51,705 nt of DNA from Bacteroidota bacterium (GTDB taxonomy: Bacteria; Bacteroidota; Bacteroidia; Flavobacteriales_D; Crocinitomicaceae), in contig CANCJF010000004.1 of NCBI GenBank assembly GCA_947378245.1, forward strand, positions 1 through 51,705, given 5' to 3'. The first letter of the stretch is position 1. Every line of letters begins with the position of its first letter. Below are positions 1 through 51,705 of the stretch, one piece after another. Made by a program: the position numbers and the translations under genes. The notes under the pieces were generated by a model. It worked only from the letters and a program-made list of their open reading frames with translations, did no database searches and was not told the origin of the DNA.

Positions 1-289
1 CATTCCCCCATTTGAATTTAGGCTTTTTCAAGTTAAAGGAAACGGTACCAATTTCTGCAAATAATCCAAATTTACTTTTCGGTTGAAATTTATAAATTGT
101 ACGGGTATCGATATACAAACTACTTGTGTCCGCAAAAGTATAGGTAGTCCCAATTGAATAGGTGAGACCTCTATTACTCAGGTTTCGATAATCTTTGGGT
201 CCACCAAAAAAGTCTTTTCTACTTTTTTTTTGAGCAATCACCGAACTAACACAAAGTAAGGAAAGTACAATTAGTAGAAAAGACTTCAT
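1..289 (-). CDS. Secreted protein of unknown function, N-terminal part only
   Basis: The reading frame begins with ATG at 289 and runs off the left window edge, so only about 96 residues are visible. The first 20 residues (MKSFLLIVLSLLCVSSVIAQ) form a clear signal peptide. The mature part alternates polar and aromatic residues (YSIGTTYTFADTSSLYIDTR), as in outer-membrane beta-strands. It lies 6 bases past the kmo stop in the same direction and could be read through from the kynU-kmo operon. No family is recognisable from this fragment; an outer-membrane or periplasmic location is inferred from the signal peptide and strand pattern only. Confidence 0.6.
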   Translation of the reverse strand, partial: MKSFLLIVLSLLCVSSVIAQKKSRKDFFGGPKDYRNLSNRGLTYSIGTTYTFADTSSLYIDTRTIYKFQPKSKFGLFAEIGTVSFNLKKPKFKWGN

Positions 290-295
290 ACGGTT

Positions 296-1633
296 TTATT
301 TTACTAACGAAAATAATTTTTCCATCACTTCTGGTGCATCCCAATTTTCGTGGATGTTGTCCATTTTCAAGATTTCAGCCATGATTGCATCTTGTGCTTT
401 TCCGTTTTTAATCGCTTGACTATAAGGGATATGGCTAAAAGTTACTTGCGAATACAATGGAATCCATTTTTCTGGATAGATTTTACTGAATTTCGCTTCT
501 ATTTTCTTTTGTAATAAGAAGTTAGGATCTGCTGTCAAATCACGCATTTCTACATAATTCTGCAAGGCTAAATCTAAAATTGCATTTCCTTCTGGAACTC
601 TTCTTTCAGAGAAACGTCCTAATAATCCATCCCAATTTCCATTTACCTCTTCATGCATTTCGTGGAATACTGTACAATCTTCAAACGCACAGTTCATTCC
701 TTGTCCGTAGAAAGGTACAATCGCGTGCGCTGCATCTCCAATTAATACAACATCTTCTTTGTAGTTCCAAGGTGTACAACGAACCATGATCAATGTAGAA
801 GTTGGATTTCCAAAATAATCGTCTAACAAAGTAGGCATTAATTGTACCGCATCTGGGAAGGTTTTATCAAAGAAATCAGAAACTTGTTCTCTCGTTTCTA
901 AACTTTCGAAAGAAACTTCCCCTTTCATAGGGAAGAACAAAGTACACGTAAAACTACCATCTAAATTTGCCAAAGCAATCATCATAAACTCGCCACGTGG
1001 CCAGATATGTAAACAGTTTTTGTCTAATTTGTGGGTTCCATCTTCATTTGCTGGAATCACCAATTCTTTGTATCCGTGGTCCAAGTATTTTTGAGAATAA
1101 TCGAACATCGTGCTTTTTTGCATACGCATACGTACTGCTGAAAATGCTCCATCGGTAGCAAATACTTTATCTACTTGGTGTTTTTCACGTTCGCCTGACT
1201 CTGAATTATCAAAAGTCAACGTATTCGTAGCTAAATCAATATCGTTACATTTTCTGTTGAAATGGTAGGAAATCGAAGGATATTGATCCGCTAAATTCAT
1301 TAATTTTTGGTTCAATCCTCCACGAGAAACAGAATAAATCGCTTCATCCTCTTTTCCATAAGGTTGGTAAGTCAATGTACCATCTAAAGCATGCATACAA
1401 CGTTTGTACATTGGAATAGCAATTTCGCGAATGTCATCTGCAATTCCTGCTAACTCTAATGCTTTCCATCCTCTGTGCGATAACGCTAAATTAATTGATT
1501 TTCCAGCAATCAATTTTGCTTTACGTAAATCAGGACGGCGCTCAAAAACGGATACTTCATATCCTTTTTTCGCCATTAATATGGCTTGCAAACTTCCTGC
1601 TAATCCTGCTCCTACTACTGCTATTTTTTTCAT
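296..1633 (-). CDS. kmo: Kynurenine 3-monooxygenase
   Basis: FAD-dependent hydroxylase that converts L-kynurenine to 3-hydroxykynurenine with NADPH and O2, in the oxidative route of tryptophan breakdown. The 445-residue protein starts with a Rossmann FAD-binding motif (GAGLAGS, residues 8-14). It carries the second FAD motif GDAAHAIVPFYGQGMN (299-314) and the GRFSERR segment (339-345) typical of the KMO family. Length fits bacterial KMOs. The gene is 11 bases downstream of kynU in the same direction, so the two should be co-transcribed. A probable downstream pathway enzyme (2-aminomuconate semialdehyde dehydrogenase) lies at 39056-40498. Confidence 0.95.
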   Translation of the reverse strand: MKKIAVVGAGLAGSLQAILMAKKGYEVSVFERRPDLRKAKLIAGKSINLALSHRGWKALELAGIADDIREIAIPMYKRCMHALDGTLTYQPYGKEDEAIYSVSRGGLNQKLMNLADQYPSISYHFNRKCNDIDLATNTLTFDNSESGEREKHQVDKVFATDGAFSAVRMRMQKSTMFDYSQKYLDHGYKELVIPANEDGTHKLDKNCLHIWPRGEFMMIALANLDGSFTCTLFFPMKGEVSFESLETREQVSDFFDKTFPDAVQLMPTLLDDYFGNPTSTLIMVRCTPWNYKEDVVLIGDAAHAIVPFYGQGMNCAFEDCTVFHEMHEEVNGNWDGLLGRFSERRVPEGNAILDLALQNYVEMRDLTADPNFLLQKKIEAKFSKIYPEKWIPLYSQVTFSHIPYSQAIKNGKAQDAIMAEILKMDNIHENWDAPEVMEKLFSLVK

Positions 1634-1644
1634 ATATTTTTTTT

Positions 1645-2925
1645 TTACGCCAATTCCACAATTGCATCCGCCAAATGTTTACCGAAATAATAAACATCTT
1701 CGAATGAATTATACAATGGAACTGGTGCTAAACGAATTACATTTGGTTCTCTCCAATCGGCAACAACTCCTGCTTCGCTTAATTTATCGAAAATTGCTTT
1801 TCCTTTTCCGTGTACTAACATGGATAATTGTGCTCCACGTTGCGCTTGATTGCGTGGTGTGATGATTTCAAACGTACACAAATCCTTATGTTTGTTAGAA
1901 ATATCATCGATGATAAATTCTAAATAGGCAGTCAACTGATCGCGTTTTGCACACAATTTTTCCATTCCTACTTCGTCAAAAATATCTAAGGAAGCCAAAT
2001 GTGCTGCCATCCCTAGTACAGGCGCATTACTCAATTGCCATCCTTCAGCACCTGGCATTGGTTGAAAACCTGGTTCCATCAAGAAACGAACCGATTTATC
2101 ATGACCCCACCATCCTGCAAAACGAGGTAATTCAGGTCTGTTTGCATGTCTTTCGTGCACATACATTCCTGAAACACCACCTGGCGATGAATTTAAATAT
2201 TTATAGGAACACCAAGCTGCGAAGTCAACACCCCAATCGTGTAATTTAAGGTGAATATTTCCAGCAGCATGAGCTAAGTCAAATCCTGCAATTGCTCCTA
2301 CAGCGTGAGCTGCTTCCGTGATTTTTTTCATGTCAAACAATTGACCAGAATAGTAGTTTACACCACCAATCATCACCAATGCTAATTCCTCACCAACTTC
2401 AGCAATTTTTGCTAAAATATCTTCTTCGTTGATTAAATGTTCTCCTTCTCTTGGTGCAATTTCAATCAAGTCTGTTGCTAAATCCAATCCGTGGAACTTA
2501 ATTTGCGATTCCAAGGCATATTGGTCACTTGGGAATGCTTTTGCCTCACAAATGATTTTTTTACGTTTTCCTTGAGGCGCGAAAAAAGACACCATTAACA
2601 AGTGTAAGTTTGTTGTCAATGAATGTGTTACAACCACTTCACCAGGCAATGCACCAACCACTTTCGCGATTTTCTCTGTTAAATTCTCGTGGTAACTAAA
2701 CCAAGGTCTTTTCCCATGAAAATGTCCTTCCACACCCCATTTTGCCCAATCGTCTAACTCTTGTTGGATGTAAGAACCAACAGATTTAGGTTGTAATCCC
2801 AAGGAATTTCCTGTGAAATAACGAACTTGATTTTCGTGAAATGTTGGTAAAAAGAAACGATCTCTGTACGCTCGTAATGAATCGTTTGCGTCTTGTTGTT
2901 GCGCGTATGAAAGTGTATTTTCCAT
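1645..2925 (-). CDS. kynU: Kynureninase
   Basis: PLP-dependent hydrolase that cleaves kynurenine or 3-hydroxykynurenine to anthranilate or 3-hydroxyanthranilate plus alanine. The 426-residue protein has the fold-type I aminotransferase pattern: [10 protein letters not shown] near residue 38, an aspartate in [10 protein letters not shown] (214-223) that would contact the PLP pyridine nitrogen, and the Schiff-base lysine in [12 protein letters not shown] (K242). It is the first gene of a two-gene operon with kmo. A perfect TAnnTTTG promoter element lies 56 bases upstream of the ATG. The pair indicates the 3-hydroxykynurenine branch leading to 3-hydroxyanthranilate. Confidence 0.95.
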
Positions 2926-2980
2926 GTTGAAAATAATAGTTGTAATACAATAAATAGGATTAATCTTAATTAATCGGTTT

Positions 2981-2988
2981 CAAAGATA
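2981..2988 (-). promoter_or_regulatory. -7 element of the kynU-kmo promoter
   Basis: On the minus strand this reads TATCTTTG, an exact match to the Bacteroidota -7 consensus TAnnTTTG, 56 bases before the kynU ATG. No clear -33 TTG is visible at the usual distance. Confidence 0.5.
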
Positions 2989-2991
2989 CAA

Positions 2992-3867
2992 TTAATTTAA
3001 TCTCTTTAAAACCTCTTGTATAAAACCATCCATTCTAGAAAATGCAAACCATTTCTTACCTAAATCTTTCAATGAGGCTCCTAGATGATACAGTTTTAAA
3101 CCATCAATAATTAAAAATCGATCATGTATATTTTTAATTTCTAAAATCGACAAACCTGTATACTGTTCATTAAACTTCATTCTATCAACCTCAAGTTGTC
3201 TTGAAATCTTATTAGTATATATTTTAACTTTTGTGTTTAATTTTTTTTTCGAAAAACTAACCAAAGTAATGTCATCTACATAATTATCTATTAAAATAAT
3301 TTCACTGTTTGCCTCTCTAATAATTTCATTAATAAAAATATATGAGTCAAAAATTTGACCATTGTAAAAGATGCCTTGATGCTGTTCTAAATTATTATTT
3401 TCTAACGCATTAAATATTTCGTCAAATTTAATTTCTGATTCAAATTGTTTTTTTTCTAGATAATTAATCCTTTGATCTAATTGTTGATTCATATTCAACA
3501 TTTTTCTCATTTGAATGAATGCATTAATTATTTGAATACTTATTTTAATTGCAATTTCACTTCTTAGAATTGCGGATAACATTGCAACACCGTGTTCTGT
3601 AAATACATATGGATTGCTTGATGAATGTTTTATATTCTTGAACCGGTCGCAATTTGCGACTAGTTCGATTCTTTCATTTGGTGTAAGTTGAAAATGATAA
3701 CCTTCAGGAAATCTTTGTGCATTTCGTTTTACTTGTTCATTTAATCTTTTGGTTTCAATTTGAAATAATTCTGCTAAATCTCTATCGACAATTACTTGTA
3801 AGTTTCTTATTGTAATTATCTTATTTTGAATTGAATGAATTTCTATTTCATTAATATTTTGTTCCAT
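2992..3867 (-). CDS. ORF6N domain protein with a C-terminal PLD-like region
   Basis: The N-terminal ~115 residues match the ORF6N domain, a DNA-binding module common in phage antirepressor-like proteins: IITIRNLQVIVDRDLAELF, then RFPEGYHFQLT and YVFTEHGVAMLSAILRS. A helical linker follows (about 120-155). The C-terminal part resembles a phospholipase D-like domain with one HxR-type motif (HDRFLIIDG) and the YHLGASLKDLGKKWFAF segment seen in many ORF6N proteins of bacteria. The 291 residues are intact. It is a single gene between kynU and hemL, with no phage genes beside it. Its role is unknown; defence or stress-linked regulation is plausible but not shown. Confidence 0.75.
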   Translation of the reverse strand: MEQNINEIEIHSIQNKIITIRNLQVIVDRDLAELFQIETKRLNEQVKRNAQRFPEGYHFQLTPNERIELVANCDRFKNIKHSSSNPYVFTEHGVAMLSAILRSEIAIKISIQIINAFIQMRKMLNMNQQLDQRINYLEKKQFESEIKFDEIFNALENNNLEQHQGIFYNGQIFDSYIFINEIIREANSEIILIDNYVDDITLVSFSKKKLNTKVKIYTNKISRQLEVDRMKFNEQYTGLSILEIKNIHDRFLIIDGLKLYHLGASLKDLGKKWFAFSRMDGFIQEVLKRLN

Positions 3868-3975
3868 AAATTTGATAATATTAAAATTACACTACATATT
3901 AAGTTAGTAAATAATATCATTTTCATCCAATATAAAACACTAAATTTACACCCACAATTTCAAATCAACTATCCT

Positions 3976-5265
3976 ATGAAAACAACAACTTCCGAAGCCT
4001 TATTTGCAACTGCAAAAAATTATTTTCCTGGTGGTGTAAATTCCCCAGTACGTGCTTTTAAATCGGTGGATGGATCGCCGTTGTTTATCAAAAAAGGAGC
4101 TGGTTGCCGTATTTGGGATGAAGATGATAATGAATTTGTGGATTTCTGTTGTAGCTGGGGGCCACTGATTTTAGGACATAATCACCCTGCTGTATACGAA
4201 AAAGTGGTTGCTACGATGCAAAATGGTACTAGTTTTGGTGCCCCAACACGTTTGGAAAATGAATTAGCAGAATTAATCCTTTCTCGCAACCCATTTATTG
4301 AAAAATTACGTTTTGTGAGTTCTGGTACAGAAGCGGTGATGTCGGCATTGCGTTTGGCACGTGGATATACCGGAAAAGATAAAGTTATCAAATTTGAAGG
4401 GTGTTACCACGGACATACAGATGCGATGTTGGTAAAAGCAGGAAGCGGTTTGATCACATTTGGGGCTTCATCAAGTGCGGGTGTTCCTGAAAGTTTCGCA
4501 CAAGAAACAATCGTTCTTCCATTAAATGATATTGAAGCATTAAAAACGTGTGTTGCAACCTATAAAAACGAAATTGCGTGTGCGATTATCGAACCAATTC
4601 CAGCAAATAATGGGTTGTTATTACAAGAAAAAACGTTCTTACTAGCCTTACGCCAAATTTGTACAGAAAACGGAATTTTATTATTCTTTGATGAAGTAAT
4701 CTCTGGTTTCAGGGTTGCTTTTTCAGGTGCTGCTGAACATTATAGTATCAAACCAGACATTGTTACATACGGTAAAATCATCGGTGGTGGTTTACCAGTA
4801 GGTGCGTATGGAGCAAGTAAAGAAATTATGGCGCGCATTTCTCCTGATGGAGATGTCTATCAAGCTGGAACATTATCAGGAAATCCAGTTGCAATGGCAG
4901 CAGGAATTGCACAATTAACAGAATGTGCTAAACCAGGTTTCTACGAGGAATTAGAAAAACGTACAGTAGATTTTATAGCACCAATCAATGCACACGCGAA
5001 AGCAAAAAATTACGAATTTGAAATTCATACTATTGGATCTATCTTTTGGTTGTCATTTGCAGGAAATAAAACCATTCGTCGTGCAGATGAGATCAATCCA
5101 GATATGACAGGATTCAAACATTTACACCACGCTTTATTGGAAGTTGGGGTGTATTTAGGTCCAAGTGGATATGAAGTAGGTTTTGTTTCACAAGCACATA
5201 CTCCTGAGATTTTAGCAGAAGTTGCTGTGAAATTTTGCCAAGCATTAGATGTGATTTACGGGTAG
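3976..5265 (+). CDS. hemL: Glutamate-1-semialdehyde 2,1-aminomutase
   Basis: PLP enzyme that converts glutamate-1-semialdehyde to 5-aminolevulinate, the tetrapyrrole precursor in the C5 pathway. The start is set at the ATG at 3976, giving 430 residues, because the preceding in-frame sequence is AT-rich and not conserved in character, while PGGVNSPVRAF (18-28) is the family's N-terminal signature. Other motifs are SSGTEA (115-120), EGCYHGHTDA (141-150), FFDEVISGFR (237-246) and the PLP lysine in TYGKIIGGGLPVG (K267). It is monocistronic. It supplies heme, which the heme oxygenase at 48309-48902 would consume, but there is no regulatory link in the sequence. Confidence 0.96.
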   Translation: MKTTTSEALFATAKNYFPGGVNSPVRAFKSVDGSPLFIKKGAGCRIWDEDDNEFVDFCCSWGPLILGHNHPAVYEKVVATMQNGTSFGAPTRLENELAELILSRNPFIEKLRFVSSGTEAVMSALRLARGYTGKDKVIKFEGCYHGHTDAMLVKAGSGLITFGASSSAGVPESFAQETIVLPLNDIEALKTCVATYKNEIACAIIEPIPANNGLLLQEKTFLLALRQICTENGILLFFDEVISGFRVAFSGAAEHYSIKPDIVTYGKIIGGGLPVGAYGASKEIMARISPDGDVYQAGTLSGNPVAMAAGIAQLTECAKPGFYEELEKRTVDFIAPINAHAKAKNYEFEIHTIGSIFWLSFAGNKTIRRADEINPDMTGFKHLHHALLEVGVYLGPSGYEVGFVSQAHTPEILAEVAVKFCQALDVIYG

Positions 5266-5449
5266 ATTTTTTTACACAAAGTAAAAAAGAGGTCTGTGAA
5301 GTAGATGGTGGAATTAGAGGTCACAGAGATTTTTTAACTTTGTTAGAAAACAGAATCTCAAAAAAACGCTGAGAAAATAGATTCTAAATTTCATTTATTT
5401 TGTTTTGTACGGATTAATTTTATAAATTAGTACGTATAATTAACTTGTA

Positions 5450-5707
5450 ATGGACACAAAACTCACACTCAAACTGGATAAATTTGTAGTGGAAGGAGCA
5501 AAAGAATATGCTTCTTCACACAATAAAAGTTTATCTCGTTTAATAGAATCCTATTTAAAGTCTTTACTGAATAATGAGAATCAGCCTACTGAGGAAGATT
5601 TTGAAATTACTCCTTTTGTTAAAAGTCTAAAATCTGGGGTGAAAATTCCGAAAGATTTTGACGATAAAAAGGGCTATGGTGACTACTTATCAGAAAAGTA
5701 TACATAA
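5450..5707 (+). CDS. DUF6364-type antitoxin of a PIN toxin pair
   Basis: This 85-residue protein opens with a ribbon-helix-helix-like segment (KLTLKLDKFVVEGAKEYA, then NKSLSRLIESYLKSLL), typical of the DUF6364 antitoxins found beside PIN toxins in Bacteroidota. The acidic C-terminal tail probably wraps the toxin. Its stop codon overlaps the toxin start by one base (TAATG), so translation is probably coupled. Just upstream, 5407-5434 holds an imperfect inverted repeat with a TAATTT core and a TACGTA hexamer, a possible autoregulatory operator. That operator call is weak. Confidence 0.75.
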   Translation: MDTKLTLKLDKFVVEGAKEYASSHNKSLSRLIESYLKSLLNNENQPTEEDFEITPFVKSLKSGVKIPKDFDDKKGYGDYLSEKYT

Positions 5708-6135
5708 TGGATACACTTTTTTTAGACACCAACGTTGTCATTGATTTACTTGGTGAACGTGAAGATTTTTATGATGCAATCGCTAAAATAGTTTCTCTCG
5801 CTGATAAAGGGAAAGTCAAACTTACGGTTTCAGCACTGACTTATTCTACTGTATTTTATGTCCTTACTCGTTTTGAATCCAAAGAAATTGTAAAAGAAAA
5901 GATACGAAAATTTAAGATAATTGCTAAAACAGCAGATTTAACAGATAAAATTATTGATAAAGGATTAGCATCTAAATTTACTGACTTTGAAGACGCATTA
6001 CAGTATTATTGTGCGCTTAAATCTGGAAGTTCAATGATATTAACAAGAAATGAAAAAGATTTTAAGTCCTCCGAAATTCCAGTTTTTAACCCAAACGAAT
6101 ATTTAAGTAGACTACTATCGAATCCTCAACGATAA
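5707..6135 (+). CDS. PIN-domain ribonuclease toxin (VapC-like)
   Basis: A 142-residue PIN domain protein, probably an RNase that is neutralised by the upstream antitoxin. The first acidic residue lies in MDTLFLDTNVVIDLL (D7). The central acidic cluster is in FTDFEDALQYYCA, and the last in ILTRNEKDF, giving the usual PIN set of metal-binding aspartates and glutamates. Its 3' end overlaps the convergent dehydrogenase gene by ten bases, so the two transcripts would be complementary there. Length is normal and there is no sign of decay. Confidence 0.85.
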   Translation: MDTLFLDTNVVIDLLGEREDFYDAIAKIVSLADKGKVKLTVSALTYSTVFYVLTRFESKEIVKEKIRKFKIIAKTADLTDKIIDKGLASKFTDFEDALQYYCALKSGSSMILTRNEKDFKSSEIPVFNPNEYLSRLLSNPQR

Positions 6136-7064
6136 AACGCCAATATTTTATCGGCAAGTACATCACTTAATTTATAATAACTTTCTGTCGTCCAACCTCC
6201 CACATGTGGGGTTAGGATGACTTTCTCAGATGCGATTAGTTCTTGAAAGACGGATAAGCGTTCACTGTCTGAAAAATTCTCAAAACTTGCTTTTTCAAAT
6301 TCAAGAACGTCCAATCCAGCACCTTTCACTTGACCCTTTGAAATGGCATTCAATAATGCTTGCGTATCCACAATTTTACCTCTAGAAAGGTTTAATAGGT
6401 AGATTGGTTTTGCAAGCGATTCAAAAAAGTGTTCATTGACCCAATAGAGCGTTTCTTCATTTTGCGGAATGTGAAAACTAATGACATCAGCTTCTTGATA
6501 GAGTTGTTCTAAAGACACTTGCGTTACGAAATCATCTGTAAGATTGTCTACGTATTTATCATAGACTAACACCTTTGAATCAAATCCGCGTAGTTTTTTA
6601 GCAAAAGCACGACCATTGTTTCCATAACCAATGATTCCAACGGTTTTTCCATCCAATTCTTCTCCACGATTTCCTTCACGATCCCAAATCCCTTTTCGAA
6701 CTTGTTGGTCTCCTTGTATAAACTTATTAAGTAACGCTAATAACATTCCTAATGCATGTTCCCCAACTGCATTTCGATTGCCTTCAGGAGCATTAAACAG
6801 CTGAATGTTACGTTCGCGAGAATAGGCTTCATCGATATTTTCCATACCAGCTCCTGAGCGAGCAATGAATTGTAATTTTGGAGCGTATTTTAAGAAAGCT
6901 TCGTACATAGGAAAACGAGAACGAATGACGATTCCAACAGCATTTTGTAATAAGGAATGACATGTTTCTAAATCAGATTTTGTAGCATCTATACATTGAA
7001 ATCCTTCGCTGGTTAAGCGTTCTTCTAAAATTGGATGGACTGTATCTAAAAAAACAACTTGCAT
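6126..7064 (-). CDS. D-2-hydroxyacid dehydrogenase, phosphoglycerate dehydrogenase-like
   Basis: An NAD-dependent dehydrogenase of the D-isomer-specific 2-hydroxyacid family, about 312 residues and without an ACT regulatory domain. It has the family's substrate loop (ARSGAGMENID), the nucleotide-binding motif GIIGYGNNGRAF (near 144-155), the catalytic arginine in NLSRGKIVD, a glutamate in LDVLEFE, and the catalytic histidine in TPHVGG. It may act on 3-phosphoglycerate (serine synthesis) or another 2-oxo acid; the sequence does not settle this. The ATG at 7064 overlaps the upstream gene's stop (TGATG), indicating translational coupling. A GTG one codon earlier is possible. Confidence 0.85.
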   Translation of the reverse strand: MQVVFLDTVHPILEERLTSEGFQCIDATKSDLETCHSLLQNAVGIVIRSRFPMYEAFLKYAPKLQFIARSGAGMENIDEAYSRERNIQLFNAPEGNRNAVGEHALGMLLALLNKFIQGDQQVRKGIWDREGNRGEELDGKTVGIIGYGNNGRAFAKKLRGFDSKVLVYDKYVDNLTDDFVTQVSLEQLYQEADVISFHIPQNEETLYWVNEHFFESLAKPIYLLNLSRGKIVDTQALLNAISKGQVKGAGLDVLEFEKASFENFSDSERLSVFQELIASEKVILTPHVGGWTTESYYKLSDVLADKILAFYR

Positions 7065-8740
7065 CACTTGCGTACTTCTTGACCTTTTGAATATGTTTTA
7101 TCTAAAATGATCTTACCTGTGGAGTCGAACATACGAAATTTACCCTCTTTTAGTCCATTTTTATATTCAGATTCAGAAATTTTTTCACCTCTGCGACCAA
7201 ATTGGGTCATTAATCCAGCTAATTTTCCATCCTTGTAATTCGTAATAACAGCTGGCAATATGCCGCCAGGTAAGTAATCCACCCATTTACCATCTTTTTC
7301 ATCGTTTATATAATGTCCTTCTTCAGTTAAGGCATAATCTTTCATGGAATAAGACGCGTGATATCCATGACGTACACTTTCTTTCACTTTTCTACCTTTT
7401 GTAAAGCCATAATCGATTGGTGCAGCTTTTTCTAAGATTTTATAGGTGTTGATGTCTTCTACTTTTCCATTGTCATAGTATTTCGTCCATTTCCCTACTT
7501 TATACCCTTCTTTGTAGAATCCAGTTAAGGTAACTGTCCCATCCATAGCCCAAGAATGCCATAGTCCATGTAATAGACCGTCTTCAAACGTAGATTGATT
7601 TTTTAATGTAGAGTTTTGCCAAAAGTTTTTCCAAATCCCTTCTTCCTTTCCCTTGACGTATTTCCCTGTCATCAATAAAGTTCCATCCTCATACCACGTT
7701 TCCCATAAACCATCTTTCAAATCGTTGGAGTAGGTTCCAGCTTTAAATAATTTCTTGTTTTCGTAGTAATATTCCCATTTACCCTCGCGCTTATCTTGTT
7801 TGTAAAAAGCTTTGTAAGAAACTTCTCCGGTAGGGTAGTAATAGATCCAATTTCCATCTTGCTTATTGTTGACAAAAGTTCCCTCCATGTCTTTCCCCCC
7901 TTTGTTGGTATACCAAAACCACTTTCCTTCTTTTTTCCCAGCGACATAATTTCCGGTTACATTCAGTACTTTGGTGTCATAGAAGTAGGAGTAAGGTCCT
8001 TCTAATAAACCATTTTTATAATTACTGATTTTTTCTAAGTCACCTGTATAGTAGAAATATTTCCATTCACCATCTTTTCGTTCTTGTTTGAAGAATCCCG
8101 TCAAAAACAAATACCCATTGATACTTCTTTCCTCAAATATACCATCGCGTAACCCTTCTTTGTAATTATATACTTCTTTGACTTTTCCATTCGGGTAATA
8201 GGTTGTTTTGTTTCCTGTTCCATTTTTGATAGTACGTGTATGTAATGAATCATCATTCCAAAAATCTTTCACCATACAGATGGTATCTATATATTCTTCA
8301 ACCGATTGTTCACGACCATCCATATAATATTTTCTCCAAATACCAAATGGTCTCCCATTTTTGTATTTCCCTTCTACAACTAGTGTTCCATTTTCCACCC
8401 ATTCGCGGTAAATCGAATCTTGTTTATCTAGTTTAAAATACCCTTCTTGGCGTGGTTTTCCATTCGCATATTTTAAGAAAATTTGACCATGTAATTTTTC
8501 GCGGTAATAAGTGCGAATTTCTTCAATGTCACCAAACTCGTTGTAATATTCCCATTTTCCATGTTTATCTCGTGTTTCTCCTAATCGATCTTTGTAATAG
8601 GATCCAACTGACTGAATTTTAGTTTTTTTAAAATCCCAAAACAATTTATCTTTTTCAGTTAAATTTTCTTTTTTAACAGTTTGAGCGTTAGAAACTAAAG
8701 AGAAACATAACACTAGTAAAACAAGAATTTTTTCAAACAT
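7064..8740 (-). CDS. Secreted YwqK/MORN-like repeat protein
   Basis: A 558-residue protein with a signal peptide (first ~19 residues ending SNAQ). It is built almost wholly from about 20-25-residue repeats of the type G.W..YY.nG......Y.nG...G.W, for example REGKWEYYYENKKLFKAGTY and EGIWKNFWQNSTL. These match YwqK-type and MORN-like repeats, which form extended beta structures. Such proteins are usually annotated as YwqK family antitoxin-like proteins, but no toxin partner is visible, so that name says little. The next gene (dehydrogenase) is translationally coupled. Location is probably periplasm or cell surface; function unknown. Confidence 0.75.
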   Translation of the reverse strand: MFEKILVLLVLCFSLVSNAQTVKKENLTEKDKLFWDFKKTKIQSVGSYYKDRLGETRDKHGKWEYYNEFGDIEEIRTYYREKLHGQIFLKYANGKPRQEGYFKLDKQDSIYREWVENGTLVVEGKYKNGRPFGIWRKYYMDGREQSVEEYIDTICMVKDFWNDDSLHTRTIKNGTGNKTTYYPNGKVKEVYNYKEGLRDGIFEERSINGYLFLTGFFKQERKDGEWKYFYYTGDLEKISNYKNGLLEGPYSYFYDTKVLNVTGNYVAGKKEGKWFWYTNKGGKDMEGTFVNNKQDGNWIYYYPTGEVSYKAFYKQDKREGKWEYYYENKKLFKAGTYSNDLKDGLWETWYEDGTLLMTGKYVKGKEEGIWKNFWQNSTLKNQSTFEDGLLHGLWHSWAMDGTVTLTGFYKEGYKVGKWTKYYDNGKVEDINTYKILEKAAPIDYGFTKGRKVKESVRHGYHASYSMKDYALTEEGHYINDEKDGKWVDYLPGGILPAVITNYKDGKLAGLMTQFGRRGEKISESEYKNGLKEGKFRMFDSTGKIILDKTYSKGQEVRK

Positions 8741-8749
8741 AATCGTAGG

Positions 8750-9388
8750 TTAAAAATTTTTAAGAATTCCTTGAAGTAATAAAACTACTCCAAACAAAAA
8801 TAAGATGGATCCGGTAATTCGATTCAATGAACCTAATAACTGATCGGTTATAAAGGGACGAAGTTTTTTAGCTCCAATTATTTTTAGTACATCAATGGAA
8901 AAAAATGTAATTAATAAAACACCAATAAATAGGATATTATCTAACCAGCTATCTACTCCATGTTCAGTCCCTAGAGCCATGACACTAAACCAATAGAATA
9001 TCACCATTGGATTCACTAAATTTAGCATTAAACCTTTCAAAAATTGGATTAAATAATCTTTAGAGGTATGATTGGTGTTTACTATTTCTTCTTGTGATTG
9101 AATTTTTGATTTTTTAAAAAAAGAGACAAATCCATAAATAATAAAGAGTCCTCCACTGATTGCTTTTAACAATTCAGTATGTTTTCCTTCAATTAATTTT
9201 GCAACTTCACTATAGAAAATGTAGGCAATTGCAATATAAATCAAATCACTAATTAAAATCCCTAAATCAAAAGCTAGAGCTGATTTAACTCCTTTTTTAA
9301 TACTTGTTTCTAGGAGTAAAAAAAAAGCAGGACCAATCATTAAACTTAAAATTAATCCAGTAAAGATGGCTTTGAATACTAATTCCAT
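8750..9388 (-). CDS. LysE/RhtB family amino-acid exporter
   Basis: A 212-residue inner-membrane protein with about six hydrophobic helices. The N-terminus (IFTGLILSLMIGPAFFLLLE) matches the LysE family, in which this segment normally reads G...a..PGP. The central NLVNPMVIFYWFS is the second family signature, where asparagine and proline are conserved. LysE/RhtB proteins export amino acids or related metabolites by proton exchange. The gene is followed nine bases later by the YwqK-like gene in the same direction. The substrate cannot be told from the sequence. Confidence 0.85.
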   Translation of the reverse strand: MELVFKAIFTGLILSLMIGPAFFLLLETSIKKGVKSALAFDLGILISDLIYIAIAYIFYSEVAKLIEGKHTELLKAISGGLFIIYGFVSFFKKSKIQSQEEIVNTNHTSKDYLIQFLKGLMLNLVNPMVIFYWFSVMALGTEHGVDSWLDNILFIGVLLITFFSIDVLKIIGAKKLRPFITDQLLGSLNRITGSILFLFGVVLLLQGILKNF

Positions 9389-9424
9389 ATATGATTGATT
9401 ATTTTAACAAAGATATTTTTTTTG

Positions 9425-10945
9425 CTAATAGTTCCTACGTTCTCTGCCTAAAGTTTTAATGGTACCAATGGTGAGGTAAAAATTTGAAAAAACTTCGTCC
9501 TCTACATTTGAAAAACGTGCTTTAGGTTCTATGAAAAAAGACACATTATCACATTGAAAAAGTTTAGGTAGTTTAATTAGTTCGAATAATATACGCTCAT
9601 ATTTTATTTTCCTTGAAATATAGGCGCCAACTTGTAGTACATGTCTTGTTTTTCCTTGACCGATCGTATTTCCATACTCATAAGGGTGTAGATTGTAAGG
9701 ACGGTAAATATCTCCTCCAAAAGAAGCTTGATTTCCAGATGAAAAATAGTCGCTTCCTTTTAGGTATGCTTGTCCCCAAAATTCGTAACTCCATTTATTA
9801 AAATGAAAAGATACTTCTTGGTACAGCTCAATAAAATTAGAACCTAAAGGATGAGCCACAGGTAAACCTTGATTTCCTAAAACAACATCTTTAGATTTTT
9901 GTGAATAGGTGTAAGGTCGAACCAAATTAAATTCTGTACGGTAAAACATTTGACAGGAATTTGGTAAGGTTTTCCATCCTTTTAGTCCCACTTGTAATCC
10001 ATATTTATTAGACCACCATCCATTTTGCTTTTGAAATGCAGAAAGTAAAAAATCGTCTATTAATACTTGACCGTAGAACATTGAATTCCTATGTTTATAT
10101 GAAAAATGAAGACCTAACAGGATGTTATCAGCGGACCCCATGTTATATTCTTGTGGGCGATAAAATATGAGGGGGTTTAAATATTCAACTTCAAATCCAC
10201 GATTATACAAAGTGTCTTTCATTTGATAAACAACTGTTTCAAAAATAGAAAAATTCCATTTTTTGGATGGATTAAAGCTCAAATAATGGGTCGCGTTACC
10301 TTTCGGGCTATAATGATTTCCACTTCTTTCTCTCCAAATTTGTTGAATAAATGAATATTCAAGTTTGCCAAATTTGGCTTTTAGTGATGCAAATGGTGCA
10401 GGTACCCCTTGATTTCCTAAAAATAATGACCGATCTCCTTCTCCAAAAGTGATTCTATCAATTCCAGTTGTAAACGTAAGTACAGAATTAGGTTTATATT
10501 GGATGCGACCTCTAATATCCCCATAGATTGAATATGCTGTGAATGGATTTAATACTTTGATGTTTTCAAAAAAGAAGGATTTCGTTTGAAATATTGAGGT
10601 GTAAGGTATGATTGATTGATCAGATGTTCCAAGTCTTAAATCAAAAATATAGGAAACTTTATCTTTTATATTTCCTGTTAATGTATATGCCAAACCTTTT
10701 TGAAACGTAAATCCGGTTGTACCATTTTTGTATACGTTTAAATTAAATATTTCATCAGGTAAAATTTTAAATTGAAATTTACTTGAGTCTTTGTTTAATA
10801 AAGAATCAAGTTCAAAGAACATAAACGATTTTTCAGAAGTGTGTAAATTAACATCTTGTTTTAGCCATATTTTTTCCACTTCTGGTGTTTGTTGACCAAA
10901 AAATATAAAAGGGAATAATAGGGTTACTAATAATAGATTCTTCAT
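9425..10945 (-). CDS. Outer-membrane beta-barrel protein, RemB/Wzi-like
   Basis: A 506-residue protein with a signal peptide (first ~18 residues, FIFFGQ). The rest is rich in alternating aromatic and polar strands. Segments such as GEGDRSLFLGNQGVPAPF, NPLIFYRPQEYNMGSADN and GQVLIDDFL resemble the capsule-assembly Wzi-like / gliding-motility RemB family of Bacteroidota outer-membrane proteins. Wzi proteins are 18-strand barrels that bind surface polysaccharide, and RemB aids gliding. Its ATG overlaps the stop of the upstream related gene by one base (TAATG), so the two are made together. The family call rests on motif resemblance only. Confidence 0.6.
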   Translation of the reverse strand: MKNLLLVTLLFPFIFFGQQTPEVEKIWLKQDVNLHTSEKSFMFFELDSLLNKDSSKFQFKILPDEIFNLNVYKNGTTGFTFQKGLAYTLTGNIKDKVSYIFDLRLGTSDQSIIPYTSIFQTKSFFFENIKVLNPFTAYSIYGDIRGRIQYKPNSVLTFTTGIDRITFGEGDRSLFLGNQGVPAPFASLKAKFGKLEYSFIQQIWRERSGNHYSPKGNATHYLSFNPSKKWNFSIFETVVYQMKDTLYNRGFEVEYLNPLIFYRPQEYNMGSADNILLGLHFSYKHRNSMFYGQVLIDDFLLSAFQKQNGWWSNKYGLQVGLKGWKTLPNSCQMFYRTEFNLVRPYTYSQKSKDVVLGNQGLPVAHPLGSNFIELYQEVSFHFNKWSYEFWGQAYLKGSDYFSSGNQASFGGDIYRPYNLHPYEYGNTIGQGKTRHVLQVGAYISRKIKYERILFELIKLPKLFQCDNVSFFIEPKARFSNVEDEVFSNFYLTIGTIKTLGRERRNY

Positions 10946-12519
10946 TAAAAATCAAAATATTCGTTTGTAATAGAAGTTCTTAGTCCTACCATTAAACATT
11001 GATAACTCGATTCTAAAAGATCGAATGAACTAGCTCTGCCTTGGTAATTAACAAATAATGTACCGTTATATAAATTATTAAAGCGAAAGCCAAATTCTAA
11101 ATTCTCTAAAATAGTCGTTCCATTTTTCAAAATAGATGGATCTAATTTGGGTGCAAAAATCGAGTTAGACAAAAATTGTTGAGTTAAGTGTCCTCCCTGT
11201 GTATAATAGATATTGGTTTTAGAATTAAGATAAAAACGGCTGTACTGATAGCCTAGTTTCACAAACAACTCACTGAAATTGTTCCCTTTTGGATGTGCTG
11301 AAGGAAGGTTGTAATTACTATAACTTAGCTTCGCTCTGGTTGCTCCATAAAAGTTTTTAGGGACTTGATTCCATTCACATTGAACTTGAAAATTCTTTAA
11401 CCCAAACGCATCAAAATAATATAAACCTACTTGACCAGCCCCTAGCCACGTATCATTATATTTATCAGCTACTAATTGACCATAGATTCGTATTTTATTC
11501 AATGCAAAATCGATATTTATTCCTGTTATTCCATTGATTAGAGACTCATTTCCAAGTAGAATATCATTTTGCATCAAGGGTAATGGAAGTAGTTGACTTG
11601 GCATTAGTTTATGCATTGAAATGGAGTCTCCGCGTAATTGATTTCCTCCTGTGAATAAACTAATTGATAATGCTTCAATCGGTTGAAAGGTCAAATAACT
11701 AGCTGCAAATAGTTTTGTTTCATAATTTGATTCTACAGCAAGAGTAGTAAGCTTTCTGTATAGATTTAATTGTTTTCTATACAATACTTGATAATTAAAA
11801 AAACGATTAATTTTCCATTTTAATCTTAAACTAGGGGAATTACTACTATTGTCTGAGAGGAGTAGTGAGCGATATCCTGAACCAATAAAATGTTGATTAT
11901 TGCCAAATTCAACTTGAAATTTAGGATGAAAATTGATATGTATATTTCCGGATGAATATGCGTAGTCATACCCAGTCACCTTAAATGGTTTCGTTCTACT
12001 AGCACCTGGTATCATTGCATTTTGAGTACTGTATTGACCATAGTATTTGACATAGTTTTCACCTTGTTGGTTGAAATATGTATTTTCATAATCTTGAAAT
12101 TGAGCTTGATTTTCACAAAATGAAAAATTAAAACCAACTTTACTCAATAGATCTCCCTCAACGTATATTCCTCGCGTGTTTCTATAAACCGGCCAATAAT
12201 TAGAATCTAATTTACCTACTCTTCCTTTTGAATAATTTATCAAGGGTGTGATACCAATGCTAATCCCATTTTTTTTTAGCTCAATAGGGAAACGTTTATA
12301 CAAATAAGCTTCTAAGTCAGCATATACAGGTATTGAATCTCTGTTTAGTCTTGCTAGATTTAATTGGTTTGTATTCGCTGGAAAAAAAGTTTCAATAGAT
12401 TTATTTTTAGATAGATATATAAATTTCTCCTTGAAATAACTTTGTTGAAGTAGTATTCTATTTTGTCCATACAACAAGGAATAAAATCCTATAAAGGATA
12501 CAATTAGTAGTTGTTTCAT
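10945..12519 (-). CDS. Outer-membrane beta-barrel protein, RemB/Wzi-like (second copy)
   Basis: A 524-residue protein with a signal peptide (FIGFYSLLYGQ), followed by a beta-strand-rich region. It shares the same plan as the next gene downstream: VEFGNNQHFIGSGYRSLLLS (about 205-224) corresponds to the GxGxRSLxL segment there, and SAHPKGNNFSELF matches VAHPLGSNFIELY. This indicates an ancient tandem duplication. It overlaps the cysQ stop by four bases, so cysQ and the two barrel genes form one transcription unit. Likely located in the outer membrane; role in surface polysaccharide or gliding is inferred from the family. Confidence 0.6.
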   Translation of the reverse strand: MKQLLIVSFIGFYSLLYGQNRILLQQSYFKEKFIYLSKNKSIETFFPANTNQLNLARLNRDSIPVYADLEAYLYKRFPIELKKNGISIGITPLINYSKGRVGKLDSNYWPVYRNTRGIYVEGDLLSKVGFNFSFCENQAQFQDYENTYFNQQGENYVKYYGQYSTQNAMIPGASRTKPFKVTGYDYAYSSGNIHINFHPKFQVEFGNNQHFIGSGYRSLLLSDNSSNSPSLRLKWKINRFFNYQVLYRKQLNLYRKLTTLAVESNYETKLFAASYLTFQPIEALSISLFTGGNQLRGDSISMHKLMPSQLLPLPLMQNDILLGNESLINGITGINIDFALNKIRIYGQLVADKYNDTWLGAGQVGLYYFDAFGLKNFQVQCEWNQVPKNFYGATRAKLSYSNYNLPSAHPKGNNFSELFVKLGYQYSRFYLNSKTNIYYTQGGHLTQQFLSNSIFAPKLDPSILKNGTTILENLEFGFRFNNLYNGTLFVNYQGRASSFDLLESSYQCLMVGLRTSITNEYFDF

Positions 12520-13337
12520 AGTTTTTCAAGTTTAGTTTTTATTAAACTTGTTTTTGTTTGAGCGATGAAATGAGGGTTATATAAATCCTCTTTGTTATAG
12601 GTCAATGTTGAATTATTTATAACAGCTGTAATAGAACCACCCATTGCTTCGAGAATTGCTTGACCAGCTGCGATGTCCCATTCCATCGTAGGTGCAAATC
12701 GAGGATAGATATCTGCTTTTCCTTCGGCTAAATCGAAAAACTTTAATGCGCTTCCCTTTTCTATATAACTAATTTCTCCATGCTGTTCACGTAATTTTTC
12801 TACAAATTCTGCCGTTTTTGGAGAATGAAAACTACGGGAAGAAATTAGGACAAGCGGTTCATTTATTTCGGATGGGTCTATTAACTGAGTCCATGATTCA
12901 AGTTTACCATGTTCATCAAAAGTTGTCATATAGACCCCTGTTTTTTTTCCTCCAATTAGCACTTTACGTTGTACGGGTGTAATAATGATTCCAAAAGAAG
13001 GGGAGCCATCTTCAATGTGTGCAATATTGATGACAAATTCTCCGTTTTTTTTAATGAATTCTTTGGTTCCATCCAAAGGATCTACACACCAATTTTCTTT
13101 CCAATTTTTTCGAATAGAATAATCAGTGTTTATAATTTCTTCTCCAATAATTGGGATATTTGTTTGTTGAAGTCTAAGGTGAATTAATTCGGACGAAGCT
13201 TTGTCTGCTTCTGTAACTGGACTACCATCAATTTTATCTTCTGTAGAAAAACCTCTTTCGTAATAATCCATGATTATAAAAGATGCGTCAACTCCTGCTT
13301 GTATCGCAATGGTATAAATTTCTGGTAAGGCATTCAT
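12516..13337 (-). CDS. cysQ: 3'(2'),5'-bisphosphate nucleotidase CysQ
   Basis: A 273-residue member of the inositol monophosphatase superfamily. CysQ removes the 3'-phosphate from PAP or PAPS, by-products of sulfate assimilation. The metal-binding motifs are present: GEEI (about 60-63), the DPLDGTKEF signature (about 88-96) and WDIAAGQAILEAMGG (about 218-232). It is the first gene of a unit with the two RemB/Wzi-like barrels, overlapping the next by four bases. A -7 element (TATTTTTG on the minus strand, 13345-13352) lies so close to the ATG that the mRNA leader would be only a few bases long. Confidence 0.9.
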   Translation of the reverse strand: MNALPEIYTIAIQAGVDASFIIMDYYERGFSTEDKIDGSPVTEADKASSELIHLRLQQTNIPIIGEEIINTDYSIRKNWKENWCVDPLDGTKEFIKKNGEFVINIAHIEDGSPSFGIIITPVQRKVLIGGKKTGVYMTTFDEHGKLESWTQLIDPSEINEPLVLISSRSFHSPKTAEFVEKLREQHGEISYIEKGSALKFFDLAEGKADIYPRFAPTMEWDIAAGQAILEAMGGSITAVINNSTLTYNKEDLYNPHFIAQTKTSLIKTKLEKL

Positions 13338-13368
13338 CTACCAACAAAAATACGAATTTTGTTGGTAG
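13338..13368 (-). promoter_or_regulatory. Hairpin and -7 element directly before cysQ
   Basis: Perfect 12-base arms (CTACCAACAAAA and its complement) flank a 7-base loop, ending at the base before the cysQ ATG. It can serve as the terminator of the upstream DUF4249 gene. The minus strand also carries TATTTTTG (13345-13352), a TAnnTTTG match, inside the hairpin, so promoter and hairpin overlap. Confidence 0.45.
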
Positions 13369-13393
13369 AATGACTTTAATAAGATATAAATCC

Positions 13394-14257
13394 TTATTTG
13401 TTAGTGATATATAAAGATCGTTTTTGCGTTGTTTGTGCTGAAAAATATCCTAATGCTCCATTTGTAAATAATACATCTGGGTTTGAAGGTGTTGCACTTT
13501 GTTGTTTTCCTTGATTTAAATTTAATGTAAATAAATATCGGTACACTTTATTTTCCATGCATTGCATCTCCAACTCAACAAGTATTGAATCTTTAATTTC
13601 AATTTTATCACCTGTTTTTTTCTTCCACTTATCAACATTAGCAATTGTTGTATCCGGACCAAATGCATTTTTATCTGGAAAAATTGGTTTTAAAGTCAAT
13701 TGACCATCCAATCCTAAATCATCTTCCACATAAATTCCGGGAACAAGTTTATTATCTCTTTTCATGATAAATTGATAGTAATTAGCTATTCCTGCAGGAT
13801 CATGACGCAATGGTACGATTGTATATGTCATATTTGGACCAAAAGGATATTTTACCACTTTCACTGAATCTAATGTCACTCGTGTTGGTACAGTACTCGA
13901 TGCAGTATAGGTTTTTCCATTGGAAACAATTGATAATTCGTAGGTATTCCCTTCTTTCACTATGAAATTTTTAAGCACATATTTCCCAAGTTGCGCGTCA
14001 AAACTATAGGTTCCAATAGTGTTACTATTTGTTTCTTTGATAGTGATAGTAGCGCCTGAAACGATTGGTGGAGCAATATCTTCATCAAAATTAATTGAAT
14101 TCGTCAAAGTGACATAATGCGTGCTTGAATCTGCATTAACGATTGCCTCAACGACTAATTTAGTGTCGTTTTTATTTAAGTTAATATCAATAACTTTCGT
14201 ACAAGAGTTCATTAGAAAAATGGTCGCTAAACCCAATAAATAGATTAAATTTTTCAT
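13394..14257 (-). CDS. DUF4249 lipoprotein partner of a TonB-dependent receptor
   Basis: A 287-residue protein starting at the ATG at 14257; a TTG two codons earlier is less likely. It has a lipoprotein signal with the cysteine in FLMNSC. The body matches DUF4249: a VIDINL start, then LVVEAIVNADSSTHYVTLT, followed by a carboxypeptidase-regulatory-like beta domain (GATITIKETNSN, EGNTYELSIVSNGK). DUF4249 genes usually follow a CarboxypepD_reg TonB-dependent receptor, as here, eight bases downstream of one. It is probably a surface or periplasmic accessory protein in uptake of an unknown substrate. Confidence 0.85.
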   Translation of the reverse strand: MKNLIYLLGLATIFLMNSCTKVIDINLNKNDTKLVVEAIVNADSSTHYVTLTNSINFDEDIAPPIVSGATITIKETNSNTIGTYSFDAQLGKYVLKNFIVKEGNTYELSIVSNGKTYTASSTVPTRVTLDSVKVVKYPFGPNMTYTIVPLRHDPAGIANYYQFIMKRDNKLVPGIYVEDDLGLDGQLTLKPIFPDKNAFGPDTTIANVDKWKKKTGDKIEIKDSILVELEMQCMENKVYRYLFTLNLNQGKQQSATPSNPDVLFTNGALGYFSAQTTQKRSLYITNK

Positions 14258-14265
14258 GGTCAATG

Positions 14266-16581
14266 TTATTTGAATTTAAAGTTATAGGTAATACCTGGGA
14301 TCCATTTAAACAAGGAAGTTTGAACTGCCTCTGATTTATTTGGATTATTTTCATTTGCTCTAAAATCGATACGATAAGCATTTTCTCGTCCATAAACATT
14401 GTAGATCGAGAAGTTCCAACTGCTTTCATAGGTTTCAGTGCTTTTGCGAATCCAAGTTACACCTAAATCTAAACGGTGATAATTAGGCATGCGGTATGCA
14501 TTACGATCTGTATATACATATTGTGTTTCGCCATTTACAGTATACTTACCACTTGGGAAAGTAACTGCGTTACCTGTGTAAAAAACAAAAAGTGCTGAAA
14601 TACTCAATTTAGGTGTCAGGTCGTACATAGCAACTACGGACAAATCATGTGTTCTATCTTGTTTTGCACGATACCAATCATTATTGTTAATGCCTTCAAT
14701 TTTACGTTCAGTTTTGGATAAACAATAGGAAATCCAACCATTTAATTTTCCTTTTTTCTTTTTCAAAATAAACTCAAGTCCGTATGCTCGACCAATACCA
14801 TATAATAATTCTCCTTCTAATTTTTCATTGGCTTGAACGTCTGCACCATTTCGGTAATCGATCTGATTTTGTAAGGTTTTGTAGTAGCCCTCCACGTTGA
14901 ATTCGTAAGTGTTTTCAGTAAAATTTTTAAACCATCCAATTGAACCTTGATCTGCAATTTCAGGTTTTGTGTTCAATGTCGAACTCAACCATGTATCCGT
15001 CGGAGAAGAGGTTGTAGAATTGGTAACTAAATGGATATTTTGAGCATTTCGTGCATAAGCAAATTTAAAACTTGCACTTGGATTGTAGGCGTAACTAACA
15101 GAAACTCGTGGTTCTAAATTGAAGTATGTTTTGATATATTGATTGTCAGTGTAGTTGTGTGTAGCACTCACTTTACCTGCAGCATCATAACTATAGGTAT
15201 CCTGACCATTTCCGAGTAATGAAAAACCACTTTCGCGTATTCCATAGTTGACGGATAATTTATCATTTACTTCCCATTCATTATTGATAAATAGTGAACT
15301 CTCGATCGATTTCACTTCATTTAAATGCTGTGATGTAATTCCTGTACCTGAAAATTGACCTGGAGTAATACCATGTTTGATGACATTAAATCCAAATTTG
15401 ATTTTGTTTTTTGCATTTGCATAATATTGAAATTCTTGTTTTAAGTTGTAATCTTGTACTTTAGATTTCACTGTAAAGCTTACTCCATCTCCTTTAATAG
15501 CTATCTGATAATCGTATGAACTATATATTAAAGAAGTATTAGAGAATAATTTTGGCCCAAAAATATGGTTCCAACGTACCGTTCCCGTTGCATTTCCCCA
15601 ATCAATCCCAAAACTTGATCCAAATCCTAGTACGTCACGACCAAAATACCCTGAGGCATACAATTTGTTTTTGTCGTTAATACGGTAGTTTAATTTCGTG
15701 TTTAAATCATAAAAATATAAGGTGTTGTCTTTGTATTTGTCAGAAGCTTTTAGGAACATATCTACATACGTTCTACGTCCTGTGATTAAAAATGATCCTT
15801 TATCCTTTACGATAGGACCTTCAACGTTTAGCTTTGAAGAAATTAATCCCACTCCTCCACTCACATTATAACGCTTATTATTTCCTTCATTCATCTTGAT
15901 ATCTAGTACAGATGATAATCTTCCTCCAAAATTAGCAGGTTGATTCCCTTTGTAAAGTGTAGCATCTTTTAAGGCATCAGAATTAAAGGTAGAGAAAAAC
16001 CCAAGTAGGTGAGAAGCGTTATACACAGGAGCTTCGTCTAATAATATCAAGTTTTGGTCGGATCCACCTCCTCGTACATAATAACCTGTATTTCCTTCAC
16101 CAGCACTTTTGACACCAGGTAATAATTGCAGGGTTTTAATAATATCTTTTTCACCTAAGAGTACGGGTATTTTTGCAATTGCTTTAGGGTCTAATCGTTC
16201 AACTCCCATCGTTGAACCTTTAACATTATCTTGTTTGTTGATCGTAACCTTTGCAACTTCTAATTCAGTAGTCTTTTCAGTTGGCGTTTCCAAAATGAAA
16301 TTGAGTGCAAGATTCTCTTTTAAATCAATTTCTTTTTCTTGTTGAGAATATCCAATGTATGAGACTAACATGGTGTATTTACCTTCTGGAATTGTTAACG
16401 AGTAAAAACCATACTCATTACTTGCTACCAAATAAGCTTGGTCTTTAATACGTATTTTCACTCCGATTAAGGCTTCACCTTTTTTTTGCTCAGTGATAGT
16501 ACCGCTAATGGTAAATTTGTTTTGTGAAAAGCTCAATATACAGATGCTTAAAAACACAAAAAGAACAAGATACTGTTTCAT
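14266..16581 (-). CDS. TonB-dependent receptor with carboxypeptidase-like domain
   Basis: A 771-residue outer-membrane receptor. Order: signal peptide (1-19), a carboxypeptidase-regulatory-like Ig domain (about 21-105, FTISGTITEQKKGEALIGVK), a plug domain (about 125-240, including LPGVKSAGEGNTGYYVRGG and LLDEAPVYNASHLLGFFS), then a beta-barrel ending in an aromatic-rich strand. No SusD gene follows; instead a DUF4249 lipoprotein does. The substrate is unknown. The gene starts well downstream of xseB (138-base gap), so it probably has its own promoter, although none matches the consensus well. Confidence 0.92.
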   Translation of the reverse strand: MKQYLVLFVFLSICILSFSQNKFTISGTITEQKKGEALIGVKIRIKDQAYLVASNEYGFYSLTIPEGKYTMLVSYIGYSQQEKEIDLKENLALNFILETPTEKTTELEVAKVTINKQDNVKGSTMGVERLDPKAIAKIPVLLGEKDIIKTLQLLPGVKSAGEGNTGYYVRGGGSDQNLILLDEAPVYNASHLLGFFSTFNSDALKDATLYKGNQPANFGGRLSSVLDIKMNEGNNKRYNVSGGVGLISSKLNVEGPIVKDKGSFLITGRRTYVDMFLKASDKYKDNTLYFYDLNTKLNYRINDKNKLYASGYFGRDVLGFGSSFGIDWGNATGTVRWNHIFGPKLFSNTSLIYSSYDYQIAIKGDGVSFTVKSKVQDYNLKQEFQYYANAKNKIKFGFNVIKHGITPGQFSGTGITSQHLNEVKSIESSLFINNEWEVNDKLSVNYGIRESGFSLLGNGQDTYSYDAAGKVSATHNYTDNQYIKTYFNLEPRVSVSYAYNPSASFKFAYARNAQNIHLVTNSTTSSPTDTWLSSTLNTKPEIADQGSIGWFKNFTENTYEFNVEGYYKTLQNQIDYRNGADVQANEKLEGELLYGIGRAYGLEFILKKKKGKLNGWISYCLSKTERKIEGINNNDWYRAKQDRTHDLSVVAMYDLTPKLSISALFVFYTGNAVTFPSGKYTVNGETQYVYTDRNAYRMPNYHRLDLGVTWIRKSTETYESSWNFSIYNVYGRENAYRIDFRANENNPNKSEAVQTSLFKWIPGITYNFKFK

Positions 16582-16719
16582 TTTTTTTAATTTTTCGGCT
16601 AATTTATAGAACCTTTTTCATATAAAAATTTCTTTTTCGATGAACAAGGTTTTTTTTACTTTAAGTGTATGAATATCTTAGGTGAATTTATCTCACTGTT
16701 TAGAATCATTCTAAAGAGT

Positions 16720-16920
16720 TTACTCTCCCTCTAATTCTTTCAAAATTTGATTCACATCTTCTTCGGTACTAGATAATTTCGTTTTACAAATTTTAATTAA
16801 TTGTGCTGCTCGTTTCACTTTGATCGATAATTCATCGACTGATATTCCTCCTACTTCAATTTCTTGTACAATTTCTTGTAACTCATCAAATGCTGCTGTG
16901 TACGTAATTTCTTCACTCAT
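16720..16920 (-). CDS. xseB: Exodeoxyribonuclease VII small subunit
   Basis: A 66-residue protein with the XseB pattern: YTAAFDELQEIVQEIEVGG, then a second helix with RAAQLIKICKTKL, and an acidic tail. It assembles in several copies on XseA to form exonuclease VII, which degrades single-stranded DNA. It overlaps the end of xseA by eight bases, the usual arrangement. Confidence 0.93.
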   Translation of the reverse strand: MSEEITYTAAFDELQEIVQEIEVGGISVDELSIKVKRAAQLIKICKTKLSSTEEDVNQILKELEGE

Positions 16921-18370
16921 TTTCAGTATTTTTTACTTGTTTAACTTCACTTTCTATCATCGAATTCAATGTTATGAGTTCGATTTGATCTCCTGATTGT
17001 ACGGGGTTATCTAATGAAATCACCTTCCCATGAAAAAGTGCGATAGCATACCCTCTTTTAAGTACTTGTTTTGGATCAACAAGTTGGATATTTCTTGCTA
17101 ATATATTTAATCGTTCAACTTCTTTTTCAATGCGTTTGGGAAATGATTGTTGTAGGAAGATTTGCATATCCTGTAGTTGTGATTGTGTGTTAAAAAAGTA
17201 TGAATTTCGACTTTTTTTGAAGCTTTGTAATAAGTATTCTAGGATATATTTTTGCTCGTGATGAATCTTGTTTGTTCCTGTTTTTAAGTTTATTTGGGAA
17301 GTATATAACTGCCTTTTTTCATCATGAAAACGTATGTTTGACTTCAACAACAAGGTCTTTGAATGATCTTTCAATCGATGGTTAAAGTGTTGTAACAAAT
17401 TACTCGTTTCTCCTTTAAAAACACGTATTTCTTGCGTCAACCCTTCTTTAGCATTTTTCAATAGTTGTTTACTTTCTTGTAAAATAGTTCGTTGCGCTTC
17501 TTTAATTGGAACGGAAAAATTATGGAAAGATTGCAATAAAAAATCAGCCAATTCTGTCGGTGTAATCGCATTACGATAGGCTACCATTTCGGAGACCGTT
17601 GTGTTTGTCGAGTGACCAATCCCGGTTAATACGGGTAATGGAAAGGTAGCAATCGCTTTGGATAATTCGTAATTGTTGTAGCACGACAACCCTATTTCAC
17701 CTCCTCCACCTCGTATGATGGTCACAATATCAAAATGCTCTTTGACTTTTTCGATTTTTTTCAGTTGTGCCTGTATCGCTTCGATAGCAGGATCCCCATT
17801 TAATTGCGCGGTAAACAACATGAAAAAATAGTTATATCCCCACGTATTATTTTTAATTACACTGTAAAAGTCAGATAAACCCTTACTTGATTCTACTGAA
17901 ATAACTGCAATTCGTTTTGGTAAAAGTGGAAAATTCAACGATTTATTCGCGTTTATGACACCTTCCTTGGCTAATCGTTTTAATGTTTCTTCGCGTTCTT
18001 TATGTAATTCCCCTAAGGCAAATGTCGGATCAATGTCCATGATATCTAAAGACATACCATACAGCGGATGAAAGGTAATCTTAACCTGGAACAACAACGT
18101 CATCCCATCACGCAAAGGCTCTTTAACGATTTCCGCAAAATTCTTAGAGATTCTATCATAATTAGCCTTCCAGATTTGACCACGCATATCTGCCACTAAT
18201 TTTCCATCTTCTTTGTGAACCAATTCTGGATAACAATGCCCTTTGTTGGTGTAATTAAGTTTATGCATTTCAGCCTTTACCCAATATAAGCGATGATAAC
18301 GCTCAGAAATTGCCTTCTGAATGGAGGTAGCAACTTGCTTTAAGGTAAATATTTCGTGTTCTTCAGGCAT
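16913..18370 (-). CDS. xseA: Exodeoxyribonuclease VII large subunit
   Basis: A 485-residue catalytic subunit starting at the ATG at 18370; a TTG two codons earlier gives a trivial extension. The N-terminal OB-fold (about 8-110) includes the YWVKAEM strand and MRGQIWKANY. The nuclease domain has PKRIAVISVESSKGLSDF, the conserved IIRGGGGEIGLSCYNNYELS, and PVLTGIGHSTN. A long coiled coil (about 290-400) and the C-terminal PKQVLKRGYAI motif follow. It digests single-stranded DNA from both ends. It is the middle gene of a dinD-xseA-xseB unit, 29 bases after dinD. Confidence 0.95.
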   Translation of the reverse strand: MPEEHEIFTLKQVATSIQKAISERYHRLYWVKAEMHKLNYTNKGHCYPELVHKEDGKLVADMRGQIWKANYDRISKNFAEIVKEPLRDGMTLLFQVKITFHPLYGMSLDIMDIDPTFALGELHKEREETLKRLAKEGVINANKSLNFPLLPKRIAVISVESSKGLSDFYSVIKNNTWGYNYFFMLFTAQLNGDPAIEAIQAQLKKIEKVKEHFDIVTIIRGGGGEIGLSCYNNYELSKAIATFPLPVLTGIGHSTNTTVSEMVAYRNAITPTELADFLLQSFHNFSVPIKEAQRTILQESKQLLKNAKEGLTQEIRVFKGETSNLLQHFNHRLKDHSKTLLLKSNIRFHDEKRQLYTSQINLKTGTNKIHHEQKYILEYLLQSFKKSRNSYFFNTQSQLQDMQIFLQQSFPKRIEKEVERLNILARNIQLVDPKQVLKRGYAIALFHGKVISLDNPVQSGDQIELITLNSMIESEVKQVKNTENE

Positions 18371-18399
18371 GCACAAGTTTAAGGTTTAATCCAAAAATA

Positions 18400-19251
18400 T
18401 CAATTCTTTTTTTTTGTGATTTTTAGATTATTTTTCGAAATCGTTTTATCGATTGATTTCACTTTTCTTTCTAATTTTTTGATGTCTTCTTCCATTGGTA
18501 GTTCTTCGGGTTTTATCCCGCTTTTACCTAACAAATTCCGGATATCTGTATTGTTTTTCACATGTTCATCAGTAATTTTAATTTCTCCTTTTATATTTTC
18601 TTTTTGGACATTAAAATTGGTAATTTCTGTTGCTAATTGTTTGGCCGTGATGGTAATAGTTGGTAAAAAATCCGCAAGAGGTCTATTTTCTTTTATTCCT
18701 AATTTTAGTTTCATTTCTTTGGTGTTGTTACCACCAAAAAGTGCCCAGTCACCTTTGCTTCGAATTCGAGCAAATCCAAAATTGTCTACTCCTCTTTCAA
18801 AAATATTTTTTGATAATTCTGTTTCTGTTTCAGCTAATTTTTCTCGAGCTTGTAATCGCTCCATTAACTCGCTCCGTTCTTCTAATAACTCTTGTTTTCT
18901 TGTTTGAATAGCAAAATAGCTTTGTGCAAAAGCTATTTTTTCTTTTTTTGAATCACCGTTTTGTGCAATCAAATAACACGCATAACGCGTAAGCATAATA
19001 TCCTCGACCTCACGTTTCGCTCCACTACCTAATTCTATCATTTTGCTGACGTCAGCAAAATGGTCAGAAATCTCATTGTCAGAGTTTTTACACGATACTT
19101 TTGCTTTATCAATTACGTTTAAAAAGTTTCGCCACTGACTGTATTCTAATAACTCTTGTAATTCTCTTGCTAACCAATATTCAATACCATCTTGTTCATA
19201 TACATATTCTTCGAAAAGCTTATTTAATTTTGTAATATTATTTTTTTCCAT
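18400..19251 (-). CDS. dinD: DinD-like DNA damage-inducible protein
   Basis: A 283-residue homologue of E. coli DinD, which is SOS-induced and inhibits RecA strand exchange. The N-terminal BRO-N-like part has WLARELQELLEYSQWRNF and MLTRYACYLIAQNGDSKK, and the C-terminal part has the typical FGFARIRSKGDWALFGGN and NRPLADFLPTIT. It precedes xseA in the same direction with a 29-base gap, which puts two DNA-repair functions in one transcript. No LexA-type operator is obvious upstream; a weak -7-like sequence (TAACTTTA) lies at 19310-19317. Confidence 0.88.
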   Translation of the reverse strand: MEKNNITKLNKLFEEYVYEQDGIEYWLARELQELLEYSQWRNFLNVIDKAKVSCKNSDNEISDHFADVSKMIELGSGAKREVEDIMLTRYACYLIAQNGDSKKEKIAFAQSYFAIQTRKQELLEERSELMERLQAREKLAETETELSKNIFERGVDNFGFARIRSKGDWALFGGNNTKEMKLKLGIKENRPLADFLPTITITAKQLATEITNFNVQKENIKGEIKITDEHVKNNTDIRNLLGKSGIKPEELPMEEDIKKLERKVKSIDKTISKNNLKITKKKN

Positions 19252-19393
19252 TGGTTGTGTTTTCGTTAAGTTTTTGAATTTTTCGTTTAGTTCAATTAGA
19301 TGTTGTAATTAAAGTTAGGAATAAATATTTCACTTCTTGTTATCATTAATTGATTTTTTTCCCTTTTTAGAATTCTTCTCTATGAAAAAATCA

Positions 19394-19401
19394 TACCTTT
19401 G
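19394..19401 (+). promoter_or_regulatory. -7 element of the gcvH promoter
   Basis: TACCTTTG is an exact match to TAnnTTTG, 25 bases before the gcvH ATG at 19427. It supports this start over longer in-frame ones, since transcription would begin after them. Confidence 0.55.
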
Positions 19402-19426
19402 TTTTCTAAATATAAATAGAACAACA

Positions 19427-19804
19427 ATGAGTATTCCAGCAGAATTAAAATACACGAAAGATCACGAGTGGGTTCGTGTAGAAGGTAATGTAGCTACAGT
19501 AGGTATTACTGCATTTGCACAAGGTGAATTAGGTGATATCGTTTACGTAGAGGTTGAAACAGAAGGTGAAGAACTTGGAAAAGAAGAAATCTTCGGTACT
19601 GTAGAAGCAGTTAAAACAGTTTCTGATTTGTACTTACCATTAACTGGAAAAATCGTTGAATTTAACACAGCATTAGAAGCTACTCCAGAAGTAGTAAACT
19701 CTGATCCTTACGGTGATGGTTGGATGATTAAAGTTGAATTTTCAGATGCTTCTGAATTAGATGCTTTATTATCTGCTGCTGATTACGAAGCGTTAATAAG
19801 TTAA
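19427..19804 (+). CDS. gcvH: Glycine cleavage system H protein
   Basis: A 125-residue lipoyl carrier of the glycine cleavage complex. It shuttles the aminomethyl group between the P, T and L proteins in the cytoplasm. The lipoylated lysine lies in the conserved [15 protein letters not shown] segment. N-terminal [15 protein letters not shown] and C-terminal [11 protein letters not shown] are family signatures. The in-frame stretch upstream of 19427 does not look like protein and contains the promoter. It is a single gene followed by a strong bidirectional terminator. Confidence 0.96.
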
Positions 19805-19820
19805 GAGCGACGAAGTGACG

Positions 19821-19838
19821 TCCCGAAAGCTTTCGGGA
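19821..19838. repeat. Perfect 18-base palindrome after gcvH
   Basis: TCCCGAAAGCTTTCGGGA is its own reverse complement. It stands 16 bases after the gcvH stop and lacks the T-tract of a terminator. It looks like a short dispersed intergenic palindrome; no second copy was seen in this window. Confidence 0.5.
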
Positions 19839-19880
19839 GACGAATAAAACACTCGAAATTTTAGAGGTTATGTAATATTA

Positions 19881-19914
19881 AAAAAGAGGTTTTTCATTTG
19901 AAAAACCTCTTTTT
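19881..19914. terminator. Bidirectional intrinsic terminator between gcvH and paaZ
   Basis: A perfect 14-base stem (AAAAAGAGGTTTTT with its complement) closes a 6-base loop. A-rich and T-rich flanks allow it to work in both directions. It lies between gcvH (plus) and paaZ (minus), two convergent genes. Confidence 0.85.
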
Positions 19915-19993
19915 GTTTCTAATAGTTCAGAAGATAAGACGCTACTTAAATCCTCAAATGGTCGTCACTCTTAACTCTTAACTCGTCACTCCT

Positions 19994-22042
19994 TTACGCT
20001 TGATCCAATTTTCTAACCATCGTTAAAATAGTTGCAATCGCAACAGTTTCTCCCGTCTCGTCATATACATCCACCAAGAATTTTACAATTCCTTTTGCTA
20101 TATCATCTTCCGAACGTTTTTCTTGATCTACTTTTTCTTTTACGGTAAAACGAACACCAATCGTTGCTCCTGGATAAACAGGTTTTGTAAAACGTGCTTC
20201 TTCTAATCCGTAGTTTAATAATACAGGTCCTTTTTTCGGATCAACAAACAATCCTGCTGCTTTGGATAATACAAAATAACCATGTGCAACACGTCTTTCA
20301 AAGATGGTTCCTTCCAAGGAAGTTGCATCCATGTGTGCATAGAAATTGTCTCCAGACACATTCGCGAAATTCACGATATCTGCATCCGATACCGTATGTT
20401 TATGTGTAAACACAGTTTCTCCAACGACTAATTCTTCAAAATGTTTTCTAAATACGTGTGGATTTGCTTCTGGCATTTCAGCACCAACTTGGAATTGTTG
20501 CGTAATGTGTGTGATTGTCGTTGGGTGACCTTGAATAGCAGTACGTTGCATGTAATGTAATACACCGCGTTTACCACCCATTTCTTCACCTCCTCCAGCA
20601 CGACCAGGACCACCATGTGTCAACAATGGCATAGGAGAACCGTGACCTGTACTTTCTTTGGCACAGTCTTTATTCAATACTAAAATACGTCCGTGCATGC
20701 TCGCAGCACCAATTACGTAATCTGTTGCTTCTTGATTATCTGGAGTAACTATGGAAGATACCAACGAACCTTTACCCATACGTGCTAACTCAATCGCTTC
20801 ATCGATGTCTTTGTATGGCATTACTGTTGATACAGGTCCAAATGCTTCGATGTTATGTACATCTATTTTGTTAAATGGATCATTGTTTACAAACAATATC
20901 GGTGAGAAGAATGCTCCGTTTGCACAGTTGTTACCAACTACATCTACGTGATCTATGTTTCCGTATACAATCTCTTGTGATTTCGCTAATTGAAGTACAT
21001 TTTGGCGAACGCGATCTACTTGTGTTTGTGTTGCTAAAGACCCCATACGAACACCCTCTACACTTGGATCCCCCACTTTCGTAGTTGCCAATCGTGCAGA
21101 AATTTGTTTCGATACTTCTTCCACTAAATTTTCTGGAACGATAATACGACGCACTGCCGTACATTTTTGTCCTGCTTTAATCGTAATTTCTTTGGTAGTT
21201 TCCTTGATGAATAAATCAAATTCGATAGTTCCTGGTACAGCATGTTTTCCAAGTACTGTCGCATTTAATGAATCTGCTTCTAAGTTAAATGGAATACTAC
21301 GTTCACTAAATTGAGGTAAGGATTTTAATACTTTACCTGTATGTGCACTTCCTGTAAAGGTTACTACATCTTCGCTATCAACGAAGTCAAGAATACCTCT
21401 TCCTAAACCACACACTAATTGCAAACTTCCTTCAGGTAATAGTTTGGAATCAATAATATCTTTAACCATTAATTCGGTTACAAAACATGTAAACTCGGAT
21501 GGTTTAACCACACATGGAACACCCGCCATCAAGTTTACCGCCATTTTTTCCAACATTCCCCAAATTGGGAAGTTAAATGCATTGATATGTACCGCAACTC
21601 CTTGTTTTGGCACCATGATGTGATGACCGATAAACGTTCCGTTTTTAGAAAGTGGAGCAGCTGTTCCATCTACATAATAAGGTAAATCAGGAAATTGTTT
21701 ACGCAACGATGCATTGGCAAAAACGTTTCCAATTCCTCCTTCAATATCAATCCAGGAATCCACACGTGTCGCACCAGTCAAGGCACTTAAAGCATAATAA
21801 GATTCCTTTTTATCCATTAAGAACAAAGCCAATGCTTTCAACATACGACCTCTTTCTTGGAACGTCATTTTACGCAATGCTTTTCCTCCAACTTCTCTTC
21901 CGTATGCTAAAATTTGATTGTAATCCAACCCAGCACTGGAAGTTTCTCCGATGACATCGCCAGTTAATGCATTGTATAAGGTTGTTTCTGAACCTGTTCC
22001 AGCGGTCCATTGACCCATTACGTAATTTTTTACTTGTATCAT
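19994..22042 (-). CDS. paaZ: Bifunctional PaaZ: oxepin-CoA hydrolase / semialdehyde dehydrogenase
   Basis: A 682-residue fusion enzyme of aerobic phenylacetate breakdown: the C-terminal MaoC-type hydratase opens the oxepin-CoA ring and the N-terminal aldehyde dehydrogenase oxidises the resulting semialdehyde. The dehydrogenase has INAFNFPIWGM (153-163), the general base in FNLEADSLN (E255) and the nucleophile in GQKCTAVRR (C294). The MaoC part (about 530-680) has NVSGDNFYAHMD and RRVAHGYFVLS. Length is standard. No other paa genes are in the window; the rest of the pathway must be elsewhere. It starts three bases after a tiny membrane-protein ORF. Confidence 0.93.
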   Translation of the reverse strand: MIQVKNYVMGQWTAGTGSETTLYNALTGDVIGETSSAGLDYNQILAYGREVGGKALRKMTFQERGRMLKALALFLMDKKESYYALSALTGATRVDSWIDIEGGIGNVFANASLRKQFPDLPYYVDGTAAPLSKNGTFIGHHIMVPKQGVAVHINAFNFPIWGMLEKMAVNLMAGVPCVVKPSEFTCFVTELMVKDIIDSKLLPEGSLQLVCGLGRGILDFVDSEDVVTFTGSAHTGKVLKSLPQFSERSIPFNLEADSLNATVLGKHAVPGTIEFDLFIKETTKEITIKAGQKCTAVRRIIVPENLVEEVSKQISARLATTKVGDPSVEGVRMGSLATQTQVDRVRQNVLQLAKSQEIVYGNIDHVDVVGNNCANGAFFSPILFVNNDPFNKIDVHNIEAFGPVSTVMPYKDIDEAIELARMGKGSLVSSIVTPDNQEATDYVIGAASMHGRILVLNKDCAKESTGHGSPMPLLTHGGPGRAGGGEEMGGKRGVLHYMQRTAIQGHPTTITHITQQFQVGAEMPEANPHVFRKHFEELVVGETVFTHKHTVSDADIVNFANVSGDNFYAHMDATSLEGTIFERRVAHGYFVLSKAAGLFVDPKKGPVLLNYGLEEARFTKPVYPGATIGVRFTVKEKVDQEKRSEDDIAKGIVKFLVDVYDETGETVAIATILTMVRKLDQA

Positions 22043-22045
22043 AGT

Positions 22046-22189
22046 TTAGAATAATATTTTTTTAATCACTGTATATAGAATGACAACTCCTGCAAATAAT
22101 CCGAGTCCGATTTTCCAATCAATTGATCCAGTGGTAATTAATGCGATATCCAAAAGCAATACAATTAGATAAATTAATTTTTTAATCAT
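22046..22189 (-). CDS. Small membrane protein, 47 residues, ahead of paaZ
   Basis: An ATG at 22189 opens a 47-codon frame ending in TAA at 22046, three bases before the paaZ ATG. The product has two hydrophobic stretches (KLIYLIVLLLDIALITTG and IGLGLFAGVVILYTVI) separated by SIDWK, and basic ends, as in a two-helix inner-membrane protein. The spacing to paaZ suggests translational coupling. The family is not recognised. The good membrane topology and tight spacing argue that it is real, but its size makes this uncertain. Confidence 0.5.
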   Translation of the reverse strand: MIKKLIYLIVLLLDIALITTGSIDWKIGLGLFAGVVILYTVIKKILF

Positions 22190-22233
22190 AATCTTTATTT
22201 TTTAACGAAAATAACTATTTTGTAAATAGCCTA

Positions 22234-23400
22234 TTATAAATCCTTTACATTTGTCCATGAAAGTTGTTCGATTTCGTTGGGGAAACTTTCATTTTCATTA
22301 CCAGCGTAAAGTAAAATCCCTCCTTCTTGTCTAAATACTTTTTGAAACCATTTCAGATTTTTGTGGTGTTCTTTCTGAATTTTTACAGCTGATTTTATTT
22401 CAATAGGAATTAAATTTCCTTCGTTTTCAATGAGTACATCCACTTCGTTTCCAGTGGAATCTCTGTAAAAATAGACTTCCCCAAATTGCTCTTTATTTTT
22501 TCTATTTTTGATGATTTCGGAAACGATAAAATTCTCGAAAATGGCACCATAATAATTACTTTTTTGTAATCCTTCTTCCGAACGAATTCCAAGTAAATGA
22601 CAAACGATTCCCGTGTCGTAAAAATATATTTTGGACGATTTGATTAAGCGTTTATTGAAATTATTGAAATACGGTGGAAGGCGGTACAGAATGTAACTAC
22701 TTTCAAGTACACTTAACCAAGCATCTAACGTTTTATGTTCTACGCCCAATTCTTTTGCAATCGAACTCATGTTAAGTAATTGAGAAGTTCTACTCGCGCA
22801 GATTTTAAGGAACTTTGAAAACACAAGTATATCCCCAATATTACGTATCAAGCGAACATCTCGTTCCAAATACGTACGTATATAATTTGTAATCCATCGC
22901 GATGCACTCGATTTTTGGCGGATTATGTCCGGGTAAAAACCTTCAAGTATCTGTTTGTTGAGTGATTCATTTTGGATATTACTTGCTTCTAACTCCGAAA
23001 GACTGAAAGGCAATAGTTCAATATAACCAACTCGACCAGCTAAGGATTGGGAAATGTTTTGTTGCATCAAAAAATTATTGCTTCCCGATAAGATAAATTG
23101 ACCCATTTCATCGGATGAATCTACAATGCCTTGTAAGTAATTAAATAATTCTGGTATGCGCTGAACTTCATCAAAAATTGCCCCTTTTTGGTATTTTGCT
23201 AAAAATACTTTCGGATTCGTTTTTGCAACTAGTAGGACATCAGGATCTTCCAGATTGACATATGCCTTTTCCGTAAATAACTGTTTACATAAGGTCGTCT
23301 TACCAGACTGTCTAGGCCCAATAACACACACTATTTTGAACTCTTTTGCAGTCTCAAAAGTCTCTTCTGTTAACGCTCGTCCGATGTATGGAACACTCAT
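22234..23400 (-). CDS. AAA_14 / DUF4143 ATPase
   Basis: A 388-residue protein of the large family of bacterial and archaeal ATPases with an N-terminal AAA_14 P-loop domain and a C-terminal DUF4143 (nuclease-like) domain. The Walker A is GPRQSGKTTLCKQL (about 33-46), the Walker B is GAIFDEVQR, and a sensor-like FILSGSNNFLM follows. The C-terminal part carries a PD-(D/E)xK-like pattern (NEVDVLIE then LIPIEIKSA). The biological role of this family is poorly known. Two tandem imperfect palindromes lie just upstream and may form its operator. Confidence 0.88.
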   Translation of the reverse strand: MSVPYIGRALTEETFETAKEFKIVCVIGPRQSGKTTLCKQLFTEKAYVNLEDPDVLLVAKTNPKVFLAKYQKGAIFDEVQRIPELFNYLQGIVDSSDEMGQFILSGSNNFLMQQNISQSLAGRVGYIELLPFSLSELEASNIQNESLNKQILEGFYPDIIRQKSSASRWITNYIRTYLERDVRLIRNIGDILVFSKFLKICASRTSQLLNMSSIAKELGVEHKTLDAWLSVLESSYILYRLPPYFNNFNKRLIKSSKIYFYDTGIVCHLLGIRSEEGLQKSNYYGAIFENFIVSEIIKNRKNKEQFGEVYFYRDSTGNEVDVLIENEGNLIPIEIKSAVKIQKEHHKNLKWFQKVFRQEGGILLYAGNENESFPNEIEQLSWTNVKDL

Positions 23401-23434
23401 AAATCCTCAATTATTTGAAACAAATATACAAATC

Positions 23435-23508
23435 AACTACCAAAATTGCAAATTTTTGCATTTTTGGTAGTTAACTACTAAAATTTGCAATTTTTGCATT
23501 TTTGGTAA
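23435..23508. repeat. Two tandem palindromes between the ATPase gene and metG
   Basis: Unit 1 (23435-23472) has perfect 11-base outer arms (AACTACCAAAA and complement) and an internal TTGCAAA/TTTTGCA pairing. Unit 2 (23473-23508) is an imperfect copy sharing TTTTTGCATTTTTGGTA. They begin 35 bases before the ATPase ATG, where an operator would be expected. Confidence 0.65.
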
Positions 23509-23622
23509 TCCATGGGGCTTATCCCAATTTTCCGTCTCTCGTCTCTTGTCACTAAGTTTACCCTGAGGTTCTCGATGGGTCACTCTTTTTATTATCTTTA
23601 CAGTCTACAAATTCATTCATTT

Positions 23623-25683
23623 ATGAGCAAGGAAAAATTTACCGTTACCGCAGCATTGCCTTACGCCAACGGACCCCTTCATTTAGGACACGTGGCAGGA
23701 GTATACTTACCAGCAGATATCTTCGTGCGTTTTTTACGTATGAATGAGCACGATGTGGCTTTTATCTGTGGAAGTGATGAACATGGTGCTGCAATTACGC
23801 TACGCGCTAAAAAAGAGGGGATTACACCTCAAGAAATCGTAGATAAATACAACAAGGTAATTGGAGATTCTTTCCAACAATTTGGAATTTCGTTTGATAT
23901 TTTTCACCGTACTTCTGCTGAAATCCATCATAAAACAGCGCAAGATTTCTTTTTGAAATTAGAAGAAAAAGGAAAATTTATTGAAGAAACTACCGAACAA
24001 TATTACGATGAAGACTACAACCAGTTTTTAGCAGATCGCTACATTGTTGGGGAATGTCCAAATTGCCACAATGAAAATGCCTATGGCGACCAATGTGAAA
24101 AATGTGGTTCTGCTTTAAGTCCTACGGATTTGATTAATCCACTTTCTACCTTGAGTGGTAAAAAACCTATCTTAAAATCGACTTCTCACTGGTTCTTACC
24201 AATGGATCGTCATGAAGAATGGTTGACTTCTTGGATTCAAGATGGAATATTGGATGGTAAACAACAACACGATCCAAAAACATGGAGAAACCAAGTGATT
24301 GGTCAATGTATGTCTTGGATCAAAGGAGGATTGAAACCAAGAGCCATGACGCGCGACCTAGATTGGGGAGTGAAAGTTCCTCTGAAAGGTGCGGATGGAA
24401 AAGTATTATATGTTTGGTTAGACGCACCAATCGGTTACATTTCAGCGACCAAACAATGGGCCTTGGATAACAACAAAGATTGGAAAGACTATTGGACAGG
24501 TGAGCGCAAATTGGTTCATTTTATTGGAAAAGACAACATCGTTTTTCACGCGATTATCTTCCCGATATTATTGAAAGACCATGGTGATTTAATTTTACCA
24601 GATAATGTTCCTGCATACGAATTCTTGAATTTAGAAGGAGATAAATTTTCAACTTCGCGCAACTGGGCGGTTTGGTTACATGAATATTTGGAGCGTTACC
24701 CAACGAAAGTAGACGAGTTAAAATATACGTTGACTGCGATTGCCCCAGAAAGTAAAGACAGTGAATTTACCTGGAAAGAATTCCAAGCGCGTGTGAATAA
24801 TGAGTTGGCAGATATCCTTGGAAATTTTGTGAATCGTGCTTTGGTGTTAACTCAAAAATATTACGAAGGAATAGTTCCAGCTTGTGGTGACTTAACAGAA
24901 GAAGACCAACGCGTTTTAGATACTATTTCAGCGTTTCCAGAAAAAATTGCAACGTTGATTTATGCTTATAAAATACGTGAAGCTCAATCTGAAGTGATGA
25001 ATTTAGCGCGTTTAGGGAATAAATATTTAGCGGATAGTGAACCATGGAAATTGGTGAAAACAGACCCTAAACGTGTCGAGACTATTTTACATATTGCATT
25101 ACAAATTACAGCAAATTTAAGTTTCTTATTAGAACCATTTTTACCAACAACTTCTACAAAATTACGTTCGTTTTTGAACATTGAATTGCCTAGTTGGACA
25201 GAAATTGGAAAAAATGATATTCTCAAAGCTGGACATCAAGTTAATACACCAGAAATTCTTTTCCCAAAAATTGAAGATGCGTTAGTGGAAGCAGAAGTGG
25301 AGTTTTTGAAATTGAGTCAAGCTACCCCTTTGGAAGCAAATGTAGCGCCTCAAAAAGCAAACGTAAGTTTTGACGACTTCACGAAATTAGACATTCGTTT
25401 AGGAAAAATCATCGAAGCAGAAAAAGTACCGAAGGCAGACAAATTATTGAAATTGACGGTAGATACAGGAGTAGATGTACGTACCATTGTTTCAGGAATA
25501 GCGAATTTTTACAATCCGGATGAAGTTGTTGGAAAAACAGTTTCTGTTTTAATCAACTTAGAACCGCGTAAAATCCGTGGAGTTGAATCTGCTGGTATGA
25601 TTTTGATGGCGGAAAACGCTGCTGGAGAATTGAGTTTCGTTTCTCCAGAAAAAGCGTTTGAGGCAGGGGGAGAGATACGATAA
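23623..25683 (+). CDS. metG: Methionyl-tRNA synthetase
   Basis: A 686-residue class I aminoacyl-tRNA synthetase with the C-terminal tRNA-binding (EMAP-II/Arc1p-like) dimerisation domain. The start is the ATG at 23623 because the frame before it is not protein-like. The HIGH motif is in [11 protein letters not shown] (about 17-27). A zinc knuckle [17 protein letters not shown] lies in the connective peptide. The KMSKS loop reads DKFSTSRNW, a common MetG variant. The C-terminal domain (about 575-686) has [20 protein letters not shown] and [18 protein letters not shown] palindromic hairpin downstream may terminate it. Confidence 0.96.
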
Positions 25684-25763
25684 CTTAAGAATGATTCTAA
25701 ATTAGTTTTAAAACTAAAAATAAAGCAACTAAAAGCATTTAAATCTAGTCTTAAGTGCGGATG

Positions 25764-25822
25764 AAAATTGAAAAAGTTAAGCAATTATTATAAGATATTG
25801 ATTGTTAAACTTTTTCAATTTT
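25764..25822 (+). terminator. Long-looped inverted repeat after metG
   Basis: Perfect 15-base arms (AAAATTGAAAAAGTT and complement, 25764-25778 and 25808-25822) flank a 29-base loop. The second arm runs into a T-rich tract. It may be the metG terminator, but it lies close to the DOMON gene start and could instead shape that gene's leader. Confidence 0.45.
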
Positions 25823-25848
25823 TATTTTAAACTTAAATATGTATTTAA

Positions 25849-28014
25849 ATGAAAAAAAAGCTATTTCTAGGTGTTTCGATGTTACTCGGAACGTTCTTTT
25901 CGCACGCACAAACTAAAACCATTGCTTATCAAGAATTAAAAACAGGTATAGGATTGTATTTCGGCGCAACAATGACCGCGGATTCAATTACAGTAACATT
26001 TGCTGGGCCATCCACAAAATGGATAGGACTTGGTTTTGGAACTAAAATGGGTGGTTCGGACGCATTAATTTACACTTCTTCAGGAGGTACTCAAGATTGG
26101 TGGGATTATTACATGGGGAGTACCGCTAGTAGTTCAGTTGTAAAAGATGCTTCTCAAGATTGGAAATTTAAGTCAAATACAGTTGTAGGAACACTAAGAA
26201 CGGTTGTTGCAACAAGAAAGTTAAATACGGGTGATGCAAAAGATGCTATTATTAATTTCAATGCTTCTTCATTAAATCTAATTTGGGCAAGAGGTTCAGG
26301 ATCATCTTATACGTTGGCTGACCATGGAGTTTCAAACAGAGGATATGGTATATCTTTAGCATGGGTTTTACCTGATCTTATTCCACCAACTTTAACAGTT
26401 GTTTCGCCATTAGATAATGCTATAGCTGTAACTACTACTCAAAATTTAACGGCAACTTTTAGTGAAAATATTGCAATAGGTTCAGGAACAATTTCACTTT
26501 TTACAGCAACTAATACACTTATAGAAACATTTACCTTACCAAGCTCTAACGTAACCGTAAACGGAACAACTCTTACCATAAATCCTACAAAAGATTTAGT
26601 TGAGTCAACTTCTTATTATGTTCAAATAGCAAACACAGCGATTAAAGATTTGTCAGGAAATACATTTGCTGGAATTACAGATGCAACAACATGGAATTTC
26701 ACAACAGGAGATTTTACATCGCCTTTATTGTTAGTAGGAAATACATTTAATCCTGCAGATGAAGCTGTAAAAATTCCAGTAAAAACTAATTTGACGATTA
26801 GTTTCAATGAAAATATAGCTTTAGGTACTGGATTGATTAGTTTAAAAACTTCAAATGGTACTTTGGTTGAATCATTTGATGTTGCTTCAAGTCAAAATGT
26901 ATCAGTGAATGGAGTAACAGTAACAATTAACCCTACAAATGATTTGTTAGAATCAACAGCTTACTATGTCCAAGTGGCTGCATCAGCGATTAAAGATTTA
27001 TCTGGTAATACATTTGCAGGTATCAATGATGCAACAACATGGAATTTCACAACGGGTGATTTCACTGCACCAGTACTAGGAACTCCAGCATTCTCTCCAT
27101 TAGATAATTCAATAAACGTATTAACTACTCAAAATTTGTTAGTGAAATTTAATGAAAACATTGCATTAGGTACGGGTTTAATCACACTAAAATTAACGGA
27201 TGGAACAGTTGTAGAATCATTTAATGTTGCTACAAGTACTAACATTACCGTGAATGGTAATACAGTAACGATTAATCCTACAACAGATCTTTTATTAACT
27301 ACAGGCTACTATATTACTATTGAAGCAACTGCAGTAAAAGATTTAGCAGGGAACTTCTTTAGTGGGTTTTTAGATGTTACTTCATGGAACTTCACGACTA
27401 TTGGATCAGGAGGAGATACCACGCCACCACAGTTAGACATCAATCCATTTACACCTGCTGATAATTCTACAAATATCGCGACAAATACAGCTTTAACTGT
27501 AAATTTTAATGAGGCTATAGCAGTAGGAAGTGGTTCAGTTTCAATTTATACTTCGAATCAAACGTTGGTCGAACAAATTGATATTTTAAGCAATGAAATA
27601 ATCATTAGTGGAACTCAACTTATCATACATCCAAAAAATACATTACTTGATTCAACAGCTTATTATATTTTAATTACTCCAACCGCTATTAAAGATTTAT
27701 CAGGTAATTTTTATGCCGGTATTTCATCTCCAAGTGATTGGAATTTCACTACTGCAGCGGCTAAGAAGTCAGCAAGTTTATCTGAAATTTTAGAGACAGC
27801 ACGTATTATATTAACAGAAAAATCAGTGTTAATACGCGCAAATGAATCAAGTTATAATTACCAAATTGTAGATTTACAAGGAAATATTTTGAGAACTCAA
27901 AGTAATGTTCATGTTGATACATTGATTGATCTAACAGAATTTAAGCCTGCTGTATATTTCATTACATTTAGTAATGGAAGTCAGATGCTTAAACAAAAGT
28001 TTGTCGTACAATAA
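25849..28014 (+). CDS. T9SS-secreted DOMON protein with four Ig-like repeats
   Basis: A 721-residue exported protein. Order: signal peptide (1-20, ending SHAQ); a DOMON domain (about 21-172, with KWIGLGFGTKMGGSDALIY typical of heme- or sugar-binding DOMON folds); four SbsA/Big_5-type Ig-like repeats (about 179-286, 287-402, 403-517, 524-636), each ending with IKDLSGNxxAGxxxxxxWNFTT; and a type A T9SS sorting domain (about 646-721, YQIVDLQGNIL ... KFVVQ). It would be carried through the outer membrane and anchored on or released from the surface. It heads a cluster with a b561-like membrane protein and a YceI protein, which suggests a redox role. Confidence 0.85.
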   Translation: MKKKLFLGVSMLLGTFFSHAQTKTIAYQELKTGIGLYFGATMTADSITVTFAGPSTKWIGLGFGTKMGGSDALIYTSSGGTQDWWDYYMGSTASSSVVKDASQDWKFKSNTVVGTLRTVVATRKLNTGDAKDAIINFNASSLNLIWARGSGSSYTLADHGVSNRGYGISLAWVLPDLIPPTLTVVSPLDNAIAVTTTQNLTATFSENIAIGSGTISLFTATNTLIETFTLPSSNVTVNGTTLTINPTKDLVESTSYYVQIANTAIKDLSGNTFAGITDATTWNFTTGDFTSPLLLVGNTFNPADEAVKIPVKTNLTISFNENIALGTGLISLKTSNGTLVESFDVASSQNVSVNGVTVTINPTNDLLESTAYYVQVAASAIKDLSGNTFAGINDATTWNFTTGDFTAPVLGTPAFSPLDNSINVLTTQNLLVKFNENIALGTGLITLKLTDGTVVESFNVATSTNITVNGNTVTINPTTDLLLTTGYYITIEATAVKDLAGNFFSGFLDVTSWNFTTIGSGGDTTPPQLDINPFTPADNSTNIATNTALTVNFNEAIAVGSGSVSIYTSNQTLVEQIDILSNEIIISGTQLIIHPKNTLLDSTAYYILITPTAIKDLSGNFYAGISSPSDWNFTTAAAKKSASLSEILETARIILTEKSVLIRANESSYNYQIVDLQGNILRTQSNVHVDTLIDLTEFKPAVYFITFSNGSQMLKQKFVVQ

Positions 28015-28024
28015 GTTTCTTTTT

Positions 28025-28549
28025 ATGAAAAATAGTTTAATCGTAATTCTAATAACTTTTTTTATTGTCACATCAGGATTTTCACAAGATCTTTATGATG
28101 CTTGTCGTAAAGGAAATGTGGAGTTAATTAAAAAACTGGCAAAAATAAATACGGATACGATTAATAAACCTAATAAAAGTGGATATACTCCACTCATAAT
28201 TGCAGGGTATAGGAATCAACTTGATGCAGTAAAAGCACTACTTGATTTAGGAGCTAATGTCAATGCTGTTTCAGAAGATGGAACAGTATTGACAGCAGCT
28301 TGTTATAAATCTAATGTAGCATTGGTTAAGCTATTACTAGCTTATAAAGCAGATGTAAATATTAAAAACAATGGTGGTACTACACCGCTTATGTTTGCCA
28401 TTATGGATGAAAACGAAGAAATTGTAAAATTATTAATCGCAGCAGGAGCAGATGTCACAATGAAGGACAATTCAAATAAATCTGTTCAGGAATATGCTGT
28501 AAATTGCGATAATTTAGCGATAAAAAAAATAATTCTTCCAGAGAAATAA
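28025..28549 (+). CDS. Periplasmic ankyrin-repeat protein
   Basis: A 174-residue protein starting at the ATG at 28025, ten bases after the DOMON gene stop. It has a signal peptide (first ~20 residues, FIVTSGFSQ) followed by ankyrin repeats, seen in SGYTPLIIAGYRNQLDAVKA, LLDLGANVNAVSEDGTVL, YKADVNIKNNGGTTPLMFA and GADVTMKDNSNKS. Ankyrin repeats bind other proteins; exported ones have been linked to oxidative-stress enzymes in some bacteria. Its partner here may be one of the neighbouring envelope proteins. Specific function not known. Confidence 0.85.
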   Translation: MKNSLIVILITFFIVTSGFSQDLYDACRKGNVELIKKLAKINTDTINKPNKSGYTPLIIAGYRNQLDAVKALLDLGANVNAVSEDGTVLTAACYKSNVALVKLLLAYKADVNIKNNGGTTPLMFAIMDENEEIVKLLIAAGADVTMKDNSNKSVQEYAVNCDNLAIKKIILPEK

Positions 28550-28662
28550 AGTAATTTATTAATTATCAAACTCATTCGAAATAAATAAGACAAACTACTT
28601 AATTTATTTATTTTGAAAAATGAAATAATAAAAAATTAAAAGTAATTTTAAATAAAAAATCA

Positions 28663-29343
28663 ATGAAAAATTCTTGTTTGTTAGTGTTGTTTTTAGTTCT
28701 TGCAGGAATAACTACAGCCCAAACCGATACCACCAAAATTTCCGAAGATGATTTGCTTTTACAAGAATTGGGAGCAAATGAAATTAAACAAAGTTTATTA
28801 CCTGAAGGAATGGGGTTAATCAAACGTTCACTTTGGTCTGAAAAAGGATTAATGCGTAAATTTTCGTTTTTTGAATTAACTCCAGAGAAACGAGAACGAG
28901 AAATTATTGTTCGTAGAAGAATGTTGCAAACACACCAAGCATTAGGTTTTGTTGCACTTGGAGGAATGATTGGATCTTGTATTACAGGTCAATTAATGAT
29001 AAATACTCATAGTGGAGCAACCCAAGAAAAAGTTAAACCATTACATGATTTAGCAGTAACAACGACCATGATTGCTTATGGTGCAACAGCTTTGTTGCAA
29101 TTATTGGCTCCACCTCCAATTATCATACGTAAAAATGCTGGATGGAGTAATATGAAAGCTCATAGAACCTTGGCCTATGTTCATTTTTCAGGAATGGTAT
29201 TAACACCAATAGCTGGTCAATTAATGTACGGCAGTGCTAGTCTTCAAAATGAAAACAGTGATAAATTACGTAATTTCCACCAAGTTTCGGGGTATATCAC
29301 TACTGCTTTATTTGCTGGCGCGGTTATTGTCATGAAGTTTTAA
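28663..29343 (+). CDS. Four-helix membrane protein with cytochrome b561-like histidines
   Basis: A 226-residue protein with a signal peptide-like start (ending TTAQ), a charged region of about 65 residues, then four membrane helices at about 91-112, 127-148, 165-190 and 204-224. Each helix starts with a histidine (H91, H128, H167, H206). Because helices alternate direction, H91/H167 would lie on one membrane face and H128/H206 on the other, as in cytochrome b561, which binds two b hemes this way. The neighbours encode DOMON and YceI proteins, both known partners of b561 proteins. I infer trans-membrane electron transfer; no heme binding has been shown. Confidence 0.6.
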   Translation: MKNSCLLVLFLVLAGITTAQTDTTKISEDDLLLQELGANEIKQSLLPEGMGLIKRSLWSEKGLMRKFSFFELTPEKREREIIVRRRMLQTHQALGFVALGGMIGSCITGQLMINTHSGATQEKVKPLHDLAVTTTMIAYGATALLQLLAPPPIIIRKNAGWSNMKAHRTLAYVHFSGMVLTPIAGQLMYGSASLQNENSDKLRNFHQVSGYITTALFAGAVIVMKF

Positions 29344-29367
29344 CTTAATAATTTAACACTAAACACT

Positions 29368-29913
29368 ATGAAAAAATCTATTATTTATTCGCTATTTTTA
29401 GGACTTACATTGATGTTGTGCTCCTTTGACAATGTGAAATTAACGCTTAACAAAACAGATTCATTTATCAGATATACGTTGAGTCATCCAGCACACGAAT
29501 CAATAGGAACCTCAAAAGATTTTATTTGTGGAGGATATTATGATAATGCATCCAAAAAAGTTACCAAATTGGTTGTTGCTGCTGCTGTAGCATCTTTTGA
29601 TTCACAAAATTCTAGTAGAGATTCTCATGCTTTAGAAACATTGGAAGGGACAAAATATCCGAAAGTTACTTTTATAAGCAAAGCAATTAAAGAAGAAGGT
29701 AATGAAGTAATTATTGTAGGTGAATTGAATTTTCATGGAATAAAAAAAGACATAACCATCAAAGCAAAACAGTCTGAATCGGATAAGAAAATAATATTAA
29801 CAGGTTCTTTCAACGTAAGTTTAGATAAATTTAAAGTTGAAAAACCATCCATGATGGGAGTTGCTGTAGATGACAACTTAGTAATGGATTTTAAAACTGT
29901 TTTTGACATTTAA
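29368..29913 (+). CDS. YceI family protein
   Basis: A 181-residue exported lipocalin-like protein with an N-terminal signal (LGLTLMLCSFDN; the cysteine may be lipidated). YceI proteins form a beta-barrel that binds long isoprenoid chains such as polyprenyl-pyrophosphate or ubiquinone-8. Visible family features are SFDSQNSSRDSHALETLEG, then YPKVTFIS and GELNFHGIKKDITI. In E. coli yceI is next to the b561 homologue yceJ; here it follows the b561-like gene by 24 bases. This supports a shared quinone- or redox-linked job in the envelope. Confidence 0.88.
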   Translation: MKKSIIYSLFLGLTLMLCSFDNVKLTLNKTDSFIRYTLSHPAHESIGTSKDFICGGYYDNASKKVTKLVVAAAVASFDSQNSSRDSHALETLEGTKYPKVTFISKAIKEEGNEVIIVGELNFHGIKKDITIKAKQSESDKKIILTGSFNVSLDKFKVEKPSMMGVAVDDNLVMDFKTVFDI

Positions 29914-29916
29914 GAT

Positions 29917-30837
29917 TTGCAACAATCTACTTGGAAGGCGCATGTTGCCTTATTTATCGTAAATGCATTATATGGAGCTGGTCATATCCTCGCAAAAGGG
30001 GTTATGCCAGCTTTTTTATCTCCTACCACATTCATTTTCTTTCGAATTTTAGGAGCTACTGTACTTTTTTGGATGATTAAAGCTTTTTTACCTAAAGAGC
30101 GAATTCAACGAAAAGACATCGGACTTTTTATGTTGTGTGCGTTATTTGGAGTTACGATCAACCAATTATTTTTCTTTCATGGCTTGAGTTTATCTTCTTC
30201 GATAAATTCTGGAATTATCATGACCACCAACCCTATACTAGTAACCATCATTGCCTATTTTTTATTAAAAGAGAAGATCACACGAACGAAAGTAACCGGA
30301 ATAGTATTAGGAGCTACGGGAGCTATTTTATTGTCATTAGCAGGAAATACGGGAAAAGGGGATTCATCTTTAGGGGATTTGTTTTTATTCATAAATGCAT
30401 TGAGTTACGCCATCTATTTGGTCATAGCCAAACCGTTAATGCAGCGCTATAGTCCGTTCACAGTTATAACCTATGTATTTACTTTTGGGTTGTTCTACAT
30501 GCTGATTTACCCACCTACCTATATTGAATTATTACAGATTGATTTTGGAGCAATTACGCCTAATATATGGGTGAAAATTACATACATTGTGATTGGAGTA
30601 ACATTTTTCACTTATTTGTTGACCATGTATGGATTGAAATATGTTGGACCTTCTATTGCTAGTGCATACATTTATACACAACCAGTTCTAGTAATGGGCT
30701 TTGCCTTCTTATTCTCCTTGATTGGTTTAGCAGATGATTATACGAATACAATTACCTTGGAAAAAGTAGGGTATATGGCAATGATTTTTGTTGGGGTATG
30801 GATTACAGCGTATTATGGTAAAAATAAAAAACAGTAG
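29917..30837 (+). CDS. EamA/DMT family permease
   Basis: A 306-residue inner-membrane transporter with ten predicted helices and two EamA halves, including IVNALYGAGHILAKGVMPAF, SSINSGIIMTTNPILVTIIA and YVGPSIASAYIYTQPVLVM. The DMT superfamily exports varied metabolites. Translation seems to start at a TTG three bases after the yceI stop; the next in-frame ATG (residue 28) would remove most of helix one, so TTG is preferred. It is the last gene of the DOMON cluster. Its stop codon lies within the terminator hairpin. Substrate unknown. Confidence 0.85.
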   Translation: MQQSTWKAHVALFIVNALYGAGHILAKGVMPAFLSPTTFIFFRILGATVLFWMIKAFLPKERIQRKDIGLFMLCALFGVTINQLFFFHGLSLSSSINSGIIMTTNPILVTIIAYFLLKEKITRTKVTGIVLGATGAILLSLAGNTGKGDSSLGDLFLFINALSYAIYLVIAKPLMQRYSPFTVITYVFTFGLFYMLIYPPTYIELLQIDFGAITPNIWVKITYIVIGVTFFTYLLTMYGLKYVGPSIASAYIYTQPVLVMGFAFLFSLIGLADDYTNTITLEKVGYMAMIFVGVWITAYYGKNKKQ

Positions 30838-30885
30838 GGGCGAAAAATCTTTCGCCCCTACTGTTTTACAAATCTTTCGCCCCTA
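30828..30885 (+). terminator. Terminator hairpin with a duplicated 3' arm
   Basis: Perfect 18-base arms (30828-30845 and 30850-30867) with the loop AATC. The stem contains the EamA gene's TAG. A second copy of the 3' arm core (TCTTTCGCCCCTA) follows at about 30872-30884 and is itself followed by a T-tract, so two alternative hairpins are possible. Confidence 0.7.
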
Positions 30886-30923
30886 GTTTTTTATTTCACA
30901 CAAAATTTAGGTAACTAAAATCA

Positions 30924-31955
30924 TCAATTATATTTCATTTTACCTTTTAATTTTTTGAATATCTTAATCTTAGGTAATTTTATATTAAAATTCTTTTTCT
31001 TTTTAGTGTCGCCATTTGTTTTGGTAAACTTACGATATGTAAATGGGTTTTCAGGGATAGTACGTGCATAACCAATAGAAAATTCATGACTTGAACCCGT
31101 ATTGGAATGTTTTGTTAATGCGGCATTATTATATGTATATACAAACCTCCATCCTAAATCTAAGAAAACACCAGCACTTGCTACTATTGTATTATCTGTT
31201 CGATATCCAGCACCTAACCATACTAATTGATTTAATAAGAAGTTGGCATCTGCACTTATGTTTAAAGGTGCACCAACAACATTTCGCAACGATAAAGTTG
31301 GGTAGAATACATAAAATCCATTATCCCATCTAATTTTATAACCAGTAGAAATAAATAAATTATTACTTTTTAGATCAAACATACTATGCTTAAATGATGT
31401 GTCAATCACTGAAGCAGGAAGTCGGTTACCTAATAGACCTGGTAGACTTATATTTAAATCAAAGTCAGGGGTAACCATTGAAAACCCTACACCTACATTC
31501 AATCCAAATTTGTTAATTCCAGGTTGAGTCAAGGTAGGATCATCTAACTGACGATAATATAAGTTAGTAGCATTCAACGTATTTTGAGTGAATCCTAATC
31601 GCAAACCATAAGCGAAAGACATTCCTCCATAATGGCGGGTAAAAGTTTTGTAAGAAACATTACCAGCTACCTCCATTTGGTTATAACCTCCAAAATTATC
31701 GTTTACAGCAAATCCAGAAAATCCTAAATGTGGTCGATAATTGTAGTGAGATACAACAGCAAAGTTCGCTGCAGAATTGTCCTGATTTGAATAATCGTAA
31801 TGTGAAAGTAGTGTAGTTCCATATTTTGTAAACACATCCATATTTGCAGGATTTAAAAATCCTGGGTTCAACATATACTGATTATAGAATTGTTTAGATT
31901 GAGATAATCCAAGCGTAGATGCTAAAAGTAAAAGTAAAACACCTATAAATCTCAT
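30924..31955 (-). CDS. PorP/SprF family T9SS outer-membrane protein
   Basis: A 343-residue protein with a signal peptide (ending GLSQ) and the PorP/SprF start QFYNQYMLNPGFLNPA. The body is beta-strand-rich (GFAVNDNFGGYNQMEV, YGLRLGFTQNTLNAT, NVGVGFSM) and it ends with a basic lysine-rich tail of about 30 residues. SprF-type proteins help a specific partner with a type B sorting domain pass the T9SS or attach to the surface. The partner gene is directly upstream and overlaps by four bases (ATGA). Confidence 0.9.
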   Translation of the reverse strand: MRFIGVLLLLLASTLGLSQSKQFYNQYMLNPGFLNPANMDVFTKYGTTLLSHYDYSNQDNSAANFAVVSHYNYRPHLGFSGFAVNDNFGGYNQMEVAGNVSYKTFTRHYGGMSFAYGLRLGFTQNTLNATNLYYRQLDDPTLTQPGINKFGLNVGVGFSMVTPDFDLNISLPGLLGNRLPASVIDTSFKHSMFDLKSNNLFISTGYKIRWDNGFYVFYPTLSLRNVVGAPLNISADANFLLNQLVWLGAGYRTDNTIVASAGVFLDLGWRFVYTYNNAALTKHSNTGSSHEFSIGYARTIPENPFTYRKFTKTNGDTKKKKNFNIKLPKIKIFKKLKGKMKYN

Positions 31956-32338
31956 CGTTTCAAGATTATTTTACCGTTAATAAAGGTAGGTTTATCCTCG
32001 AACTTATATTCCAATTGATACATGTAAACACCTTCAGGTAAATCTTTCCCAAATATACATAGAGGTTGATTACATAATCCAACAAAGGTTTTATTCTCAC
32101 CATCGTTCGGATTATTTGAGTAAGGCGAAGCGTAAAAAACTAAATCACCCCATCTATTAAATACTGAAAATTTATGATCGCGGTAGGTCGCTAATTTTTC
32201 TATGACATAATAATCATTGATAGAATCACCATTTGGGGTAAAATAATTGTAGTTTAATGAGTCCATCAATTCACTTGCTTTACTAGTAAAAACAGGTGCT
32301 AAGACAATAAACAGTACAAAAAGTAATCTTACTTTCAT
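31952..32338 (-). CDS. Minimal secreted protein: signal peptide plus type B T9SS sorting domain
   Basis: A 128-residue protein starting at the ATG at 32338; a longer frame to 32392 adds an unlikely 18 residues before a clear signal peptide (VRLLFVLFIVLAPVFTSKAS). Nearly all of the mature part is the gliding-motility-associated CTD: YFTPNGDSINDYYVIE, FSVFNRWGDLVFYAS and LPEGVYMYQLEYK. There is no room for a separate passenger domain, which is odd since CTDs normally follow large adhesins. It is translationally coupled to the SprF-like gene. A plausible promoter lies at 32362-32392. Confidence 0.8.
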   Translation of the reverse strand: MKVRLLFVLFIVLAPVFTSKASELMDSLNYNYFTPNGDSINDYYVIEKLATYRDHKFSVFNRWGDLVFYASPYSNNPNDGENKTFVGLCNQPLCIFGKDLPEGVYMYQLEYKFEDKPTFINGKIILKR

Positions 32339-32361
32339 TATGAGGAACAAATATTTGGACA

Positions 32362-32392
32362 CAAAGTTGTGTTTTTTTTTTGTGTTATCCAA
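32362..32392 (-). promoter_or_regulatory. Promoter of the CTD-sprF pair
   Basis: On the minus strand TTG (32392-32390) is separated by 20 bases from CAACTTTG (32369-32362), one mismatch from TAnnTTTG. It lies 23 bases before the chosen ATG and supports that start. Confidence 0.4.
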
Positions 32393-32428
32393 TGAATTTC
32401 ACAGAAAGTATCTATTATAGGACACAAA

Positions 32429-32462
32429 AAAGAGGTTGTTAAATACAATTAACAACCTCTTT
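32429..32462 (-). terminator. Terminator of the cyclophilin gene
   Basis: Perfect 14-base stem (AAAGAGGTTGTTAA and complement) with a 6-base loop. On the minus strand it follows the cyclophilin stop by 21 bases and runs into TTTTTT. Confidence 0.85.
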
Positions 32463-32483
32463 CAATCATTGAATCTTTAATTT

Positions 32484-32918
32484 CTATTTTTCAATAATCT
32501 CAATTGCATTGATTTTATCGCCTTCACGTATAGCATCAATCACTTCTAATCCTTCATATACTTTACCAAAACATGTGTGGTTTCTATCTAAATGAGAAGT
32601 CTGACGTCTACTATGACAGATGAAAAACTGAGAACCACCTGTATTTCTTCCAGCATGTGCCATTGAAAGTACACCGCGATCATGGTATTGATTATCTCCT
32701 GTTAATTCACAGTCAATTTTATAACCAGGTCCACCAACCCCTGTTCCTTTTGGGCAGCCACCTTGAATCACGAAGTCAGGCAATACGCGGTGAAAAGTTA
32801 ATCCATCATAAAATCCTTCTTTTGCTAATTTTACAAAGTTTGCAACCGTATTTGGTGCATCTTTTTCATAAAAAGATACTTTCATATCTCCTTTTACTGT
32901 TTTTATAATTGCTTCCAT
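32484..32918 (-). CDS. Cyclophilin-type peptidyl-prolyl isomerase
   Basis: A 144-residue single-domain cyclophilin, probably cytoplasmic since no signal peptide is present. It catalyses cis-trans isomerisation of prolyl bonds. Motifs: [20 protein letters not shown] with the catalytic arginine, [12 protein letters not shown], then GGSQFFIC and FGKVYEG. The start at 32918 is preferred because a perfect promoter element (32936-32943) lies between it and the longer in-frame start at 32960. It is divergent from bshC. Confidence 0.93.
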
Positions 32919-32935
32919 AGAAATATTTTGAAGGA

Positions 32936-32943
32936 CAAAGTTA
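32936..32943 (-). promoter_or_regulatory. -7 element of the cyclophilin promoter
   Basis: TAACTTTG on the minus strand is an exact TAnnTTTG match, 17 bases before the ATG at 32918. A TTG lies 16 bases upstream of it. Confidence 0.55.
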
Positions 32944-32973
32944 CGTTTTTTAAAAATCACAATACATATTTCA

Positions 32974-33002
32974 TTGCTTGAATATTGTTTTCAGTACATT
33001 TG
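32974..33002 (+). promoter_or_regulatory. Promoter of bshC, probably giving a leaderless mRNA
   Basis: TTG (32974-32976), 18 bases, then TACATTTG (32995-33002) fits the Bacteroidota TTG/TAnnTTTG promoter well. The bshC ATG begins only five bases after the element, so the transcript would start at or next to the ATG. Confidence 0.6.
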
Positions 33003-33006
33003 TTCT

Positions 33007-34560
33007 ATGCAAAAACACACCTTACATAGAGAAAAATCGGGACAATTTTCCAATTTAGCAAACACTTTATCGTATCGTCAGGATACACTTACAGATTTAA
33101 TTACTGCACCTTTTTCTTTAAAGAATATAGGTTTACAAATACCTAATAAACAACAAAATTATTCACTTGAGACCAGACATACGTTAGTAAACGAATTAGT
33201 CAAACAATTTCCTACACTAGCTATAAATTCTCCTGTTGCTTTAAATATAGAACGATTAAAAAAGGACACAACATTTACAATATCTACTGGACATCAATTA
33301 AATATAGCTACAGGACCTGCATATGTGATTTATAAAATAATTCATTGCATACGTTTAGCAGAAGAATTAAAAAAAGAATATCCATCCAATGAATTTGTAC
33401 CCGTTTTTTGGTTGGCATCTGAAGATCATGATATTGAAGAAGTAAATCATACTTCTTTATTTGGAAAAAAAATCCAGTGGAATGAACAACAAGGTGGAGC
33501 AGTTGGCCAATATGAATTAAATCAATGGGAAGAAATGAAGGCTGAAATTGCGGCCTTTTTTCACAATCATCCCGAAGGTGAAATTCATCAACTATTAGAA
33601 AAATATTCAGGTGATAACGTAGCTCGTGCTACTCAGCAGTTATATCATACGTTGTTTGAACGTTATGGAGTGCTTGTCATCGAACCCAATGTTCCAGGTT
33701 TAAAATCATTATTTACGAATATAATGCAAGAAGAGGTAAGGAAACCTTTTGTTGAACAATGTGTACATAAAGCAAATGAAACGATCGTTCGTTTAGGTTT
33801 TGCACCTCAAGCATTTGCGCGACCAATTAATATATTTCAATTAAGTAAAGGAAAAAGAGAGCGATTATTAGCAGAGAATGATACTGAAATCATTGAGGCA
33901 ATAGGAAATCATCCAGAACATTTTTCTCCTAATGTGATGTTGCGACCGGCCTATCAAGAAACTATTTTGCCAAATTTAGTCTACGTTGGTGGAGGGGGTG
34001 AAATTAGTTATTGGATTCAACAAAAGGGTGTTTTTGACACCATCGGTTTAGCATTTCCTTTGTTAAGCGTTCGAAATTCTGTACAACTCATAGATGTTTC
34101 AACTCAAAAAAAATGTGAGAAATTAAATCTTTTATGGCAGGATATTTTTACACCACTTCAGGAATTACAACGAGATTATATCCAAGCTAATTCAGGAGAT
34201 GAGTTAAATTTTTCAGCTATTGATACGGCTTTATTTCAGTTAAATAAAGTTCTGATAGAACAAGCTGAGCTTTTTGATCAAAACATGGAAAAGTTTGTTG
34301 AGGCTGAAACTAGCAAGTTGGCAAAACAACTAGAAATGATTAAATCTAAGTTTACAAAGCATCGCAAAGGTCAATTAGAAGTCGCAATGAAACAATTAGA
34401 AGATCTTAAAGCTAAATTATTTCCAAATAATGGATTGCAAGAACGAACTGAAAGTTTTTTAAGTTTTTGTAAAGATGGAAACATAAGCAAAATGATTGAT
34501 GTGGTAAAAAACGAGATGGACCCTTTTGAAAATGATTTGATTGTTCTACTTTTAGACTAG
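33007..34560 (+). CDS. bshC: Bacillithiol biosynthesis cysteine-adding enzyme BshC
   Basis: A 517-residue enzyme that joins cysteine to glucosaminyl-malate, the last step of bacillithiol synthesis, a low-molecular-weight thiol used by Bacillota and many Bacteroidota. Family features include TISTGHQLNIATGPAYVIYK, FVPVFWLASEDHDIEEVNHT and NVMLRPAYQETILPNLVYVGG, followed by a C-terminal coiled coil (about 395-470). The start is at the ATG at 33007, which lies just after its promoter. Other bsh genes are not in the window. It is monocistronic or weakly linked with the next TonB receptor (41-base gap). Confidence 0.93.
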   Translation: MQKHTLHREKSGQFSNLANTLSYRQDTLTDLITAPFSLKNIGLQIPNKQQNYSLETRHTLVNELVKQFPTLAINSPVALNIERLKKDTTFTISTGHQLNIATGPAYVIYKIIHCIRLAEELKKEYPSNEFVPVFWLASEDHDIEEVNHTSLFGKKIQWNEQQGGAVGQYELNQWEEMKAEIAAFFHNHPEGEIHQLLEKYSGDNVARATQQLYHTLFERYGVLVIEPNVPGLKSLFTNIMQEEVRKPFVEQCVHKANETIVRLGFAPQAFARPINIFQLSKGKRERLLAENDTEIIEAIGNHPEHFSPNVMLRPAYQETILPNLVYVGGGGEISYWIQQKGVFDTIGLAFPLLSVRNSVQLIDVSTQKKCEKLNLLWQDIFTPLQELQRDYIQANSGDELNFSAIDTALFQLNKVLIEQAELFDQNMEKFVEAETSKLAKQLEMIKSKFTKHRKGQLEVAMKQLEDLKAKLFPNNGLQERTESFLSFCKDGNISKMIDVVKNEMDPFENDLIVLLLD

Positions 34561-34601
34561 TTTATATACTAATTATTAATTTTTTACGTTCTACTTTACT
34601 T

Positions 34602-37196
34602 ATGCGTTTTTTGCTGACATTTTTTTTTCTATTACTTTCATTGTGTTTGTCGGCTCAAGAGTTTGGTTTTGTGGAAGGTATCTGTGTCGAGAAAGGAGGT
34701 AAAGTCATCGAAAATGTATTAGTAAGTAGTGAGGATACTCGTGTTTATACAGATGTCAATGGATATTTTCAGTTGAAAGTTTCTGCAAATAAACAGCTAA
34801 TTATTTCTTTTCTAATTGATTCAACTAGCCTAAATAAAGAAGTGAAAATTCGACCAAATGAACATTATAATTTGGGTAAAGTAAAATTTTCATTTACGGT
34901 GATGAACTCAGTTTTTTTAAAAACAGAAAAAAATGATAATAATATCCTTAAATTACCTTCCTTAGACTTACAAAAAATTGCAGCAACATCCGTTGAAAGA
35001 ACGCTAATTTATTCAACTTCCGCAAGCTCAAACAATGAATTAACCTCGAATTATAATGTGCGTGGAGGTAGTTATGATGAAAATCTAGTGTATGTAAATG
35101 GCTTTTTAATTAATAGACCATTTTTAACGCGTTCTGGACAACAGGAAGGCTTGAGTTTTTTATATTCTTCACTCGTAAAAGACATACGTTTTAGTGGCGG
35201 TGGATTTGATGCAAAATATGGCGATAAATTAAGTTCAGTCCTTGAGGTAACTTATGTAACACCTGATTCTACAAATGCTTCAGTAATGATGTCCTTGTTA
35301 GGAGTAGAGTCTCATATTGCACAAAAAGTAAATTCCAGATTCAATTATTTAGTTGGAGCACGTTATCGTTCTAATGGATATTTATTGAATTCACTTCCAA
35401 CCAAAGGGGCATATAATCCTGTTTTTTACGATGCTCAATTTTTAATGAATTATGCTATTACACCAAAACTTACTTGGAGTACATTAGGACATTTATCATC
35501 AAATAATTATCGTTTTTCTCCTACTACGCAAGAAACAGATTTTGGAACCGTCAATGAAGCATATCGTTTGAAAATTTATTTTGACGGCCAGGAACAGACA
35601 AAATTCGAAACCATGACTGGAGGTACGGCTTTAAAATATAAGCCAACTGAAAAAACGAATTTGGATGTTTATGCAAGTTTATTCTATACGAACGAAAAAG
35701 AATATTTTGATGTTCAAGGTCAATATTATATCAATTTATTAGAAACTAACCCAGGTAAGAAAAATTTCGGCGATTCTATTGCTTCGATAGGGGTAGGAAG
35801 TTATTTAAATCATGCACGTAATAATTTACAAGCTACCATATTGAATATCTATCATAATGGTTCTCATCAGTTTTCAGACAAACAACGTTTACTTTGGGGA
35901 GTAAATTACCAGCATGATGTATTTAGAGATGTCTTAAGTGAATGGAAAAATGTCGATTCTGCAGGTTATACAATTACTAAAATTCCTAGTAATGATTTGA
36001 CACTTTCATATGCCATCAAGAGTAAATTAGCATTAAACTCGCAACGTATTAGTGGATTTGCACAACATAGTTTTGAATGGGGAAAGACATCTTTAAATTA
36101 CCCTGTAAAAGCGAAGTATCTTTATAAAGATTCGATAGGAAAACGACAAGTATTAATGGTCTATGATACACTGACAGCTGCCACACGTCGTTTTTTGTTA
36201 ACGACAGGTGTTCGTGCTGGATATACAGAAGTAAATAATGAGCACTATGTTACCCCACGTATTTCTTTCATTTTCTTTCCTAGAACTTATTTTTATTCCA
36301 ACAATAAAGTGATGCGTCGCAACACACAGGTTCGATTAGCAACAGGTTTGTACTATCAACCCCCTTTTTACCGAGAATTTCGAACGATGGAAGGCCAGCT
36401 AAATCTGCAAGTTGTTTCACAAAAATCTGCTCACATCATAACAGGTTACGACTTTAATTTTTCCATGTGGAACAGAAAAACTCCATTTAAATTTTCTGCT
36501 GAAGCATATTATAAATATTTCTGGGATGTAAACCCTTACGAAATTGATAATGTGCGCACAAGATATTATGCCAAAAATGATGCAATCGCATACGCCTATG
36601 GTGCAGATGTAAATATTCATGGAGAATTTATAGAGGGAGTGCAATCATTTTTTAAAATAGGTTATCTAAAAACAATGGAAAATTTATTAAATGATTCATA
36701 CAAAGTTTACCGAAATAAAAGTGGTGAAACGATTATTCCAGGGTATACCATTGATGATAAAAAAGTAGACAGTACAATTGTACATCCAGGGTTTATACCA
36801 AGACCAACAGATCAACGGATTAATTTTGCAATTTTATTTCAGGATAAGATGCCTTCCTATGAGATGTTAACGGCACAAATGGGTTTTAATTTTGGTTCGA
36901 GTTTACCGTATGGTCCACCAGATTTTAATCGATATAAAGATACGCTTCGACAAAAATTTTATGCACGAGTTGATTTAGGATTATCTTATGATTTACTTCA
37001 AAAGACACACGCTCAAAAACAAAAAACGAAACATGGGTTTTCAGATGCAATTATATCTTTTGAAGTATTCAATTTATTAGGAATTAATAATGTTCTTTCC
37101 CATCAATGGGTACAAGATGTTACTGGTAAAACGTATGCCATTCCAAACTACTTGACACAAAGAAGATTCAATTTGAAACTGATCATCAGAATGTAA
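34602..37196 (+). CDS. TonB-dependent receptor with carboxypeptidase-like domain (large)
   Basis: An 864-residue outer-membrane receptor. It has a signal peptide (ending LSAQ), a carboxypeptidase-regulatory-like domain (about 20-100, GFVEGICVEKGGKVIENVLV), a plug (about 115-215, NYNVRGGSYDENLVYVNGFL and SGGGFDAKYGDKLSSVLEV) and a beta-barrel ending RRFNLKLIIRM. No SusD or DUF4249 gene follows. Proteins of this plan are often conserved single-copy receptors in Bacteroidota; the ligand cannot be read from sequence. Confidence 0.9.
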   Translation: MRFLLTFFFLLLSLCLSAQEFGFVEGICVEKGGKVIENVLVSSEDTRVYTDVNGYFQLKVSANKQLIISFLIDSTSLNKEVKIRPNEHYNLGKVKFSFTVMNSVFLKTEKNDNNILKLPSLDLQKIAATSVERTLIYSTSASSNNELTSNYNVRGGSYDENLVYVNGFLINRPFLTRSGQQEGLSFLYSSLVKDIRFSGGGFDAKYGDKLSSVLEVTYVTPDSTNASVMMSLLGVESHIAQKVNSRFNYLVGARYRSNGYLLNSLPTKGAYNPVFYDAQFLMNYAITPKLTWSTLGHLSSNNYRFSPTTQETDFGTVNEAYRLKIYFDGQEQTKFETMTGGTALKYKPTEKTNLDVYASLFYTNEKEYFDVQGQYYINLLETNPGKKNFGDSIASIGVGSYLNHARNNLQATILNIYHNGSHQFSDKQRLLWGVNYQHDVFRDVLSEWKNVDSAGYTITKIPSNDLTLSYAIKSKLALNSQRISGFAQHSFEWGKTSLNYPVKAKYLYKDSIGKRQVLMVYDTLTAATRRFLLTTGVRAGYTEVNNEHYVTPRISFIFFPRTYFYSNNKVMRRNTQVRLATGLYYQPPFYREFRTMEGQLNLQVVSQKSAHIITGYDFNFSMWNRKTPFKFSAEAYYKYFWDVNPYEIDNVRTRYYAKNDAIAYAYGADVNIHGEFIEGVQSFFKIGYLKTMENLLNDSYKVYRNKSGETIIPGYTIDDKKVDSTIVHPGFIPRPTDQRINFAILFQDKMPSYEMLTAQMGFNFGSSLPYGPPDFNRYKDTLRQKFYARVDLGLSYDLLQKTHAQKQKTKHGFSDAIISFEVFNLLGINNVLSHQWVQDVTGKTYAIPNYLTQRRFNLKLIIRM

Positions 37197-37519
37197 TTGA
37201 ATTTTAGTTACTTAAATCAAAGATCACCAAGGGATTTACATAAAGCCCACAAAGAAAAGTTCACATTATAGTATATACAAAAAAACAAAGCTTCTGAGAG
37301 ACAACATCAATTTATTCATTGTGTATCTCTATGCTATTGTGAACTCTGTGTTAATTTTCTTTTTTTACTTATATCCCGTGATATAATTCCATTAAGTAGT
37401 AGCTGTTTCATTGTGTTCTAAGCATATAATATAGATACTCCATGCTTTAATCAAAAATTAATCTGAATCTCTAGGCGATTTCAATAATTTACGGCAAATT
37501 TGTAGCATATAATTTGCCC
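37197..37519. other. Intergenic stretch without a gene
   Basis: About 320 AT-rich bases between the TonB receptor and speA. No credible ORF is visible. An imperfect inverted repeat (GTTCACA near 37259 and TGTGAAC near 37340) is present. TATAATTTG ends four bases before the speA ATG and resembles a -7 element with one extra base. No function is assigned. Confidence 0.5.
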
Positions 37520-38920
37520 ATGAGAACGAAATACATTGATCTTATTGATCAAACCTTTGATTTTCCACAAGATGAATTCAACTTGCAGGATGATCGTTTG
37601 ATTTTCCACGGAATCGATTTGATGCGATTAATTGAACAATATGGAACGCCATTAAAGTTCAATTACCTTCCTCAAATTTCGTATAACATTCAACGTGCGA
37701 AAGGTTGGTTTCGCGAAGCCATGAATAATTTAGGGTATGGTGGAAACTACTATTACTCCTATTGTACTAAAAGTTCCCATTTTTCATTCGTATTAGATGA
37801 GGTATTACACAATGATGTACATATAGAAACATCATCAGCGTTTGACATTGATATTGTACGAAAATTATATGACACTGAAAAATTAAGTGCGGGAAGATAT
37901 ATTATTTGTAATGGTTACAAACCAAAAAAATACATCGATAATATTACCAAATTAATGGCAGAAACAGATTTGAAAGTTATTCCTGTCATTGATAATGTGC
38001 AAGAAGTAACGGATTTAATTGAAAGTACTGCTGATTTATCAAAAGACATTCAAATAGGAATACGTGTCGCTTCGGAAGAAGAACCAAAATTTGAGTTCTA
38101 TACTTCTCGATTAGGAGTACGTTATCGAGAGATATTACCTTTATACAAAACGATAGTTCAAGAAAATCCACGTGTAAAAATTAAGATGCTTCATTTCTTT
38201 ATTAATACCGGGATTAATGATACGGCCTATTATTGGAATGAGTTAACAAAATTACTTCGTGTTTACTGTGATTTGAAAAAAGTGTGTCCAGAGTTAGATT
38301 CATTGAATATCGGTGGTGGATTCCCAATCAAAAAATCCTTGCAATTTGATTTCGACTACGCCTATATGGTGAAAGAAATCTTAACGCAAGTAAAAAGAGT
38401 TTGTTCGGATAATGATATCCCAGAGCCTCATATTTTTACAGAATTCGGCTCGTTTACCGTAGGGGAAAGTGGAGGAGCAATCTTCAATATCTTACAACAA
38501 AAAAAGCAAAACGATAGAGAACGTTGGAACATGATTGACTCTTCGTTCATGACCAACCTTCCAGATACATGGGCAATTAACCAACGTTTTATCATGTTGC
38601 CAATCAACCGTTGGAACGATGATTACGAACGTGTATTGTTAGGAGGATTGACCTGTGACAGTGATGATTATTACAATTCAGAACAACATTCCAATGCTAT
38701 ATACCTTCCGAAATTTAATAAGAATAAACCCTTGTATATTGGTTTTTTCAACACAGGAGCGTACCAAGAAACAATCGGTGGATTTGGAGGATTGAAACAC
38801 TGTTTGATTCCTGAACCAAAACACGTGCTTATACGTCGCGACGAGAATGGAAAAATCAAAACGGAACTATTCTCGGAAGAACAAACGGCTGCTGATTATT
38901 TGAAGATATTAGGGTATTAA
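37520..38920 (+). CDS. speA: Arginine decarboxylase of the Bacteroidota type
   Basis: A 466-residue fold-type III PLP decarboxylase, probably making agmatine for polyamine synthesis. The Schiff-base lysine lies in YYYSYCTKSSHF. LNIGGGFPIKKS is the glycine-rich phosphate loop. FTEFGSFTVGESGG carries the PLP-contacting glutamate region, and LGGLTCDSDDYY has the catalytic cysteine-aspartate pair. At ~466 residues it is shorter than the E. coli biosynthetic SpeA but matches the short form annotated as SpeA in Flavobacteriia. The start is the ATG at 37520; a TTG two codons before is in frame. Substrate is inferred. Confidence 0.82.
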   Translation: MRTKYIDLIDQTFDFPQDEFNLQDDRLIFHGIDLMRLIEQYGTPLKFNYLPQISYNIQRAKGWFREAMNNLGYGGNYYYSYCTKSSHFSFVLDEVLHNDVHIETSSAFDIDIVRKLYDTEKLSAGRYIICNGYKPKKYIDNITKLMAETDLKVIPVIDNVQEVTDLIESTADLSKDIQIGIRVASEEEPKFEFYTSRLGVRYREILPLYKTIVQENPRVKIKMLHFFINTGINDTAYYWNELTKLLRVYCDLKKVCPELDSLNIGGGFPIKKSLQFDFDYAYMVKEILTQVKRVCSDNDIPEPHIFTEFGSFTVGESGGAIFNILQQKKQNDRERWNMIDSSFMTNLPDTWAINQRFIMLPINRWNDDYERVLLGGLTCDSDDYYNSEQHSNAIYLPKFNKNKPLYIGFFNTGAYQETIGGFGGLKHCLIPEPKHVLIRRDENGKIKTELFSEEQTAADYLKILGY

Positions 38921-38932
38921 AATAAATTAAGG

Positions 38933-39008
38933 TCACCTCCCTCGGTCCCTCCTCAAGGAGGGAAGGCGAACAATGTTTCCCTCCTTGAGGAGGGATTAAG
39001 GGAGGTGA
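38933..39008. repeat. Long inverted repeat between speA and the aldehyde dehydrogenase
   Basis: Two 32-base arms (38933-38964 and 38977-39008) pair with about four mismatches around a 12-base loop. The arms contain TCACCTCCCT and CCCTCCTCAAGGAGGGA, themselves partly palindromic. It looks like a dispersed intergenic element; it may also end the speA transcript. Confidence 0.7.
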
Positions 39009-39027
39009 AAAATTACCTAGATCTTCT

Positions 39028-39035
39028 TAACTTTG
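39028..39035 (+). promoter_or_regulatory. -7 element of the aldehyde dehydrogenase promoter
   Basis: TAACTTTG matches TAnnTTTG exactly and is 20 bases before the ATG at 39056. It excludes the longer in-frame start at 39005. Confidence 0.5.
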
Positions 39036-39055
39036 TCCTATTATATTTTACTACC

Positions 39056-40498
39056 ATGATAAAACTACAAAACTTCATCAACGGTAATTACATTGCACCA
39101 ACAAGCAATGAATACATCGATAATTTCGAACCTGCAACGGGTCAAGTATATTCCCTTATCCCAGATTCGGATGAGAGAGATGTAGAAATGGCTGTGCAAG
39201 CAGCTGAAAAAGCGTTTCCGATTTGGTCGAAAATGAGTAGTGAAGAGCGGAGTAAAATTTTAGTAAAGCTTTCTGAAGGAATAGAAGCACGCATGGATGA
39301 ATTTGTGCAAGCAGAATCGAGAGATAACGGTAAACCAGTTTCTTTGGCTGCGCATGTAGACATTCCAAGAGCTGTGTCTAACTTTCATTTCTTTGCTACT
39401 GCAATTACTCATTTCGCTTCCGAATCCCATTACATGGAAGGAGAGGGGATCAACTTCACCTTGCGTAAACCGATTGGTATTGTAGGCTGTATTTCTCCGT
39501 GGAACTTACCTTTATATTTATTTTCATGGAAAATAGCTCCTGCCTTAGCTGCTGGAAATTGTGTGGTTGCTAAACCATCTGAAATTACGCCATATACAGC
39601 GTATTTGTTAGGTCAAGTTGCTAAAGATGCAGGCATGCCAGACGGCGTATTAAATATTTTACATGGCTTAGGATCTAAAGTTGGAGATGCCATTGTGAAA
39701 CATAAAAAAATCAAAGCGGTTTCGTTTACAGGAGGAACAAAAACTGGCGAATATTTAGCGCGTACTGCTGCTCCAATGTTCAAAAAATTATCTTTAGAGT
39801 TAGGTGGTAAAAATCCGGTAATCATTTTTGACGACTGTGATTTTGATGAAATGTTGAGCACAACAATCCGTTCTTCATTTGCGAACCAAGGTCAAATTTG
39901 TCTGTGTGGTTCTCGCATTTTTGTGCAACGCACCATCTATGATAAATTTAAAACAGCTTTTGTAGAAAAAGTAAATAAAGCAATTGTTTCTAATCCTACG
40001 GATCCAAAAGCGAACATGGGTGCCTTGGTTTCTTTACCGCATTTAGAGAAAGTACTTTCGTATGTGGAATTAGCAAAAGAGGAGGGAGGAACCGTATTGA
40101 CTGGAGGGACACGTGTTCAGTTAGAAGCTCCGTATGACAATGGTTACTACATGCGACCAACCGTAATTGAAGGCCTGGCATTCGATTGTCGTACCAATCA
40201 AGAAGAGATTTTTGGACCAGTTGTTACCATCACACCATTTGATACCGAAGAAGAGGCATTAATGATGGCGAATTCTACCGAATATGGATTACAAACTACT
40301 TTATGGACAAACGACTTGAAACGTGCACACCGCATAGCCGACGAAGCCCAATCTGGAATTGTTTGGATTAATTGTTGGATGGTAAGAGATCTGCGCACAC
40401 CTTTTGGAGGGACAAAATCTTCTGGTGTTGGCCGTGAAGGAGGTTGGGAAGCCTTACGTTTCTTTACAGAACCTAAAAATGTCTGTATTAAATATTAA
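39056..40498 (+). CDS. Aldehyde dehydrogenase, probably 2-aminomuconate 6-semialdehyde dehydrogenase
   Basis: A 480-residue NAD-dependent aldehyde dehydrogenase. It has the oxyanion asparagine in ISPWNLPLY (N150), the general base in LSLELGGKN (E248) and the nucleophile in NQGQICLCG (C282). The C-terminal RDLRTPFGG arginines (R444, R447) and R105 correspond to arginines that bind the carboxylate in 2-aminomuconate and 2-hydroxymuconate semialdehyde dehydrogenases (ALDH8-like group). With kmo and kynU in the same window, this points to the kynurenine pathway after ring cleavage. 2-Hydroxymuconate semialdehyde is an alternative substrate. It is monocistronic. Confidence 0.75.
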   Translation: MIKLQNFINGNYIAPTSNEYIDNFEPATGQVYSLIPDSDERDVEMAVQAAEKAFPIWSKMSSEERSKILVKLSEGIEARMDEFVQAESRDNGKPVSLAAHVDIPRAVSNFHFFATAITHFASESHYMEGEGINFTLRKPIGIVGCISPWNLPLYLFSWKIAPALAAGNCVVAKPSEITPYTAYLLGQVAKDAGMPDGVLNILHGLGSKVGDAIVKHKKIKAVSFTGGTKTGEYLARTAAPMFKKLSLELGGKNPVIIFDDCDFDEMLSTTIRSSFANQGQICLCGSRIFVQRTIYDKFKTAFVEKVNKAIVSNPTDPKANMGALVSLPHLEKVLSYVELAKEEGGTVLTGGTRVQLEAPYDNGYYMRPTVIEGLAFDCRTNQEEIFGPVVTITPFDTEEEALMMANSTEYGLQTTLWTNDLKRAHRIADEAQSGIVWINCWMVRDLRTPFGGTKSSGVGREGGWEALRFFTEPKNVCIKY

Positions 40499-40527
40499 TT
40501 GACAATTGATAATTAACAATTGACAAT
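40499..40527. repeat. AATTGATAATTAACAATTG-type intergenic repeat, copy 1
   Basis: A run of overlapping short palindromic units (ACAATTGATAATT and AACAATTGACAAT) directly after the aldehyde dehydrogenase stop. A similar run is at 41465-41500. Such runs are common low-complexity spacers in Bacteroidota genomes. Confidence 0.5.
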
Positions 40528-40634
40528 CTTATTTAGAAATAATAAAAACTAGAGTTACGAAAGAAAAACTTTTGTGATTAGGAAATAATTTATGGGTAAG
40601 GATTCTTATATTTACCTTTTAAACAAGTTGATAG

Positions 40635-41453
40635 ATGATTACAAACGTAGATTTAATTGATGTTAAAGAATTAACAAGTATAGTTCAAGAGAAGTATAAT
40701 GAAGATTTTTCTGAATTTGCTACTACTGCGTATCGACGAAGAGTTGAAAAAGCTGGGAATGATTTGCGAATTCCTACAATGAGTGTTTTGTTGGAAAAAA
40801 TCAAAACCGATCCAGCGACTTTTCAAAAGTTTAAAAAACAATTAATTATCCCTACCACAGAGTTTTTTAGAGACCCTTCTTTTTGGAGAAAATTAAGAGA
40901 AGAAATAACAAAAAAACATAAAGCAACTGCTTTTAGAGTTTGGGTTGCTGGTTGCTCTTCAGGAGAAGAATTGGTTTCTCTTGCTATTTTATTGAAAGAA
41001 TTAGATATTTACGATAATAGTAAAATACTCGCGACTGAAATAACCGACCAAGTTTTTGCGGATATTAAAATGGGGAATTTTGAGGCTAGAAGTATCGAAA
41101 CAGGAGAAAGTAACTATGAGCGTTTTGAAGGTAAAAAGAAGTTTGCTGATTACCTTAAAACTTCAAATGGTATTACAACTATTGATACGTCATTGCTTTC
41201 TAATGTCACTTTCCAAGCTTCATCAGTCGATCTATCGGAAGTTACAGGAAAATTTGATTTAATCCTTTGCCGTAACGTTTTCATCTATTGCAATCTTAAT
41301 TTGCAAGATAAAATGATTAAAAGCTTTGAACAGCGTTTATTCCCATCTGGATTATTCGCTATCGGAGTGAAAGAATCCTTAAATTCTTCTCGTTACAAAA
41401 ATTCTTTTTTAGTGGTTTCGGAAGAAGAAAATATTTTCAAAAGCAAAATGTAA
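40635..41453 (+). CDS. CheR-type protein-glutamate methyltransferase
   Basis: A 272-residue CheR homologue. The N-terminal helical domain (about 1-75) precedes the SAM-binding domain: TEFFRDPSFW, then VWVAGCSSGEELVSLAILL (SAM motif I; the usual EEPYS reads EELVS here), and FDLILCRNVFIYCN. It should methylate glutamates of a chemoreceptor-like protein. The next gene is a HAMP-GAF-PAS protein with glutamate/glutamine-rich coiled coils, an obvious candidate substrate. No cheB, cheA or cheW is in the window. A -7-like TACCTTTT lies at 40613-40620. Confidence 0.88.
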   Translation: MITNVDLIDVKELTSIVQEKYNEDFSEFATTAYRRRVEKAGNDLRIPTMSVLLEKIKTDPATFQKFKKQLIIPTTEFFRDPSFWRKLREEITKKHKATAFRVWVAGCSSGEELVSLAILLKELDIYDNSKILATEITDQVFADIKMGNFEARSIETGESNYERFEGKKKFADYLKTSNGITTIDTSLLSNVTFQASSVDLSEVTGKFDLILCRNVFIYCNLNLQDKMIKSFEQRLFPSGLFAIGVKESLNSSRYKNSFLVVSEEENIFKSKM

Positions 41454-41464
41454 TTCAGTTAATA

Positions 41465-41500
41465 ATTATCAATTGATAATTTACAATTGATAATTGATAA
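41465..41500. repeat. AATTGATAATT-type intergenic repeat, copy 2
   Basis: Four overlapping AATTGATAA or AATTTACAATTG units between cheR and the sensor gene, related to the run at 40499-40527. Its ends do not form a convincing terminator. Confidence 0.45.
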
Positions 41501-41537
41501 ACTGATATTTGTCATATTTTATGCTATTCGCCTAATC

Positions 41538-41545
41538 TATCTTTG
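41538..41545 (+). promoter_or_regulatory. -7 element before the HAMP-GAF-PAS sensor gene
   Basis: TATCTTTG matches TAnnTTTG exactly and lies 20 bases before the ATG at 41566, so the sensor gene can be transcribed apart from cheR. Confidence 0.5.
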
Positions 41546-41565
41546 ATTATGTAAAGTATAGCGCT

Positions 41566-43773
41566 ATGTTTAAAAATATCAACACTAAATTAAATCGTAA
41601 GTTCTCTGTTGTTTTTGGAGTGATAACGATTACCGTTTCTACCTCTTATTTGCTTAATTTTTGGTTTAATAGTACGTTAAAAAGCGATGCTGTTGTAACG
41701 GAATTAGCTGCTCAAAATAAGATATCTGCTCAAAAAATGGAGATGCAATTAACAAAGTTGTACTATGCAAACGAGGAAGAGAGTATTGAAACATTAAAAA
41801 ATGAAATTCAGGAGACTTCCATTTCTTTTCGTAAGAATTTAGCAGTCATAAAATTAGGTGGTGATTATTACGATGAAGAAGAAAAAGTAGTTGTCAAACC
41901 AGCGATAGAAACTACCTTGAAAAATGAAATTTCAGAAATTGAGTCTGTTTTTGGTGGTTTAATGCAAAAAGTAAACATCATCATAGATCAATCTAAATAT
42001 GTTCGATTAAAAGCTTCTGATACACTTAAAACATCGAAGGTTCGATTGATTAATCCTGTTTTTGATGAAACTTTTACGAAGTTGAATATTTATTTAAAAA
42101 ATAATGATTTAATTGCTGACAATCAGGATTTACTTAACATTTTAAGTAAAAAATCAAAAGAAGGTAAAAAGTTTTTCGTGGAATTAATGATTTTCTTGTT
42201 GATTACAAATGTGTCTTTGATATTCTTAACTTATTTATTCTTAAGAAGAAATTTAAAACCAATAGAAAGTATTACAGATTATGTAACTCGTTTGTCGGAT
42301 GGAGAATTACCAAATGATATCCACACGAAGTCAAAAGATGAAATCAATGAGATTGCATTGGCAGTAAATAAGTTGGGGTCAAATATCAATGCAGCTAGTT
42401 CATTTGCGGCAAGTATTGGAAGTGGAAATTTGGAAACAGACATTGTCGTTTTTAACAATCACGGAAAATTGTCTGAATCCTTGCGTTCAATGCGAGATAG
42501 TTTGGTTAGTGTAGCCGATGAAGAAGCAAAAAGAAATTGGGCTACAGAGGGATTTGCAAAATTTGTAGACATCATCCGATCTACAGATAATATCGAAGAG
42601 TTTTATAATAATATTTTAGGGAATTTAATTCGTTATTTAAAAGTAAATCAGGGCTACCTGTACATTGTCAATGATCAAAATACGGTGGAGCCATTTATGG
42701 AAGTTCAGGCAGTGTACGCGTATGGGAAGAAGAAATACTTAGAGGACAAAAAGACCGCTCATTATAAAGAGGGATTAATAGGTCAAGCATGGTTTGATAA
42801 AGAAGCTTTATATTTTACGGAAATTCCAGATAATTATGTCTATATAACTTCTGGTGTTGGTGAATCGTTGCCAAAAGCTTTATTAATTGTTCCACTCGTA
42901 ATTAATGAAGTAGTGGTAGGTGCTATCGAGATCGCTTCCTTTAAAGAACTACACCAATACGAAATTGATTTTGTATTTAAATTAGGAGAAACAATTGCTG
43001 GCGCAATACAGAATGTAAAAGTAAGCGAACGAACACGAAAATTGTTAACTGAATCCCAAGAACATACGGAACAAATGCGCGCTCAAGAGGAAGAGATTCG
43101 TCAAAACATGGAGGAGATGCAAGCGACCCAAGAAGAAATGGAACGTGCACAACGTGCGATGAAACAAGCGTTGGATTCAGCTAAAATTAAAGAACAAGAA
43201 GCAATCGCTATTCAAGAAGATTTTGAACACCAAAAAAACAGAATTCAAGCGGAATTTGACGTGCAATTAGCAATCATCAATGAAACAGCAATTGTTTCTA
43301 AAACAGATTTGCGAGGATATATTACGTATGTGAATGATATGTTTTGCGAAGTTGCTCAATATACACGGGAGGAATTAATTGGTCAAAATCACAATATTGT
43401 TCGTCACCCAGATATGCCTGCAGCTGCTTTTGAAGATGTTTGGAGAACAATTAGTTCTGGAAAAATTTGGAAAGGTCAAGTAAAGAACAAGAAGAAAGAC
43501 GGCTCTTATTATTGGGTTCAAGCAACAATCTCTCCAATTATCGGTGAAAACGGTAAACCTGTTGAATATATGGCGGTACGTTATTTAATTACGGATATGA
43601 AAGACCAAGAAGTTTCAAATATCCAACTTATCGAAACAATGCGTGCACAAGAAGAAGAAATTAAACAAAATTTAGAGGAAATTCAAACTACGACTGAAAA
43701 ATTGGAAGCAGTAATCAAAGACTATAAAGAAAGAGAAGAAAAATTACTACAAGAATTAAAAAACAAGGGGTAG
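41566..43773 (+). CDS. Membrane HAMP-GAF-PAS sensor without a known output domain
   Basis: A 735-residue inner-membrane protein. TM1 about 13-34, a helical periplasmic domain (35-203), TM2 about 204-226, HAMP (227-305), GAF (335-485), a long coiled coil (490-570), an Aer-like PAS domain (568-680, with QNHNIVRHPDMPAAAFEDVW) and a final coiled coil (684-732). The sequence MRAQEEEIRQNMEEMQATQ occurs in the first coiled coil and nearly again (MRAQEEEIKQNLEEIQTT) in the last. There is no MCP signalling tip and no kinase domain. Beside cheR, the Glu/Gln-rich coils may be methylated. Ligand and partner are unknown. Confidence 0.8.
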   Translation: MFKNINTKLNRKFSVVFGVITITVSTSYLLNFWFNSTLKSDAVVTELAAQNKISAQKMEMQLTKLYYANEEESIETLKNEIQETSISFRKNLAVIKLGGDYYDEEEKVVVKPAIETTLKNEISEIESVFGGLMQKVNIIIDQSKYVRLKASDTLKTSKVRLINPVFDETFTKLNIYLKNNDLIADNQDLLNILSKKSKEGKKFFVELMIFLLITNVSLIFLTYLFLRRNLKPIESITDYVTRLSDGELPNDIHTKSKDEINEIALAVNKLGSNINAASSFAASIGSGNLETDIVVFNNHGKLSESLRSMRDSLVSVADEEAKRNWATEGFAKFVDIIRSTDNIEEFYNNILGNLIRYLKVNQGYLYIVNDQNTVEPFMEVQAVYAYGKKKYLEDKKTAHYKEGLIGQAWFDKEALYFTEIPDNYVYITSGVGESLPKALLIVPLVINEVVVGAIEIASFKELHQYEIDFVFKLGETIAGAIQNVKVSERTRKLLTESQEHTEQMRAQEEEIRQNMEEMQATQEEMERAQRAMKQALDSAKIKEQEAIAIQEDFEHQKNRIQAEFDVQLAIINETAIVSKTDLRGYITYVNDMFCEVAQYTREELIGQNHNIVRHPDMPAAAFEDVWRTISSGKIWKGQVKNKKKDGSYYWVQATISPIIGENGKPVEYMAVRYLITDMKDQEVSNIQLIETMRAQEEEIKQNLEEIQTTTEKLEAVIKDYKEREEKLLQELKNKG

Positions 43774-43783
43774 AAAAAATGTG

Positions 43784-44076
43784 CGACTCCGCTGGAGTCG
43801 TGCAGTTTCATCAGCTTGCCTTTGGCAAGCTAGGTGTGACCTCTCTGAGGTCAGCTAGATTTATTCATTCAAAAAATTGCTTTCATTGACTCAGTAGTAG
43901 TAGTGACCTGTTTAATAAGTCTTATTGTGCTTGACAAAGTGAAGTATTTCTTCTCAATCCGACCTCAAAGCAGTATAAATATAATTAAAATGGCTAGTAA
44001 TTTCTTTTTATGACTCCGTAGGAGTCACATATTGCTTGCTGCAAGCAAGCATAAATAAACGACTCCAGAGGAGTCG
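43784..44076. repeat. Cluster of six short perfect hairpins
   Basis: This 311-base gene-free gap between convergent genes (43774-44084) holds six perfect hairpins with 7-8-base stems and 1-3-base loops. They are at 43784-43800 (CGACTCC/GGAGTCG), 43813-43831 (AGCTTGCC), 43837-43853 (TGACCTC), 44011-44027 (TGACTCC), 44032-44048 (TTGCTTGC) and 44060-44076 (CGACTCC). Three share the GACTCC stem with different loops. The outer ones may end transcription of the flanking genes. Confidence 0.75.
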
Positions 44077-44084
44077 CACCTTGC

Positions 44085-45497
44085 TTATATCTTCACACTC
44101 AACGTAAAATAATAGGCATTCGTTGAATGGTTAAATTCTAATTTCCCTCCCAAATATTCTACTAATTTCTCACTGATCGGAAGACCTAATCCAAAGGTGT
44201 CCACTCCGGAGAGGGATGGGTTTGTGGAGGTATAAGTCGGATGGGTTATTGCTGAATGCTCTTTTTGGATGCTTTTCACTTCAAAATACAGAATACTATT
44301 GTTTATTTGACTACGCATACTCGATACAGAAATTAGTATTTTACTATCTTTTGCAATTAATTTTAAGGTACTACTCAGTAAATTATTAAGTATAATTGAA
44401 ATTTTTACTGCGTCAATGTTGATTTCAGCTGGTAAATCTTTCTCTACCTCGAAATCTAAAAATACATTTTTTGATATGGCATGAAAATAATGCGAAGCCA
44501 AAACTTCTTGGATTAAATCGACCAAGTTTGTCGTATTCACAGTTGTTGACTCTTGGTATTCAATTAATCTTTCATCATTTAACGCTTCATCGATTAAGAT
44601 ATTGATACTTTGACATTGATGTTTTAAGGTGTTTAATTCAATGCGTTGTTCTCCTGTTAAAGTAGAAATTACTTCTGGTGAGGAAATAGATGAAATGATT
44701 TTATATAAAGGAAATATGATTTCAGAAGAAAAATGGTTGATGAACGTGTTTTTTAAATCTAAATTTCGCTCGATAATTTTCTTTTCTTTTTTGATGATTT
44801 CATTTTCTATTTGTGAACTGATATCGGTAATGAAAATAAGAACAGAATGGGTTGAAGCATCTACCTCTTTTAATTTTGTAAGTTGAACCAATCCACGCTT
44901 TACACTATTTATATCAAAAACATGTTCAAATTGTAAATGTTGTGCTTCAGATAAGTAAAAATTATCGATTTTGGCACTTAGTTCTATATCAAAAATACGA
45001 TAAGAAGCTAAAGTGTCAATCGAATCATCGGGTAACTCAAAAAAACGATTAAAGGAAGAATTGTATGTCTCGATAGTACGTTTTAATGGCTCAAACACAC
45101 AAAATGAAATCGAAGTAGTTTGAAATATATCCCTAAACAATAGATTTTTAGTGAATTGTTTAGTTTCGTTTTCAAAAATGGTATGAATACCCAAAGAAAT
45201 AGCATCTAAATCATCTTCTATTTCTTCATTTACTAAGGTAGAAGCAACGGATTGTCCGTCAATTCTATGGGTGACTTGTTTTAGTATAAATTGTTGTTTT
45301 TGTAGCGTCTTTAAATGAGCTTCATACAAAAGATTTGCTTCTTTTTCTAATTCAATAATCACGTCTTCCTCGGAAGTTAGTGTTGGACAGGAAGAATTGG
45401 ACATACGTTTTAATAAAGTTAAGACGTTTGTCAATTTTGGATTTCCTAAGTCATAGGAAACGAATTGTTCCGTAGTGAATTTATTAGTAAGCTTCAT
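44085..45497 (-). CDS. Degenerate PAS-histidine kinase (probable pseudokinase)
   Basis: A 470-residue soluble protein: N-terminal helical part (1-115), a PAS-like domain (about 120-230), a dimerisation helix region (about 240-305) and an HATPase-like domain (about 325-470). The phosphoacceptor box reads INHFSSEIIFPLY, with serine (S258) where SHE normally has histidine. The N box reads ILNNLLSSTLK, with the second asparagine lost. The DxGxG motif (G1) cannot be found, but the G2 loop DTFGLGLPISEKLVEYLGG is kept. It probably cannot autophosphorylate and may act as a binding or regulatory partner. It is divergent from the bilin/B12 operon and shares its promoter region. Confidence 0.75.
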   Translation of the reverse strand: MKLTNKFTTEQFVSYDLGNPKLTNVLTLLKRMSNSSCPTLTSEEDVIIELEKEANLLYEAHLKTLQKQQFILKQVTHRIDGQSVASTLVNEEIEDDLDAISLGIHTIFENETKQFTKNLLFRDIFQTTSISFCVFEPLKRTIETYNSSFNRFFELPDDSIDTLASYRIFDIELSAKIDNFYLSEAQHLQFEHVFDINSVKRGLVQLTKLKEVDASTHSVLIFITDISSQIENEIIKKEKKIIERNLDLKNTFINHFSSEIIFPLYKIISSISSPEVISTLTGEQRIELNTLKHQCQSINILIDEALNDERLIEYQESTTVNTTNLVDLIQEVLASHYFHAISKNVFLDFEVEKDLPAEINIDAVKISIILNNLLSSTLKLIAKDSKILISVSSMRSQINNSILYFEVKSIQKEHSAITHPTYTSTNPSLSGVDTFGLGLPISEKLVEYLGGKLEFNHSTNAYYFTLSVKI

Positions 45498-45510
45498 AAT
45501 GGGTAAATTA

Positions 45511-45549
45511 TACGTATCAAATATACGTATTATTTTGATTGATTACGTA
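45511..45549. promoter_or_regulatory. Three TACGTA palindromes in the divergent promoter region
   Basis: TACGTA occurs at 45511-45516, 45524-45529 and 45544-45549, each followed by T, between the degenerate kinase and the bilin/B12 operon. A fourth copy lies at 49074-49079, just before the large histidine kinase gene. They may be binding sites for a shared regulator. Confidence 0.45.
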
Positions 45550-45626
45550 TTAATTTTTGTAATTTTATTCTTTAGTATCTTATTTATCAGTATTTTTACT
45601 AAATAGTTAATCATTACCTTTTTTAA

Positions 45627-46322
45627 ATGGAATTTGCCTTAGTTTGTAACGAAAAAGGAATCGTGCAAGAGATCACTTTAGACACCTCTTCCCAATTAAC
45701 TATTGGCAACTCTTTATTTCCCTTCGTGGATTCATTTAGCATCCCGAAAATTCTTACTTTTTATCAAGAAATTGAGAATAAAGGAATTGCACTTAACTGG
45801 GAAATAAATTTTTGTTTTGAAGACATGCTTATAGCACTAGTAGTGTCTGGTATAAAAAGAAATAAAGAAATTCAAATTTTTGGATATTCTGCACACGACA
45901 ACAATCAAAAAATCATCGATGAATTAAGTGCAATTAATAATTCACAGAGTTTATTACTTCGTTCATCCATCAAAGAAAACATAAAGCACGCTGTACAGAG
46001 AGATCCAGAAAGTGATAAGGCATTTATTTTAAGCTTGCAAAATGAAAATAGATTATTAAAAAACCAAGTGATTTCTTCGAGTCGTATCTTTGAAAAACAA
46101 TTAAACGAACAAGAGCATAAAATCAAATTATTACTTAAAAAGGATAACGAATTAAAGGAAGAACTTTTGATTATATACGATGAAATTAAATGTTCCACAG
46201 AATTAATAATTAAGGATTACCGACAAGCGGTATTTACGAAGCAAGGAGAATTAGAAGAAATACAATCCCAACTTTTTGAGTTGAATTTACTAATCGAAAA
46301 GTGGGGTATAATTAAGGAATAA
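45627..46322 (+). CDS. PAS-like sensory domain with coiled-coil tail, no output domain
   Basis: A 231-residue soluble protein, first gene of the operon. Residues 1-90 resemble the N-terminal PAS-like domain of some sensor kinases (NEKGIVQEITLDTS, then FSIPKILTFYQEIENKG, LNWEINF and LVVSGI). From about 95 to 225 it is helical with a strong coiled coil (residues 135-190, rich in leucine, lysine and glutamate). It has no kinase, cyclase or DNA-binding domain, so it probably works through partner proteins such as the next gene's product. A near-consensus -7 sequence (TACCTTTT, 45615-45622) is only four bases from the ATG, suggesting a very short leader. Family assignment is tentative. Confidence 0.65.
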   Translation: MEFALVCNEKGIVQEITLDTSSQLTIGNSLFPFVDSFSIPKILTFYQEIENKGIALNWEINFCFEDMLIALVVSGIKRNKEIQIFGYSAHDNNQKIIDELSAINNSQSLLLRSSIKENIKHAVQRDPESDKAFILSLQNENRLLKNQVISSSRIFEKQLNEQEHKIKLLLKKDNELKEELLIIYDEIKCSTELIIKDYRQAVFTKQGELEEIQSQLFELNLLIEKWGIIKE

Positions 46323-46323
46323 C

Positions 46324-47592
46324 ATGCCGAATCAATTAAATCAATTATTAAACCATAAAATAAAAACAGAATATTCTGTGAAGAATAATTGGGATTTAAC
46401 ATTAGAACTAAATCTCTTACTTACTTTTTTCTCACATCAGTCCAAGCAATTGCCAGTATTTATTTATTGGTTGGAGAATTATTTTGAAGCAGTAAATTTA
46501 CCTTTTTCTCTGCTTGAAAATTGTTTGTTAGAAATTGAACCAAAACATTTTTTGGTTCATAGCGACTTAAAAGAGAAGCTAAAAGTAAATAACAAAATAG
46601 AAGAAATAGGGCTTTGTACCGACTTGCACATTGAACTTTTTCAAACCATTGAGAAACATTCTAAGCCTGAATACAGAAGTTATATTTATAATGACGCGGA
46701 AAAACATTTAGAATTTTTAAAACAATCGATCGAAACGGATAGTATTATTTTATTTACGGAATACATCGCTTGGGCAAAAACAATGTTAAACGCTTTGCAC
46801 ATTGACACAAGTACCTTAATTCGCTTTTTGGTCACTTTACGTACTGTTTTTCATGTAAATAATCAGAAAAAAGAAGTAGCGTTTTTGGATCGTGGTATCC
46901 AAATGTTATTAGATGGAAATGTCGTTTCAGCAACTTCTGAAATCGCGTTTACCATTACTGAAGAATCCAAAAAATACTTAGAGCTTCTCCTTCTAAAAGA
47001 ACGAAATTTGGCTAAGAATTACATACTTGAGTTAGCGGATGGAGGAATGGATATTCGTGAAATATTCCTTGATGTTTTTCAAGCGACCCAATATGAATTA
47101 GGTAGATTGTGGGAATTGAATCGTATTACCATTGCACAAGAACACTACTGTACAGCTGCAACGCAAACCTTCATGGCAATGCTTACCGCACGTATTGTTC
47201 CAGAAAAATTAATTGGTAAAAAAGTGATTGCTACCTGTGTAGGTACTGAACAACATGAATTAGGGATACGAATTGTAAATGATTTCCTAGAAATGGAAGG
47301 TTGGGATACGTATTACTTGGGTGCAAATGCGCCGATGGAAGCCATTATCCTTGCCATTAAAGATAACCAACCAGATTTATTAGCACTATCGGTTACATTG
47401 ACACCACATGTTAAAAATGTGATTGAAATCATTCAAAAAGTGAAAAATATTTTCCCAACCATTAAAATATTAGTTGGTGGTTATCCTTTTTTAAGAGATA
47501 ATTCATTAGCAGAAAAAATTGGAGCAGATGGCGTCGCTTTAGATGCAAAACAAGCGCCTATAATTGCCTTAAAATTAGTGCAGAATTCTTAA
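46324..47592 (+). CDS. Cobalamin-binding photoreceptor-like protein
   Basis: A 422-residue protein starting one base after the previous stop. The N-terminal ~190 residues are all-helical and of unknown family (HLEFLKQSIETDSIILFTEY). The B12 cap helix bundle follows (about 193-290) and carries W263 with E273 and H274: the Wx9EH signature of CarH-type adenosylcobalamin photoreceptors. The Rossmann B12 domain (298-422) has the lower-ligand motif EQHELG (H311), then S356 exactly 41 residues after that glycine, and GG at 385-386, matching ExHxxG-x41-S...GG. There is no MerR DNA-binding domain, so the output must be by protein contact, probably with operon or kinase partners. Confidence 0.82.
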   Translation: MPNQLNQLLNHKIKTEYSVKNNWDLTLELNLLLTFFSHQSKQLPVFIYWLENYFEAVNLPFSLLENCLLEIEPKHFLVHSDLKEKLKVNNKIEEIGLCTDLHIELFQTIEKHSKPEYRSYIYNDAEKHLEFLKQSIETDSIILFTEYIAWAKTMLNALHIDTSTLIRFLVTLRTVFHVNNQKKEVAFLDRGIQMLLDGNVVSATSEIAFTITEESKKYLELLLLKERNLAKNYILELADGGMDIREIFLDVFQATQYELGRLWELNRITIAQEHYCTAATQTFMAMLTARIVPEKLIGKKVIATCVGTEQHELGIRIVNDFLEMEGWDTYYLGANAPMEAIILAIKDNQPDLLALSVTLTPHVKNVIEIIQKVKNIFPTIKILVGGYPFLRDNSLAEKIGADGVALDAKQAPIIALKLVQNS

Positions 47593-47610
47593 TTTTTTTC
47601 TTTCTAACTA

Positions 47611-48312
47611 GTGAAAAAAGTATTTGATTTTGTGCTAGACTCAATCTTCGAGCCATCCGAGGTCGCATTCCAGTGGAGAGAAGAAAAAAGAGAAGAGCAA
47701 TACCGTAACTACACCCTTGTTCAAGAAAAAAAGGTAATAGTTGTCACAAGTAGAGGTTGGGTAAGTAAAGATGGAAATGCATGCATGCGCTTCGCGCGCT
47801 TTCAAAACGAGCAAATCGACATTACAACGCTTATCATTTTCCCTACAAACGACACATCACTTTTTCCAATTTTTGTGGTAGAACTCGTGTTGGTGATGGA
47901 TAAAATTCATCGTTGTATTGTAGATGTGGAGCCCGTCACTTTGCTCAGCAAACCATTAATAGATACCTATTTTTCTTCTTTATACACGAAAAACCAAGAC
48001 CTTTTAGAACAATTAAATGACCGACCTGACTGGTTTACCGACATTCAATCGCCTTACGCTATTTACGCGACCTGTAATGCTTCGGAGGTGCATAAAGTGG
48101 AGACAATTGTAGATTCGTATTTCTCTATGTTTATGCTAGAATATATAAACGGTCAAAAATTACCAGTTTTTGAACAGGTCAAGGATCATGTTTCTGTTGC
48201 TGAATATAAAAAACACCATGTTGCACATTCTCCAGCAAAATCAATTATCAAGGGCGAAAATGAATCTTGGTTGAATCAATTTTTAGAACATAACCATTTC
48301 AAAATTCTATGA
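47611..48312 (+). CDS. Probable ferredoxin-dependent bilin reductase homologue
   Basis: A 233-residue protein with a GTG start at 47611. It resembles the PcyA/HY2 family of bilin reductases in layout: a beta-sheet region with TTLIIFPTNDTSLFPIFVVE, then HRCIVDVEPV, whose aspartate (D105) corresponds to the catalytic aspartate in the family's LDYQP-like motif; a helical SPYAIYATCN stretch; and a C-terminal YKKHHVAHSPAKSIIKG motif like the family's Y...q..n.p...m. It overlaps the heme oxygenase gene by four bases (ATGA), so it would receive biliverdin directly. This pairing is the strongest support. Overall similarity is low, so the call is an inference. Confidence 0.65.
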   Translation: MKKVFDFVLDSIFEPSEVAFQWREEKREEQYRNYTLVQEKKVIVVTSRGWVSKDGNACMRFARFQNEQIDITTLIIFPTNDTSLFPIFVVELVLVMDKIHRCIVDVEPVTLLSKPLIDTYFSSLYTKNQDLLEQLNDRPDWFTDIQSPYAIYATCNASEVHKVETIVDSYFSMFMLEYINGQKLPVFEQVKDHVSVAEYKKHHVAHSPAKSIIKGENESWLNQFLEHNHFKIL

Positions 48313-48902
48313 AGTTATCTGAAAAGTTAAAAATAGCCACACAAAATGCACACAAAGAAATTGAGCAGTCTCATTACTTTAAACGACTTCTATCTCCCGA
48401 TTTAACAGTCGAGGAATATGTGCATATTTTGTGTTTATGGAAGACATTCCTTACCCCAATCGAAGCATCTTGGCAAAAACATGCGGAATCCAATTTGATT
48501 TTTTCAACCATAAATCAAAGAGGTAAAACCTACCGTTTACAATTGGACATAGATAATTTAGGAAAATTTTACCATCTTGCGAATTCGAGTGGGGCTGGCA
48601 AAAAGTTGCTTGCAAATGACTTCGATGTACAGAATCCATTGAGTTTAATTTCCTCTTTATACGTTATCGAAGGTTCCACTATGGGAGCAATGCATATTGT
48701 AAAACAGTTAATGAAGGTTGATTTTTGTTCGGAGAACACGACCCATTTTTACACACATTATGGAGAGGAAACGATTGCGATGTGGCAAACGTGTAAAATG
48801 GAATTGGACCATTGGGGAGATGAAAACCCAAATCTTCACAATCAGGTGTGTGATGGAGCGGTTCAATGTTTTCAATCGCTTGGAAATCATTTTAATGGTT
48901 AG
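48309..48902 (+). CDS. Biliverdin-producing heme oxygenase
   Basis: A 197-residue heme oxygenase of the bacterial BphO/HO family, which opens heme to biliverdin, CO and iron. The proximal histidine is in ATQNAHKEIEQS (H15). The distal helix shows SLYVIEGSTMGAMHIVKQL, matching the family's YVxEGSxxGG region, although the second glycine of the usual pair is alanine. It is the last gene of the four-gene operon, coupled to the reductase gene. No hemophore, TonB heme receptor or bacteriophytochrome is near, so pigment synthesis is more likely than iron acquisition; that is an inference. Confidence 0.85.
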   Translation: MKLSEKLKIATQNAHKEIEQSHYFKRLLSPDLTVEEYVHILCLWKTFLTPIEASWQKHAESNLIFSTINQRGKTYRLQLDIDNLGKFYHLANSSGAGKKLLANDFDVQNPLSLISSLYVIEGSTMGAMHIVKQLMKVDFCSENTTHFYTHYGEETIAMWQTCKMELDHWGDENPNLHNQVCDGAVQCFQSLGNHFNG

Positions 48903-48936
48903 TTGTTTAGCTATTAATTGAAAATTAAATTTGATT

Positions 48937-49000
48937 CCTTTTCAAGTTTAATAGATTAATCAAATATTTATAAGTAATTTTACTTATCAAAATGAAAAGG
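48937..49000. repeat. Nested inverted repeats after the heme oxygenase gene
   Basis: Outer arms CCTTTTCA (48937-48944) and TGAAAAGG (48993-49000) enclose an inner perfect hairpin ATAAGTAA/TTACTTAT (48970-48987, 2-base loop). The structure fills much of the 183-base gap before the large kinase gene and may terminate the operon or bind a regulator. Confidence 0.4.
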
Positions 49001-49029
49001 ATAGCATAATAGATTATGAATTAACTGTT

Positions 49030-49037
49030 TATTTTTG
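49030..49037 (+). promoter_or_regulatory. -7 element before the large histidine kinase gene
   Basis: TATTTTTG matches TAnnTTTG exactly, 48 bases before the ATG at 49086. A TACGTA palindrome (49074-49079) lies between it and the ATG, so a bound regulator could block the leader. Confidence 0.45.
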
Positions 49038-49085
49038 TAAAATTTAATTTTAATTATTTTTTTTGCACACAATTACGTATCTAAA

Positions 49086-51705
49086 ATGATCACTAAAACA
49101 AAAAATTGGTTTATTAAAAACATACCAGAATCGGACTCAGTTATTGAGAACCGTAGGTCTGCCTTGGTATTCCAATATTTGTTTATATATAGTTTAATAT
49201 TAGCTTTTTCGTACCCTTTTTTCTGTATAAAGCTCAATCTTTCTCAGATTTTCGTGAGTACACTTGGATTACTTGGTGCTATCATTCCCTTGTTTTTATT
49301 GCGTAGTTCACATTCGTATAAAATGGCTTCGATTGTTTACATATGCTTGGGATTACTTAGTAATACCTTGTCTATCGTTGTTTTTTCGAACGGAGTAATT
49401 GATGCGCGATTATTTACGTGGTTTTTAGTCCATATTTTGTTTGCGTTTTTTACCTTAGAAAAAAAAGCAGGGTTAATCATCATGGGCTTGACCATTGCGT
49501 TAAGTGTAATAATTCCATTTGGAAAGGAATTACCTATATTTTCCTCATTCTACCAAAATCAGGAGAATACGGTCCTATTCACTATTTTGTCCAATGTGCT
49601 CTCCTATATCTTTATCTATTTTATTTTAGATAGTTACATGAAGATTTTTCAGGCATCTGATTCACGAATTCAAGAGTTAATAGGAGTAAATTTGGATACT
49701 CAGAAAGAGATGATTGATATTCTGAATCAAAACCTAGCATTAACCGAAGAATTTAGTGAAAATCAACAGGTATTAGAAACCAATTTTGAGTTATTGCAAA
49801 ATTTAGATTTAAAAATTCATAACTCTGAAGAACAAACCTTAGCGATACATGATGCTGCTCCAGTAGGAATTCTTTTTTTCAATTTAAAAGGGGAGTGTGT
49901 TTACACAAATCCGAAAGCAACAAATATATTAGGATTAGAGAACGCTAGCAAAGAATGGTTAATGACCGTAATTGAATCTGACAAGGATAAATTAATCAAA
50001 AAATGGGATGCATTTATCGAAGAAAAAAGCAATTTTTCTGCAGATTTTCGGATTAATGTTTCGGAAAGTGAAAGATGGATTCAAGCACGTATTACACCCA
50101 TTCGTGAAAATGGAAAAGTAGTTTCCTTTATAGGTACCATATCGAATATTACGAATGCACATAGAGAAAAAGAATTGCTTTATGTTTTATTTGAAATGGT
50201 GGATCATACGTTAGATATTTTCTTTGTTACAGAAAAAGATGGAGATATTATTTATCTGAACAAAGCAGCGAAAACATTATTACGACCAAGTAAGGCCCAA
50301 CGATCTTTAAATGTATTTGATACCAATTGGATAGAATCCGATAAGGGTTGGATGGAAAAAGTGACAACACTAAAAGAGCAAGAATCCGCGAGCTATGTTA
50401 GGGAATCTAAAGATGATTTTGGGAAAGCTACAATTTTAGAAGTAACTGAAAGACTCTATACTTTTCGTGAGGTAGAGTATGTCATTACTATGGCGAAAGA
50501 TCGTACAGAGAAAATGGAAGATGAAAAGAAAATAGTACGAAACCGTTTGTTTTTGAAAAATGCCCAATCCATCGCAAAAACAGGTAGTTTTGAACGAAAT
50601 TTCACTACCAAAGAATACTTTTTTTCTGATTACCTCTATGAACTATTTCAAATACCACAAGACACCGATATTTCGCGTTTTGATTTCAGACAATATATTT
50701 CAAACGAGGATTATGAGTATGTAAATGCCATTTTTAAAGAGAAGATTCGGAAAGAAAAATCATTTAGTTTAATGTATCGTTTGGTGAATACGCTTGGTGA
50801 AATTATACCGGTTCATACGACTGTAGAAATTGTCCGAAGTAAATCGGGAGCTGTAAGTAAAATCAGTGGTACCATCCAAAATTTGACCGAACAGTATAAA
50901 ATGGATAAACTAAATAGAGAATTAGTTCAATTACAAAGCGATCAAATTAAAAACAAATTAGAAATCGAAGAGCGAACCTTGGATCTTATTGAAAAAAATG
51001 TACAAATGAAAGAAGAGCGTATACGTATTTCTTCTGTGTTAACAGGACAAGAAAATGAACGTAAGCGCTTATCGAGAGAATTACATGATGGTTTAGGACA
51101 AATGTTGACCGCGATCAAATTAAAGGTGGAAATGATCGATGAAAAAGCGGTAAATTCAGAAGATATTTTGAAATATATTTTAGAGATTAAAAAAGACATA
51201 AAAAACACCATTTTCGAAACCAGAAAAATATCCCAAGATTTGATGCCAAGCGCCTTAGAAGATTTTGGAATTGCCTCTGCTATACGTATACTTGCGGAGG
51301 ATTTTTCCAATGTAAAAGGGATTAAAGTATTGTTTAAAGAAAAGGATTTTAACTCAGATCTTCCTTCAGATATAAAAATAACGTTATTTCGTATTGTACA
51401 AGAAGCATTTTCAAACATTTCGAAACATTCAAATGCTACAAAATGTACCATTGAATTAAGCAACAAAAACGAAATCATTTATTTGAAAATTACAGATAAT
51501 GGTTCAAATTTTAGAAAAGACGTTTTTGGTTCAGGTTCAGGAATTGTTAATATGAAAGAAAGAACAGAATTGTTAAATGGACAATTTTTAATTAATCAAA
51601 CACAAGAAAACGGGTGTGATATTCAAATTAAAATTCCTTTAAATGATTCACCTTTGGTAGTTTTAACCCCTGTAAAATATCCTGGGGGGGGGGGGTATCT
51701 ACCTA
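49086..51705 (+). CDS. Membrane histidine kinase with three PAS domains (HisKA_3), 3' end cut
   Basis: The frame opens with ATG at 49086 and continues 873 codons to the window edge with no stop. Residues 28-185 contain about six membrane helices. A coiled coil (200-245), then PAS domains at about 245-360, 365-475 and 490-605, lead to a HisKA_3 domain with the phosphoacceptor in SRELHDGLGQML (H667). The NarL-type HATPase follows (FRIVQEAFSNISKHS, then ITDNGSNF and GSGIVNMKER). Such kinases phosphorylate LuxR-type response regulators, which would be expected just beyond the window. It could be the signalling output of the neighbouring bilin/B12 genes. The last ~20 residues, after KIPLN, may be affected by a G-run. 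Confidence 0.85.
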   Translation, partial: MITKTKNWFIKNIPESDSVIENRRSALVFQYLFIYSLILAFSYPFFCIKLNLSQIFVSTLGLLGAIIPLFLLRSSHSYKMASIVYICLGLLSNTLSIVVFSNGVIDARLFTWFLVHILFAFFTLEKKAGLIIMGLTIALSVIIPFGKELPIFSSFYQNQENTVLFTILSNVLSYIFIYFILDSYMKIFQASDSRIQELIGVNLDTQKEMIDILNQNLALTEEFSENQQVLETNFELLQNLDLKIHNSEEQTLAIHDAAPVGILFFNLKGECVYTNPKATNILGLENASKEWLMTVIESDKDKLIKKWDAFIEEKSNFSADFRINVSESERWIQARITPIRENGKVVSFIGTISNITNAHREKELLYVLFEMVDHTLDIFFVTEKDGDIIYLNKAAKTLLRPSKAQRSLNVFDTNWIESDKGWMEKVTTLKEQESASYVRESKDDFGKATILEVTERLYTFREVEYVITMAKDRTEKMEDEKKIVRNRLFLKNAQSIAKTGSFERNFTTKEYFFSDYLYELFQIPQDTDISRFDFRQYISNEDYEYVNAIFKEKIRKEKSFSLMYRLVNTLGEIIPVHTTVEIVRSKSGAVSKISGTIQNLTEQYKMDKLNRELVQLQSDQIKNKLEIEERTLDLIEKNVQMKEERIRISSVLTGQENERKRLSRELHDGLGQMLTAIKLKVEMIDEKAVNSEDILKYILEIKKDIKNTIFETRKISQDLMPSALEDFGIASAIRILAEDFSNVKGIKVLFKEKDFNSDLPSDIKITLFRIVQEAFSNISKHSNATKCTIELSNKNEIIYLKITDNGSNFRKDVFGSGSGIVNMKERTELLNGQFLINQTQENGCDIQIKIPLNDSPLVVLTPVKYPGGGGYLP
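51684..51695. repeat. Run of 12 guanines near the window end
   Basis: Twelve consecutive G stand out in this AT-rich sequence, 10 bases from the edge and inside the kinase frame just after its catalytic domain ends. It may be a contig-end artefact or a phase-variable tract. Confidence 0.6.

Follow-up and report, generated by a model that had tools for sequence, protein, structure and literature searches.

A four-gene operon from a freshwater, presumably non-photosynthetic member of the Bacteroidota is likely, with a probability that we put at roughly 0.7, to encode a photoreceptor that combines cobalamin with a bilin and provides the bilin itself. The operon was found in a stretch of 51,705 nucleotides, referred to as the window, and carries the genes of a PAS-like and coiled-coil protein, a predicted photocobilin, a homologue of the ferredoxin-dependent bilin reductases (FDBR) and a heme oxygenase (HO) (Table 1). 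This reading is supported by the fact that HO and FDBR, each found once in the source genome (G000), both lie in the operon, while no phytochrome was found that could use the bilin: in line with the sequence-only reading of the window, no PHY-domain gene was found in G000, nor in the related genomes G101 and G116. According to the proposed mechanism, the heme oxygenase would open heme to biliverdin, which the FDBR homologue would probably reduce, and the bilin would bind side by side with adenosylcobalamin (AdoCbl) in the photocobilin. If the protein behaves like the solved photocobilin, illumination would then detach the adenosyl group and alter the dimer, and the bilin would make the sensor responsive to red light as well.

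The pre-PcyA reductases and bilin-binding globins of heterotrophs have been proposed to be at the origin of the bilin pathway and the phycobiliproteins of cyanobacteria, the present function of these globins being stated as unknown. Here, the enzymes, a candidate receiver of both bilin and B12 and a signalling partner are gathered in one four-gene unit, small enough to be reconstituted in E. coli, and the role of the heterotrophic bilin reductases thereby becomes directly testable.

Table 1. Position of the operon genes and neighbouring features in the window.
Feature	Coordinates	Strand	Details
CheR methyltransferase	40635..41453	+	Pfam, 112.7 bits
HAMP-GAF-PAS chemoreceptor-like protein	41566..43773	+	Pfam
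Histidine-kinase-like protein, divergent gene	44085..45497	-	470 aa
Divergent promoter region	45498..45626		TACGTA palindromes at 45511, 45524, 45544
PAS-like and coiled-coil protein	45627..46322	+	231 aa
Predicted photocobilin	46324..47592	+	422 aa; extension aa 1-94, photoglobin/phycobiliprotein-like domain about aa 95-210, B12 domain about aa 211-422
N-terminal extension of the photocobilin	46324..46605	+	alignment
FDBR homologue	47611..48312	+	233 aa, GTG start
Heme oxygenase	48309..48902	+	197 aa
TACGTA site	49074..49079		12 bases before the next signalling gene; likewise in G101
PAS-PAS-HisKA_3 sensor kinase	49086..51704	+	Pfam; runs off the contig end

Conservation and distribution of the operon

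The ORF coordinates agree with the four genes and the spacing initially read from the DNA, namely a 1-base gap, an 18-base gap and a 4-base overlap, and the single transcript that had been proposed for them is supported. The same PAS, B12, FDBR and HO order is present, with 4-base overlaps, in the same-genus genome G116, whose proteins share 36% (PAS), 55% (B12) and 34% (FDBR) identity with those of the window. Since an identical order recurs at such a distance, the arrangement is not due to chance; a lack of conserved gene order in related genomes had been named beforehand as what would refute the sequence-only reading, and the order was found to be kept. The HO reading frame of G116 seems to be shifted at a run of A, through either a real mutation or an assembly error. 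Genome G101 contains a near-identical copy of the operon, in which the PAS and B12 proteins each differ by one residue from those of G000 and the base changes fall mostly at third codon positions.

The co-occurrence of the four genes across genomes is thus observed in a relative and is narrow, the reductase being detected in just three genomes, all of a single genus, in overlapping samples of 240 genomes from the family, 399 from the order and 390 from the phylum. This search was conducted with the protein or a two-row alignment, the Pfam profile search having missed even the source genome. A weak match in G134 was rejected as an FDBR locus, and a match in G567 corresponds to a 98-residue stretch within a 730-residue frame. 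Neither the FDBR nor the PAS protein had a match in plasmids, and the FDBR had none in viral contigs. As regards the heme oxygenase, no PF01126 protein was detected in five congeners devoid of the operon, nor in 18 of the 19 other genomes with photocobilin-like genes, so that bilin binding is perhaps not shared by the whole photocobilin family. The source genome also encodes a cobalamin adenosyltransferase.

The predicted photocobilin and its probable bilin supply

Judged from its sequence, the second gene product of the operon is a photocobilin, in which a photoglobin/phycobiliprotein-like domain is fused to a B12 domain of the light-sensor type. It matches the Pfam families B12-binding (84.2 bits) and B12-binding_2 (41.3 bits), and its best PDB relatives are the photocobilins 8j2w, 8j2x and 8j2y from Saccharothrix and Acidimicrobiaceae (E 1.7e-21). 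In an AF2 model built from 19 relatives (pLDDT 86.8), the B12 part superposes on 8j2w over 207 residues with a Z of 26.9 and an rmsd of 2.0; as the match list of this structure comparison is filled by the B12 domain, the globin domain is assigned from a sequence profile. This profile, in which the window protein is included, matches the biliverdin domain of 8j2w and 8j2x (E about 7e-5) and, more weakly, allophycocyanins. The globin domain of the window was moreover aligned with that of other photocobilins by hhalign (98.6%), and the Pfam family Phycobilisome is matched by 8 of the 19 aligned Bacteroidota photocobilins. The protein had been described at first as of the CarH type. This holds for its light-sensor-type B12 domain and has to be amended for the whole, a fused photocobilin rather than just a CarH-like protein: its NCBIfam CarH score is 32 for a cut-off of 400, and no MerR-type DNA-binding domain appears among its Pfam and NCBIfam hits. 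Being such a fusion, it provides a likely receiver for the bilin inside the operon.

Alignment with SasPcob, for which the roles of the residues of the AdoCbl pocket (Trp, Glu-His, His) and of the bilin pocket (Asp, Trp) are described (PMC10979010), identifies W263, E273-H274 and H311 of the window as the counterparts of Trp61, Glu71-His72 and His108, and D124 and W150 as those of Asp270 and Trp296. The lower-ligand His, the upper-pocket Trp and the Glu-His of the AdoCbl domain are therefore all present, as the sequence-only reading had noticed for the light-sensor residues, and the Asp270 and Trp296 equivalents lie in the fused, predicted globin-like domain. On the other hand, His137 of SasPcob is not conserved. 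Among the photocobilin motifs GxxW, EH, GxxH and GxxxP of SignatureFinder (PMC11796333), the window has GRLW, EH and GANAP; TEQH stands at the place of GxxH, the Gly lying one residue upstream.

B12 is bound by many proteins that do not sense light, and the window protein could accordingly be a sensor of cobalamin or of redox state or oxygen, with HO and FDBR recycling heme iron or detoxifying bilins within one stress response; that the functions of BBAGs are stated as unknown in the literature leaves room for such a role. We consider it improbable, given a complete AdoCbl pocket of the photoreceptor type together with the Asp and Trp of the bilin pocket, and a dedicated bilin synthesis in the absence of a phytochrome.

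The way in which the bilin would be held can also be approached from the alignment. The Cys located three residues before the key Asp in seven other Bacteroidota photocobilins and in Azospirillum is absent from the photocobilins of the window and of G116, hence no covalent hold on a reduced bilin at that position. This disfavours the idea of a covalent bilin, and binding is probably non-covalent. The N-terminal extension is found in the photocobilins of the source genus and is absent from the other 17 that were aligned. It is modelled with helices by AF2 and scores 25.9 against the globin profile (hhalign, P 6.5e-4), the best of 40 column shuffles reaching 21.5; tentatively, it might possibly be a degenerate second photoglobin copy. 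A phylogenetic tree groups the two photocobilins encoded with an FDBR into a single clade (99/99), separate from those linked to a kinase.

Regarding the enzymes, the last gene product matches Heme_oxygenase PF01126 with 52.9 bits for a cut-off of 23, in agreement with its first annotation. The FDBR homologue is matched by the Fe_bilin_red profile with 39.8 bits for a cut-off of 31; the G116 copy alone gives no Pfam hit. Although the FDBR model has a pLDDT of 57, that is, moderate confidence, its 35 Foldseek matches in the PDB at E<=0.001 are FDBR or RCCR structures in all but two cases, both of them chains of large motor complexes, and include PcyA, PebS, PebB, phytochromobilin synthase and RCCR (E 1e-5 to 6e-4). 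The product, whose falling outside the bilin reductase fold would have spoken against the initial annotation, is thereby placed within it.

The active site is unusual, with Thr (T73) at the position of PcyA His88 and Glu (E91) at that of Asp105, the same pair being found in G116, and with no counterpart of PcyA Glu76 in the alignment of the window protein. On these three positions, an assignment to PcyA proper was rejected. An assignment by residues to the pre-2 lineage of pre-PcyA, which has Asn at His88 and keeps Asp105 (PMC10151467), was likewise discarded, while the gene neighbourhood that marks pre-2 clusters, a B12-binding protein and a globin beside the FDBR, is found here as a fusion. 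The pre-3 lineage is described with Thr at His88, with Asp105 and in a cluster with Fe-S and two V4R proteins; it was rejected since the window protein, albeit with the Thr, has Glu for Asp105, and no V4R or Fe-S gene was detected by Pfam among the genes scanned beside the operon. The Thr/Glu pair does not belong to the description of any of the three pre-PcyA lineages, and it is by residues and lineage descriptions, not by a tree, that the window FDBR is set apart from pre-1, pre-2 and pre-3.

These changed active-site residues raise the possibility that the chromophore is plain biliverdin and that the FDBR homologue deals with bilin handling or scavenging, as a chaperone or by removal of excess biliverdin, in what would otherwise be a biliverdin photocobilin system. 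BBAG-2 globins offer a precedent, as their ligand was biliverdin rather than the reduced bilin, even in the presence of a co-expressed, active FDBR that made phytochromobilin (PMC10151467), and the closest solved photocobilin holds biliverdin non-covalently (PMC10979010). Conversely, pre-PcyA proteins that also lack the full PcyA residue set are active reductases, and the two FDBRs, at 34% identity, have retained the same Thr and Glu. Such a biliverdin-based system is a serious possibility which we nevertheless hold at below even odds. Against the photoreceptor reading as a whole stand the altered Glu76, His88 and Asp105 positions, the BBAG-2 precedent, the missing Cys, the non-conserved His137 and the scarcity of PF01126 proteins in other genomes with photocobilin-like genes.

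Relation to described systems

Bacteriophytochrome systems co-encode a heme oxygenase with the photoreceptor that uses the bilin, as is the case here for a putative bilin user. However, no PHY domain was found in the genome, and the bilin carrier would be a globin fold beside B12. With CarH and LitR, the window protein has in common the AdoCbl domain fold and the Trp, Glu-His and His residues, whereas the MerR DNA-binding domain of these regulators is replaced by a globin domain.

The closest relatives are the photocobilins SasPcob and AbPcob, in which a photoreceptor-type B12 domain and a bilin-binding globin domain are likewise joined and which share with the window protein the key AdoCbl residues and the bilin-pocket Asp and Trp (PMC10979010). 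The order in the window, globin first and B12 last, is the reverse of that of SasPcob, and Zhang 2024 (PMC10979010) names, among its predicted groups, one whose AdoCbl domain is C-terminal. The window differs from these photocobilins by the presence of HO and FDBR in the operon, by the N-terminal extension of ~94 residues and by the kinase-less PAS partner; in the main text of PMC10979010, the terms heme oxygenase, operon, bilin reductase and Bacteroid- do not occur. The Myxococcales pre-2 clusters (Rockwell 2023, PMC10151467) resemble the window in that the FDBR has a B12-binding protein and a bilin-binding globin, and sometimes HO, as neighbours. Their globin is nonetheless the product of a separate gene and bears an RGMC motif, whereas that of the window, in a Bacteroidota, is fused to the B12 domain and has no Cys.

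In the light of these clusters and of the photocobilins, the initial claim that no such system had been described cannot be maintained. Compared with the published systems, the novel features are the fused sensor, the synthesis of the bilin in cis, the degenerate kinase partners and the unusual FDBR active site. As far as the literature searched shows, it is new for HO, FDBR and a fused photocobilin to share one operon, in Bacteroidota and with a kinase-less partner and a probable pseudokinase.

Signalling partners and the surrounding island

The PAS-like protein has no Pfam hit, and its N-terminal ~120 aa are homologous to the sensor domain carried by photocobilin-linked PAS-histidine kinases: phmmer matches residues 1-125 to these partner kinases and nothing in the C-terminal part, and hhalign aligns residues 3-119 with a probability of 99.2%. 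No kinase domain is present, and the G116 protein has the same size. The protein is thus, on homology, a kinase-less form of the usual photocobilin partner, and the lone PAS-like protein of the sequence-only reading turns out to be PAS-like indeed, though not unaffiliated. In 14 other Bacteroidota loci, an intact photocobilin gene is followed on the identical strand by a PAS-kinase gene, whose product has about 400 residues and which mostly overlaps it or lies <=15 bases away. Two more loci, where the photocobilin ORF is broken or partial, also carry the PAS-kinase, which likewise follows the photocobilin gene in Azospirillum brasilense. This regular partner gives the stand-alone Bacteroidota photocobilins a likely output. 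The pairing is new as far as the literature searched shows; a 2022 study of photoglobins by Schneider, cited in PMC10979010, may already report it.

The product of the divergent gene, whose position is conserved in G101 and G116, corresponds to the catalytic part of the partner kinases (hhalign 99.4%). Its H-box phospho-acceptor His is replaced by Ser in the window and by Lys in G116, while the H-box reads AHDL or SHDL in 15 aligned partner kinases, and the window copy displays further decay of the ATP site. It is therefore a probable pseudokinase, as predicted from these substitutions. The loss of this His in both divergent proteins, the ATP-site decay and the apparent HO frameshift of G116 could also be taken to mean that a kinase was lost, that its decaying remains are seen in the PAS-coiled-coil protein and the pseudokinase, and that the operon has no live signalling output. 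This seems unlikely, as both proteins are similar in length and position across two genomes in spite of a low identity, and as the conservation between G000 and G101 described above, with single-residue differences and mostly third-position changes, argues against decay.

Direct contact is how isolated photocobilins affect a partner enzyme in vitro (PMC10979010), and within the self-supplied photoreceptor proposed here the PAS-coiled-coil partner would similarly receive the change of the photocobilin through protein contact. Because neither of the two kinase relatives can autophosphorylate in the usual way, they would most likely be adaptors modulating other signalling proteins, among which the CheR, HAMP-GAF-PAS and NarL-type two-component gene products of the island are plausible targets. 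The most detailed version of this scheme, in which the reduced phytobilin paired with AdoCbl is the product of an operon-encoded FDBR of a new lineage (Thr/Glu) and the signal runs through the kinase-less PAS partner and the pseudokinase into the chemosensory and NarL-type island, is put forward with reserve, as a tentative proposal.

Beyond the four genes first described, the unit takes in the divergent, probable pseudokinase and a broader signalling island. In G101 and G116, the operon is set among genes for CheR, HAMP-GAF-PAS proteins, a HisKA_3 kinase and LuxR/NarL-type regulators; the HAMP-GAF-PAS homologues adjoin it in G116, and in G101 the HisKA_3 kinase is followed by two LuxR/NarL-type response regulators and by CheR. 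The divergent promoter of the window holds three copies of TACGTA within 39 bases, and its G116 counterpart also has three such sites. These sites might be recognized by a shared regulator, perhaps a LuxR-type protein of the island. In a 19.7 kb stretch of G116, of which 9% is intergenic, six of the seven TACGTA copies lie upstream of island transcription units (binomial probability about 3e-6), and in G101 the motif precedes two of the three response-regulator genes, the HisKA_3 kinase, CheR and the operon.

Variation at the heme oxygenase gene

Between the window and L039, the locus carrying the near-identical operon copy of another strain, 33 of the 594 bases of the heme oxygenase gene differ, against 4-7 base differences in each of the other three operon genes. 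This excess suggests that a tract may have been exchanged at the heme oxygenase gene. In G116, a same-genus relative sharing the gene order, the heme oxygenase frame is interrupted at an A run, a break that could be either real or an assembly error. Glutamate-1-semialdehyde aminotransferase catalyzes an early step of heme synthesis, and a gene resembling it, assigned by eye, lies 40 kb from the operon.

Coordinates of the features discussed
Feature	Stretch	Position
Heme oxygenase gene	window	48309-48902
Heme oxygenase gene	L039	13664-14257
Interrupted heme oxygenase frame	L009 (G116)	3462-4046
Photocobilin N-terminal extension	window	46324-46605
Aminotransferase-like gene	window	3835-5265
TACGTA palindromes	window	45498-45626; 49074
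TACGTA palindromes	L038	2128-12095
TACGTA palindromes	L039	8398-18578

The photocobilin and its relatives

The photocobilin N-terminal extension is weakly similar to the part of the photoglobin domain that surrounds the Trp helix, with a score of 25.9, compared to at most 21.5 among 40 shuffles. Tentatively, this extension might originate from a decayed second globin copy. Megaplasmids of Azospirillum and Skermanella (L040, L041, L042, and L043) also encode photocobilin-like proteins, whose domains follow one another as in the window protein; a kinase gene adjoins the photocobilin-like gene in Azospirillum.

The signalling island

TACGTA palindromes are found upstream of island transcription units in the window and in the two related stretches, L038 and L039, and the whole window contains 25 of them versus 8.7 expected. 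Matches to a HAMP-GAF-PAS chemoreceptor-like protein number 13-36 in the three operon-bearing genomes (G000, the genome of the window, G101, and G116), and 0-9 in five congeners devoid of the operon.
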